A stretch of 64,000 nt of DNA, taken from NCBI RefSeq assembly GCF_018342475.1, contig NZ_JAEMUD010000002.1, forward strand, positions 496,001 to 560,000, written 5' to 3'. This DNA is from Parachlamydia sp. AcF125. Lineage in GTDB: Bacteria; Chlamydiota; Chlamydiia; Chlamydiales; Parachlamydiaceae. This document shows, piece after piece, positions 1-64,000 of the stretch; position 1 is the first letter of the stretch; the number at the start of each line of letters is the position of its first letter. The notes below the pieces were generated by a model. The model saw only the letters and a list, made by a program, of their open reading frames with translations, did no database searches and was not told the origin of the DNA. The position numbers and the translations under genes were made by a program.

Positions 1-909
1 ATTCAGGGCTTGATCGCGTGTTTTTCTTTCTTCATTTTCAATCATCCCTAAACGCACATAAATTTCTTCTAAAGGAACTTTAAATTCCCACTCTTGCTGC
101 GTTTTAATCCTAAAAATGGAAATAGTTTTTTGAGAAAGGTAATAGTGTCGAAGAGAGCTAACGAGATTTTGGGGATCTAGTTCTGCCTGAGATAAGGGAG
201 GCTCTGTCTTACATTGAACAATAGAATGTACATGCAGCTGAGCGTTCTGCTCTAAATAGATATTTTTAGCACTAGCCTGGGGGGTGTTAAACGCAAATTT
301 GGCTTGCAAATCGGGTGCTAGGCTAGGTTCACAGCAATCAGGCATACCAAGAGAGGGTTGTTCTGTTAGGCTATTTACTTCTTTGTTATACTTTTTTGCC
401 GATATTAATTCTAGAACTGCTTCTGCCGGATAGCCTGCAGCAATTAAGGCTTGAGAATGCTTTTTCTGAATCCCTCCCTTTGCTCTAGCTTCGCTTGTAC
501 CTAGCACCCAGCTTTCTGCATGCTCGCCTAGCTTGCGGTCTATATCTGTCGCAATCCCTCCCCTGGTAGGCTTAGGAGTGCTGGTACTTTCAAAAAAGCT
601 TGGAGCAGAAAGGGGGACTGACTGAGAAACTACGAGCGTGGCGTCTGCATACTTGGGCCTGCTCTTAGCAAAATCATAAATTGCGATAAGAATGTTTCCT
701 ATCACAGGTAGTAGCAATACAACACAACGAGAAAAGCTTTTTTGCTTTAAATAAGTATAGTAATGATTTTTGGAAATATTTGCTTTTTGCTTGAATGGAA
801 GCACCACGCATTTCTGAAATAGATCAATCAAGCTAGTGATTGTACTTATTCCAGGGATATAGTCAGACACGCGGTCTGCTTTTAATAAAAAGCTAGCATT
901 TATTTCCAT
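1..909 (-). CDS. NACHT-HEAT family protein, N-terminal part (cut by window edge)
   Basis: This is an uninterrupted reading frame of 303 codons from an ATG at 909 down to the left edge. The protein starts MEINASFLLKADRVSDYIP, the N-terminus shared by the four complete family members in this window. A hydrophobic stretch (LLLPVIGNILIAIYDFA) at about residues 62-78 could be a membrane segment. A linker follows containing an AAGYPAE motif, then ASAKNIYL and the conserved pre-NACHT segment LEEIYVRLG. The NACHT domain itself would lie beyond the left edge. The His-rich motif after the ASAKNIYL block has one 12-bp unit (HVHS), where three relatives have two. The last 150 bp before the edge are almost identical to 11037-11190 in another copy, while the upstream region resembles that of the copy ending at 17154, so this gene is a mosaic. 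Function is inferred from the relatives. Confidence 0.9.
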   Translation of the reverse strand, partial: MEINASFLLKADRVSDYIPGISTITSLIDLFQKCVVLPFKQKANISKNHYYTYLKQKSFSRCVVLLLPVIGNILIAIYDFAKSRPKYADATLVVSQSVPLSAPSFFESTSTPKPTRGGIATDIDRKLGEHAESWVLGTSEARAKGGIQKKHSQALIAAGYPAEAVLELISAKKYNKEVNSLTEQPSLGMPDCCEPSLAPDLQAKFAFNTPQASAKNIYLEQNAQLHVHSIVQCKTEPPLSQAELDPQNLVSSLRHYYLSQKTISIFRIKTQQEWEFKVPLEEIYVRLGMIENEERKTRDQALN

Positions 910-937
910 GGCAATAGTCTTAATGATTTAAGAAAAT

Positions 938-966
938 AGTTTACATCTAGGATAGTTAAATGTCAA
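938..966 (-). promoter_or_regulatory. Promoter of the NACHT-HEAT copy at the left edge
   Basis: Reading the minus strand, TTGACA (966-961) is followed after 17 bp by TAAACT (943-938), which lies about 29 bp upstream of the ATG at 909. The same TTGACATTTAA core precedes every family member here, so this is a conserved sigma70/sigma66-type promoter. The -10 is the weaker variant. Confidence 0.65.
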
Positions 967-1137
967 TAGCAAAGGAGGATTTGTGAGTAATAATCCTTGT
1001 AGCATTAGGCTCTGCTGAAAGATCTGAAGTAACCTATTCTCCATGGTCCAGTCATAGCAGCGATTGGTCAATATTACCCCATTGCGCCTCGCAGGTTGCA
1101 GCAAATAGATTTGTTATCGTGCTCGATCGATGAATTC

Positions 1138-4100
1138 TTATGAATCCTCAGCTCGGCCAATGCTATCTAATCGTTTCCTCCATGCACCAATTTCTGAAGG
1201 TAGTTTTTCCCTTATTTCCTTGTAGTTAAGTTCCAAAGCATGTGTAGATAAATAAGCTGTTCTTTTGTCAGAAATGTAGAATTTCTGGTCTTTCACTGAA
1301 AAGCTATCTTCATTAAAGAAACAGGCTTCAGCGATTAAAGAAAATGTTTTTAGGCTTAACTTTAATAAAGCATTTTTATTGATTCCTTGTAAAACGCCAG
1401 CAGCAGACAGCTTGACAGCAGAATCACCTTTCTTAAGGACTTGGATAAGAGCACTTAATGCCTCCTCAGGAAGCTGGCTTCCCTGTTTTTCCACTGCGCC
1501 TAGAACCTCGGCTGCATACTCTTTAACTGCAGAATCGTCCTCTTTGAAGACTTGGACAAGAGCATCTACTACTTCCTCAGGAAGCTGACTTTTCTGTTGT
1601 ACCAATGCCCGTAGGACTTTGACAGCAGAAAGTTTACTCTCAGAATCACCTTCCTTAAGAACTTGGATAAGAGCGCCTAGCGCCTCCTCAGGAAGCTGGC
1701 TTTTCTGTTGTACCAATGCCCTTAGGGCTTCGACAGCAGAATGTTTGGCATCGGAACCACCCTGCTTGAGGACTTGGATAAGAGCACCTAGCACTTCCTC
1801 AGGAAGCTGACTTTTCTGTTGTACCAATACCCTTAGGACTTTGACAGCAGAAAGTCTACTCTCAGAATCGCCTTCCTTAAGGACTTGGATAAGAGCACCT
1901 AGCGCCTCCTCAGGAAGCTGGCTTTTCTGTTGTACCAACACCCTTAGGACTTTGACAGCAGAAAGTTTACTCTCAGAATCACCTTCCTTAAGGACTTGAA
2001 TAAGAGCACCTAGCACCTCCTCAGGAAGCTGGCTTTTCTGTTGTACCGACACCTTTAAGACTTTGGCAGCAGAATGTTTGGCATCGGAATCGCCCTGCTT
2101 GAGGATTTGGATAAGGCAGCCTAATACCTCCTCAGGAAGCTGGCTTCCCCGTTGTATCAGAACCCTTAGAACTTCGGCAGCAAAGCGTTTGGCAGCAGAA
2201 TCGTCCTCCTTGAAGACTTGGATAAGAGCACCTAATGCTTCCTCATGAAGCTGGCTTCCCTGGTGTACCCATTCTACTAAAACTCCGGTTGCATATGCTT
2301 TGGCAGCAAAATCGCCCTCCTTGAAGACTTGAATAAGAGCACCTAATGCCTCCTCAGGAAGCTTACCTGCTTGCCATGCTAGGGCCTTTAAAATGTCGAC
2401 AGCAGAACATTTGACAGCAGAATCGCCCTCCTTGATGGCTTGGATAAGAACAACTAATGCTTTCTCTGAAGGCCTGCCTCTTTGCCATGCTAGGGCTTTT
2501 AGGCCCTCTTCAACTGAATGCTTGGCATCAAAGTAAACCTCCTTGAGGATTTGGTTAAAAGCATCTAACACTTCCTCAGAAAACTTATTTCCTTGTTGTA
2601 TCAATGCTCCTAAGACCCTGGCAGCAGAACGCTTGGCAGCAAGATCCCCCTCCTTGAGGGCTTGGATAAGGACATCTAATACCTTCTCAGGGAACTTACT
2701 CCCCCGCTGGGCCAAAGCTACTAAAATGTCGGCAGCGAAACGCTTGGCATTGAAATCGCCCTCCTTGATGATCTGAATAAGAGCACCTAATGCCTCTTCA
2801 GAAAGCTTGCTTTTCTGCTGTGCCAGGGTTTCTAGAACACCAGCAGCAGAACGTTTGGCTGCAGAATCGCCCTCCTTGAGGACTCGGATAAGAGCACTTA
2901 ATGCCTCTTCAGAAAGCTTGCCTTCCTGCTGTGCCAGAGTTACTAGAACACCAGCAGCAGAACTTTTGGCTGCAGAATCACTCTCCTGTAGTACTTGGAT
3001 AAGAGCACCTAATGCCTCCTCAGGAAGCTGGCTTTTCTGTTGTATCAACACTCTTAGGACTTTGACAGCAGAACGTTTGGCTGCAGAATCGCCCTTCTTA
3101 TAGAGGATTTGGATAAGAGAATTTAATATCTCCTCAGGAAACTTGCACCCCTGTTGTGCCAGGGCTCCTAGACCATCGGCAGCATAATGCTTAGCATCAA
3201 AATCCCCCTCCTTGATGGCTTGGATAAAAGCACCTAATACTTCCTCAGGAAGCTTACGCCTCTGTTGGGCCAGAGCTCCTAGAATACCGGCAGCAAAACG
3301 TTGGGCATGGCAATCGTCTTCAGTGAGGGCTTGGATAAGAGCGCCTAATGCCTCCTCAGGAAACTTAATTCCTTGTTCTGCCAGGGCTTCTAAAACCTCG
3401 GCAGTAGAACGCATGGCAGCAGGATCTCCCTCCTTGAGATCTTGGATAAGAGAATCTATCTCTCCTTTAGGAAGCCCGCCTTCTTGCTCTGCCACCGCTT
3501 TTAAGACACTCAAAGCATATAGCGCAGTAGGATGGTTATCGTTGTGCAGTCTCTTAAACATTTCAATAATAAGCCTCACAATGTCTGGAGCTAATCTTTG
3601 CTCTGTACTTATGGCTTCTTGTAAGTTTATTAGCATTTTTCTTCTGATTTTTGGGTTGGATAATGCTCCTTTGATAAAAGCCGTTACGCTAGAATGATTG
3701 AAGATTTTTTCGTTCTTAAGTAGATATGCAAAGTTTAAATCTAACAAAGAGAGATGCGCCATATAGTCTCTCACAAGCTCAATGAAACCTTCATACTGCT
3801 TCACCATAGCAGGATTTTGACACTCATCAAAACACCCTGCAATTAGATTAAGTTCGCTTCTGACAGCTAAGTCTTTTGGTTCAGAAAAAAGGTCATCAAA
3901 AAAGGATTGAAGTGCATCAGCATAGCGCCGATTATTTGAAGCAACAAGAGAAAGATACCCAGCAATCATGTGTAAAACTAGACCATAGCGAGGTTCAAAC
4001 TTATAATTGCATACAAATTCTTGGCATGCTTGCCTTTCTCCTTTAAGATATTGATTGGCAACTTTTGAAGCTGTTAAAAACTCTTGAAAGGTTAAGTGGA

Positions 4101-6090
4101 TGAAATAACCCTTTTCTTCAGCTTCAGTTTCTTCTTCAGGAATGCGCATCAGCCCACAATCTGCAAGCTCATTGGATGAGATTTTATCGCCCCTAAAGTC
4201 TTCAATTTCTTGCTTACTTAAATAAAGGGTATCTTTTTTCATAGCGAAATCGGCCATTTCTTCAAAAGTGGTGGCAATTTTGGCTACTTCTGGATTTTGG
4301 CGCAGTTTTTTTTCTGACAGAACTTGCTCTTTAGTTTGTTTCGATTTTCCTTGGTCAATTCTTCTTAAGAGAAACCACTTATACATCCAGCTAACTACGC
4401 GGGCATAAATAGCGCTCATCGTAATGGGATGATTAGAATTAAAGAATTTTGGGTCTTCATGAAAGAGGCAGCACAGTAAAATTAAGAGCATAGGAATGCG
4501 GGCAAGACTTGAAACTTGGGGAGAGCTCTTTAAGAGACGGCGCAGTTTTTCTTTTTTCTCTTCAGCTTTGACTTGGGTGAAAAATTTATCGATATAACGA
4601 TCGACTCCTTTTTTATCAAAACCTAGAAGCTCTAGATTACAAGAGGACTTAAAAGAACAGCTTCCAGGTCGTGAAGTGATTAAAATATGGGGAAATAGTT
4701 CTTTTAGCTCCTTGAAAGCTGTAGCAAGGCTATTGTTACCTTGGGCACCTGCTGAAAGCTCATCATAGCCGTCTAAGACAAGCAAAGTTTTTTCTCGAAA
4801 GGCGGGATCTTTTAGGCAAAAGTCGATGACTCTGCGATCGATTTTGCCTTTATATTCTCTCGCAATCAGATCAGCTGGCGTATAGTCTTTATCCTCGGGA
4901 TATTTCCTTAAAGTTAGATTTCTTAAGGGAATCCAAAAGAGGCAGGCAAAGACGCCTTGCCAAAGCTCTTCTTTTGCCCAGCGATAAGCAATGTAGTGGC
5001 ATAGGGTACTCTTACCGCTTCCAGCAGAACCTTGGAGGTAAATTTTTTTAGCATTTTCTTTTTCAAGACTTTTGTGTTCAAAAAGCTTTTCAAGTTTGAT
5101 CTCCAGCTTAGGCTCGAAGATAGTTTCATAAGTTGGGACACGCTCATCTTGAATATAATCAGAATGCTTATTCAAGGCTTGATCGCGGGCTTTTCTTTCT
5201 TTATTTTCAATAATCCCTAAACGCACATAGATTTCTTCTAAAGGGACTTTAAATTCCCACTCTTGCTGCGTTTTAATTCTAAAAATAGAAATAGTTTTTT
5301 GAGAAAGGTAATAGTTTCGAAGAGAGTTAGCGAGATTGTGTGGATCTAGTTCTGTCTGCGATAAGGGAGGCTCTGTCTTATATTGAATAATAGAGTGTGC
5401 ATGAGAGTGAACATGCAGTTGAGCGTTCTGCTCTAAATAGATATTTTTAGCACTAGCCTGTGGACTGTTAAGCGCTAGTTTGGTTTGCAAATCGGGTGTC
5501 AGGCTGTGTTCACAGCAATCAGGTATACCAAGAGAAGGTTGTTCTGCTAGGTTACCTGCTTCTTTCTTACACTTTTTTACTGATACTAATCCTTGAGCTA
5601 TTTCTGCCGGATAGCCTGCAGCAACTAAGGCTCGAGAATGCTTTTTGTAAATCCCTCCCTTTGCCCTGGATTCGTTTGTACCCAGCATCAAGCTTTCTGC
5701 ATGCTCGCCTAGCTCACGGTCTATGTCTATAGCAATCCCTCCCCTGTTAGTTTTAGGAGGTCTGCCACTTTCAGAAAAGTTTGGAGTAGAAAGAGGAGCT
5801 GGCTGAGCGTCTACAGGCATGGCGTCTGCATAATTGGGCCCGCCCTTAGCAAAATCATAGATTGCGACAAGAATGTTTCCTATCACAGGTAGTAGCAGTA
5901 CAACACAGCGAGAAAAGCTTTTTTGCTTTAGATAGGAATAGTAATGACTTTTGGAAATGTTTGCTTTTTGCTTGAATGGAAGCACCGCGCATTTTTGGAA
6001 TAGGTCAATCAAGTTAGTGACTGTGCTTACTCCAGGGATATAGTCAGACACGCGGTCTGCTTTTGATAAAAAGCTAACATTTATGTCCAT
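1138..6090 (-). CDS. NACHT-HEAT STAND-type NTPase, 1650 aa (copy 1)
   Basis: Giant multidomain protein of the STAND class. Domains in order: N-terminus MDINVSFLSKADR; hydrophobic segment about residues 60-78; linker with AAGYPAE; a His-rich HVHSHAHS motif; pre-NACHT LEEIYVRLG; NACHT with Walker A GSAGSGKST (about 353-361), Walker B LLVLDGYDEL (about 435-444) and the ITSRPG sensor (about 470-475); a helical/winged-helix region ending in HLTFQEFL (about 665), the motif typical of NLR-type proteins; 19 HEAT-like units of 37 residues (about 873-1575); and a conserved C-terminal cap of about 75 residues ending WRKRLDS. By family, ligand binding to the repeats would trigger nucleotide-driven oligomerisation, but no known effector domain is visible at the N-terminus. 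The weak Shine-Dalgarno TAAGG sits 8 nt before the ATG. A consensus promoter lies at 6119-6147. Whether it acts in the bacterium or is secreted into the host is unknown. Confidence 0.9.
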   Translation of the reverse strand: MDINVSFLSKADRVSDYIPGVSTVTNLIDLFQKCAVLPFKQKANISKSHYYSYLKQKSFSRCVVLLLPVIGNILVAIYDFAKGGPNYADAMPVDAQPAPLSTPNFSESGRPPKTNRGGIAIDIDRELGEHAESLMLGTNESRAKGGIYKKHSRALVAAGYPAEIAQGLVSVKKCKKEAGNLAEQPSLGIPDCCEHSLTPDLQTKLALNSPQASAKNIYLEQNAQLHVHSHAHSIIQYKTEPPLSQTELDPHNLANSLRNYYLSQKTISIFRIKTQQEWEFKVPLEEIYVRLGIIENKERKARDQALNKHSDYIQDERVPTYETIFEPKLEIKLEKLFEHKSLEKENAKKIYLQGSAGSGKSTLCHYIAYRWAKEELWQGVFACLFWIPLRNLTLRKYPEDKDYTPADLIAREYKGKIDRRVIDFCLKDPAFREKTLLVLDGYDELSAGAQGNNSLATAFKELKELFPHILITSRPGSCSFKSSCNLELLGFDKKGVDRYIDKFFTQVKAEEKKEKLRRLLKSSPQVSSLARIPMLLILLCCLFHEDPKFFNSNHPITMSAIYARVVSWMYKWFLLRRIDQGKSKQTKEQVLSEKKLRQNPEVAKIATTFEEMADFAMKKDTLYLSKQEIEDFRGDKISSNELADCGLMRIPEEETEAEEKGYFIHLTFQEFLTASKVANQYLKGERQACQEFVCNYKFEPRYGLVLHMIAGYLSLVASNNRRYADALQSFFDDLFSEPKDLAVRSELNLIAGCFDECQNPAMVKQYEGFIELVRDYMAHLSLLDLNFAYLLKNEKIFNHSSVTAFIKGALSNPKIRRKMLINLQEAISTEQRLAPDIVRLIIEMFKRLHNDNHPTALYALSVLKAVAEQEGGLPKGEIDSLIQDLKEGDPAAMRSTAEVLEALAEQGIKFPEEALGALIQALTEDDCHAQRFAAGILGALAQQRRKLPEEVLGAFIQAIKEGDFDAKHYAADGLGALAQQGCKFPEEILNSLIQILYKKGDSAAKRSAVKVLRVLIQQKSQLPEEALGALIQVLQESDSAAKSSAAGVLVTLAQQEGKLSEEALSALIRVLKEGDSAAKRSAAGVLETLAQQKSKLSEEALGALIQIIKEGDFNAKRFAADILVALAQRGSKFPEKVLDVLIQALKEGDLAAKRSAARVLGALIQQGNKFSEEVLDAFNQILKEVYFDAKHSVEEGLKALAWQRGRPSEKALVVLIQAIKEGDSAVKCSAVDILKALAWQAGKLPEEALGALIQVFKEGDFAAKAYATGVLVEWVHQGSQLHEEALGALIQVFKEDDSAAKRFAAEVLRVLIQRGSQLPEEVLGCLIQILKQGDSDAKHSAAKVLKVSVQQKSQLPEEVLGALIQVLKEGDSESKLSAVKVLRVLVQQKSQLPEEALGALIQVLKEGDSESRLSAVKVLRVLVQQKSQLPEEVLGALIQVLKQGGSDAKHSAVEALRALVQQKSQLPEEALGALIQVLKEGDSESKLSAVKVLRALVQQKSQLPEEVVDALVQVFKEDDSAVKEYAAEVLGAVEKQGSQLPEEALSALIQVLKKGDSAVKLSAAGVLQGINKNALLKLSLKTFSLIAEACFFNEDSFSVKDQKFYISDKRTAYLSTHALELNYKEIREKLPSEIGAWRKRLDSIGRAEDS
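1363..3474 (-). repeat. 111-bp tandem repeat array encoding 19 HEAT units
   Basis: Nineteen in-frame units of 37 codons run from 3474 down to 1363. The consensus begins LPEEALGALIQVLKEGDS and ends in a QQKSQ-like turn. One unit (starting at 3141) is a codon longer. Units 14-17 (2028 down to 1585) are nearly identical to each other at DNA and protein level, which marks the most recently amplified part. Variation concentrates at the positions after GDS and at the unit-end turn. Confidence 0.9.
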
Positions 6091-6118
6091 AGCAATAGCC
6101 TTAATGATTTAAGAAAAT

Positions 6119-6147
6119 ATTTTACAACCCTGAACTTTAAATGTCAA
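6119..6147 (-). promoter_or_regulatory. Promoter of NACHT-HEAT copy 1
   Basis: On the minus strand TTGACA (6147-6142), 17 bp spacer, TAAAAT (6124-6119), 29 bp upstream of the ATG at 6090. It is nearly a perfect consensus and is shared with the paralogues. Confidence 0.75.
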
Positions 6148-6232
6148 TGACAAAGAAGGGCTTATGGATAATCGCCCCTGTAATATTAAAGAGAAATGAT
6201 AGCAATTCCCTTTAGTATTGATCGATGGATTC

Positions 6233-9200
6233 TTAAGAAAACTCAGTGGAGCTAAGACTATCTAGCCGCTTCCGCCATACACCGAGCTCCGGAGGCAGTT
6301 GTTCCCTCATTTCTTCGTAGCTAAGCTCTAATGTAAGCTCGGATAAATAAGTTACTCTTTTATCGGATACTTGAAGTTGCTGGCCTTTCACTGAAAAGTT
6401 ATAATCAATAAAAAAACAAACTTCAGCGATTAAAGCAAGTGCCTTGCCCCCCATTTTCAATAGTGCATCTTTATCAACTTTTTTTAGTGCGGTGACGGCA
6501 TAAAACCTAGTTAGCCCGACATTTTCTTTGAGAGCTTGGAGGAGAGCGGCTAGTACTTCTCTCGGAAATTCGCCTCTTTGTTTTGCTATTTTTATTAGGG
6601 TCTCACCAGCAGAATCTTTAGTCTCACTATTGCCTTCTTTAAGTGCTTGGATTAGAGAGTCTACCAATTCTTTAGAGACCTCCCCTCCTTGTTTTGCCCT
6701 TGCTTTCATGACATTAGCAACATAAACTTTAGCCATACTATCGCTTTCTTTGAGAGCTTGGATGAGAAAGGTTAGTGCTTCTTTAGAAAACTCACCTCCT
6801 TGCCTTGCTATTGCTTCTAGGGCATCAGCAACAGAACGTTTAGTCTCTCTATCACCTTCTTTAAAAGCTTGGATTAGAGAGTCTAGCAATTCTTTAGAGA
6901 CCTCTCCTCCTTGTTTTACCCTTGCTTTCATGACATTAGCAGCATAAACTTTAGTCATACTATCGCCTTCTTTGAGGGCTTGGATTAGAGCGGCTAGTGC
7001 TTCTTTCGGAAGCTCACCTCTTTGTTTTGCTATTGCTTCTAGGACATCAGCAACAGAACGTTTAGTCTCTCTATCATCTTCTTGAAGAGCTTGGATTAGA
7101 GCGGGCAGCATTTCTTTAGAAAACTCACCTCCTTGTCTTGCTATTGCTCCTAGAGCATCAGCAGCAGAATACTTAATCTCTCTATCACCTTCTTGAAGAG
7201 CTTGAATTAGAGCGGCCAGCATTTCTTTAGAGACCTCTCCTCCTTGTTTTGCTATTGCTCTTAGGGCATCAGCAGCAGAATACTTAATCTCTCTATCACC
7301 TTCTTTAAAAGCTTGGATTAGAGAGTCTAGCAATTCTTTAGAGACCTCTCCTCCTTGTTTTACCCTTGCTTTCATGACATTAGCAGCATAAACTTTAGTC
7401 ATACTATCGCCTTCTTTGAGGGCTTGGATTAGAGCGGCTAGCACTTCTTTTGGAAGCTCACCTCCTTGTTTTGCTATTGCTTTTAGAGCGCTAGCAGCAT
7501 GAGTTTTAGTCCGCTCTTTACTTTCTTTGAAGACTTGGATTAGAGCGGCAAGCGCTTCTTTCTGAAGCTCACCTCTTTGTTTTGCTATTGCTTCTAGAAC
7601 ACTAGCAGCAGACTGTTTAGTCTCTCTATCCCCTTCTTGAAGAGCTTGGATTAGAGCGGCAAGCGCTTCTTTCGTAAGCTCACCTCTTTGTTTTGCTATT
7701 GCTTCTAAAACACTAGCAGCAGACTGTTTAGTCTCTCTATCACCTTCTTGAAGAGCTTGGATTAGAGCGGCAAGCGCTTCTTTCGGAAGCTCATCTCCTT
7801 GCATGGCTATTTTTCCTAGGATACTAGCAGCAGAATATTTAGTTTCTTCATCGCCTTCTTTAAGAGCTTGGGTGAGAGCGCCTAGCATTTCTTTCGGAAG
7901 CTCTCCTCCTTGTTTTGCCATTGCTTTTAAAGCTTCAGCAGCAGAAATTTTAGCCCTACTATCGCTTTCTTTGAGAGCTTGGATTAGAGCGGCTAGTGCT
8001 TCTTTCGGAAGCTCACCTCCTTTTTTTGCTATTAGTCGCAGGGCATTAGCAGCAAAATACTTAGTCATTCCATCGTTTTCTTTGAGAGCTTGGATGAGGG
8101 CGGCAAGCGCTTCTTTCGGAAGCTCATCTCCTTGCATGGCTATTTTTCCTAGGATACTAGCAGCAGACTGTTTAGTCTCCCCATCCCCTTCTTTGAGAGC
8201 TTGAGTGAGAGCGTCTAGTGTTTCTTTCGGAAGCTCATCTCCTTGTTTTGCCATTGCTTCTAAGGCTTCAGCAGCAAAATACTTAGTCATTCCATCGCTT
8301 TCTTTGAGAGCTTGGATGAGAACGGCTAGCGCTTCTTTCGAAAGCTCGCCTCCTTGTTCTGATATTGCCTTTAGAGCAACAGCAGCAGACTGTTTAGTCT
8401 CTTTATCCCATTCTTTGAGAGCTTGGGTGAGAGCGGCTAGCGCTTCTTCCGGAAGCTCACCTCCTTGTTTTGCTATTTTTCCTAGGATACTAGCAGCAGA
8501 AATTTTACTCCTGCTATCGCTTTCTTTGAGAGCTTGGATGAGGGCAGCTAGCACTTCTTTCGAAAGTTCGCCTCCTTGTTTTGCCATTGCTTCTAAGGCT
8601 TCAGCAGCAAAATACTTAGTCATTCCATCGCTTTCTTTGAGAGCTTGGATGAGAACGGCTAGCGCTTCTTTCGGAAGCTCGCCTCCTTGTTCTGATATTG
8701 CCTTTAGAGCAACAGTAGCAGGCTGTTTAGTCTCTTTATCCCCTTCTTTGAGAGCTTGGGTGAGAGCGTCTAGCGCTTCTTTCGGAAGCTCACCTCCTTG
8801 TTCTGCTATTTTTCCTAGGATACTAGCAGCAGAAATTTTACTCCTACTATCGCTTTCTTTGAGAGCTTGGATGAGGGCAGCTAGCACTTCTTTCGAAAGC
8901 TCACCTCCTTGTTTTGCCATTGTTTCTAAGGCTTCAGCAGCAGAAATTTTAGTCCTACTATAGCTTTCTTTGTGAGCTTGGATGAGGCCGTCTAGCGTTT
9001 CTTTCGGAAGCCGGCCCCCTTGTTTTGCTATTGCCTCTAAGGCACTAGCAGCAGAGCCTTTAATCTCTTCATCGCCTTCTTTGAGAGCTTGGGTGAGAGC
9101 GTCTAGCGTTTCTTTCGGAAGCTCGCCTCCTTGTTCTGCTATTTTTCCTAGGATACTAGCAACAGAAATTTTAGTCCTACTATCGCTTTCTTTGAGAGCT

Positions 9201-11956
9201 TGGATGAGAGCAGCTAGCACTTCTTTCGAAAGCTCGCCTCCTTGTTTTGCCATTGTTTCTAAGGCTTCAGCAGCAGAAATTTTAGTCCTACTATCGCCTT
9301 CTTTAAGAACTTTTTTGAGAACTGTTAGCGTTTCTTTTGAAAGCTCACCTCCTTGCATTGCTGCTTCTTCTATGACATGGCTAGCAAGCCATTTATAAAC
9401 CGAATTTTTTTTAGGATCTTTAAGATCCTCAGCAATCGCTCCTACTATTTCCGCAGCTAAGCTAACTCCCGTTCTCACAAGGCGTAGTAAGATTTTTAGC
9501 ATCTTTTCTCTTGTCTTAGTATCGGATAATAGCTCTCTGATAGTATGCACGATTTCGGGATGATTAAAGAGATTTTTATTCCTGAGCAAACTTTCAAAGC
9601 CTAAACCTTGTAAGTAGAGATGCTTAAGATAGCCTTTTACAAGCTTAATAAAGCCATCGTACTGCTTCACCATAGTAGGATCTTGACACTCTTCAAAGCA
9701 CTCCGCAATCAAAGTAAGTTCGCCACTGACAGCTAAGTCTTGCGGGGCAGCAAAAAGATCGTCAAAAAAAGACTGGAGTGCATCTGCATGGCGGCGATTA
9801 CTTAAGGCAACTATAGAAAGGCTGCCGGCAATCATGTGTAAAACGAGAGCGTAGCGCGGTTCAAACTTATAACTGCGTATAAATTCTTGGCATGCTTGTC
9901 TTTCTCCTTTAAGATATTGATTGGCAACTTTTGAAGCGGTTAAAAACTCTTGGAAGGTTAGGTGGATAAAATACCCTTTTTCTTCAGCTTCATTTTCTGC
10001 CCCAGGAATGCGCATTAGCCCGCAATCTGAAAGCTCATTGGATGAAATTTTATCGCCCTTAAAGTCTTCGATTTCTTGCTTGCTTAAATAAAGGGTATCA
10101 TTTTTCATCGCAAAATTGGCCATTTCTTCAAAAGCAGCCGAAATATTGGCTACTTCTGGATTTTGACGCAGTTTTTTTTCTGCCAGAATTTGCTCTTGAG
10201 TTTGGCTAGATTTTCCTTGGTCAATTCTTCTCAAAAGAAACCACTGATACATCCAGTTAACAATCCTTTCATAAATCGCCGTCATCGTGATAGATTGCTC
10301 AGTATCAAAAACCTGGGGATCTTCATGAAAAAGGCAACAAAGGAGGGTTAAGTTAATGGGAATCTGTGCCAGGCTTAACACCTGGGGAGAAGTTTTTAAT
10401 AGGCGGTTAAGCTTTTGTTTTTTTCCTCCGGCTTGAACGTATTTGAAAAACCTGTCGATATAGCCTTCAATCCCTTCTTTATCAAAACCTAAAAGCTCTA
10501 GCTCACAAGAGCGTTCAAAAGAACAATTTCCAGGCCTGGAAGTGATCAGAATGTGGGGGAATAACTCTTTTAGCTGCTTAAAAGCTGCAGCTAAACTTGT
10601 GTTTGCTTGGGCTTTTGCTGGGAGCTCATCATACCCATCTAAAACAAGCAGGGTTTTTTCTAGAAAGGTAGAATCATGTATGCAAGCTTCGATCACTCTG
10701 CGATCAATTTTGCCAGCATATTCTTTTGCTATTAGGTCAGCTGGGGTATATTCTTTATCAGGGGGATATTTTTCTATGGTGAAATTTCTCAACGGAATCC
10801 AAAAGAGGTAAGAGAAGACCCCTTGCCAAAGCTCTCCTTTTGCCCAGTGGTAGCTAATATAGTGGCAGAGGGTGCTTTTACCAATGCCAGCTGCGCCTTG
10901 AATGAGAACTCTTTTGCGATCTTCCTCTTCAAAGCTTTTATGTTCGAAAAGCTTTTCGATTTCAATCTTTTCTTTAAGCTCAAAAATAGTCTCGTAGGTC
11001 GGAATGCGAGTATCTTGTAAATACTCAGAATGCTTATTCAAGGCTTGATCGCGTGTTTTTCTTTCTTCATTTTCAATCATCCCTAAACGCACATAAATTT
11101 CTTCTAAAGGAACTTTAAATTCCCACTCTTGCTGCGTTTTAATCCTAAAAATGGAAATAGTTTTTTGAGAAAGGTAATAGTGTCGAAGAGGGCTAACGAG
11201 ATTTTGGGGATCAAGTTCTGCCTGAGATAAGGGAGGCTCTGCCTTGCATTGAATAATAGAGTGTGCATGAGAGTGAACATGCAGTTGAGCGTTCTGCTCT
11301 AAATAGATATTTTTAGCACTAGCACGGGGGGTGTTAAGCGCAAGTTTGGTTTGCAAATCGGGTATCAGGCTGTGCTCACAGCAATCAAGCGTGCCAAGAG
11401 AGGGCTGTTCTGCTAGGCTGCTAACTTCTTTCTTAGGTTTTTTTGCTGACACTAATTTTAGGGCTGTTTCTGCCGGATAGCCTGCAGCAACTAAAGCTTG
11501 AGAATGCTTTTTGTGAATCCCTCTCTTTGCCTTGGCTTCGTTTGTACCCAGCACGTAGCTTTCTGCATGCTCGCCTGCCTCACAGTTTATGTCTATAGCG
11601 ATCCCCATCCTGGTAGGTTTAGGAGGCCTAGCACTTTCAAAAGGCTTTAGAGTAGCAAGAGGAACTGGCTGAGCAGCCACAAGCGTGACATCTGCATAAT
11701 TGGGCTTACCCTTAGCAAAATCATAGATTGCGACAAGAATGTTTCCTATCACAGGGATTAGCAGTACGATACAACGAGAAAAGCTTTTTTGCTGTAAATG
11801 CGTATAGTAATGGTTTTTTGAAATATTTGCTTTTTGCTTCCCTGAAAGCACCATACATTTTTGGAATAAATCAATCAAGTTAGTGATTGTACTGATTCCG
11901 GGGATGTAGTCAGATACGCGGTTTGTTTTTAATAAAAAGCTAACATTTATGTCCAT
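6233..11956 (-). CDS. NACHT-HEAT STAND-type NTPase, 1907 aa (copy 2, longest array)
   Basis: Same architecture as the neighbour ending at 6090: MDINVSFLLKTNR start, hydrophobic segment near residue 60-78, linker with AAGYPAET, HVHSHAHS, LEEIYVRLG, then NACHT with Walker A GAAGIGKST (about 352-360), Walker B LLVLDGYDEL (about 436-445) and ITSRPG (about 470). The HLTFQEFL motif follows, then 26 HEAT-like units (about residues 872-1833) and the C-terminal cap. Its NACHT core is the most divergent of the set (GIGKST instead of GSGKST, EEDRKRV before the P-loop), while its C-terminal cap is almost the same as in copy 3, so modules have different histories. The array uses a second consensus, LPKEALAALIQALKEGDS ending KQGGE. 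Downstream and upstream neighbours are paralogues about 140 bp away, each with its own promoter, so this is a tandem gene cluster and not necessarily an operon. Confidence 0.9.
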   Translation of the reverse strand: MDINVSFLLKTNRVSDYIPGISTITNLIDLFQKCMVLSGKQKANISKNHYYTHLQQKSFSRCIVLLIPVIGNILVAIYDFAKGKPNYADVTLVAAQPVPLATLKPFESARPPKPTRMGIAIDINCEAGEHAESYVLGTNEAKAKRGIHKKHSQALVAAGYPAETALKLVSAKKPKKEVSSLAEQPSLGTLDCCEHSLIPDLQTKLALNTPRASAKNIYLEQNAQLHVHSHAHSIIQCKAEPPLSQAELDPQNLVSPLRHYYLSQKTISIFRIKTQQEWEFKVPLEEIYVRLGMIENEERKTRDQALNKHSEYLQDTRIPTYETIFELKEKIEIEKLFEHKSFEEEDRKRVLIQGAAGIGKSTLCHYISYHWAKGELWQGVFSYLFWIPLRNFTIEKYPPDKEYTPADLIAKEYAGKIDRRVIEACIHDSTFLEKTLLVLDGYDELPAKAQANTSLAAAFKQLKELFPHILITSRPGNCSFERSCELELLGFDKEGIEGYIDRFFKYVQAGGKKQKLNRLLKTSPQVLSLAQIPINLTLLCCLFHEDPQVFDTEQSITMTAIYERIVNWMYQWFLLRRIDQGKSSQTQEQILAEKKLRQNPEVANISAAFEEMANFAMKNDTLYLSKQEIEDFKGDKISSNELSDCGLMRIPGAENEAEEKGYFIHLTFQEFLTASKVANQYLKGERQACQEFIRSYKFEPRYALVLHMIAGSLSIVALSNRRHADALQSFFDDLFAAPQDLAVSGELTLIAECFEECQDPTMVKQYDGFIKLVKGYLKHLYLQGLGFESLLRNKNLFNHPEIVHTIRELLSDTKTREKMLKILLRLVRTGVSLAAEIVGAIAEDLKDPKKNSVYKWLASHVIEEAAMQGGELSKETLTVLKKVLKEGDSRTKISAAEALETMAKQGGELSKEVLAALIQALKESDSRTKISVASILGKIAEQGGELPKETLDALTQALKEGDEEIKGSAASALEAIAKQGGRLPKETLDGLIQAHKESYSRTKISAAEALETMAKQGGELSKEVLAALIQALKESDSRSKISAASILGKIAEQGGELPKEALDALTQALKEGDKETKQPATVALKAISEQGGELPKEALAVLIQALKESDGMTKYFAAEALEAMAKQGGELSKEVLAALIQALKESDSRSKISAASILGKIAKQGGELPEEALAALTQALKEWDKETKQSAAVALKAISEQGGELSKEALAVLIQALKESDGMTKYFAAEALEAMAKQGDELPKETLDALTQALKEGDGETKQSAASILGKIAMQGDELPKEALAALIQALKENDGMTKYFAANALRLIAKKGGELPKEALAALIQALKESDSRAKISAAEALKAMAKQGGELPKEMLGALTQALKEGDEETKYSAASILGKIAMQGDELPKEALAALIQALQEGDRETKQSAASVLEAIAKQRGELTKEALAALIQALQEGDRETKQSAASVLEAIAKQRGELQKEALAALIQVFKESKERTKTHAASALKAIAKQGGELPKEVLAALIQALKEGDSMTKVYAANVMKARVKQGGEVSKELLDSLIQAFKEGDREIKYSAADALRAIAKQGGEVSKEMLAALIQALQEGDREIKYSAADALGAIARQGGEFSKEMLPALIQALQEDDRETKRSVADVLEAIAKQRGELPKEALAALIQALKEGDSMTKVYAANVMKARVKQGGEVSKELLDSLIQAFKEGDRETKRSVADALEAIARQGGEFSKEALTFLIQALKESDSMAKVYVANVMKARAKQGGEVSKELVDSLIQALKEGNSETKDSAGETLIKIAKQRGEFPREVLAALLQALKENVGLTRFYAVTALKKVDKDALLKMGGKALALIAEVCFFIDYNFSVKGQQLQVSDKRVTYLSELTLELSYEEMREQLPPELGVWRKRLDSLSSTEFS
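6458..9343 (-). repeat. 111-bp tandem repeat array with 333-bp higher-order period
   Basis: Twenty-six units of exactly 37 codons from 9343 down to 6458. The first eleven (9343-8123) show a three-unit rhythm: a unit ending in an AEALE(T/A)MAKQ helix, a unit with ASILGKIA, and a unit with LDALTQALKEGD, so whole 333-bp blocks have been copied. Farther on, the pair with VYAANVMKARVKQGGE followed by VSKELLDSLIQAFKEGD recurs (units beginning at about 7456 and 7012, with a related pair at 6790). Confidence 0.9.
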
Positions 11957-11984
11957 GGTAATTATCTTAATAATTTAAGAAAAC

Positions 11985-12013
11985 ATTTTACAACCAGAAA
12001 CTTTAAATGTCAA
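11985..12013 (-). promoter_or_regulatory. Promoter of NACHT-HEAT copy 2
   Basis: TTGACA (12013-12008), 17 bp, TAAAAT (11990-11985) on the minus strand, 29 bp before the ATG at 11956. It belongs to the same spacer subtype as the promoter at 6119-6147. Confidence 0.75.
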
Positions 12014-12099
12014 TGACAAAGAAGGAGTTATGGATAATCTGCCTTTGTAATAATAAAAAGTGATGATAGCAATCCCTTTTAGTATTGATCGATGGATTC

Positions 12100-15000
12100 T
12101 TATGAAATCTCTGATGAGCTAAGACTATCTAGCCGCTTCCGCCATACGCTAAGCTCCGGGGGCAATTGTTCCCTCATTTCTTTGTAGCTAAGCTCTAGTG
12201 TAAGCTCGGATAAATAAGTTACTCTTTTATCGGATACTTGAAGTTGCTGGCCTTTCACTGAAAAGCTATAATCAATAAAAAAACAAACTTCAGCGATTAA
12301 AGCAAATGCCTTGCCCCCCATTTTCAATAGTGCATTTTTATTAACTTTTTTTAACGCGGTGACGGCATAAAATTTCGCTAGATTATCGCCTTCCTTGAGA
12401 GCTTGAAGGAGAGCGGCTAGCGCTTCTTTGGAAAACTCTCCTCCTTGTCTTGCTATTACCCTTAGGACACCAGCAGCAGGGTACTTAGTCTCTCCATCAT
12501 CTTCTTTACGGGCTTGGATGAGAGCATCTACAGCTTTTTTAGAAAGCTCTCCTCCTTGTCTTGCTACTACTATTAGGGCATCAGTAGCGGGGTACTTAGT
12601 CTCTCCATCATCTTCTTTACAGGCTTGGATGAGAGCATCTACAGCTTTTTTAGAAAGCTCTCCTCCTTGTCTTGCTACTACTTTTAGGATAAGTCTAGCA
12701 AAAAATTTAGTCCTTGTATCGCCCTCTTTGAGAGCCTGGATGAGAGTATCTAGCGCTTTTTTAGAAAGCTCTCCTCCTTGTCTTGCTACTGCTACTAGGG
12801 CATCAGCAGCAAAATGCTTAGTCTGTTCATCGCCTTCTTTGAGAGCCTGGATGAGAGCGTCTAGAACTTCTTTCGGAAGCTCTTCTCTTTGTTCTGCTAT
12901 TTCTACTAAAGCAACAGCAGCATAACTTTTAAGCATAAAATCGCCTTCCGTGAGAGTTTGAGAAAGAGCCTCTAGGGCTTCTTTCGAAAGCTCACCTCTT
13001 TGTTTTGCTATTTTTCCCAGAATATTAGCTACTACATAGGCCTTATTCGAACTATGCGCTTCCTTAAGTGCTTGGATGAAGGCTGCTAAGGCTTCTTTCG
13101 GAAGCTTGCCTCCTTGTTTTATTATTTCTCCTAGAGCAACCACAGCCCAATATTGAGTCTCACTCTCGTCTTCTTTAGGAGCCTTGATGAGCAGGGCGAG
13201 AGCGACTAGCAATTCTTTCGAAAGCTCACCTCCTTGATTTGTTTTTTCTCCTAGGACCTCAACAACACAATCTTTAGCCTCGCTGCCGCCTTCTTTGAGA
13301 GCCTCGATGAGAGCATCTAGTGCTTCTTTAGAAAACTCTCCTCCTTGTCTTGCTACTGCTACTAGGACAACAGCAGCAGAATATTTAGTTCCTTCATCGC
13401 CTTCTTTGAGAGCCTGGATGAAAGTATCTAATGCTTCTTTTGGAAGCTTACCTCCTTGTCTTGCTACTGCTAATAGGGCAACGGCAGCAGGATACTTAGT
13501 CTTTATATCGCCTTCTTTGAGAGCCTGGATGAGAGTATCTAATGCTTCTTTTGGAAGCTTACCTCCTTGTTCAGCTATTGCCCTTAGGGCACCAGCAGCA
13601 GAAATTTTAACTTTAACAGAATCTACTTGGAGCGCTAGGATGAGAGCCGCTAGACCTTCTTTTGGAAGCTTACCTCCTTGCTCAGCTATTGCCCTTAGGG
13701 CACCAGCAGCAAAAATTTTAACATTAATATGATCTACTTGGAGCGCTAGGATGAGAGCCGCTAGCGCCTCTTTCGAAAGTTCGCCTCCTTGTATTGCTAT
13801 TTCCGTTAGGTCATCAGCAGCAACACGTTTAGCCACTTTATCGCCTTTTTTGAGAGCCTGGATGAGAACGGCTAGCGCCTCTTTCGAAAGTTCGCCTCCT
13901 TGTATTGCTATTACCCTTAGAATACCAGCAGCATCACATTTAGTCTCTTCATCGCCTTCTTTGAAAACCTGAATAAGAGCGTCTAATGCTTCTCCCGGAA
14001 GCTTGCCTCCTTGTTTTACTATCTCTACTAGGGCATCAGCAACATAGCCTTTATTCTCTCTATCTCCTTCTTTGAGAGCCTGGATGAGAGCGTCTAATGC
14101 TTCTCCCGGAAGCTTGCCTCCTTGTTTTACTATCTCTACTAGGGCATCAGCAACATAGCCTTTATTCTCTCTATCTCCTTCTTTGAGAGCCTGGATGAGA
14201 GCGTCTAATGCTTCTCCCGGAAGCTTGCCTCCTTGTTTTACTACCGCTACTAGGGCATTAGCAACATAGCCTTTATTCCAACTATCTCCTTCTTTGAGAG
14301 CCTGCATGAGAGCGTCTAGCACTTCTTTAGAAAGCTCACTTCTTTGTTTTGCTATTGACCCTAGAGCACGAGCAGCATAATTTTTAGTCCACTCTTCGCT
14401 TTCCTGAAGGGCTTGGATGAGAGAGGCAAATGCTTCTTCCGAAAGCTCACCTCTTCGCTTTGCTATTGCTTCTAGGGCCCTAGCAGCAGAATTTTTAACC
14501 ATCGTGTCTTCATCGAAAGCTTGATAGAGAACAGCTAAAGCTTCTTGCGGAAGCTTGCTTCCTTGCTTTGCTATTTGTTCTAACACAAAGACAGCATACC
14601 TTCTAGCATTAGAATATTTTTTAGGATCCTTAAGTTGCTCAACGATCAATCCTACTATTTCTGAAGCTAAGCTTATTCCAGTTTTCGAGATGCTTAGTAA
14701 GATTATTAGCATCTTTTCTCTTGTCCTAGGATCGGATAATAGCTCTCCGATAGTAGGTAAGATTTCGGGATGATTAAGAAAATTTCTATTCCTGAGCAAT
14801 CTTTCAAAGTCTAAATTTAACAAGAAGAGATGCTTAATATAGTCTTTTACGAGCCTAATAAAGCCATCGTACTGCTTTACTACACTAGGATTTTGACACT
14901 CTTCAAAGCACTCAGCAATCAAAGTAAGCTCGCCGCTGACAGCAAAGTCTTGCGGTGCAGCAAAAAGGTCGTCAAAAAAATGCTGTAGTACATTCGCATA

Positions 15001-17154
15001 GCGGCGATTACTTGAGGTAGCCAGAGAAAGACTGCCGGCAATCATACGAAAAAGGAGAGCATAGCGGGGTTCAAATTTGTAATTTTGCACAAATGCTTGG
15101 CATGTTTGTCTTTCTCCTTCAAGATATTGATTGGCAACTTTTGAAGCGGTTAAAAATTCTTGGAAGGTTAAGTGGATAAAATACCCTTTTTCTTCCGCTT
15201 CGGGGATGCGAAGAAGCCCACAATCAGTAAGCTCATTGGGTAAGGCTTTATTATCTTTAATAAAGCGACCGATTTCTTGCTTACTTAAATAAAGGGTGTC
15301 TTTTTCCATAGCAAAATAGGCCATTTCTTCAAAAATGGTGGCAATTTTATCAACTTCTAAATTTTGGCGCAGGTTTTCTTCTGTTAAAATGTGCTCTTGA
15401 GTTGGGCTAGATGGACTTTGGCCAATTCTTCGTAAAAGAAACCCCTGATACATTCGGTTAATCATCCGTTCATAAATGGCAGTCATCGTAATGGAATGAT
15501 TAGATTTAAAGAATTTTGGGTCTTCATGAAAGAGGCAGCACAGTAAAATTAAGAGCATAGGAATGCGGGCAAGACTTAAAACTTGGGGAGAGCTCTTTAA
15601 GAGACTACGAAGTTTTTCTTTTTTCTCTTCAGCTTTGACTTGTGTGAAAAATTTATCGATATAACGATCGACTCCTTTTTTATCAAAGCCTAGAAGCTCC
15701 AGATCACAAGAGCGCTTAAAAGAACAGCTTCCAGGCCTTGAAGTGATTAAAATATGGGGAAATAGTTCTTTTAGCTCCTTAAAAGCTGTAGCAAGGCTGC
15801 TATTACCTTGGACATCTGCTGAAAGCTCATCGTAGCCGTCTAAGACAAGCAAAGTTTTTTCTAGAAAGGCGGGATCTTTTAGGTAAAAGTCGATGACTCT
15901 GCGATCGATTTTACCTTTATACTCTCTCGCAATCAAATCAGCTGAAGTATAATCTTTATCCTCGGGGTATTTCCTTAAGGTCAAATTTCTTAAGGGAATC
16001 CAAAAGAGGCAGGCAAAGATGTCTTGCCAAAGCTCTCCTTTTGCCCAACGATAGCTAATATAGTGGCATAGGGTACTCTTACCGCTTCCAGCAGAACCTT
16101 GAAGGTAAATTTTCTTAGAATTTTCTTTTTGAAGGCTTTCGTGTTCAAAGAGCTTTTCAAGTTCAATCTCCTGCTTAGGCTCGAAGATGGTTTCATAAGT
16201 TGGGGCACGTTCATCTTGAATGTAATTAGAATGCTTATCCAAGGCTTGATCGCGTGTTTTTCTTTCTTTATTTTCAATAATCCCTAAACGCACATAAATT
16301 TCTTCTAAAGGCACCTTAAGTTCCCACTCTTGTTGCGTTCTAATTCTAAGAATAGAAATATTTTTTTGAGAAAGGTAATAGTTTCGAAGAGAGCTAACGA
16401 GATTTTGAGGAACTAGCTCTTCCTGCGATAAGGAAGGCTCTGCCTTGCATTGAATAATAGAGTGTGCATGAGAGTGAACATGCAGTTGAGCGTTCTGTTC
16501 TAGATAGATATTTTTAGCGCTAGCCCGGGGGGTGTTAAGCGCAAGTTTGGTTTGATCGGTCGCAATGCTGTTTTCATAGCAATCAGGCATTCCAAGAGAG
16601 AGCTGTTCTACTAGGCTGCTAACTTCTTTCTTAGTTTTTTTTGCTGACACTAATTTTAGGGCTGTTTCTGCCGGATAGCCTGCAGCAACTAAAGCTTGAG
16701 AATGCTTTTTGTGAATCCCTCCCTTTGCCCTGGCTTCGCTTGTACCCAGTACCGAGCTTTCTGCATGCTCGCCTAGCTCGCGGTTTATGTCTGTAGCAAT
16801 CCCTCCCATGGTAGGCTTAGGAGAGCTGCCACTTTCAGAAGATTTTGGAGCAGAAAGAGGAACTGGCTGAGAAACTACGAGCGAGACGTCTGCATGCTTC
16901 GGCCTGCTCTTAGCAAAATCATAGATGGCGACAAGAATGTTTCCTATCACAGGTAGTAGCAGTACAATACAGCGAGAAAAGTTTTTTTGCTTTAGATAAG
17001 TGTAGTAATGACTTTTGGAAATACTTGCTTTTTGCTTGAAAGAAAGCATTACACATTTTTGGAATAAATCAATCAAGTTAGTGATTGTACTGATTGCGGG
17101 GATATAGTCAGACACGCGGTCTGCTTTTAATAAAAAGCTGGCATTTATGTCCAT
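12100..17154 (-). CDS. NACHT-HEAT STAND-type NTPase, 1684 aa (copy 3)
   Basis: Complete family member. N-terminus MDINASFLLKADR, hydrophobic segment about 60-78, linker with AAGYPAET, HVHSHAHS, LEEIYVRLG. The NACHT domain has Walker A GSAGSGKST (about 353-361), Walker B LLVLDGYDEL and ITSRPG. HLTFQEFL is followed by 20 HEAT-like units (about 868-1610) and the C-terminal cap ending WRKRLDS. Its NACHT core is almost the same as in copies 1 and 5, but the cap and array consensus (LSKEALDALIQALKEGD, RQGGE) match copy 2, again showing module exchange. Two adjacent units are identical at the nucleotide level. Its upstream region matches that of the partial gene at the left edge. dnaG lies about 150 bp upstream, and the consensus promoter in that gap suggests separate transcription. 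Confidence 0.9.
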   Translation of the reverse strand: MDINASFLLKADRVSDYIPAISTITNLIDLFQKCVMLSFKQKASISKSHYYTYLKQKNFSRCIVLLLPVIGNILVAIYDFAKSRPKHADVSLVVSQPVPLSAPKSSESGSSPKPTMGGIATDINRELGEHAESSVLGTSEARAKGGIHKKHSQALVAAGYPAETALKLVSAKKTKKEVSSLVEQLSLGMPDCYENSIATDQTKLALNTPRASAKNIYLEQNAQLHVHSHAHSIIQCKAEPSLSQEELVPQNLVSSLRNYYLSQKNISILRIRTQQEWELKVPLEEIYVRLGIIENKERKTRDQALDKHSNYIQDERAPTYETIFEPKQEIELEKLFEHESLQKENSKKIYLQGSAGSGKSTLCHYISYRWAKGELWQDIFACLFWIPLRNLTLRKYPEDKDYTSADLIAREYKGKIDRRVIDFYLKDPAFLEKTLLVLDGYDELSADVQGNSSLATAFKELKELFPHILITSRPGSCSFKRSCDLELLGFDKKGVDRYIDKFFTQVKAEEKKEKLRSLLKSSPQVLSLARIPMLLILLCCLFHEDPKFFKSNHSITMTAIYERMINRMYQGFLLRRIGQSPSSPTQEHILTEENLRQNLEVDKIATIFEEMAYFAMEKDTLYLSKQEIGRFIKDNKALPNELTDCGLLRIPEAEEKGYFIHLTFQEFLTASKVANQYLEGERQTCQAFVQNYKFEPRYALLFRMIAGSLSLATSSNRRYANVLQHFFDDLFAAPQDFAVSGELTLIAECFEECQNPSVVKQYDGFIRLVKDYIKHLFLLNLDFERLLRNRNFLNHPEILPTIGELLSDPRTREKMLIILLSISKTGISLASEIVGLIVEQLKDPKKYSNARRYAVFVLEQIAKQGSKLPQEALAVLYQAFDEDTMVKNSAARALEAIAKRRGELSEEAFASLIQALQESEEWTKNYAARALGSIAKQRSELSKEVLDALMQALKEGDSWNKGYVANALVAVVKQGGKLPGEALDALIQALKEGDRENKGYVADALVEIVKQGGKLPGEALDALIQALKEGDRENKGYVADALVEIVKQGGKLPGEALDALIQVFKEGDEETKCDAAGILRVIAIQGGELSKEALAVLIQALKKGDKVAKRVAADDLTEIAIQGGELSKEALAALILALQVDHINVKIFAAGALRAIAEQGGKLPKEGLAALILALQVDSVKVKISAAGALRAIAEQGGKLPKEALDTLIQALKEGDIKTKYPAAVALLAVARQGGKLPKEALDTFIQALKEGDEGTKYSAAVVLVAVARQGGEFSKEALDALIEALKEGGSEAKDCVVEVLGEKTNQGGELSKELLVALALLIKAPKEDESETQYWAVVALGEIIKQGGKLPKEALAAFIQALKEAHSSNKAYVVANILGKIAKQRGELSKEALEALSQTLTEGDFMLKSYAAVALVEIAEQREELPKEVLDALIQALKEGDEQTKHFAADALVAVARQGGELSKKALDTLIQALKEGDTRTKFFARLILKVVARQGGELSKKAVDALIQACKEDDGETKYPATDALIVVARQGGELSKKAVDALIQARKEDDGETKYPAAGVLRVIARQGGEFSKEALAALLQALKEGDNLAKFYAVTALKKVNKNALLKMGGKAFALIAEVCFFIDYSFSVKGQQLQVSDKRVTYLSELTLELSYKEMREQLPPELSVWRKRLDSLSSSEIS
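12325..14553 (-). repeat. 111-bp tandem repeat array encoding 20 HEAT units
   Basis: Twenty units, most of 37 codons, with one of 36, one of 38 and one of 40. The 111 bp beginning at 13984 are repeated without any change beginning at 14095, and the identity runs some 30 bp into a third unit. This is a very recent duplication. Sequence beyond it diverges quickly. Confidence 0.9.
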
Positions 17155-17182
17155 GGTAATTGTCTTAATAATTTAAGAAAAT

Positions 17183-17211
17183 ATTTTACACGTAGGATAG
17201 TTAAATGTCAA
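17183..17211 (-). promoter_or_regulatory. Promoter of NACHT-HEAT copy 3
   Basis: TTGACA (17211-17206), 17 bp, TAAAAT (17188-17183) on the minus strand, 29 bp upstream of the ATG at 17154. The spacer (TTAACTATCC...) matches the promoter at 938-966, not the two in between. Confidence 0.75.
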
Positions 17212-17304
17212 TGGCAAAGAAGGATTTATGAGGAATGACTCTTGTAACATTAAGCTTTGCCGAAAGGTTTGGAGTCACTTATTCTCCGTGGCTTATGAAG
17301 GGCC

Positions 17305-19095
17305 CTACTTTGTTTTCAATTGAGGAGGATGACGCTTGAGCTCGTCAAACTGCTTAACAAGGTCAAGAGCCTCATCATCGGAAAGCTGACCACTTTGGAT
17401 CTTCATTTTGATCTCTTCTCGCCTTTTCATCCAATTGCGATCTAGAATACGTTGAACTGTTTCTTTAAAATGTTCTTCAGCTTTCTCTTTATTGATTTTT
17501 TTCTCGAGAATTTCCGAGATAAGCGTCTGCCCTTCTTCATTGTCAAGCGCTATAGCCAAGGAAAGCAAATCAGGTGCCTTCTGATTTTGGTGCCCCTCTA
17601 AAAAGGTGGTGAAAAGGTGTCCACAAGCCGCGTGAGAGAAATCTTCTACCTTCAAATTTAAGCCCACCATCTCAATCAAATGGGGATGGGTTTCTCCCAT
17701 TAATAACATCCACCGCAACAAATCGCACTCCAGAATTCGATCGGGATCTACAGATGCCGCCGTGCCAATACTGGCTCCTTTTTTCACAAAAGCATGAGAG
17801 GAACGAGGAAGTACGTCCTGAGTCACCACGCTTTCGGGAACCTGCATCAGGTGGGCCAATTGTCGAAGGCTTTCATGAACCATTACCGGATGGTTCCATT
17901 GTTGAATTTGAGCAGTAACCGTTTGGACAAGTTCGTTTTTTCCCGCAGGTGAGACACAATTGAACTTTTTAGATAAATGAGAGACAAGAAAAGGCAAATA
18001 ATCCACACTTTTTTGTAAAAGAGCCTGAAAAGCTTCCGGTCCTCTTTCTCGCAAAAAAACGTCCGGATCCATCTGTGGCGGTAGAGAGACAATTTTAATA
18101 TCTACCCCTTCCTTTTGAAAGAGGTTGCCAATTTTTGCAGCCGCTTCTTGTCCTGCTCCATCTGGATCTAAAGCTAAGTAGACCGTTTGCACCCCTAACT
18201 GCATTAATTCCTTCACATGCCCCTCTCCAAAAGCTGTTCCTTGGCCGGCTACAGTCAGATTAAATCCTGTGTAAATCAAGCGCAGGGCATCGATTTGCCC
18301 CTCTACAATAATCGCACGCCGCTCCTTAGCAATCCTTTTGCGACAATAATTTAATCCAAATAATACGCGTGATTTTTTGAATAGAGGGGTTTCAGCCGTA
18401 TTGACATACTTGCCACCAAAGGTTTCTTCCTTGAATTTTCTTCCTGAAAACCCAATCACTCCACTGGAGGGATGGTGGATAGGAAAAAGAATTCGATCCG
18501 AAAAAAATTCTTTCTTTTTACCCTCTTTTGTCTCAATTAAAAGGCCAGCTTCAAGCATCACTTCGTCTGAGATAGAGCGTGCATGCAAAACTTTGCGCAA
18601 CATTCCAACAAGTGGGGGAGCAAACCCAATCTTAAAATATTGGATAAAACCCAAATCAATGCCTCTTTGGTAAAGATAGTGCAAAGCTTGGTGGCCTTCA
18701 GGGGTATGCAACAGAGCAAAATGGTAGAACTCCATAGCAATTGAAAGGGCTTCTCTTAAACGCGCTTTATTGACCGTTTTAGTACCTTCCCCGTGTTCTA
18801 CCCTGTCAAGGTGCACGTGAAAGCGATTGGCAAGATATTCAACCGCTTCTAGAAAACTCATTTTTAAATGGTTCATCAAAAAGTGAATCGCATCTCCATG
18901 AGCACCGCAGCCAAAACAGTGGTAATGGTTATCCCCTTTCTGGACCACAAAAGAAGCTGTTTTCTCATCGTGAAAGGGGCATAAAGCTTTATAAGAAGCC
19001 CCTGTTCGTTTTAAATCTAGATGAGCAGATAAAACATCGACCAAATCAATTCTTTGACGTAACGTTTCGAGACTTTCTTTGGTAAAAACTGTCAT
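17305..19095 (-). CDS. dnaG: DNA primase DnaG
   Basis: Synthesises RNA primers at the replication fork together with the DnaB helicase. The 596 residues are normal for the family. The N-terminal CHC2 zinc finger shows ligands C39, H42, C60 and C63 (CPFHDEKTASF ... CFGCG). The catalytic core includes the TOPRIM domain, with VEGQIDAL around residue 263-270 and the acidic ALDPDGAGQ around 307-315. A helical C-terminal helicase-interaction region follows from about 430. An AAGGAA Shine-Dalgarno precedes the ATG by about 7 nt. It sits upstream of the NACHT-HEAT cluster on the same strand and appears to be core genome. Nothing looks damaged. Confidence 0.97.
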   Translation of the reverse strand: MTVFTKESLETLRQRIDLVDVLSAHLDLKRTGASYKALCPFHDEKTASFVVQKGDNHYHCFGCGAHGDAIHFLMNHLKMSFLEAVEYLANRFHVHLDRVEHGEGTKTVNKARLREALSIAMEFYHFALLHTPEGHQALHYLYQRGIDLGFIQYFKIGFAPPLVGMLRKVLHARSISDEVMLEAGLLIETKEGKKKEFFSDRILFPIHHPSSGVIGFSGRKFKEETFGGKYVNTAETPLFKKSRVLFGLNYCRKRIAKERRAIIVEGQIDALRLIYTGFNLTVAGQGTAFGEGHVKELMQLGVQTVYLALDPDGAGQEAAAKIGNLFQKEGVDIKIVSLPPQMDPDVFLRERGPEAFQALLQKSVDYLPFLVSHLSKKFNCVSPAGKNELVQTVTAQIQQWNHPVMVHESLRQLAHLMQVPESVVTQDVLPRSSHAFVKKGASIGTAASVDPDRILECDLLRWMLLMGETHPHLIEMVGLNLKVEDFSHAACGHLFTTFLEGHQNQKAPDLLSLAIALDNEEGQTLISEILEKKINKEKAEEHFKETVQRILDRNWMKRREEIKMKIQSGQLSDDEALDLVKQFDELKRHPPQLKTK

Positions 19096-19390
19096 TTTAA
19101 TTCCTTTAAAGCTTCTCCCCTTCCCCTTTTAATGCAGACTAAAGAGTTTTGCCTGCAAGTGAGGCATTTATCTCCTAAATTTTTTGACCTCTCTCCTTTG
19201 TCAAAATTTAACGCCCCACCGGCTGGAACAAGAAGCTATTTGAAAAACACCTAGAGGTTGCTTTTTAGCCCACCTAAGGAGGAAATATGGTCTTAGGAAG
19301 AGGCTGAGGTTAGCCCTTTTTTGCCAGCCACTTATGCTTAGTAAAAAATCGCGCTGCCATTTCGATAAAAGTTAGAAAAAATGGACTAAA

Positions 19391-20659
19391 CTAAGCATTC
19401 ACAAGTCTTTCGGAAATCTCCCCCATCGCGGCAGCTTTTTTATCCAATTTGCGCTGCACATGTTGGTTCACCCGATAGACCAAGAAAATGCAAAGTAAGC
19501 TCACCACTGCGATAATCCAGCCTAAGATATCGTAATGCTCAAGAGGGCTAAAGCTGTTTTTCTGTACCACAATCATGCCTGCAATAGAAGAAGCGACGCC
19601 TCCCGCAATTTGCTGGAGAGAGGAAGTGATGCTCATAAAAGCCCCGCAATCCTTCATTTCAGGCACAGCGGTAGTCAAAGCCATTGCAGGAACCATCCGC
19701 CCCATAATTCCTAACATTATCAGAATATTGACCAGGATGATGACCCATAAAGGCATGGGCACAAGATGGGCATAGATTAAGATCGCAACCATGGTAAACA
19801 GAGAGGCTATAGCAAACAGTTTGAATTTATCCATTTTGTCACTTAGACGTCCCACTAAAGGCATGAAGATTATTCCGCTTATACCAGATACCATGAACAA
19901 AAAGGGCAGCTGTTGGGGAGTAACATGCAGGTTGTTAATCGCAAAAGCGCTACTAAAAGGCATGATCATAAAGCCTCCGACTGAAAGTAAAGCAGTCGCC
20001 GCAAACCCTAGGCGGTAGTGAGGATGTGTCAAGGTATAGCGCAAATGCGCATAAGCACTTTGGCTATGCTGAACGGCAAGGTGAGCTGTTATAGGTCGCA
20101 TATTCACCCAAATCAGCAAAGCGATCACCATCGACATCGCCACAATCATCAAAAAGGGGGATTGCCATCCTGAAAGATTTGCTAAATAAAGACTCACAGG
20201 GATCCCTAAAACTTGGCTTGCTCCAAATCCCATCTGCGTAAAGCCCATCACTCGCCCTCGTTGTTCAATCACAAATATATCCGAGATAATAGCAAGCGAA
20301 ATTGAACTCATCACCCCTCCGAATAAGCCTGTGACAATTCGAGCTGTAACCAACATTGCATAGGAATTAGCCAAGCCGCAAAGCAGCGTGCCAAAAATAA
20401 AGCCGCTATAAAAAAATAAGAGCATTTTTTTGCGGTCGAACCGGTCGGCAAAACCTGCCGCCAAGAATCCTGAAATTCCGGCGCTGAAAGCATAAGCAGA
20501 AACTGCAAATCCAAATTGAGTGGGAGTAATAGAGAGGGATTTCATGAGCATATCCCCTAAAGGAGACATCACCATAAAATCTAAGACCACACTAAATTGA
20601 ACAAAAGCAATTAAAGCGATGAGTATTTTTTGATAGGTAGAAAAGGGCATGGTTTTCAT
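19391..20659 (-). CDS. Major facilitator superfamily transporter (DHA1-like)
   Basis: Inner-membrane transporter with about 12 hydrophobic segments over 422 residues, the usual MFS length. The motif between segments 2 and 3 (GFADRFDRKKMLLF) fits the conserved MFS motif GxxxDRxxRR, and VTARIVTGLFGG fits the fourth helix. The overall pattern resembles the drug:H+ antiporter-1 / arabinose-efflux group, but the substrate cannot be read from sequence. The ATG at 20659 is preferred because GGGG lies about 8 nt upstream. A TTG four codons earlier (20671) is possible but has no good Shine-Dalgarno. The short charged tail after the last helix is typical. Neighbouring genes give no hint of substrate. 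Confidence 0.9.
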   Translation of the reverse strand: MKTMPFSTYQKILIALIAFVQFSVVLDFMVMSPLGDMLMKSLSITPTQFGFAVSAYAFSAGISGFLAAGFADRFDRKKMLLFFYSGFIFGTLLCGLANSYAMLVTARIVTGLFGGVMSSISLAIISDIFVIEQRGRVMGFTQMGFGASQVLGIPVSLYLANLSGWQSPFLMIVAMSMVIALLIWVNMRPITAHLAVQHSQSAYAHLRYTLTHPHYRLGFAATALLSVGGFMIMPFSSAFAINNLHVTPQQLPFLFMVSGISGIIFMPLVGRLSDKMDKFKLFAIASLFTMVAILIYAHLVPMPLWVIILVNILIMLGIMGRMVPAMALTTAVPEMKDCGAFMSITSSLQQIAGGVASSIAGMIVVQKNSFSPLEHYDILGWIIAVVSLLCIFLVYRVNQHVQRKLDKKAAAMGEISERLVNA

Positions 20660-20701
20660 TAGACACCCCAAGAGTGAAATTTGATAAGAGGCTTGGCGTC
20701 T

Positions 20702-20737
20702 ATTGATGGATCAATAGCGTTTTTAAATACCGCTATT
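20702..20737. promoter_or_regulatory. Two overlapping inverted repeats upstream of the MFS gene
   Basis: ATTGAT-GG-ATCAAT (20702-20715) overlaps AATAGCG (20713-20719), which pairs perfectly with CGCTATT (20731-20737) across an 11-nt loop. They lie 43-78 bp before the MFS start and 40 bp after the end of the preceding gene. This could be an operator for the transporter or part of the upstream gene's transcript end. The minus-strand side has no U-run, so a classical terminator in that direction is not supported. Confidence 0.4.
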
Positions 20738-20777
20738 TTAAAAGTTTTTTTCTTTCTAGAACAGCACAAAATTCAAC

Positions 20778-23700
20778 TTAATACTCCATTAGAGGAAGCA
20801 AGCGAATCCCAGAAGGGTGGATAAGTTTTTGTACACGCCCTCGCGAGAGGCGGATTTTGAGCGATCCGAAAGGCTCTGCTAACGTCTCGGGAGGAGAGGA
20901 TTTGATAACCGTGGCAGCAATCCACTGAGCGGTGTTAGGAAACTTGACAAGTATCCGGCTCTCTTTTTTTATTTCGTGCATATCTACCACAGGTGTAGAC
21001 TGGAGGGCCACTTCTGTAGCAACAGGATAACCATCCACAATTTTTCCCTGGGCTCCTTGTTGAAGCACACGCTCAATTGCAGGAGATAAAGATAAACTTT
21101 TACCGTGGATAGAGAGATCCACCACCGTTCCATCTTGCTGGTTAGCAATCAAAAACTTTACAAACTGGGCGGCCCCCTCGTGGTCCTGCTTTTTTAAAAG
21201 GTTTTTTAAAATCGCTAAATGTAAAGCCAAATAAAAAATCTTGGTTTCCGCGGGGTCTTCTAGATGATAAAGGAGTTTTTCGCGATGAGAAACAAGTAAT
21301 TCACTCGCTTTTGGATGGTTTAAAATATCATCTAAAGCCCAATCCGAAAATTCGTCTAATCCAAAAAATTGGGAGTCACTTCCATACGCGCAAAAATAGC
21401 GGGGATGCGTTTGTAAAAAATCGACTAAAGCAAAGAAAACCTTGGTAAAAAGATCCGCTCCATTTTTTTTAAAATGCATTCCCAGATAAGATAAAATCGT
21501 TTGGCACTCCTTATTCCATTTTTGAGAAAAGCAGCGCTGCATCAGAGCCTGAAAATAAGGAGCGCCCGCTTTAAACCAGGCTAAAGTATTTTCTTTTGAA
21601 GCCCATAAGGCTTTCCACACATACACATTGCCGTTATCCACACTTTCTAATTTTAAGGAGGCTAGCTTATCCCGCTCAACTAAGGTATCCTCTAGCGCCT
21701 TGATGAGAAGTTGAGTTATAAATTTGAGTTTTTTTTCCGATCTAACCTCTTCCGGTGTAAAACTCCACCAAAAAAATAGCATTTTCAAGTGAGTGTCATA
21801 TTCTGGATAAATCACAAACTTCAAGTTCTGGGCTAAGCTTTGAATGCACACATCCTTTCCGATCTTATCCATTCTGCCCCCCCGGTTATGCCCAATCATC
21901 CGCACTTCAACCTGTACTTTTTTATCTACAAGATGATAGCCCACATCGATAATGGTGCTGTGATTCTTAACGGGGATATTATACTTCAAGCTAAAGCAAG
22001 GATAAAGATAGGAGACTCCCACCCAATTCGCATGGACAGGAACTTGCACACCTTCGCGAACAAAGCAATCTTGCTTAATGCTTAACAGACTATTATGCAA
22101 AAGATAAATAGCCGATGGGAGTTTACCTTCCCAAAGAGGCACGCAAGCGGCCATTTGTGCCACCAAAATATTTTGGTGCATGAGGGTACATAAATCTTCT
22201 AAGGTGGAATGGGAAGGTAGCTCTTGATTCTTAAAATACGCACTGCTAATCACCAGAGCGTTCACGTTAAAATCGACACTCGGCAATAACTGCTCTTCCC
22301 CATAGGTATGGATGTGATTAAAAGCCCTTTGGATAGCCTGAATAATGATTTCTCGGTAGTCACCGGGCAATTTATCCCCAAAACCTTCAATCGTTCTGAT
22401 CCATGCTTGTATATTTGCTGAAGGAATATGCATCACCCAAATTTGCATTAAGTCAAAAAGGGACAGTAACATTTCTTTAAAGCGAGAAACTTGCAATGCT
22501 TTATCTTGGGTTGAATAGATAGAGCTACTTTTGAGTTCTTTTATGGCTCGGTCGTAAATTTCAACCGTCTCTTGCAAAAATTTTAATAAAACAACGCGGA
22601 TTAACCATTGGTTTGCAGGAAGTGAAAAAAACTGATGCGTCATGTCATGCAGTTCAGGCAAAAGGCTTGTCTTAAGATCCCTCCACAGGAGCTCAAATTG
22701 CTCAGGTTCTCCCCAGAGCGTTAATTTTTCTCTGAAAATGTGCCAATTTTGCCGCGCTGTCGAAATTTGACTTAGAGAGGACAAGGAGTTTTTAAACTGG
22801 ACTTCTAGATGATTCAAAAGCTCTTTTGAAGACTCTGCCTGCTTTTCTTTCCATGCATGGGAAAAAGCAATATTGATCCATTCTTCACTAATTTTGTTTT
22901 CTTGAATTTCGTAGATCAAACTTTCAAGTTTTTTAAGAGCCTCCATGTCTTGAAATAAAGGCTCTATAAAGGCTCTCCATGCCTTTTTGACTTCTGCTAC
23001 AACCGCATATTTCTCCATTTGGAAAACTAAATATTGCTCTTCTAAAATTTCCTTGCGAGAGTCGGTTTCAAGAATATCGACACTTCTTTTCTGAAAAAAT
23101 AGAGCTTCTAGCCGTTTAAGCGCATGTAATTTTTGCTTTCTAGAAGCTTCTCTGACAAAATACCCTTGCCAAAGGTGGAAAGCATGGTTGAAAAGTTTCT
23201 TTAATCGCTGTTTAAGCAGCGGTTTATCCTCCATGTTTTGCATTTCTGCTGCTAGAGAACCCACGAGTTTTTTAACTCCCCCTTCTTCAAGTTGTTGATG
23301 AGCCGCCTTAAATAATTCTCTTAGCTCTTTATTTGTTAGAGAAGGGAGATTTAAGTTTTCAAAAGGCACCTCTTCTCTCTCAGGAATGGATTCAATAGCA
23401 GGAATAGGATGAGAGGTCCACCCTTCTTCTATAATCCCTTTTTCTTTTAACCATTCCCATAAGGTGTCTTTTGCAGGTCCTGGGCAAGAGGCGATAAATA
23501 ACTTACCTTGTTGTGAATCGAGCAAAGCAAAACAATCGGATCGATCAAGCTGCTCGGAGAGAATATCGATCCCGCATAAAACTTCAATTCCCTGTTCTCG
23601 CAATGAGCAAGCAGCATGAGAAGTGGTGGCCGCAGAAATCCTCGCAAAAATGGCTTTGGCCGTGGATTTGCTATCCTGAAGATAATGATTAAAACCTTTT

Positions 23701-24830
23701 TCCAAGGTGGCATCTTGGATCAGCTCATTGGCTCGCGTTAATAAAGTGACTCCCCCTTTTGAAGCAATCGTTTCCCCTTGATAAACCGAAAAATCTTGCA
23801 CATGTTCGCGTAAACGTTGTTCATTTACAAAAGTAGGGCTTAGCTTCTTAGAAGAGATTAAGGGGCGCGCCTGCACCAAAAAAAGGGTTTGATTCGAATA
23901 AACCCATTCCACTTCCATCGTTTTTTGAAAAAAGGACTGAATTTTTTCAGCCAAATGATAAAAAATAAAAAGCAAGGAAGGGCTTAAAGTTGCACTCGTG
24001 CGCAACTCCCACGGATTGTCAATGGTGACAAATTCCCCTGCTAAGCTCGCAACCATCCTTTTCTTTTTGAAAGGGATAATCGAATGAATGTCATCTGGAT
24101 ACACATAAAAGGTATCAAAAGGCTGGATGTTCTTCACCAAAGCTTCATTATGTCCGTAAAGAGCCTGAAGTTGAATAAGCTGGGGAGTATACCCTAAAAC
24201 TTCTTGAGTGTGTAAAATCCCTGACACCGGAATGCCTAGGCGGCAACTGCTTTCGTAAATTTCCCCTATCATCACCTGGATAAATACTGCTAAAAAAGGG
24301 GTAGAGTAAGGATCATCTTCTCCCAAAGCACGCAAACGCAAAGATTTCACCGAATGATAAGAAGCGATAACTTTTCCAATCCCCACTGAAATGGCGGCAA
24401 TATCTGGCAAAATTCCCGATTCCGAACGATTTCCCCCCGCATTTGAAAAAGTTTCCCCATCTTCCCGTCCCGTACTGCGTACCACTAAAACCTGATCTTT
24501 TTCCACCTTATGGGTTAAAAACTCCTCCAAGGCAGCGGAATGAAAAGGGTAGTTTGTAAATACGTGGATCAGGTTCTCTTGAATTTTCCACAAGCAGAGC
24601 TGGGCATCCGGACTAAAGGAGGCTTCTTCGGTTTGGATTTGAGTAAATATGGCCCAATCTTCTAAATATTCCGGGTAATACTGATCAATATGAGCAAATA
24701 TTTCAGCATGAGCAAAACAAATAAATGGAGGGACACACACCTGAATTTCCGGGATGGATAACAAGTGGCACAATTCATTTAATTTAATAAGATTAGCGGC
24801 TTTATGCCCAAAATTAGTTTCCGGAATCAC
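20778..24830 (-). CDS. Large protein with PEP-synthase-type ATP-grasp and phosphohistidine domains
   Basis: The 1350-residue protein begins with the PEP/pyruvate-binding (PPDK_N) ATP-grasp fold: GHKAANLIKL at the start, VVRSTGREDGE at about 116-126 (the RSSxxxED motif) and LVQARPL at about 316 (the motif that closes this domain). A PEP-utiliser mobile domain follows, with TSHAA carrying the expected phosphorylatable histidine at about residue 405. Classical PEP synthase and PPDK would next have a PEP-binding TIM barrel. It is absent. Instead there are about 900 largely helical residues of unknown type. The protein could therefore phosphorylate a histidine from ATP and pass the phosphate to an unknown acceptor, as rifampicin phosphotransferase does with a different domain order. 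The start is GTG at 24830 (in-frame stop three codons upstream). A 31-bp gap to the YbhB-like gene suggests co-transcription. Confidence 0.85.
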   Translation of the reverse strand: MIPETNFGHKAANLIKLNELCHLLSIPEIQVCVPPFICFAHAEIFAHIDQYYPEYLEDWAIFTQIQTEEASFSPDAQLCLWKIQENLIHVFTNYPFHSAALEEFLTHKVEKDQVLVVRSTGREDGETFSNAGGNRSESGILPDIAAISVGIGKVIASYHSVKSLRLRALGEDDPYSTPFLAVFIQVMIGEIYESSCRLGIPVSGILHTQEVLGYTPQLIQLQALYGHNEALVKNIQPFDTFYVYPDDIHSIIPFKKKRMVASLAGEFVTIDNPWELRTSATLSPSLLFIFYHLAEKIQSFFQKTMEVEWVYSNQTLFLVQARPLISSKKLSPTFVNEQRLREHVQDFSVYQGETIASKGGVTLLTRANELIQDATLEKGFNHYLQDSKSTAKAIFARISAATTSHAACSLREQGIEVLCGIDILSEQLDRSDCFALLDSQQGKLFIASCPGPAKDTLWEWLKEKGIIEEGWTSHPIPAIESIPEREEVPFENLNLPSLTNKELRELFKAAHQQLEEGGVKKLVGSLAAEMQNMEDKPLLKQRLKKLFNHAFHLWQGYFVREASRKQKLHALKRLEALFFQKRSVDILETDSRKEILEEQYLVFQMEKYAVVAEVKKAWRAFIEPLFQDMEALKKLESLIYEIQENKISEEWINIAFSHAWKEKQAESSKELLNHLEVQFKNSLSSLSQISTARQNWHIFREKLTLWGEPEQFELLWRDLKTSLLPELHDMTHQFFSLPANQWLIRVVLLKFLQETVEIYDRAIKELKSSSIYSTQDKALQVSRFKEMLLSLFDLMQIWVMHIPSANIQAWIRTIEGFGDKLPGDYREIIIQAIQRAFNHIHTYGEEQLLPSVDFNVNALVISSAYFKNQELPSHSTLEDLCTLMHQNILVAQMAACVPLWEGKLPSAIYLLHNSLLSIKQDCFVREGVQVPVHANWVGVSYLYPCFSLKYNIPVKNHSTIIDVGYHLVDKKVQVEVRMIGHNRGGRMDKIGKDVCIQSLAQNLKFVIYPEYDTHLKMLFFWWSFTPEEVRSEKKLKFITQLLIKALEDTLVERDKLASLKLESVDNGNVYVWKALWASKENTLAWFKAGAPYFQALMQRCFSQKWNKECQTILSYLGMHFKKNGADLFTKVFFALVDFLQTHPRYFCAYGSDSQFFGLDEFSDWALDDILNHPKASELLVSHREKLLYHLEDPAETKIFYLALHLAILKNLLKKQDHEGAAQFVKFLIANQQDGTVVDLSIHGKSLSLSPAIERVLQQGAQGKIVDGYPVATEVALQSTPVVDMHEIKKESRILVKFPNTAQWIAATVIKSSPPETLAEPFGSLKIRLSRGRVQKLIHPSGIRLLPLMEY

Positions 24831-24861
24831 TCTCAGTTTCTACCCTTGATAAGCGTGTTGA

Positions 24862-25296
24862 TCAACGTTGATATTTCCCGATTAAGACAGCTTTTGCAAG
24901 GATATGTCCTTCCATAGCCTCTAATACCCTTTTTTTTGAACTTCCTGTGGGTAAATTTAACTGAATGTCTAAGGCATATACTTGAATGACATACCGATGA
25001 GGACTTCCAGGCGGAGGACAAGGGCCCCTGTATTTATCAACATGAAAACTATTTTTACCTTCCATAGGAACTTGAGCCCCCTCTGCTAAAGTCATGAGAT
25101 GAGGAGGGAGATTCCATACAATCCAATGGTCAAATACTCCTCGCGGCGCATCGGGATCTTCCATAATCAACGTTAAGCTTTTAGCATTTGAGGGAACATC
25201 CTGAAAAACAAGAGGGGGAGAAAGATCTTCCCCTTCACAGGTATATTTTTTTGGAATGGGGTGTTCATGCTTAAAGGCTGGGCTTGTAATCTCCAT
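24862..25296 (-). CDS. YbhB/YbcL family (PEBP-like) protein
   Basis: 144 residues, a full-length bacterial phosphatidylethanolamine-binding-protein homologue. Both signature regions are intact: DPDAP at 47-51 with the following FDHWIVWN, and GPCPPPGSPHRY at 91-102, which together line the small anion-binding pocket. No signal peptide is seen, so it is cytoplasmic. The physiological role of these proteins in bacteria is not settled. An AAGGA Shine-Dalgarno is only a few bases from the ATG. It lies between a small coiled-coil gene and the large ATP-grasp protein, all on the minus strand with gaps of 19 and 31 bp, so an operon of three is likely. Confidence 0.93.
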   Translation of the reverse strand: MEITSPAFKHEHPIPKKYTCEGEDLSPPLVFQDVPSNAKSLTLIMEDPDAPRGVFDHWIVWNLPPHLMTLAEGAQVPMEGKNSFHVDKYRGPCPPPGSPHRYVIQVYALDIQLNLPTGSSKKRVLEAMEGHILAKAVLIGKYQR

Positions 25297-25315
25297 GTCC
25301 TTACTCGATTAAAAG

Positions 25316-25720
25316 TTACTCTGCGGAGTCGAGAGAATCTAATTTTTCTACCCGATCTCCTCGTTTGTGATCTTTATCTAAATTTTTGATCAAATTTTGG
25401 AAATCTTTAATGGTTTCCTGAAAAAGAGAAGCTTGCACAGCTCCCACTTTTTCCTGGGTAACTTTATCTTTAATCTGGTGAATTTCTGTCAAAAGTTTCC
25501 GCAGGTTCTTTATTTCTTCCTCAAAAGTAGGATGAGATCCCTGCATAGCTTTCACCTGATAATCCCCAAGATCCTTTAAACTTTTTAAAGCTTTTTGGGT
25601 CTCTTTTAAATGGAGAGAAAAGTCCTCTTTAGAAAGGGAAGTTTTAAATGCCACACTTTTAATAAAGCTCTCCAGTGTTTTGGAGGCTTGATTTAAAACT
25701 TGATAAATAGAATTTTCCAT
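25316..25720 (-). CDS. Small helical hypothetical protein
   Basis: 134 residues, rich in Lys, Glu, Leu and Gln with heptad-like spacing over most of its length, so probably an all-helical or coiled-coil protein. No family was recognised. The C-terminus is acidic and basic mixed (DKDHKRGDRVEKLDSLDSAE). A good Shine-Dalgarno (AAGGTGG, 4 nt from the ATG) and the 19-bp gap to the YbhB-like gene argue that it is real and the first gene of that operon. Confidence 0.75.
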   Translation of the reverse strand: MENSIYQVLNQASKTLESFIKSVAFKTSLSKEDFSLHLKETQKALKSLKDLGDYQVKAMQGSHPTFEEEIKNLRKLLTEIHQIKDKVTQEKVGAVQASLFQETIKDFQNLIKNLDKDHKRGDRVEKLDSLDSAE

Positions 25721-26755
25721 TTTTCCACCTTAAAGGTTTTTGCGTAGATCATGGGCCATTTCTAACAAGAATTATTTCAGAAAGCCCCTTTTATAGACGA
25801 GCATTTGCATGAGCTCGCCTGCCCAGCAAACGAGCTTTTTTCATATATAAGAGACAATCATAAATGAGAGGGAGACTTTAGTTTTAGAGGGGAAAGACAA
25901 GCTCAATTCCCCTCATGCAAGAGATGCCCTTCAGTGACAGCCAAAGGAGACGAGCCTCTATGACTGGATTCCACCTACCCCTCTTGTTATTGCTAAAAGC
26001 TTTATCTCTGTTTTTGGTGCATATTCAGCAACCTAGCTGATCTTTTTCTTTCTGCAAAAGCGCTATTGCCAAATAAATAGCTTAGTCCGTGCTGCAATTT
26101 CAAAGCTGGAGTTAATGAACAGCCCCCATGCTTATTTATAAAAAAGAAAGGTTAGAAGCTGTCTCGAAAAAACATTTTTAAAAAATGAAATTCGCAAAAA
26201 GATAATTTAATCCTGTTTTGGCTTCAACGAATGAGTGGATTTTTTAGGCGTACACGGGCACGCATATCCTTTTGCTTGAGTTAAAACAAACACCCCAATA
26301 CCCATTCGATTAACTCAACCCCTTGGAGAAGTTACGCCTTACAAACCAGGCCAATCAAGGATATTAAGCACTTTGCCTAGGAAAGGGCAATTTTCACCCA
26401 AAACCTCGAGGGCCAACACGGCCTGTGCATTTTCCATCAGTTGGCTTTATCTCTTTTTAAGCCCTAATTTCTCTCTCTAGCCGCTTAAATAATCATGCTG
26501 CGTACAAGCCAGAAAAGGGCTAGTTTGCTAACTTTGCAAAAGCCAAGGATAAAGAGTGGATGGCTTCCAGAATTTAAAAGTCCCTTATATAGGGAAGCGT
26601 GTGAAGAAGCTCTTTTAGTTTCACCTTTGGGGTAACCAATACGCTATATTGGCTATCACAAACCTATCTTTCCCGACCCATGTAAAAAAAGAAGAATCAT
26701 CTAATCGAGTTCCTCAGACGCATCCCTAAGCAGCCTTAAATCGCTTATTGTTTAA
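25721..26755. other. 1-kb intergenic stretch, no convincing gene
   Basis: No reading frame with a start signal was found on either strand. A hairpin AGCTCG...CGAGCT followed by six T (25812-25842, plus strand) looks like an intrinsic terminator, but no plus-strand gene precedes it, so it may be a leftover. A block around 26340-26420, read on the minus strand, gives a short peptide (LGENCPFLGKVLNIL) that may be a gene remnant. A small palindrome TCCCT-TATAT-AGGGA lies near 26581-26595. The region looks like decayed DNA. Confidence 0.5.
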
Positions 26756-26986
26756 TCATTCAATAATTTTAAGGTTTGCCCCAACCCCTTCTATCTCTTC
26801 ATCTTGTTCTTCGATAAAAGATTGGGCCCCTTTTAGCAGATAAGCTGCTAAAGCAGTATCACCTTCATAACTCATACACACTTGCATATTTCCATCCGCA
26901 GAAGGCGGATCACAGGTGATAAGGACATAACAAGCATGGTTTTTTGCTAATTCTTTTTTAATTTGACTTGCGTCCAGACGCTTCAT
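26756..26986 (-). CDS. Small acidic hypothetical protein
   Basis: 76 residues, MKRLDASQIKKEL start, with a mixed alpha/beta pattern (ACYVLITCDPP, then MQVCMSYEGD, then a helix AAYLLKGAQSFIEEQ) and an acidic end. No domain was recognised. A strong Shine-Dalgarno (AAGGAGAGGGG directly before the ATG) supports translation. It is divergent from the plus-strand gene at 27263. Isolated between a decayed stretch and the next gene, so no operon context is available. Confidence 0.7.
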   Translation of the reverse strand: MKRLDASQIKKELAKNHACYVLITCDPPSADGNMQVCMSYEGDTALAAYLLKGAQSFIEEQDEEIEGVGANLKIIE

Positions 26987-27262
26987 CCCCTCTCCTTAAT
27001 AATGGGGTGTCCAAGAAAAAAATGAAAAAGAGCGTTCCTTTATCATTTGGCAAAAGTCTCTAAAAGGCCTCATCAATCCGGATTTGGACCACTATTCGTC
27101 ACATTAGCCGAAGCGCAGATTTATTACAAAGTCAAAACAAGAATTTTTTCGGGCGCCTCCCTCCCTTCCCCATTCCCCTTGCAAAAAAGAAAAAAACATT
27201 TGTCATGCGATCTATTTTCTTTATATAGTGCGATAAGAATCCTATTAACTTGGAGCCATCCA

Positions 27263-27946
27263 ATGGCAATGCATACTTTTTTTCATGATGGCAGATGGAT
27301 CCAAGCTAAATTCAGCCATTTCACTTATAAAATGACCTTAAATAGAAACAAGATTGACCGTGGAGAAGCTATAAGGGGGGCTTTAGAAGCTGCTTTATGC
27401 CGTTTTAATAGTCGGTCTTTTCTTTCCAAAGAAAGGAAGCCCCGTACAAAAGCTGTACAAACTATTTTAGGAGGGCTAAACGCTTTACAAGAAGCCCTCA
27501 GGCTCCTTTATGCGTATGGAAAAAAAGCTGCTAAAATCTTTAGCAAGCCATATTCGATGTTTTCCAAAAATCCTAGAAAAGCCGCTCAGGAAGCAGGCAA
27601 ACACTTTTGGGAATCAAGCCATAAAGTTTATGCAAGGGTGGCTAAAATTTCAATTCCTCAAGCCGATAATGGCGTTAAGGGCCTTCATAAGCCTCGTGGA
27701 GTGACAGCTGCTTTAGGACTTTTTAGATTGCCAGGCCAGCTTCCCAATGGCCACATGGTTGCCACCCTACTGGCTTTTAAACCTAGTGAGCCGGCTCCTT
27801 TGCACAGCCTCGGTATACAGCTGATTATTATAGCGATTTTGTTATTTCAACTGAAGGGCGTCTTTTACAAATGTCAACAAAGTTTTTCCCAAAATCATTC
27901 TATCGACAGGGTTTACAATGAATCAAGCGTACGAAGTCAATTTTGA
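27263..27946 (+). CDS. Hypothetical basic protein overlapping the start of astB
   Basis: Open frame of 227 residues from ATG 27263, which has GGAG 7 nt upstream. The frame is open farther upstream to 27047, but that start is a TTG without a Shine-Dalgarno. The middle is Lys/Arg-rich and helical (RGEAIRGALEAAL, then AYGKKAAKIFSK). Near the C-terminus there is a hydrophobic stretch LGIQLIIIAILLFQL that could be a single membrane anchor. No family was recognised. It overlaps the astB start by 29 nt, which suggests coupling if it is real. The odd composition means that it may also be a fortuitous frame. Confidence 0.4.
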   Translation: MAMHTFFHDGRWIQAKFSHFTYKMTLNRNKIDRGEAIRGALEAALCRFNSRSFLSKERKPRTKAVQTILGGLNALQEALRLLYAYGKKAAKIFSKPYSMFSKNPRKAAQEAGKHFWESSHKVYARVAKISIPQADNGVKGLHKPRGVTAALGLFRLPGQLPNGHMVATLLAFKPSEPAPLHSLGIQLIIIAILLFQLKGVFYKCQQSFSQNHSIDRVYNESSVRSQF

Positions 27947-29264
27947 TGGATTAGTGGGACCTACCCACGCTTATGGCAACCTTTCATACGGAAATGCCGC
28001 ACCTTTAGAAACCCAAAATCTTCCTTCTAATCCAAAAGCTGCAGCCTTGCAAGGATTAGAAAAAATGAAGAGGTTGCATGACTTAGGTATCAAACAAGGT
28101 GTACTTCCCCCTCCTGAACGCCCTCATATCCCTACTCTGCGCAACTTAGGATTCACTGAGGTAGAAGAGCGTTTAGGCGCAGCTGTTTTTAAAGCTTCTC
28201 CGGAAATTTTTTTCAGCTGCTTTTCCGCTGAAAACATTTGGACAGCCAATGCGGCCACCATTTCTCCTTCTATAGATTCTTCCGATAAGCACGTACACTT
28301 TACCCCCGCAAATTTATGCAGTAAATTTCACCGAGCTTTCGATTACCAAACCGCCCAAAAAATCTTAAAAACCATCTTTTCCAATCCTATTTACTTTACC
28401 CACCACGACGCGCTCCCTTCAAATAGCTATTTTTCGGATGAAGGATCAGCCAACCATACTCGCTTTTGCAGCCGCTATGAGCATCCAGGAGTGCAGTTGT
28501 TTGTGTATGGAAAATCAAGCTTTCACCCCACAATTATCCAACCTTCTAAGTTCCCTCCTCGTCAAGCGGATGAAGCCAGCTTCGCCATTGCCAGAATGCA
28601 TAAACTATACCCAAAACATACCATCTTCGCTCAGCAGAATCCAGCAGCCATTGATGCAGGCGTATTTCACAATGATCTTATTGCCTTGGGGAACCAATAT
28701 GTATTTCTTTATCACGAAAATGCCTTTTTTCAAACGGAAGAAGTGATTGAAAATTTGCAAAAAAAAGTTCAAGAAGTTTGCTCAAGAGACCTATTTTTAG
28801 TCAAAGTGCCCAAGAAACGGATTTCCCTTTCCCAAGCCGTGAAATCGTCTTTATTTAATTCTCAACTTGTCACTTTAGAAAACCAGTCGATGGCAATTTT
28901 GGCCTCTCAAGAATGTCAAAAGATCCCAGCAGTTGAACTTTTTCTACGCGAGCTTACCGAAGAAGCTCACAATCCCATAAGCTCAGTGCATTATCTCGAT
29001 CTCCAAAACATGCAAAATGGAGGAGGGCCTGCTTGCTTGCGATTGCGAGTGGTCCTGACAGAAAGGGAATTAGCCGAAACACATCCGCACGTGTTATTCT
29101 CAAATACCTTGTACCAAGTACTTACCAAATGGATTCATAAACACTATAGGGATCGCCTGGCTCCAAGTGATCTCATGGATCCCAAGTTAATTAAAGAAAG
29201 TCGTGAAGCTCTAGATGAGCTCACAAAAGTTTTGCAGCTTGGTTCCATTTACTCGTTTCAATAG
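27918..29264 (+). CDS. astB: N-succinylarginine dihydrolase AstB
   Basis: Hydrolyses N2-succinylarginine to N2-succinylornithine, ammonia and CO2, the second step of the arginine succinyltransferase pathway. The 448 residues match the family length (E. coli about 447). Recognisable blocks: YEVNFDGLVGPTHAYGNLSYGN at the N-terminus, the NNYxFxDEGAANH-like SNSYFSDEGSANHTRF around residues 166-182, and NGGGPACLRLRVVL near 370, which holds the catalytic cysteine of this amidinotransferase-fold family. None of the other pathway genes (astA, C, D, E) is nearby, so in this organism it may act on host-derived substrate or in a shortened arginine route. AGGG lies about 8 nt before the ATG. Its last 44 nt overlap the convergent gene downstream. 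Confidence 0.93.
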   Translation: MNQAYEVNFDGLVGPTHAYGNLSYGNAAPLETQNLPSNPKAAALQGLEKMKRLHDLGIKQGVLPPPERPHIPTLRNLGFTEVEERLGAAVFKASPEIFFSCFSAENIWTANAATISPSIDSSDKHVHFTPANLCSKFHRAFDYQTAQKILKTIFSNPIYFTHHDALPSNSYFSDEGSANHTRFCSRYEHPGVQLFVYGKSSFHPTIIQPSKFPPRQADEASFAIARMHKLYPKHTIFAQQNPAAIDAGVFHNDLIALGNQYVFLYHENAFFQTEEVIENLQKKVQEVCSRDLFLVKVPKKRISLSQAVKSSLFNSQLVTLENQSMAILASQECQKIPAVELFLRELTEEAHNPISSVHYLDLQNMQNGGGPACLRLRVVLTERELAETHPHVLFSNTLYQVLTKWIHKHYRDRLAPSDLMDPKLIKESREALDELTKVLQLGSIYSFQ

Positions 29265-30732
29265 AATTAACGCTCGATTGCTGTTGCAAAAGCCTCTCAG
29301 CAGCTGTGCGGATAGCCTGGCTTTGCGTAGGAAAAGGGTGTATAGATTTAGCTAAGGCCAGTAATCCCTTTTCCGAAGCCATTGCGACGCCAACTTGCGC
29401 AATTAAATCGCCAGCATGCTCCGCCATAATATCTGCTCCAATGATTGCATGCGATCCCTTTTTCACCATAAGCCTTACAAACCCGGTGGTTTCTTCATCC
29501 AAAATCGCGCGATCTACATCTGCTAATTCAACAACCGCTATTTCTGTAGCAATTCCACGCTCTTGAGCTTCTTCTTGACTCAAGCCGACATGAGCAATTT
29601 CAGGAGAAGTAAAGGTACACCAGGGAACAATTAAGGCATTTTTTTGTTCTTGGCCATCTTTTAACGCGTTTGTTACCGCTATAGAAGCTAATTCTTTAGA
29701 AATATGGGTAAATTTATATTTGGAGGTGACGTCCCCAATCGCATAGATATTAGGATTAGAGGTCTGCAGAAAATCATTCGTTGAAATCCCTTGATGACTG
29801 TCATAGCTCACCCCTGCTTGGTCAAGTCCTAGTCCTTCCACTACAGGTGCTCTGCCTGCAGCGATGAGGATTTCATCCACGGGGATGCTCGTTGAGTGCT
29901 GATCTAGGTATAAAACTTTTTCTTTCCCTTTTTTCTCCACACGCACGACTTTAGTTTGAGTAAAAATCTGCATCCCTTCTCTTTCCAATTCTTTCCGCAA
30001 ACGCTCTGTTGCCATAGGGCTATCTTTCGGAAGCAGATGAGAGCCATGTGTCATTAACGTTACCTGAGAGCCAAAGCGCAAAAAAGCTTGCGAAAGTTCA
30101 CAGCTGATGGGCCCTCCCCCTATCACCCCTAGCCGAGCAGGTAAAGTAGATAAGCTAAATATGGTTTGATTCGTATGGTAATCGGCCTCACTCAAGCCAG
30201 GAATTTCAAAGGGAACAGGTTGGGTACCAGTCGCAATGATGGCTTTTTTAAAATTAATGATTTGTCCACTCACTTCCAATTGATTAGGCCCGATAAAACG
30301 TCCTGTTCCTAGAAAAACATCTATGCCTAATTTTTTAAAATGCTCGGCAGAATCGTGCGGAGAAATAGTAGCTTGCAAACGATGCACTCTTTGCATGACT
30401 GCATGAAAGTTTACCTTCCAATTTGGAGGAATCTCCACTCCAAATTGCTGAGCATGACACACTTCTGCAACCAAACGGGAGGAACGGATCATCGCTTTGG
30501 AGGGGATACATCCATAACTTAAGCACTCGCCTCCAAAATGTTCTTTTTCCACAAACGCAACCTGGGCATCCAATTTTTTTGCTAAGGTAGCTGCCGTCAT
30601 TCCACCCGGCCCGCCCCCTACTACGAGAAGATCATAAATGGCTACAGGCTTAGGATTCTTCCAATTTAAGGGAAATACGTCTTCTTGTAATTGGGCGCTA
30701 AATGAATGTGGGGGTGTATTTGAATGGACCAT
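29221..30732 (-). CDS. FAD-dependent pyridine nucleotide-disulfide oxidoreductase (MerA/Lpd-like)
   Basis: 503-residue class I flavoprotein disulfide reductase. It shows an FAD-binding LLVVGGGPGGMTAA (35-48), the redox pair C70/C75 in GGECLSYGCIPSKA, an NAD(P)H-binding LGVIGGGPISCELS and the second FAD motif NIYAIGDV. The dimer-interface end has SIHPFPTQSQAIR. In lipoamide dehydrogenase the equivalent His-Glu dyad is HxxxxE, but here the acidic partner is Gln, which is more like the mercuric-reductase-related group. However, it lacks the N-terminal heavy-metal domain and the C-terminal Cys pair of true MerA. The substrate is therefore unknown, and the protein is probably a thiol or quinone-type oxidoreductase. 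GGAGG precedes the ATG by 5 nt. A 30-residue extension precedes the FAD motif. It is convergent with astB and divergent from the OsmC gene, a possible redox pair. Confidence 0.88.
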   Translation of the reverse strand: MVHSNTPPHSFSAQLQEDVFPLNWKNPKPVAIYDLLVVGGGPGGMTAATLAKKLDAQVAFVEKEHFGGECLSYGCIPSKAMIRSSRLVAEVCHAQQFGVEIPPNWKVNFHAVMQRVHRLQATISPHDSAEHFKKLGIDVFLGTGRFIGPNQLEVSGQIINFKKAIIATGTQPVPFEIPGLSEADYHTNQTIFSLSTLPARLGVIGGGPISCELSQAFLRFGSQVTLMTHGSHLLPKDSPMATERLRKELEREGMQIFTQTKVVRVEKKGKEKVLYLDQHSTSIPVDEILIAAGRAPVVEGLGLDQAGVSYDSHQGISTNDFLQTSNPNIYAIGDVTSKYKFTHISKELASIAVTNALKDGQEQKNALIVPWCTFTSPEIAHVGLSQEEAQERGIATEIAVVELADVDRAILDEETTGFVRLMVKKGSHAIIGADIMAEHAGDLIAQVGVAMASEKGLLALAKSIHPFPTQSQAIRTAAERLLQQQSSVNSIETSKWNQAAKLL

Positions 30733-30940
30733 GGAATCCTCCGGTTATATCAAATTTTCTTTTAAAACATGCAAAAAAAATTGTCAATCCATGCCCTTCA
30801 TTCCATTTGTTTAGCAAATTTATTCTATTCTCCTTATAAATTAAAAATTAAACAACCTAGCGCTATTTTCAAAAAAAATAGTTTTTAAGTTAAAAAATAA
30901 CTGCAAAACAAAAAAAGTCTAAAATCCAGGTAAAAAGCAA

Positions 30941-30960
30941 GGCGGAAGAAGTGATCCGCC
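30941..30960. promoter_or_regulatory. Inverted repeat upstream of the OsmC gene
   Basis: GGCGGA and TCCGCC form a perfect 6-bp inverted repeat with an 8-nt loop, 33 bp before the OsmC start. It could be an operator in the divergent region between the flavoprotein and OsmC genes or a hairpin in the OsmC leader. It stands out because the surrounding 200 bp are very A+T-rich. Confidence 0.45.
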
Positions 30961-30992
30961 AGCATATTTGACATAAAAAAGGAGGAATCATT

Positions 30993-31415
30993 ATGCAACG
31001 CAAAGGTTCAGCAGTATGGCAAGGAGATTTAACCCAGGGAAAAGGTATCCTTTCCACCGAAACGGGCGTCCTTCAACAAACCCCCTATTCATTTAAAACT
31101 CGCTTTGAAAATGAGAAAGGCACTAATCCCGAAGAATTGCTAGCAGCCGCTCATGCCGGATGTTTTGCTATGGCAATCTCTAATGAATTAAGTAAGGTAG
31201 GAATTACGCCTAAAGAACTTCAAGCTACTGCGACTATTTCCCTAGATAAAGTTCCAGATGGCTTTTCTATTACCAAAAGCCATATTGATTTAATTGCCGA
31301 CATCCCTAATGCAGATAAAGCCAAATTTGAGGCCGCCGTTAAAGCTGCAGAGAAGGGCTGTCCCGTTTCAAAACTATTCAAAGCAGAAATCACTGTTTCC
31401 GCTAAACTTAAATAG
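30993..31415 (+). CDS. osmC: OsmC family peroxidase
   Basis: Reduces organic hydroperoxides with a pair of cysteines, both present: C57 in AAHAGCFAMA and C123 in KGCPVSKLF. E48 in NPEELLAAAHAGC matches the conserved Glu. The length of 140 residues and the AISNEL/ KGCPVSKL signatures fit the OsmC subgroup better than Ohr. A strong Shine-Dalgarno (AAGGAGGAA, 6 nt from the ATG) is present. It is divergent from the flavoprotein gene at 29221-30732, which could supply reducing power, although this is only inferred from position. Confidence 0.93.
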   Translation: MQRKGSAVWQGDLTQGKGILSTETGVLQQTPYSFKTRFENEKGTNPEELLAAAHAGCFAMAISNELSKVGITPKELQATATISLDKVPDGFSITKSHIDLIADIPNADKAKFEAAVKAAEKGCPVSKLFKAEITVSAKLK

Positions 31416-31436
31416 TTTTTGATAAATAGACATTCA

Positions 31437-31464
31437 CCCCCTGGCTTAAAACTAATCCAGGGGG
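31437..31464 (+). terminator. Hairpin after the OsmC gene
   Basis: CCCCCTGG (31437-31444) pairs perfectly with CCAGGGGG (31457-31464) across a 12-nt loop, 22 bp after the stop codon. The U-run is poor (CAGCAATTAT), so this is a stable 3' hairpin and probable terminator, but not a textbook one. Confidence 0.6.
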
Positions 31465-31629
31465 CAGCAATTATACGAGAGGTGCTTTCGCATTTTACGC
31501 GCGATTGTAAATTTATTTAATACCGAAAAACCATTGGACTTGACTAACAATTAATTTATATTTCAGCGCAAATGAACAAAAATCGCTGTTGACCTCAAAA
31601 ATTCAAGTTTGCAATAAACAATAATTGAG

Positions 31630-31688
31630 GCAAGGATAGGGTTCTTCTGTAAAAGAGAAGCTTCAGTAGGAAACTTTTCTATCCTTGC
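31630..31688 (-). terminator. Long-range inverted repeat just downstream of NACHT-HEAT copy 5
   Basis: GCAAGGATAG (31630-31639) is perfectly complementary to CTATCCTTGC (31679-31688). The 39-nt loop contains a smaller hairpin (CTTCT/AGAAG). It begins 66 bp after the stop codon of the gene ending at 31754, so it could end or stabilise that transcript. No long U-run follows. It lies in a 338-bp gap where nothing else was seen. Confidence 0.4.
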
Positions 31689-31753
31689 ATTTGGTAGCAA
31701 AGTCCGATAAATATAGTTGCAGCCACTTGGCATTGAGCTCAATTGATAGGTCC

Positions 31754-34700
31754 TTATGTATTCTTAGTAGGACCGAGGCTATCTAGCTGTTTTCGCCATT
31801 TTACAAGCTCCAAAGGTAGCTTTTTTCTTATTTTCTTGTAGCTGAGCTTCAGTTTATGCCTGGAAGAATACGTGATTCTTTTGTCTGAAATTTGAAATCG
31901 TTGGCCTTTCAATGAGAGGCTATCCTCGGCAAAGAAACAAACCCTAGCGATTAAAGGAAATACCCTAATGCCCATTTTTAATAAAGCATTTCTATTGACT
32001 ATGGTCAGAATATGATAGGCAATATGCCTGTTGACAGCAGAAACATCCTCCTGGAGAATTTGGATAAGAGTAACTAGCCCTTCCTCAGGAAGCTCATCTC
32101 CTTGCTCTGCTACGACTCTTAAGACACTGGCAACACGCCATTTTTCATCAGAATCACCTTCCTTGAGAATTTGAATAAGAGCTGCTAGCACTTTTTTAGC
32201 AAGCTTGCCTCCTCGTTTTGCCACCGCTTGTAAGGTATCGATAGCACGCCCTTTGGGAACGTAATCTTCCGTCTGGAGAATTTGGATGAGAGCAACTAGC
32301 GCTTCTTTAGGAAGCTCATCTCCCTGCTCCGCCGCTGCTGCCAGGACATTGACCACACTCGTTTTGGTAAGAGAATCAGCCCCTTGGAGAATTGGGATGA
32401 CAGCAACTAGCACTTCCTTAGAAAGCTTGCCTCGGCTGTGCGCCGCTGATCCTAGAGCATGGATGACATAGTTTTTAGCCTCGGAATCTCCCTCCTTGAG
32501 AATTTGAATGAGAGCAGATAGCGCTTCCTTAGCATCCTCGCCCCTTTGTTTTACAGTTGCTGCCAAGGCATGGGCTGCATAACGTTTAGCATCACAATTA
32601 TTCTCCTTGAGAATTTGAATGAGAGCATCAAGCGCTTCTCTAGGAAGCTTGTATCCTTGCTGCGCCACTGTTCTTAGAGCATGAGCAGCATGCCCTTTGT
32701 CATCCAAATTGCCTTCTTTAAGAATTTGAATGAGAGCAGATAGCGCTTCCTTAGCAGAATTTCCTCCTCGCTCTACCACTGCTACTAAAATAGGGATAGC
32801 ATACCCTTTGGCCTCAGAATTATCCTCCTTAAGAATTTGGATGAGAACATCTAGCGCTTCGCTAGCTGAGTTTTCTTCCCGCTTCGCCAAGGCTCCTAGG
32901 GTTTCGATAGCACACCCTTTAAGAATAGAAGTGTCCTCCTTGAGAGTTTGGATGGCAACAACTAGCACTTCCTTAGGAAGCTTGCCTCCTTGTTCTGCTA
33001 CTACTCTTAGAACATTAGCAGCACGCCTTTTATGATCAGAATTACCCTTCTTAAGAATTAGGGTGACAGCAATTAACGCTTCGTCAGAAAGCTCGTCTCC
33101 TCGTTTTGCCACCGCTTGTAAGGCATCGATAGCACACCCTTTGGGAAGGGGATCTTCCGTCTGGAGAATTTGGATGAGAGCAACTAGCGCTTCCTTAGGA
33201 AGCTCATCTCCTTGCACCGCCGCTGCTGCCAGGACATTGGCCACACTCGTTTTGGTAAGAGAATCAGCCCCTTGGAGAATTGGGATGACAGCAACTAGCA
33301 CTTCTTTAGAAAACTTGCCTCGATTGTGCGCCGCTGTTCTTAGAGCATGGATAACACGCTTTTTAGCCTCGGAATCTCCCTCCTTGAGAACTTGAATGAG
33401 AGCAGCGAATGCCTCTTTAGCATCCTCGCTTTTTTGCTGTGCTGCTGTTACCAGAGCATCGGCTGCATAAAGCTTAGCATCAAAATTATTCTCCTTGAGG
33501 ATTTGAATGAGAGCATCTAGAGCTTCCTTAGGAAGCTTGTATCCTTGGTGTGCTATTGCTTTGAGGGCACTGGCAACAGATATTTTGACACCAGAATCAC
33601 TCTCCTGGTGTATTTGAATAAGAGCATTTAGCGCTTCACTGGGAAGTTTGCATCCTTGGCACGCCAGTGCATAGATAGCATACCTTTTGACCTCAGAATT
33701 ATCATCCTTGAGGATTTTGAGGAGAACATCTAGCGCTTCCTTAGCAAAATTACCTCCTAGATTTGCCCCTATCCCTAAGGCACGGATAGCATGCCTTTTG
33801 GCCTCAGAATCGTCCTTCCTTAGGATTTGGAGGAGAATATTTAACGCTTCCTTAGCAAAATTGTCTTCTTGGCCTATCATTATTCCTAGGGCATCGGCAA
33901 CGCACCTTTTGACATTAGGATCGCCCTCTTCGAAGACTTGGGCAAAAACATCCAGCATTTTCTTAGCAGAATTGCTTTCTTGACCTGTCATTATTCCTAG
34001 GGCATCGGCAACACGCCTTTTAGCATTAGAACCATCCTCTTGAAGAACTTGCGGAGTTGGCGCCTTCTTAGGAAGCTTGCCTTCGATCTGTGCCACTGCT
34101 CCTAGGGCATCGGCAATATGCATTTTGGTATGAAAATCGTTTTCCTGAAGAATTCGAATGAGGGCAACTAGCGCTTCCTTAACAAATTCCCCTCCTTGGT
34201 CTACTATTGCTATCAGGGTAGAGGCAGCAGAATCTTTCGCAAAGCCACGACTCTCGCTAAGTATTTGAATGAGAGCATCTAGAGCCTCCCTAGCAAATTC
34301 GCCTCCTTGATTTACCATCACTGTTAAGTCAAGGATAACACGACGCGTGATAAAAAAATCGCTCTTATTGATGAGAAGTTGTGTAAGAGCGGTTATAGCT
34401 TCCTTAGCAAGCCTGCCTGCTTGCTGTGCCACTTTTCCTAGAACACAGGCAGCAATATTTTTGGCAGTAGGATTACCCTTCCTAAGGGCTTGGATGAGAG
34501 CATCTACTGCTTCCTTGGCGAATTTACCTCCTTGTTGTACCACTTCTCCTAAAGCATCGGCAGCACAACTTATGGCAACTACATCGCCTTCCTTACCTCC
34601 CTTAAGAATTTGGATGAAAGCATCTATTGTTTCCTTAGGAAGCTCTTCTCCCTGCTCTACCGCTGCTTTCAAGATATATCCAGCATTAGTAGTAGAATCG

Positions 34701-37237
34701 TCATCAGAATTCTTAAGAAATTTAGTAATAAGCCTTACTATTTCAGGAGGTAACTTTTGCCCTGTTCGCATGATCTGTCCTAAATTGCTTAACACATTTT
34801 CTTTTGTCTGAGGGTTGGATAACAATTCTCCGATGGCGTACATTACTTTAGGATGGTTAAAAAGGTTTCTATTTCTGATTAGTCGTCCGAAGTCTAAGCC
34901 TAAAGAGGAGAGACACGTAATATAGCTCTCCATGAGCTTAATAAAACCTGTATACTGCCTCACTATAGCAGGATTTTGGCATTCTTCAAAGCACTCTGCA
35001 ATCAAATTAAGTTCGCTTCTGACTGCTAAGTCATGAGGCTCAGAAAAAAGGTCATCGAAGAAGGACTGGAGGACACCCGAATTCAAATACTTCCGATCGC
35101 TTGATGTAGCGAGGGAAAGATAGCCAGCAATCATACGCAAAACTAGGCTATAGCGGGGTTCAAACTTATACTGCCACACAAAGTTTTGGCATGCTTGCCT
35201 TTCTCCTTTAAGATATTGCTTGGCAACTTTTGAAGCGGTTAGAAATTCTTGAAAAGTTAAGTGAATAAAATACCCTTTTTCTTCCGCTTCGGGGATGCGA
35301 AGAATTCCACAATCAGTAAGCTCATGGGACGAGATTTCATTCTCTTTACTAAAGCGGACGATTTCTCGTTTGTTCAAATAAAGGGTGTCTTTTTCCATGG
35401 CAAAATTGGCCATTTCTTCAAAAGCGGTGGCAATTTTGCTAACTTCTGAATTTTGGCGCAGGTTTTCTTCTGTTAAAATGTGCTCTTGAGTTGGGCTAGA
35501 TGGATCCTGGCCAATTCTTCGTAACAAAAACCGCTGATACATCCAGTTAATCATCCGCTCATAAATGGCAGTCATCGTAATGGGATGGTTAGAATCAAAA
35601 AATTTTGGGTCTTCATGAAAGAGACAGCACAGTAAAATTAAGAGCATAGGAATGCGGGCAAGACTTGAAACTTGGGGAGAACTCTTTAAGAGGAGACGAA
35701 GCTTTTCTTTTTTCTCTTCGGCTTTGTCTTGTGTGAAAAATTTATCGATATAACAATCGACTCCTTTTTTATCAAAACCTAGAAGCTCCAGATCACAAGA
35801 GCGTTTAAAAAAACATCTGCCAGGCCGTGAAGTGATTAAAATATGAGGAAATAATTCTTTTAGCTCCTTAAAAGCTGTAGCAAGGCTGCTATTACCTTGG
35901 GCACCTGCTGAAAGCTCATCATAGCCGTCTAAGATAAGCAAAGTTTTTTCCCGAAAGGCGGGATCTTTTAGGCAAAAGTCGATGACTCTGCGATCAATTT
36001 TGCCTTTATATTCTCTCGCAATCAGATCTGCTGGAGTGTAATCTTTATCCTCGGGATATTTACTTAAGGTCAGATTTCTTAAGGGAATCCAAAAAAGGCA
36101 GGCAAAGATGCCTTGCCAAAGCTCTCCTTTTGCCCAACGGTAGCTAATATAGTGGCATAGGGTACTCTTACCGCTTCCAGCAGAACCTTGGAGGTAAATT
36201 TTTTTAGCATTTTCTTTTTGAAGGCTTTCGTGCTCAAAGAGCTTTTCAAGTTCAATCTCCTGCTTAGGCTCGAAGATGGTTTCATAAGTTGGAATACGCT
36301 CATCTTGAGTATAATTAGAATGCTTATCCAAAGCTTGATCGCGGGTTTTTCTTTCTTTATTTTCAATAATACCTAAACGCACATAAATTTCTTCTAACCG
36401 GACTTTAAATTCCCCCTCTTGCGGCGTTTTAATTCTAAAAATGGAAATAGTTTTTTGAGAAAGGTAATGGTTTCGAAGAAAGCTTACGAGATATTCTGGA
36501 TCTAGTTCTGCCTGCGATAAGGACGGCCCTCCATTATATTGAATAATAGTTTGTACATTTAGCTTAGCTTTTTCCTCTAGGTAGAAATTTTTAGCGCTAG
36601 CTCGTGGGGTGTTAAACGCAAATTTGGTTTGTAAATCGGGCCCCAGGCTAGGTTCACAGTAATCAGGATTACCAAAAGAAGATTGTTCTGCTAGGCTAAT
36701 TACTTTTTTCTTATGCTTTTTTGCTAATGCTAATTTTAGAGCTGTTTCTGCCGGATAGCCTGCAGCAACTAAGGCTCGAGAATGCTTTTTGTAAACCCCT
36801 CCCTTTGCCCTGGCTTCGCTTGTACCCAGTACTAAGCTTTCTGCATGCTCGCCTACCTCACGATCTATGTCTATAGCGATCCCTTTCCTGGTAGGTTTAG
36901 GAGGCCTAGCACTTTCAGTAGGCTTTGGAGTAGAAAGAGGAGTTGGCTGAGCAGCCACAAGCGTGGCATCTGCATAATTGGGTCTACCCTTAGTAAAATC
37001 ATAGATTGCGACAAGAATGTTTCCTATCACAGGGATTAGCAGTACAATACAACGAGAAAAGCTTTTTTGCTGTAAATGCGCGTAGTAATGATTTTTTGAA
37101 ACATTTACTTTTTGCTTCCGTGAAAGCACCACATATTTTTGGAATAAATCAATCAAATTAGTTAGGGTACTTATCACAGGGATATAGTCAGATACTTGAT
37201 CTGCTTTTAATAAAAAGTTAACATTTTTTATCGGCAT
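31754..37237 (-). CDS. NACHT-HEAT STAND-type NTPase, 1827 aa (copy 5, dispersed)
   Basis: Fifth family member, separated from the main cluster by about 14.6 kb. Architecture is the same: MPIKNVNFLLKADQ start, hydrophobic segment near residue 60, linker with AAGYPAET, LEEIYVRLG, NACHT with Walker A GSAGSGKST (about 350-358), LLILDGYDEL and ITSRPG, HLTFQEFL, about 25 HEAT-like units (about 829-1752) and a C-terminal cap ending in a KWRKQLDSLG sequence. The NACHT core is nearly identical to copies 1 and 3. In contrast, the His-rich HVHS motif of the other copies is replaced by LNVQTIIQ, and the array has diverged most (FAKEAL-type unit starts, one 34-residue unit). The promoter spacer and -10 are also more divergent. 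The ankyrin gene lies upstream on the same strand, 201 bp away. Confidence 0.9.
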   Translation of the reverse strand: MPIKNVNFLLKADQVSDYIPVISTLTNLIDLFQKYVVLSRKQKVNVSKNHYYAHLQQKSFSRCIVLLIPVIGNILVAIYDFTKGRPNYADATLVAAQPTPLSTPKPTESARPPKPTRKGIAIDIDREVGEHAESLVLGTSEARAKGGVYKKHSRALVAAGYPAETALKLALAKKHKKKVISLAEQSSFGNPDYCEPSLGPDLQTKFAFNTPRASAKNFYLEEKAKLNVQTIIQYNGGPSLSQAELDPEYLVSFLRNHYLSQKTISIFRIKTPQEGEFKVRLEEIYVRLGIIENKERKTRDQALDKHSNYTQDERIPTYETIFEPKQEIELEKLFEHESLQKENAKKIYLQGSAGSGKSTLCHYISYRWAKGELWQGIFACLFWIPLRNLTLSKYPEDKDYTPADLIAREYKGKIDRRVIDFCLKDPAFREKTLLILDGYDELSAGAQGNSSLATAFKELKELFPHILITSRPGRCFFKRSCDLELLGFDKKGVDCYIDKFFTQDKAEEKKEKLRLLLKSSPQVSSLARIPMLLILLCCLFHEDPKFFDSNHPITMTAIYERMINWMYQRFLLRRIGQDPSSPTQEHILTEENLRQNSEVSKIATAFEEMANFAMEKDTLYLNKREIVRFSKENEISSHELTDCGILRIPEAEEKGYFIHLTFQEFLTASKVAKQYLKGERQACQNFVWQYKFEPRYSLVLRMIAGYLSLATSSDRKYLNSGVLQSFFDDLFSEPHDLAVRSELNLIAECFEECQNPAIVRQYTGFIKLMESYITCLSSLGLDFGRLIRNRNLFNHPKVMYAIGELLSNPQTKENVLSNLGQIMRTGQKLPPEIVRLITKFLKNSDDDSTTNAGYILKAAVEQGEELPKETIDAFIQILKGGKEGDVVAISCAADALGEVVQQGGKFAKEAVDALIQALRKGNPTAKNIAACVLGKVAQQAGRLAKEAITALTQLLINKSDFFITRRVILDLTVMVNQGGEFAREALDALIQILSESRGFAKDSAASTLIAIVDQGGEFVKEALVALIRILQENDFHTKMHIADALGAVAQIEGKLPKKAPTPQVLQEDGSNAKRRVADALGIMTGQESNSAKKMLDVFAQVFEEGDPNVKRCVADALGIMIGQEDNFAKEALNILLQILRKDDSEAKRHAIRALGIGANLGGNFAKEALDVLLKILKDDNSEVKRYAIYALACQGCKLPSEALNALIQIHQESDSGVKISVASALKAIAHQGYKLPKEALDALIQILKENNFDAKLYAADALVTAAQQKSEDAKEAFAALIQVLKEGDSEAKKRVIHALRTAAHNRGKFSKEVLVAVIPILQGADSLTKTSVANVLAAAAVQGDELPKEALVALIQILQTEDPLPKGCAIDALQAVAKRGDELSDEALIAVTLILKKGNSDHKRRAANVLRVVAEQGGKLPKEVLVVAIQTLKEDTSILKGCAIETLGALAKREENSASEALDVLIQILKEDNSEAKGYAIPILVAVVERGGNSAKEALSALIQILKEGNLDDKGHAAHALRTVAQQGYKLPREALDALIQILKENNCDAKRYAAHALAATVKQRGEDAKEALSALIQILKEGDSEAKNYVIHALGSAAHSRGKLSKEVLVAVIPILQGADSLTKTSVVNVLAAAAEQGDELPKEALVALIQILQTEDYVPKGRAIDTLQAVAKRGGKLAKKVLAALIQILKEGDSDEKWRVASVLRVVAEQGDELPEEGLVTLIQILQEDVSAVNRHIAYHILTIVNRNALLKMGIRVFPLIARVCFFAEDSLSLKGQRFQISDKRITYSSRHKLKLSYKKIRKKLPLELVKWRKQLDSLGPTKNT
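31982..34753 (-). repeat. 111-bp tandem repeat array with an 888-bp internal duplication
   Basis: About 25 HEAT-coding units. Five consecutive units at 33535-32981 recur in the same order at 32647-32093, exactly 888 bp (8 units) apart. Shared landmarks include KEVLVAVIPILQGADSLTK and ALVALIQILQTED. The units towards the NACHT side (34753-33650) are older, more variable in length (34-40 codons) and less alike. Confidence 0.88.
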
Positions 37238-37266
37238 TGGAATTGTCTTATTTAATTGTTAAAAAT

Positions 37267-37295
37267 AATCTATTTACAGGATAAGTTAATGTCAA
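37267..37295 (-). promoter_or_regulatory. Promoter of NACHT-HEAT copy 5
   Basis: TTGACA (37295-37290), 17 bp, TAGATT (37272-37267) on the minus strand, 29 bp before the ATG at 37237. It has the same geometry as the other four copies, but the homology stops earlier upstream. Confidence 0.6.
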
Positions 37296-37438
37296 TGGCA
37301 AACGGAAACTTTAAATAGCAATAAGCGCAGGGGCATCCCAATGTTGATACAGGAGTTTTTCTGATTGTTTGTGCAAAATTGAAAATGCCAATTTATCTAT
37401 GTAAATCAGCCCAGGCATTTGCTAGGCATAGTCTGTAT

Positions 37439-38104
37439 CTATAAGCCATAAAGCATAGAAAAATGCGATGATGTAACCCCTTCCAAAATCCTCCTTCTTA
37501 ATTTGATGTAATCTAACAAGTACTCAACACTTCTTTCATTTCCGGCAAATACAACTAAGGGTAAAGGTGCCTGTTTTCCACCGTTTTTAGCTTCCACAAG
37601 GATAGGATGGTATCGCAGTAAAATGTGAATAATATCGATGCGATTGTTTAGCGAGCGACAAGCGTAATTCAGAGCATTATATTGAGAGCTATCGAGTTTT
37701 TTTACATCTGCATTTTGGTTAAGCAAAAATTGCATAATAGGCATAGATCCACTCTTGTTAGCAAAATGTAAAGGCATTTCTTTAGTTGCTTTTCCTGCTA
37801 AAACGCCGCGGCGAGATTTTATATTTTGACTTCCAGCGAAGAGATACATAAGAATATTTAGATATGGCCGTGCGGCGAAATAATAGATTAAGTTTTCTCC
37901 CCTTTTCTCTAAGCTGCCTGGGTATTCATCAAGAGTTTCTCGATCAAACCTGTATTCTCGCATGTTAAAAGCAAAATATAATTCATAGGCGGTGCTTAGA
38001 TAAAAAAACCCATGTAGAGAGGCTTCCTTTTTTGCCTCTCTTAAAAATTTGTATCCTTGCACAATTAAATTTTTATGCAGCTGGGGCGCTTTAGTTGCAG
38101 CCAT
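37439..38104 (-). CDS. Ankyrin-repeat protein
   Basis: 221 residues. About three ankyrin-type repeats occupy the second half: MPLHFANKSGSMPIMQFLLN (about 111-130), then YNALNYACRS ... IIHILLRYHP, then APLPLVVFAGNERSVEYLLD. The first half (residues 1-100) is helical and unrecognised. No signal peptide or membrane segment. Ankyrin proteins of intracellular bacteria are often type III or IV effectors that bind host proteins. That is a possibility, not shown here. The start codon has only a weak AAAGA upstream. Confidence 0.8.
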   Translation of the reverse strand: MAATKAPQLHKNLIVQGYKFLREAKKEASLHGFFYLSTAYELYFAFNMREYRFDRETLDEYPGSLEKRGENLIYYFAARPYLNILMYLFAGSQNIKSRRGVLAGKATKEMPLHFANKSGSMPIMQFLLNQNADVKKLDSSQYNALNYACRSLNNRIDIIHILLRYHPILVEAKNGGKQAPLPLVVFAGNERSVEYLLDYIKLRRRILEGVTSSHFSMLYGL

Positions 38105-38197
38105 TCTTTAGCCATTTACCCTGATAAACTAGAGGCTGTGGTCGTATGATAGTGAAAAACGGAGATAGATTGTATAGTCTGCTGAGAATATTGCCCT

Positions 38198-38348
38198 AAC
38201 CGGATATTTTAGCACTAGCCTGGGGATTGACAAGCCCAGGCTTAGTTGGCAAATCAAAATAAAGAGCCATAGAAGGCTCTTTAAGGCTATGTTCATAGTC
38301 ATAGCCAGGCTCTCTAAGAGAGCCTGGTTTGATAAACTACTTAGTTGG
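38198..38348 (-). pseudogene. Decayed NACHT-family linker downstream of the 757-aa gene
   Basis: Directly after the TAG stop of the gene at 38349-40622, the same reading frame passes a second TAG and then reads YDYEHSLKEPSMA ... GLVNPQASAKISG before a third stop. In the intact NACHT-HEAT proteins the matching order is DCCEHSL ... ALNSPQASAKNIYL. The DNA around 38200-38255 also resembles 5445-5495. This is therefore a remnant of the NACHT-family linker, collinear with the C-terminus of the upstream gene. It explains most of the 244-bp gap. Confidence 0.7.
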
Positions 38349-40622
38349 CTATTTTCTTTCAAATGCCATTGCTGTTATTTCTCGGAATGTTTCTCCGGAA
38401 TAACCTGCGGCAATTATAGATAGAGACTCATCTTCCTGAACCGCATCGCTTGCCGATACTTCCGTTGCGCCCATCACCACGCTTTTTGCATTTTTACCTA
38501 GCCGACGGCCTATATCCTCAACTCTTCCTTCTCTACCTGTAGAAATCTCTTTCTTGGTAGGCTTAGGAGCCTTAGGAGCTTGAATGGGCTCTGAACGGGA
38601 GGTAGCAGAGGCTGAACCTTCTCCCTCTGGTTCTTTAGCTTCATTTCGCAAAGGAATCCGTGGGTTTTGTCCCCATAGATATCCCTTTTTCTCTAGTCTA
38701 GAAGCGTAAACCAAACCACTTAATTTAGCGCTAAGCGATAAATAAAGCCTTTTTTCGTTTTCAAAGTAATGCTTTTTTTCCTCTTCAGTCGAAAAAGGAT
38801 ACAACTTTCGAATTAACTCAAGCGTTTTTTCAGGCTTTTTGGCATCTGAAATAGAGTTGTCCGCTTTGATGCGATGGACAATTTCTGCTTGGTTATTTAA
38901 AAGGGCTAACTCTTCCTTTTTTAAGGTGGAATAAGCGTTTTGCCTTACCTGCTTAGATTTAAGATAGCTAAATTGGGGAAGATTCTTTCTTTTTTTCCCT
39001 TTTGCTAATGCTTTTATAATCTCTTGAGGGAATTCAGCTTGATGCCCACTAAAGACTAAGTTAAAAATCCGCTGACCATACTTGGCGGTATAGTAAGCCA
39101 CCTCTTCAGGAGAATAATTTTTATGAGTTAGTTCTTTAGTATGCAAAAGCTTAAAGCCTACTTGCTGCAAGGCCGAGCCCAACAGGGTTTGTTGGGTGAT
39201 GGCAAGGTCTTTAACACCACTTTGCCCATTTACCACATGGTAAACCGCTGAACGACACACATAGGCCTCGTTGGCAAATGTGCTGGCTAAGATTTGGTGA
39301 AGATGGTAGTCTGTTTGCAACTGAGCGATCTTTTTAATGTTTTCACGCAGAGAATTTTGCAAATCCTTGCATTTTTTTTCTAATAAAGCGCATTTCTTTT
39401 TCTTTTTTTCGATCAGTTCTTGGGTATCTTCATCATCAATACTATGATCGTATTTATTCAAGACAGCTAATTCCTTATCTAATGCTTGCCTTGTTGCCCT
39501 TAATTCCTTTATTAGAGGTTCTTTATCTCTCTTTAAAGCTAGGATATTTCCACGGCAGGTCGTAGATTTCTCTAAATACTCCCCATATAGCCTGTTAAGA
39601 GCCGCGACTGTCATATCTTGTTTGCGTACTGGTAAAGAGTCTAATTGCCTTAACTCCTGAATTTTAGAATTAAGTTCGGTTGTATGGTGGAGATGTAAAT
39701 TCTCTACCCCTTGAAAAATGGTCTCATAGTCCTTCTGGCAAAGTGAAATATGGGTTTTTAAGCCATCCTCATGCAATTCTGCAGAAAGTATTTTGTTGAG
39801 TTTTTTCTGAGCCAGCTCTTTAAATGCTTGCCACTCCTCTTCTTCCAAACTAAACCGGAGAGAAAATAAACTCGCAGTTATTTCTTGCACGTGTTTTTTA
39901 TATTTATATTCTTTAAATATTTGAGTAAATTCTTCTTCCGAAAAAAGCCGCTTCCCTTGAATTAAGGGATTATTTTCTTCATCGTGCAGAAATTTCGGAT
40001 AGTTTTCTTGATCGTTTGCTAACGTATCGGTATAGGCATTTGAATCTCTTTGAGAAGACGAAGTCATCTTAAATAGTTCTTCGGCAATTTCATAGAAGCC
40101 CTCAATCACAGCGTTCGTGATGCGACCTTCAAAATCGGGACCTCCATTTTTGACTCTTACGGCTGCATGCTCGAAGAAAGAATCTTCTCCTTTAAATGCA
40201 CTAAGAATAGAAGTGTCAATATCGGAAGTTAATTTGCGGCTTCCTGGAGCTTTAATCGCAATTTTGCACTCTTGCGTCTTTTCTAAGCCTGCAGGCAGCC
40301 GAGCTGTTTTCTGCGTGACTACAAAATGATACCATGTGGCCGTGAAGTTATACCCGCCGGTCGACGTTTTTGCTATGTTACCTGCTATTTCGGCAGCTAA
40401 ATTGAAATAAGCCGAGGGAAATATTCTTAAAATCGCCTCTCGGTAGCTGGCATAGTCGACTATATCGCGGTCCTCTATATGTTCTTGCATCTGCTGTGCA
40501 GCTTGCCCTTGAGAGCCATCTGACCGTATAGTCAAGACGTACTTTCTCTTAAGGGTTTCCCAATCAGTGTCTCCTAATTTTTCAAACCTTTGGATCGCCG
40601 GAAAATCTTGTGAAATAAACAT
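38349..40622 (-). CDS. 757-aa protein with NACHT-family linker at its C-terminus
   Basis: Main body unrecognised. Residues about 120-150 contain GSRKLTSDIDTSI, which resembles the GS...DxD metal-binding motif of nucleotidyltransferases with a short spacing. Residues about 360-455 form a charged coiled coil (KRDKEPLIKEL ... EKKKKKCALLEKKCKDL). The last 75 residues (PKPTKKEI, RVEDIGRRLG, SVVMGATEVSA, SIIAAGYSGETFREI) match the linker of the NACHT-HEAT proteins block by block (PKPTR.GI, DI.RELG, S.VLGT.EARA, LVAAGYPAETA). In the NACHT proteins the sequence continues; here it stops at a TAG followed by decayed homologous sequence. The gene may be a chimera or a truncated family member. There is no signal peptide and only a weak Shine-Dalgarno (AAAGA). 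Confidence 0.8.
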   Translation of the reverse strand: MFISQDFPAIQRFEKLGDTDWETLKRKYVLTIRSDGSQGQAAQQMQEHIEDRDIVDYASYREAILRIFPSAYFNLAAEIAGNIAKTSTGGYNFTATWYHFVVTQKTARLPAGLEKTQECKIAIKAPGSRKLTSDIDTSILSAFKGEDSFFEHAAVRVKNGGPDFEGRITNAVIEGFYEIAEELFKMTSSSQRDSNAYTDTLANDQENYPKFLHDEENNPLIQGKRLFSEEEFTQIFKEYKYKKHVQEITASLFSLRFSLEEEEWQAFKELAQKKLNKILSAELHEDGLKTHISLCQKDYETIFQGVENLHLHHTTELNSKIQELRQLDSLPVRKQDMTVAALNRLYGEYLEKSTTCRGNILALKRDKEPLIKELRATRQALDKELAVLNKYDHSIDDEDTQELIEKKKKKCALLEKKCKDLQNSLRENIKKIAQLQTDYHLHQILASTFANEAYVCRSAVYHVVNGQSGVKDLAITQQTLLGSALQQVGFKLLHTKELTHKNYSPEEVAYYTAKYGQRIFNLVFSGHQAEFPQEIIKALAKGKKRKNLPQFSYLKSKQVRQNAYSTLKKEELALLNNQAEIVHRIKADNSISDAKKPEKTLELIRKLYPFSTEEEKKHYFENEKRLYLSLSAKLSGLVYASRLEKKGYLWGQNPRIPLRNEAKEPEGEGSASATSRSEPIQAPKAPKPTKKEISTGREGRVEDIGRRLGKNAKSVVMGATEVSASDAVQEDESLSIIAAGYSGETFREITAMAFERK

Positions 40623-40889
40623 AATTCAATCTTTGGTTAATGTAATTCTGCTTTATGGAGAAAAATGAATACTAAAACCTGAAATAATTACCTAGTTTAT
40701 TTCAATTTTAAATTCATTTACGAAACAATTTTAAATAAATTTATACTTTCATGCAACTATTTTATTACAATTGATTTTTTTACTAAAAACATTATTAAAC
40801 TAAGTAAATCTATACTTGTTATTTTGATAGATAAAAAAATTGGCAAATTAAATAGCTTGCTATCTGGATCTTCAGCCATAAATCCGATT

Positions 40890-41520
40890 TTCTGTTAGGT
40901 TATGCTTAAGCCGGATGCTCGATGTTTTTTGTTTACTTAGCCTTGGATACGCTCGTCGCCTTCTTCCCTATTTTTATCTTGGAAAACTGTTTGCTCCCAA
41001 TTTAAGCTAGGGATAAAAGAGTGATCTCTTCCTAAAACCAGCGAGCATGCTAGAAAAAACCGCATATCCTACTAGAAAGAGTAGCAAAGAAGCTAATGTC
41101 GTCATTATTGATAGCCAAATTGCCAAGGCTACCGAAAAGATCTCTGGGGATACGGATGCAGGCAAGAAGGTAGCAAAAAAAGGCTCACAAGCCTTTTTCA
41201 GAAGAAAAAATCTTAAAGTTAAGAAGAAATTGGGCAGATGCAGGCTATCAAGGAAGTAAACTCAAAGTTATGCAGGCAAGCATGACAGAAATCCACAAGC
41301 TATCAAAAGCCTCTCTTCTCCAAGAGTGGAAATATAGCATTGTGATTAAAAGCTATATGGATACCCACTAGAAGCCGCTAAAAGCACCGTCTAGAAAATG
41401 AATAGTAGAAAGAGCATTTCCCCAAATAAACGATACCTAGAATGAATAAAAATTATAAATGCTTTCTAGAAACAGCTCGTAGATGCAAAGGCTGGGATCA
41501 TTAGAAATTTATCAATTAGT
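40890..41520 (+). pseudogene. Decayed IS5-family transposase
   Basis: Pieces of an IS5-type DDE transposase appear in order in different frames: SWKTVCSQFKLGIKE near 40980; VVIIDSQIAKATEKISG and DTDAGKKV at about 41100-41170 (the first catalytic Asp in DSQ); RRNWADAGYQGSKLK at about 41222-41265 (second Asp in ADAGY); and WIVERAF at about 41399-41420 with its Trp codon changed to TGA. Several frameshifts and stops separate them, so the element is dead. No terminal inverted repeats were identified. The rest of the gap between 40623 and 40890 is A+T-rich with no visible gene. Confidence 0.8.
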
Positions 41521-41572
41521 TAAACCTTAGGTATCTTCTTAAGAAATTAAAAGTCTCGATTTTCATAATTTT

Positions 41573-42115
41573 TTAAGCATACATGAGGAATTCCATTTTT
41601 TTGAGGCGTTCTTCTGCTTCTAACCAGGGAAGACGGCTCCCATTCTCAAACATATTGCGATAAGCCAACCTAGCAATCTCTGTGGTAATAATTTCACCTT
41701 TTACCAATTGTTCTACAAGCCAAACGGTCCCATGGCATTCTACTCCATATGTCTCAGCTACTTTGCGAAGATACTGATCGCCCGTTAACAACATCGCCTG
41801 TTTTTCTTGCGCAAGAACTAGGGCAAATAAATCCATTTTGCTAGGTTTAGGATGGAGTTGCGACAGGCGGAAAACCTCTGCCACAGCTTTAGACGGTAAG
41901 CTGCACAGTTTTAAACCCTTACTCATAAAGTGGGAATGATGTTGTCGAAGTTCCTTTTCGAAAAGAACATCTGGTATGCAATATTCAACCTCTGGCAAAC
42001 AAAACATGGCTGATTCTAGGCCGCCCAGTTCCATATCGATGATGACATTGGCATCGCTAATTGCTATAGCTCGATGTATGTTTTCACCATTGCTATTGAC
42101 GCTGTTTGTATTCAT
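41573..42115 (-). CDS. PIN-domain protein, probable toxin
   Basis: 180 residues with a PIN-type RNase pattern: D21 and D27 in ISDANVIIDMEL, a central acidic position near E54 in FEKEL, D95 in KMDLFALVLAQ, and D113 in LLTGDQYLRKVA. These are the acidic residues expected to bind the metal ion. PIN proteins cleave RNA and commonly act as toxins. The start ATG lies inside the end of the XRE-ImmA gene (23-nt overlap, AGGA 7 nt upstream), which implies translational coupling, with the regulator first and the toxin second. The C-terminal 45 residues (from about 135) are helical and may contact the partner. The RNA target is unknown. Confidence 0.85.
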   Translation of the reverse strand: MNTNSVNSNGENIHRAIAISDANVIIDMELGGLESAMFCLPEVEYCIPDVLFEKELRQHHSHFMSKGLKLCSLPSKAVAEVFRLSQLHPKPSKMDLFALVLAQEKQAMLLTGDQYLRKVAETYGVECHGTVWLVEQLVKGEIITTEIARLAYRNMFENGSRLPWLEAEERLKKMEFLMYA

Positions 42116-43160
42116 CGATCATCCTGAAAACCCTGAGCTGATCAAGGGAGATATTGAGTAATTCGGCCGCTTTCGACTCACTGATATAAGATTCCCCTAA
42201 TGCGTGGAATAGCATTTGCTCAAATATATGCGCTTCATCGGGGGGCAATTGCGGATCAGGCTCTTTCTTACGCCATCCCCTATGAATGAGGTCTCTCCTA
42301 AGAAATTGAAAATAGCTTTCGCTGATAACCTGCGCCTCTTTTAGCCGATAAGAAATTGCCGCCATACTAAGTCCATATTTATACTTAGCTAAGGACAATT
42401 CTTTCCACTCGACTGCACCGCGCTTTTCTCCAAATTCTTGAATTACCGAGGGTTTAGGAAACAAAAATGCTCCTGCAAAACGATGACAGGCTTTTTCTTC
42501 ATCCATGTCAGCTGGAATCTTATCGTGCAGAAAAAAATGTCCTAATTCATGGGCTAGGTTAAATCGTTGTCTATCCCCTGGCCAATATTTGCTAATCACA
42601 ATAAGGGGCTCTTCGTGGACAAAAGCAAATAAACCATCAAAGTTTTTTTCCTCAATCTCTAACCGTATGACCCGAATTCCTTGATTTTCCATCACGTCGA
42701 TTAAATCGTGAATGGGGGAAAAACCAAGCTTCCAATCCTCTCTTATTTGAAGGGCAACTTTCTCTATATCTTCTAAAGAGTTAATTTTTATTAAGGGAAC
42801 TTCATTTGGGTTTAAAGGACTTATAGGAGGGATAGGATAACAATGTTCTAATTCTAAGCGACGCTCGAGCTGATCGCGAATATTAAACTCAATTGCTTTA
42901 AAAGCCTTAACTCCTAACGCAGCTTTCTTTCTAAATTTAATTTCTCCTAAAGAAACATTTTGCGAGCGAAAGAGATGCTCTAGTGAAATCTGAAGGGAAT
43001 TTGCGATTTCCATCAACACATCTGAAGAGGGAAAAATTCTTCCAGTCTCATATTTTTGAATTGCAGTTGCGCTCACTCCCACTTTTTGGGCTAAAGTCCT
43101 AAAGCTAAAGCCTGCAGCTAAACGAGCCTGGTTTAAACGTATGCCAAATAGATTATCCAT
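42093..43160 (-). CDS. XRE-family regulator fused to ImmA/IrrE metallopeptidase, probable antitoxin
   Basis: 355 residues. The N-terminus is a helix-turn-helix of the XRE type (GIRLNQARLAAGFSFRTLAQ, then VGVSATAIQKYETGRIFPS, residues 6-48). Residues about 130-240 form the ImmA/IrrE (COG2856) peptidase, with the zinc motif HELGH at 204-208 and the downstream DEEKACHRFAGAFLFP. A C-terminal helical part extends from about 245. Such fusions are known either as stress-responsive regulators or as the antitoxin half of predicted toxin-antitoxin pairs. The overlapping PIN gene favours the latter. The Shine-Dalgarno AAGGAGA is 10 nt before the ATG and abuts one arm of a perfect inverted repeat, suggesting autorepression. 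Confidence 0.9.
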   Translation of the reverse strand: MDNLFGIRLNQARLAAGFSFRTLAQKVGVSATAIQKYETGRIFPSSDVLMEIANSLQISLEHLFRSQNVSLGEIKFRKKAALGVKAFKAIEFNIRDQLERRLELEHCYPIPPISPLNPNEVPLIKINSLEDIEKVALQIREDWKLGFSPIHDLIDVMENQGIRVIRLEIEEKNFDGLFAFVHEEPLIVISKYWPGDRQRFNLAHELGHFFLHDKIPADMDEEKACHRFAGAFLFPKPSVIQEFGEKRGAVEWKELSLAKYKYGLSMAAISYRLKEAQVISESYFQFLRRDLIHRGWRKKEPDPQLPPDEAHIFEQMLFHALGESYISESKAAELLNISLDQLRVFRMIDEYKQRQ

Positions 43161-43175
43161 TATTAATATTTCTCC

Positions 43176-43218
43176 TTGGTTTACATTTTCTCATAATTTT
43201 AATTAATTTGTAAACCAA
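43176..43218. promoter_or_regulatory. Perfect inverted repeat, probable XRE operator
   Basis: TTGGTTTACA (43176-43185) and TGTAAACCAA (43209-43218) are exact reverse complements 23 bp apart, about 16-58 bp upstream of the XRE-ImmA start, and flank a wholly A+T-rich stretch that could hold the promoter. The near arm directly precedes the Shine-Dalgarno. Two half-sites about three helical turns apart fit an HTH dimer or looped dimers. Confidence 0.7.
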
Positions 43219-43697
43219 AAAAGCTCCACTTATTTAGCTTTTGGATTGCCTCCCTTTCATTCTTGTTAAAATGGTAAAAGACGATCCGATTTTGTGGCCA
43301 TTTTCCTGCCTTCTTTTTGCACGATTTTGACGGAGAAGCTTTCTAGGAGCCTTGAGATTTTTAGTTCATACAGCCAAGAGTAAGCAAAAGAGGCGGGTAT
43401 TTTTTTTGAAAGGCGAAATAGACAAGGCTGTTTTACGTTTAACAAGCCGTTGCCTATTTTGCCACTATGCTAAGAAACAAGCCTAAACTTGAAAACCCAG
43501 AACTCGCTACTTCATAAGGAGCAGACGATTTCGTCTAAAGGACTGGCATCCTCTCAATTAAATTCTTTCAATGGTAAAAGATGGGCGATGAGAGGAATCC
43601 CCCATTTCCCATAGGTCATCTGCCTATTAGGCTGTACTTGAACTAGCCCTAATAAATCCTAAAGATAATGGGAAGGGACTCATTTTCTCCTCTTCAT
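43219..43697. other. Intergenic stretch without a recognised gene
   Basis: About 480 bp between the XRE operator and the small DUF6496-like gene. Frames on both strands are broken by stops and no peptide resembled a known family. No tRNA-like cloverleaf or strong terminator was seen. Confidence 0.5.
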
Positions 43698-43877
43698 TTA
43701 AGAAGATTTTTTAGGAACTTTTGCCCCTTTTTTTCTTGCTTCAGAAAGACCAATGGCGATTGCTTGCTTTGGATTGGTCACTTTTTTGTGACTTTTTCCC
43801 GATTCAAGCTTTCCTTCTTTCATTTTATGCATAGCTCTTTCTACCGATTTTTGTGCTTTTGGACTATATTTAGTCAT
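43698..43877 (-). CDS. DUF6496-like small basic stress protein
   Basis: 59 residues, MTKYSPKAQKSVERAMHKMK start. The blocks YSPKAQKSVERAMH, GKLESG and KQAIAIGLSEARKKGAKVP are characteristic of the small lysine-rich DUF6496 family, whose function is unknown. The ATG at 43877 is preferred over one four codons upstream because GGAGG stands 6 nt before it. It is followed on the same strand by a stress-type SDR and a BON protein, with a gap of about 100 bp to the SDR gene, suggesting a shared general-stress role. Confidence 0.85.
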   Translation of the reverse strand: MTKYSPKAQKSVERAMHKMKEGKLESGKSHKKVTNPKQAIAIGLSEARKKGAKVPKKSS

Positions 43878-43995
43878 AAAAACCTCCACATTTAAAAGAG
43901 TTATTGCTTAACTTTTAAATTAAAGCCCTTGAGCTAAATGCAGGTGATGAGGCCCTGCTCAGGCAAGCTCAAGAAGCCTTCTTTTTCTATCCAGT

Positions 43996-44859
43996 TTAAG
44001 TGTTTATAATTTCCCCTCCGTTCGGATGCAAAAATTGTCCTGTTATAAATGAGGCATCGTTTGAAGCAAGGAAAACATAACAAGAGGAGACTTCATTTGG
44101 CTCTCCTGCTCTTCTCAAAGGCACATCCGAACCAAATGTTTCTACTTTTTCAGGGGAAAAGGTAGAGGGGATTAAAGGTGTCCAAATAGGCCCTGGAGCC
44201 ACCCCATTAACGCGAACTCCCTTTTCTGCTAAATTTAGAGCTAAAGACCGCGTGAAAGCGACAATTGCTCCTTTGGTAGAAGAATAGTCAATTAAATGCT
44301 TACTACCCCGATACGCTGTGACAGAAGCTGTATTGATAACTGTCCCTTTAGTTTGAATGAGATGCTTCACCGCTGCTTTTGTCATAAAAAAATAGGCAAA
44401 AATATTGGTGCGAAAGGTTCTCTCTAATTGCTCTTTTGTAATCTGTTCGATCGATGGCTGAGGGTGTTGCTCACCTGCATTGTTGACTAAAATATCCAAC
44501 TTACCAAATTGAGAGATTGCTTTTTGAACTACAGACTCGCAAAATTTTTCATCCCCCACATCCCCTGCTAGTAAGACACACCGCTTTCCCTTTTCCTGCA
44601 CTAATCTTTCTGTTTCTTTGGCGTCATCATGTTCATTTAGATAAACGATCACCACATCTGCTCCTTCCTTAGCAAAATCAATCGCCACTGAACGGCCAAT
44701 CCCACTATCCCCACCCGTGATAATAGCGACTTTATTTTCTAGGCGATGAGCACTTGCCGATAATGGTTGCTCTTTTGGCAAGGGCTGCATTTCGCGCTGC
44801 TTCCCAGGGGGAGATTGCTGTTGTGAGGGTCTCAACCTTTTGGGTTCTTCCTTTTTCAT
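43996..44859 (-). CDS. Short-chain dehydrogenase/reductase (general stress type)
   Basis: 287-residue NAD(P)-dependent oxidoreductase of the YhdG/YdaD (GSP39-like) group. The cofactor motif TGGDSGIG is at 48-55 and NNAG at 126-129. The catalytic Ser179, Tyr192 and Lys196 are all present (NTASV ... YSSTK). A 40-residue Pro/Gln-rich N-terminal extension is typical of this stress-associated subgroup. The Shine-Dalgarno GGAGAG is 4 nt from the ATG. The substrate is not known. It lies between the BON protein and the DUF6496-like gene, all on the minus strand with short gaps. Confidence 0.93.
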   Translation of the reverse strand: MKKEEPKRLRPSQQQSPPGKQREMQPLPKEQPLSASAHRLENKVAIITGGDSGIGRSVAIDFAKEGADVVIVYLNEHDDAKETERLVQEKGKRCVLLAGDVGDEKFCESVVQKAISQFGKLDILVNNAGEQHPQPSIEQITKEQLERTFRTNIFAYFFMTKAAVKHLIQTKGTVINTASVTAYRGSKHLIDYSSTKGAIVAFTRSLALNLAEKGVRVNGVAPGPIWTPLIPSTFSPEKVETFGSDVPLRRAGEPNEVSSCYVFLASNDASFITGQFLHPNGGEIINT

Positions 44860-44932
44860 AACGCTCTCCTCTCGAAAAACATCCCTAAAAGGAATAAGGC
44901 TTTATACGCCTTATTCCTATAGGCTTTAGAAA

Positions 44933-45595
44933 TTAGTATTTGCTTCCAATCCTTACATTGCTTTTAACTGATTTGACTCCTTCGATTTTTAATATTTCAT
45001 CAATCAGATCTTGCAGTTCTTTTTCGCTACCTATAGAACCTGTAATGGTGACAACACCGTTGGAAGTATTTAAGGAAATTTCTTTGTAGCTATCCCAAAG
45101 CCATCCTCTACTGATATGGTCACGGATTTTTTTGTTGAGTTGTTGATCGGCTAATGTAGCCCCTCTATCTTGAGGGAATTGCTTTTCTTCACTCCCTCTT
45201 GCTGGTGCTTCTTGCACAGAAATATAGCTGGTCAAACTTTTCACACCATCCATATTACGAACTTCTTTTTCAATTTTCTCTTTATCGGCTTGGGTTCTCA
45301 CCGTTCCTTGTAAAGTCACTGCCCCCTTATAAACTTGTATATTTATCTGATCATAGCCTCTTGAAAACCATCCTGAACTTAATTTTTCACGAATTTTCCT
45401 AGCTAGCTCTTGATCGCTACTTTTTTCTGCATAAGTAACGGTAGAAGAGCTAGAGTAAGAAGGGTTTCGCTGGCTAGAATAAGGGGCATTACTTTCAGAA
45501 GTATAAGCACTCAGTGAAGAGGCTATACTCAATCCGAGAGCTAGAGTAAGGTAGCTTAGATATTTTTTTTTGTTCAAAAATAATCGGTTAAACAT
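44933..45595 (-). CDS. Secreted protein with two BON domains (OsmY-like)
   Basis: 220 residues. It has an N-terminal signal peptide (basic MFNRLFLNKKKYLSYL, then hydrophobic TLALGLSIASSLSAY, with cleavage likely after LSA), a Ser/Tyr-rich linker, then two BON domains at about residues 60-125 and 147-217. Each shows the helix-then-strand pattern and the GAVTLQGTV / GVVTITGSI hallmark. BON domains bind phospholipid surfaces. The E. coli homologue OsmY is a periplasmic osmotic-stress protein. A strong AAGGAGG Shine-Dalgarno precedes the ATG. It is the first gene of the stress group that continues with the SDR and DUF6496-like genes. Confidence 0.92.
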   Translation of the reverse strand: MFNRLFLNKKKYLSYLTLALGLSIASSLSAYTSESNAPYSSQRNPSYSSSSTVTYAEKSSDQELARKIREKLSSGWFSRGYDQINIQVYKGAVTLQGTVRTQADKEKIEKEVRNMDGVKSLTSYISVQEAPARGSEEKQFPQDRGATLADQQLNKKIRDHISRGWLWDSYKEISLNTSNGVVTITGSIGSEKELQDLIDEILKIEGVKSVKSNVRIGSKY

Positions 45596-46123
45596 ACTGT
45601 CCTCCTTTAGATAATTGAGCTAGAAAAGTTCTAGCAATTGTAATAGCAATAACATGCAATACAATGAGAAGAGTGATTGAATAGCTTAATTTTTACTATA
45701 CTGTAAGCTTATTTCTATCATTCAACCACTAAACCCATAAAATTTAATTTTCGTATAGCAAACATCTCCTAAAAAACTTTCAAAAAATTATTTCCTATTA
45801 ATTTAAGGCTTTTTTCCGATCAGCTAATAAAATTAGCTAAGCTGCCTTTCAAGCTGAAATCTTTTCTAATACATAACATCATCTTTTATTCATTGCAACC
45901 CATGTCGTTTTTTTTCTTGAGGCACATAGTAGAAAAAAGCAAAACGGATTTGTTTATTTGTAAATTCATAGAAAACAAAAAAAGCTATTACAGCTGCTTA
46001 TGAAGCTAAATAAGAGGATCCCCTCTTTAGAACTTACCGATCATAAAAATTAAGATTAAGATTGCACTCATCACATTCAAAAGCTTTAATAAAACCTTTT
46101 AGATCCTTCATTTAAGCGGGTAA
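45596..46123. other. A+T-rich intergenic stretch, no gene seen
   Basis: About 530 bp between the BON protein start and the kbl remnant. It is very A+T-rich with stops in all frames, and should include the promoter of the BON gene. No RNA gene or repeat was recognised. Confidence 0.5.
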
Positions 46124-46660
46124 ATGCAAAAAAATTATCTAGCCTATTTAGAGGCTAAACTTTCGCACTTAAAAACTAAAGGGCTTTATAAAGAAAAAAG
46201 GGAAATGACTTCCCCACAGCAGACTCATACTGGCAGCTCAACAAAGTTTCACTTATTCTGTTTTTGAGCTTCCCGCTGTGGGCGTTATTTATGGAACGCA
46301 AACCATTCATACACAACTTGAGGAACGGATATCTCACTTTCTTGGAATGGAAGAGATTCTCTTATACTCCGCTTGTTTTAATGCCAATGAGGGCCTTTTT
46401 GAAACTCTTTTAGGCCGTAAAGAGGCTATCCTAAGGGATGCTTAAAGCGCGCCAGTATCATCGGGGGAATTCGCCTTTGTAAAGCTCAAAGGATACTTTG
46501 CTGAATATGTCAAAACCCTGCCGAAAATATCTTTAGGAGGCCGCCTTCTATTTTCGAGCGGTATTTCAGCGATATTTGGTCCTTATGGCAATGGAGTCCA
46601 CACGGCCTTACCTTTTAACTTAGTGGGGAAAGATGGGCTTATCACTAGGGCGGTTGGTTA
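46124..46660 (+). pseudogene. kbl: Broken kbl (2-amino-3-ketobutyrate CoA ligase)
   Basis: Recognisable pieces of this PLP enzyme of threonine breakdown: N-terminus KGLYKEKREMTSPQQT from the ATG at 46124; YGTQTIHTQLEERISHFLG, then ILLYSACFNANEGLFETLL (about 46288-46440), which match the Kbl GTQ..H..LE and DANGGLFETLL blocks; then, after a frameshift near 46445, ASIIGGIRLCKAQR (about 46452-46495). About 30 codons of the early conserved region are missing, and further stops follow. Sequence from about 46510 to 46660 (FAEYVKTL onward) may be the rest in changed frames but is uncertain. The gene is dead. Confidence 0.85.
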
Positions 46661-46788
46661 AATAGGCCCTATCGCCCCTCTCCCCTCCTCTTTTTCAATG
46701 CGGCAATCCCGTTAGGCGCGCTGCTAGGTTGCCATTAGCATTAAGCAAGGGTATTTCAGAGTAGCAAGGGCTCCCTTTCTATCGTTTG

Positions 46789-49700
46789 CTAGTTCAATTG
46801 AATGAAACCGACAATCTCCCCCTTTTGAAACTCAGGCTTTAAATGGTATTTATCGACAAGTATTTTTAAGGCATGTCTCAGAGCCTTTTTATCCATAAAA
46901 ATTTTTGTCCACTTCATGAATAAGCTTTCTAACAATGCCCTATTTTTCTCTCTCTTAGTAGGGACTTTCATCACCCAGCAGATATAATCACTTATAAGTG
47001 TCATCTTTTTTAAAAAAGTTTCCTCTAAGATAGGAAAATCCATTTTTTTAATAATGTCCAAAAGTTGATCAAACAGATAGCACCCCTCCTCAACCCGTTC
47101 TAAAAAAGCCCCTGACTGCAGAGCGTGATATAAAAATACGAAAGCCTCCTCAAAGTAAGGCAAAAACTCGTCTGAACTCCACTCTCCTCTCTTTTGAAAT
47201 AAATAGATCCAGAGATTAAATGTTTCCATAAACAATCTATGAACGGTCTCTTTGCCTTTTTCAGTTTTCTCAAACATTTTAACTGAAAAGTCAGGATTGC
47301 CCGTTAAAACTTGCGTAAAATAAAAAATCTCCGTTTTGTCGTCTATCATGTTTAGCCCTTCATTTTCTAGGAAATCCCCAAAAAGGCGATAGCACCTTAA
47401 AATTAAATCATACCCCTTTTCCCCCCTTTTGAGGAGGATATCCTGAAAGTATCTCAGTAATTCAAATCTTTGAAAGCAAGGAAAGGATTTTTTGCTTAAG
47501 GTTAGTTTAATAAAAGCTTCGATTAAAATATTTTCAGCGCGGCACAGCTCCTGCTCGCTAATTTTGCCCTTTTTTTCGGTTTGCAGCCTATGCAAGATTT
47601 TATTCTGCTTTTTATTTCTTAACGGCTCTCCCTCCCAAAATATTTTTTCAAATGTTTTTAACCACTCCTTTATTTTGCCTAATTTTAAAATTTTTTCCCG
47701 CTGGGAAAGTTTTAGGGGGGGAGAATCGTAGAAATCTAGAAAAAGTAGAGAAATAAACTCATTAAACAGCTCGAAATCTCCCCTGAGGCACATTTTAAGG
47801 GTTTCTTCTCCAAGGCTATCTAAATAAGGAGAGAATTTCTCGTACTGTTCGGCAAAAATCCCCTTCATAATGGCTTTAGAAAGCAGAAAAGCCTTTATAT
47901 CCCATAATTCATTTGAACAGTTTCTAGAGGACAAAACATTAAAAAACCTGTCTAAAACTTTTAAACATAGCTCTTGTCCATCTTTGGTTCCGTCAGCAAA
48001 CACAAAAAAGCTTTGGGAGGCATCAATGACAATCTCTCCATTGGGCCGAAGAAGGACGCTGGGCGTAAATACCACCTCAGTAACTTCATCAAATAATTCA
48101 TGCCGGTTTGCACTCTCTAATACCCAATCAAGGCATTCAAAATAATTCTCCATGCTCTCTTTTACTAAAGTTCGGCTGTAATTTTTAAAAGCTAGAATGC
48201 TTTTTAAGCTGCTTTCTTCATCTGGCTTATTCCTCAGCATCTTAATTGCCTCTCTCACTATGCCAGCCACTTGTGCTTGGGATAAGGAAAGTTTTTCAGG
48301 AAAAGCACCCTGCGCGTAAAAATATATTTTACAGAATCTCTCAACGTCTGCTTGAAAATAATGGTTTTCTTCAATAACCCCTATCACCTTCTCTAGAGAA
48401 TGAGGAAAACGGCTATGGTTAAAACAGATAAGCTTTTCCATTAAATGGAAAAGGACCTTTTGGAGATAAGTCTCAATATGGGGGTCATGAGGATAAGGAT
48501 TCTGCGGATAAAGATCCCAAAGAAGGCTCGTAAACCGAGTCAAATAATAAGAAAATGTTTCATAATAGAGGGAGGGAAAATCTCCTGCCGAAAAACAGCT
48601 GAAAAAAATATCGGTAAATTCAAATAGGCGTAAAAACACCGGCGGATCTAAAAAATAGGGAATCGGTTTGGGAATAACCTTTTCAACCTTTATTAACTGT
48701 TCAGAGTTTCTGTTAGCTAACGATGAGTGGTAATCAAACAATACGTCTAAAAGAAAATAAGCCCGTTCTTTTTTCTTTAATTTTTTTCTATATTCTAAAT
48801 AACCATCGTAAGGAGTTTGTTTAAGCCATAGGTATAACATTAGGTTAAAACATTTTATAAAAGTGCTTTCTTTAATCGGGTTTTCTCTATTATTTTGAAA
48901 AATATTTTTAGCAGCATTTGCTAAACAAGTCCTTCTCTCGTTTGGAAAATTCTCAAATTTCAAAAAATGTTGATAAAAAAGCTCAATGGCATACACATGT
49001 TTTTTTTGAAGCAATCGGGTAATCCATTCGATAATGATCTGATCGGCCTGCTCTTGGGTAATCACACGAAGGACTAAAGGACTTTCTAATAAGTTAAAGA
49101 GAGGCTTTGTGAAGGATTCATCCCACGAAGTAATTTTTTTGCTCCATCGCTGGAAAATGGAGTAACATTCCGCTCCTTTAGCACAAAAAAGAACATCCTG
49201 TAATGCAGAAAATTGCCTTCTAATTGCCATATTAGGATGGGTCAAACATGCCTCCGCGATTGGCTCAACGAATTGAAGCTCTCTTTTTGAAGAGTAGAGG
49301 TGTAAAATTTTTAAAATTTCCTTAATCAACGCCCGGTGATTCACATGCTGAGCTTCATGCGAGCGCTCTAGCAAAATAAGAAGGCATTCTTCCTCTTGCA
49401 AACAAATCTTCTCTTTTTCAAACCGTTTTAACAGCGCTTGAGCTCCCTTATAAACTTTTCCAATTTTTGGATGCTTAATCCGCTTTCTTATGGGAGAGAG
49501 AAAACTTTTATGCTGGTAGAGGTATAAATAAAAATCCTCTTTTTGCCTGCTCAAACTTTTATCTGAGAAAAACCGAGCAAGAAAAGGATCTTGTTCCCAT
49601 TGATACGCATCAAAAGTTTTATCCTTTTCAAATAAGGGCAGGCAATTTGATAAACAAGCTGCCTTTTCATGAGGGTATTGTAAAAGAACATCCTCTTCTA

Positions 49701-52700
49701 TCACTCTTTGGCGAAAAATTTTAAGAAAATTTTCCTGTATAGCTGTAGATTGATTTCGATTTATTTTTTCGATCAAATCTAACCAGTAAAGCGGTTCATT
49801 TAACTCGCCTATTGCCAAAATTTGGAGATAGAAGTTTAGATCGTTCGCGTCTTCACAAGCAGAAAGTAAAAACGGGCGTACAAGCTCAGAAGCGTGTAGC
49901 ATCAAATCTGTGATCACTTGATGGCCACATTGTTCAATTAAAAGGTAAAGAGGGGCGAGTTTTTTTTGCCTTAAACAGTGTTCTGCCAAAATTTTCCAGG
50001 CAAGATCGCGGCTTTCTTGCTCTTTCCATTTTTTTTCGTAAAAAAATTTTAACAGAAAATAAAACTCCGTTTCAGAGGACAAGTCTAAACAACAAGCCAA
50101 CTGAATGCATATCTGGATAACGGCTGGCGATGGCTCCGAAAAATGCCCTAAAAAGTGCTTGATCCAGAAAAGGGCAAAAGGGATTTGAGACACCTCTAAC
50201 AAACGTGAGATCAACATCTCATAAATTGCCGGATTAAAGAGGGTGGGACCTTTTTTCTCGGTATACTCTTTCCACAAAGAATGGAAAGCTAAAATTTCTT
50301 CCGGATCGCAGGACACCTTTAAAAATTTTAGGGACCAGCGATTCATTTTTTTTAAAAAAATATCTGACTGAGGCTGCAAATACTGATGGGCAATCATTAA
50401 TTGAACGATCTTGGCGAATATCGTTTTAGCAGGTAATTGGAGGCAAAACTCTAAGATATTTAAATTTAAAGTTTTCAAACATTTCTCCAACTCAGCGGGA
50501 ATACTCTTAAAAGACAGCACAGTTTCTATACAAAATAGCGCCTGTTCAAAGCTTTTTTCCGTATAACTTTTAACAAAAACTTCACGGACCAAAAGTCCTA
50601 ATAATTTCAAGTGCGGCCTTGTAAGCTGATCTATAAGGGTTTCCCCTGCTAAAATTTGAAAAATTTGAAAAATCCACCCCACTTTTTCCTGTTTATCTTC
50701 TTCAAAAAGCTCCGCAAATGCCCTAAGGGAAAGAAGCTTAATCAGAGAATCGGCTAATTTTTTATTTTTTAAGCTCTCCGGGCTTCCCAGAACTCTTGAG
50801 AAAAATAGCCTAAAAAATTTTTGCCGAATGGAACGGTTAAATTTAAAAATTTTTACCAAGCTATCGGCTGCTTGGGCGTAATGCCCCCTATCAATTTCGA
50901 ATTGCAAGGCATTGAGAAAGATTTCTTCCTGATCTTTCTCTGAAAGATAAGGGTAATAGGATGGGAAAGGAACGCTCATGGCAGTCACACGCTTCCCTCC
51001 TCCCCTGATAGCCTCGGCCACCAGAGCGGTAATCCGAGAATCTTTTTGAGAATGAGAACAAATAAAATTCAAAATCTCATTTTTTTCCACATTCCACGTT
51101 GAGCCCTTATCTTTAAATAAATTTTCCGCCAAGGAGAGGATTAAAGGTAAATTTTGTTGATTCCACACCCCCCATTTTTTCCCTTTTTCCCAAAAAGAGA
51201 TAGCTCTAGGTAGGTCTTTTATTTGAACCAGTCTGCTGAAAAAATTATTCCAAATGAAATGATCGGAAGGCCCCCAAATTTTTTGCTCCATTAAAAAAAA
51301 CAAAAAACTACACCCAAATGAATAAGATTGTTTTGCTAGAAGATGTTCAAAAATCTTTGAAAAAATTCGATTATTTTGCGCTCGAAACCTTGCCCGATGT
51401 AAAATCAAATCTCTTTCTTTGAAGAGAGAAAAAGAGATTTTCAAATGCTCGACCAGAAAGGGAAACCTCCCTTCTAACAAGGCTTCTGTTAAATCCAAAA
51501 ATAACTGATAGCGGGATTCTAACTGTTCAACAGGCAAAGAACAAAGCGATCTATACAAATCAAAAGCACATTTTACATCTAGCTGGATCAGTTTATAGAT
51601 CATCGGAATATAATCACTTTCTTTTTGCTTTAAAACCGTGCGATCTTTTTTCCAGATTTCCGTTACCAATTGATAAGCTCTGGGGCTTTGAATGCCAATA
51701 AGAGCCCATACCCAAGCCACTAGGGGAGAAGCACTGTGACAATAACTTTGAAAATGATCATACATGACTCTGGCAGTACTGGCCCAAGGCTCACATCGGG
51801 AGTAAATCAACAAGTTTACTAATTGCGTTCCCATTAATTTTTTTCTTAAAAAATCTTTCTCCGCTTCAAATGCATAGGCATACTTCTTTAGAAGAAGCTC
51901 TAAACCGCAAGTTAAGGGATTAGAGGTCTGACAGGCTGCTAAAAGGTGATAACTTAAAAGAAAGCTAAACGAGTGTTTTTCAAATCCCTTAAATTGGATA
52001 GCCTCCGCTAAGGGGGTCAACAAAAAGGATAAATAATGAGCATAATCAGAAAGTTGAGAGCGTTCATTCCAATTAAAAGCATTTAAAGGAAAATAGGCGT
52101 TAAACACTTTTTCAAGATAGGTAACACTCGAAGACCCTCTTGCAATAAGCTCTAAACACAAATGATAGCCTGCGCAAGGTTCTAATGAAAGGAAAATAGT
52201 TTTTCCATCTTCTTCAATTTTAATGGCGGGAGCGCCTTCATGCTTAGTTAAAACAATGCTCAATTTCTCATATTTAAAAATTGGCCGCTTTACGCCAAGA
52301 GCTAGGATGGCAAAACATTGCTGAACTTGCATCACTTCTTGAAACGATAACCCCCATACCAAGATCCCTTCTTGAATTAAAGAGAAAATCGAGAGGGAGT
52401 TTTGATAGCTTGCGTTAGCAAGAAGCGTGAGGCAAATTTGGTCTAATTCCTCAGACCTTACATGATGCCTAATGCTCCAGCAAACATTATAAGCCATTGC
52501 CAGGCGCATTTTTATCTCATGTTCTTCATATTTATTCTGGTATTCTAAGATGGCAGAGGTGACCCTTTCTACCGCATTTCTCCCTTTTTCACTCAAATAA
52601 TGGTTGCAAAATTGCCAAATCAAACTTTTTTGCATGCATACGTCGGAAGCCATCCTGAATCCCCCTCCATAATCTCGCCGTCCTTCAGAAATAAGGGCAA

Positions 52701-64000: not shown

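Follow-up and report, generated by a model that had tools for sequence, protein, structure and literature searches.

The linker at the end of the window gene

Why does a 757-aa protein end in a segment that resembles the linker of NACHT-HEAT proteins, and what became of the reading frame that appears to continue behind its stop codons? These questions are raised by a gene in the window examined here, a stretch of 64,000 nucleotides (C2:496001-560000 of its own genome, G000). An earlier note on this DNA had recognized linker-like blocks at the C-terminus of the gene and CEHSL- and PQASAKI-like sequence in the same frame past two TAG codons, and had proposed that either a former fusion to a NACHT-type protein was truncated or a mobile linker became attached to different heads. 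The parts of the gene are as follows.

38349-40622, minus strand: 757-aa ORF, composed of a head and a linker tail, with the C-terminus APKPTKK...RRLGKNAKSVVMG...IIAAGYSGETFREITAMAFERK
38643..40622, minus strand: head, about residues 1-660 of the ORF, with the invariant motif GSRxLxSDxDTSI
38352..38579, minus strand: linker tail, the last 76 residues of the ORF, homologous to the NACHT-HEAT linker

When the whole genome was searched with these last 76 residues, 25 matching segments were found. One is the linker of the NACHT gene of the window (36728-36931; 36% identity, E 4e-8), and numerous further NACHT-HEAT proteins are represented as well. The likeness is therefore far beyond chance, and sequence comparison confirms that the resemblance described in the earlier note reflects homology between the tail of the ORF and the NACHT linker. 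Both TAG codons (38351-38349 and 38339-38337, minus strand) are present as well, and past them the 0 frame reads FIKPGSLREPGYDYEHSLKEPSMALYFDLPTKPGLVNPQASAKISG*, with the CEHSL- and PQASAKI-like sequence that had been noticed there.

Elsewhere in the window, neighbouring ORFs of 2285 and 2220 aa (46789-60420, minus strand) are apparently relatives of each other, with common LTKHEG.PA.KI-type stretches, and a 180-aa ORF overlaps one for an HTH protein of 355 aa in which an HELGH motif occurs (41573-43160, minus strand), perhaps as a toxin-antitoxin-like or regulator pair.

Distribution of the head and of the NACHT-HEAT family

The genome of the window contains 14 head loci, as detected with query residues 1-642. 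Four of them are truncated by contig ends; the head repeat breaks the assembly there, which leaves the real number of copies uncertain. Head copies lie at the contig ends C2:1, C3:1, C4:1 and C8:1 of G000. One head locus each occurs in two other genomes, G002 and G031, from another genus of the same family, and among 234 genomes of the phylum the head is present in these 3 only. Single-protein and alignment scans detected no relatives of the head in the wider genome contigs, and there was no match to it among the plasmids searched. Pfam, NCBIfam, PADLOC and PDB also gave no match for the head, and AlphaFold2 returned a pLDDT of 40 for a single head sequence. Residues G127, S128, R129, L131, S133, D134 and D136 are invariant in 11 heads. 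We take the motif to which they belong (GS...DxD) to recall nucleotidyltransferases, a reading for which no significant match was found in Pfam, NCBIfam or PDB.

About 28 copies of the NACHT-HEAT family are encoded by the genome of the window. At ten loci (A, C and E to L), distributed over three genomes and two genera, an ORF for the head and linker is followed by an ORF in the -1 frame, and at loci B and D what stands in front of such an ORF, instead of the head, is a shorter N-terminal module carrying the same linker. The -1 ORF codes for NACHT-HEAT in all of these split loci except D, in which the NACHT part has decayed. One head (C2:74427-76346) lies in a single frame of 2624 aa that leads from the linker through an ankyrin module into NACHT, and this fused paralogue aligns colinearly with the product that a -1 shift would give in its closest relative. 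The description of the 757-aa protein as unrelated to NACHT was consequently wrong, as the head regularly adjoins NACHT-HEAT and is once fused to it in frame; the longer forms continuing into NACHT that the same note had envisaged do exist, as the 2624-aa ORF and, by way of a -1 frame transition, at ten loci.

Two other members of this repertoire deserve mention. A NACHT-HEAT family member of G002 (contig C22; L064:4521-9150, plus strand) is encoded in one frame and has, by motif, a trypsin-like protease N-terminus (GTGFLIGPGLLLTNNHV ... GSSGAPV). A 265-aa ORF (L027:3805-4602, plus strand) carries a short N-terminal module, two tandem linkers and a C_CCA_AAG junction, downstream of which the NACHT part has decayed.

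The split and fused forms are intermingled on a tree of NACHT sequences, which suggests sequence exchange between copies or repeated changes of state. Exchange of N-terminal parts would also be in keeping with the second proposal of the earlier note, in which the linker would be a mobile or targeting (secretion) module in its own right, placed on different heads, and so would the tandem linkers of the 265-aa ORF. What stands of that proposal is that the linker is found behind two different N-terminal modules; every linker seen, however, fronts the same NACHT architecture or its remnant, and no mobile-element feature or targeting signal was found, so that we regard an autonomous module as improbable.

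The junction between the two reading frames

The junctions were compared at 12 split loci, two of them in the other genomes. All 12 have their downstream ORF in the -1 frame, where it is open through the junction, and because the stop upstream of it sits 7-49 nt before the head stop, the two ORFs overlap. The heptamer C_CCA_AAG occurs just before the head stop in 8 split copies (...CCA AAG TAA), and A_AAA_AAA occurs inside a run of nine A in 4. A review describes C_CCA_AAG as strongly prone to shifting in E. coli (PMC5009743). At L028 the two ORFs overlap by no more than the 7 nt of C_CCA_AAG, which the -1 stop directly adjoins, so that a shift would be possible only at the heptamer. The codon ahead of CCA is AGC, CAC, ATC or AAC; its first two bases vary and the amino acid changes with them, while the third base is always C, for which the usage in the genome set is 0.31, 0.30 and 0.31 for His, Ile and Asn, respectively. 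The long ORFs examined, 69,113 codons in all, contain six in-frame occurrences of C_CCA_AAG, and five of the six are junctions of this family. A Shine-Dalgarno (SD)-like sequence lies upstream in most copies with C_CCA_AAG and also in fused copies. The slippery site is not confined to one genome, its junction being kept in G002 and G031, and it is missing from the window copy and from L030, both of them head copies that lack NACHT.

Since the latter two copies are truly decayed and some of the heads are situated at the ends of contigs, the frame breaks might be viewed as pseudogene scars or assembly errors that were spread by duplication. This explanation is extremely improbable in our estimation, because twelve intact copies share the -1 register and the heptamer and have a downstream ORF that stays open for 600-1777 codons, and because the same arrangement recurs in the two other genomes, one of which is assembled in 2 contigs.

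The stem-loop downstream from the junction

Most split copies have a hairpin that starts about 6 nt after the heptamer. The stem is stronger than in synonymous recodings of the -1 peptide in 9 of the 12 split copies (about p 0.05 or better), copies F, G and I being those in which its strength is not significant singly; the combined p of 1e-9 (identical copy dropped) is, like the other stem p-values, only indicative, because the copies are related, may exchange sequence and represent few independent events. Thirteen fused copies exhibit no excess of stem strength over synonymous recodings (combined p 0.21), and the folding energies of split and fused copies differ (p 1.3e-4). When ten copies are aligned, the 11 stem pairs are formed in 89% of cases, and four of these pairs have changed on both strands of the stem; covariation is limited, and shuffles lend it moderate support. 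An RNA model of the junction recovers the family sites in the genome of the window and in both other head-bearing genomes. A further match to this model (L076:1510-1545 in G029) is an intergenic terminator-like hairpin that we take to be a chance match. As there is no T-run after the stem in the family, its interpretation as a transcription terminator was ruled out.

Transcriptional slippage, or phase variation of the DNA, could restore the frame where A-runs exist, and the four split copies with nine-A runs ahead of the stop would offer the opportunity. C_CCA_AAG alone, without any long homopolymer in or near the overlap, is present in several copies, among which are L028 and the two from the other genomes, and the stem-loop suits ribosomal frameshifting, all of which makes this route very unlikely.

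Does the downstream reading frame have its own start?

Possible starts in the -1 frame lie 53-206 nt past the head stop, at positions that are not homologous between copies, and are mostly GTG or TTG; for one ORF the first of them is a TTG located 206 nt on. An SD match of more than 3 bases is lacking at nearly all of them. To judge from these candidates, the -1 ORF is without a credible start of its own. Among the 50 codons past the head stop in the twelve copies (600 codons, including the stretch past the possible starts), there are 0 stops in the -1 frame, as compared with 24 and 79 in the other frames. Ahead of the first possible start, amino-acid constraint is visible in diverged pairs, and the pooled pN/pS there, 0.56 versus 0.76 in shuffles (68/1000), is a modest indication when taken alone. 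The in-frame fused paralogues code for the same peptide in one frame, with TCC CAA GTA AGC-type sequence in place of the heptamer.

These observations can be weighed against the possibility that each split locus consists of two genes in one operon, in which NACHT-HEAT would be started independently or by re-initiation, with the heptamer and stem being incidental or serving re-initiation. The head-linker and NACHT ORFs do adjoin, and some ATG, GTG or TTG is available to every -1 ORF within the distances given above. The non-homologous positions of these codons, the preponderance of GTG and TTG and the near absence of SD sequences speak against their use, however, and the -1 ORF is open back beyond the head stop in every copy. 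Moreover, the peptide shared with the fused paralogues is encoded upstream of those starts, and the fused copies are without C_CCA_AAG and nearly always without the stem. We therefore consider an operon of two separately started genes to be unlikely.

The window gene as a decayed copy

In the intact relatives the heads also end at the same stop, and NACHT follows in the -1 frame behind the heptamer and stem-loop, a point that was not in the earlier note. The corresponding DNA of the window has the following features.

38337..38362, minus strand: degenerate junction GAAAGAAAATAG, then the second TAG, without a slippery heptamer
38305..38327, minus strand: hairpin CCAGGCTCT-CTTAG-AGAGCCTGG, directly 3' of the stops
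38071..38336, minus strand: decayed continuation (CEHSL...PQASAKI segment and what follows it), homologous to the -1 frame of relatives, over two frames
37439..38104, minus strand: 221-aa ankyrin ORF, left over from the ankyrin middle module found ahead of NACHT in relatives
31754..37237, minus strand: neighbouring gene, an in-frame fused form of 1827 aa with a short N-terminal module, linker, NACHT and HEAT repeats

The -1 frame of the window copy shuts after 3 codons, and its hairpin is placed as is the stem-loop of intact relatives and has a different sequence. From about 38323 to 37511, the DNA of the window can be aligned over about 800 nt with the DNA past the head ORF of relatives, at 68-72% identity and with 7-10 gaps, as a result of which the continuation is split over three frames. 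The homology runs on in other frames into the 221-aa ankyrin ORF, which the earlier note had not included, and stops near 37451. The NACHT NTPase domain is absent from this relic, and NACHT-HEAT is missing before the next gene start at 37237. In the genes neighbouring the relic, PF05729 (NACHT) scores 70 bits against a cut-off of 26.7, and HEAT repeats are C-terminal.

The window gene is best read as a decayed family member that has lost the slippery site, had its downstream frame broken and had NACHT-HEAT deleted, and for these reasons the copy can make the head-linker product only. The first proposal of the earlier note, that the gene was once joined to a NACHT-type protein and then truncated, is borne out by the relatives that continue into NACHT-HEAT and by the frame-breaking indels in the segment that was kept. 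Orthologues in the two other genomes do end at the same point, which that note had expected to count against truncation if the DNA behind them were unrelated; their downstream DNA is related, and the truncation idea therefore survives. The dN/dS of the window head against its relatives, a measure in which branch-specific selection is not separated, is about 0.15 and not above that of intact pairs. Hence the head is apparently still under constraint, and a head-only product may remain useful.

Proposed mechanism and its significance

We think it quite probable, from comparison of these sequences, that programmed -1 ribosomal frameshifting makes two products in this family, a head-linker protein and a head-linker-(ankyrin)-NACHT-HEAT fusion, and that the window copy is a decayed member. 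A ribosome would read the head and linker up to C_CCA_AAG (or A_AAA_AAA) near the end of the ORF, where the majority would terminate at the head stop and release free head-linker. The stem-loop just downstream would hold some ribosomes, which might move back by one base and continue translation in the -1 frame until the full protein is complete. For L028, the predicted junction peptide is ...NSPK-VSSPSELGPTDGVNFCEHSLK, and the masses expected for the two products are about 85 and 280 kDa. We infer both the occurrence of slippage and its rate, and likewise its purpose, which might be to set the ratio of free versus receptor-linked head.

Somewhat more tentatively, we favour the broader interpretation that about a dozen loci constitute a family of NLR-like receptors in which frameshifting would give free head and head-linked receptor from each mRNA, the ratio being set by translation. 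The head might then be the effector of the receptor, as the NACHT and HEAT domains and the trypsin-like relative in G002 lead us to suppose.

Most known cases of programmed -1 frameshifting in bacteria come from mobile elements, phages and a small number of housekeeping genes. In the open-access literature searched, we found no report of frameshifting in NACHT proteins, and nothing relevant on NACHT together with chlamydial names or on frameshifting together with defence. If the proposal is true, standard annotation divides such NACHT receptors into two parts and overlooks their N-terminal heads; about a dozen sites in one genome, with C_CCA_AAG as well as A-runs, would form together with the fused paralogues a natural set for the study of frameshift signals; and a balance between free and receptor-bound head becomes a testable idea.

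Comparison with known systems

In E. coli dnaX, a -1 frameshift takes place at A_AAA_AAG with an upstream SD-like stimulator and a downstream hairpin. The junctions described here are similar in having a heptamer near a stop, a downstream stem-loop and often an upstream purine-rich stretch, with two products predicted per mRNA. The dnaX shift, however, leads to the shorter product, whereas here it would lead to the longer one, with a whole receptor appended; moreover, the heptamer is mostly C_CCA_AAG, and about a dozen loci exist in one genome. As in the frameshifts of insertion sequences and phage tail-assembly genes, a -1 shift at a heptamer would join an upstream ORF into a longer fusion, but the proteins concerned are NACHT-HEAT receptor-like ones and there is no transposase or phage gene.

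Like the bNACHT proteins (PMC12169576), members of the family combine a central NACHT with C-terminal repeats and an exchangeable N-terminal part (a trypsin-like protease in G002). They differ in their very large HEAT arrays, ankyrin insert, 640-aa head without a family match and putative frameshift junction. Among the expanded protein families of the Parachlamydiaceae, one has DUF294, a putative nucleotidyltransferase, and the main text of that report mentions neither NACHT nor HEAT nor frameshifting (PMC4209131). The family described here resembles those families in being a lineage-specific expansion of large multidomain proteins (PMC4209131).
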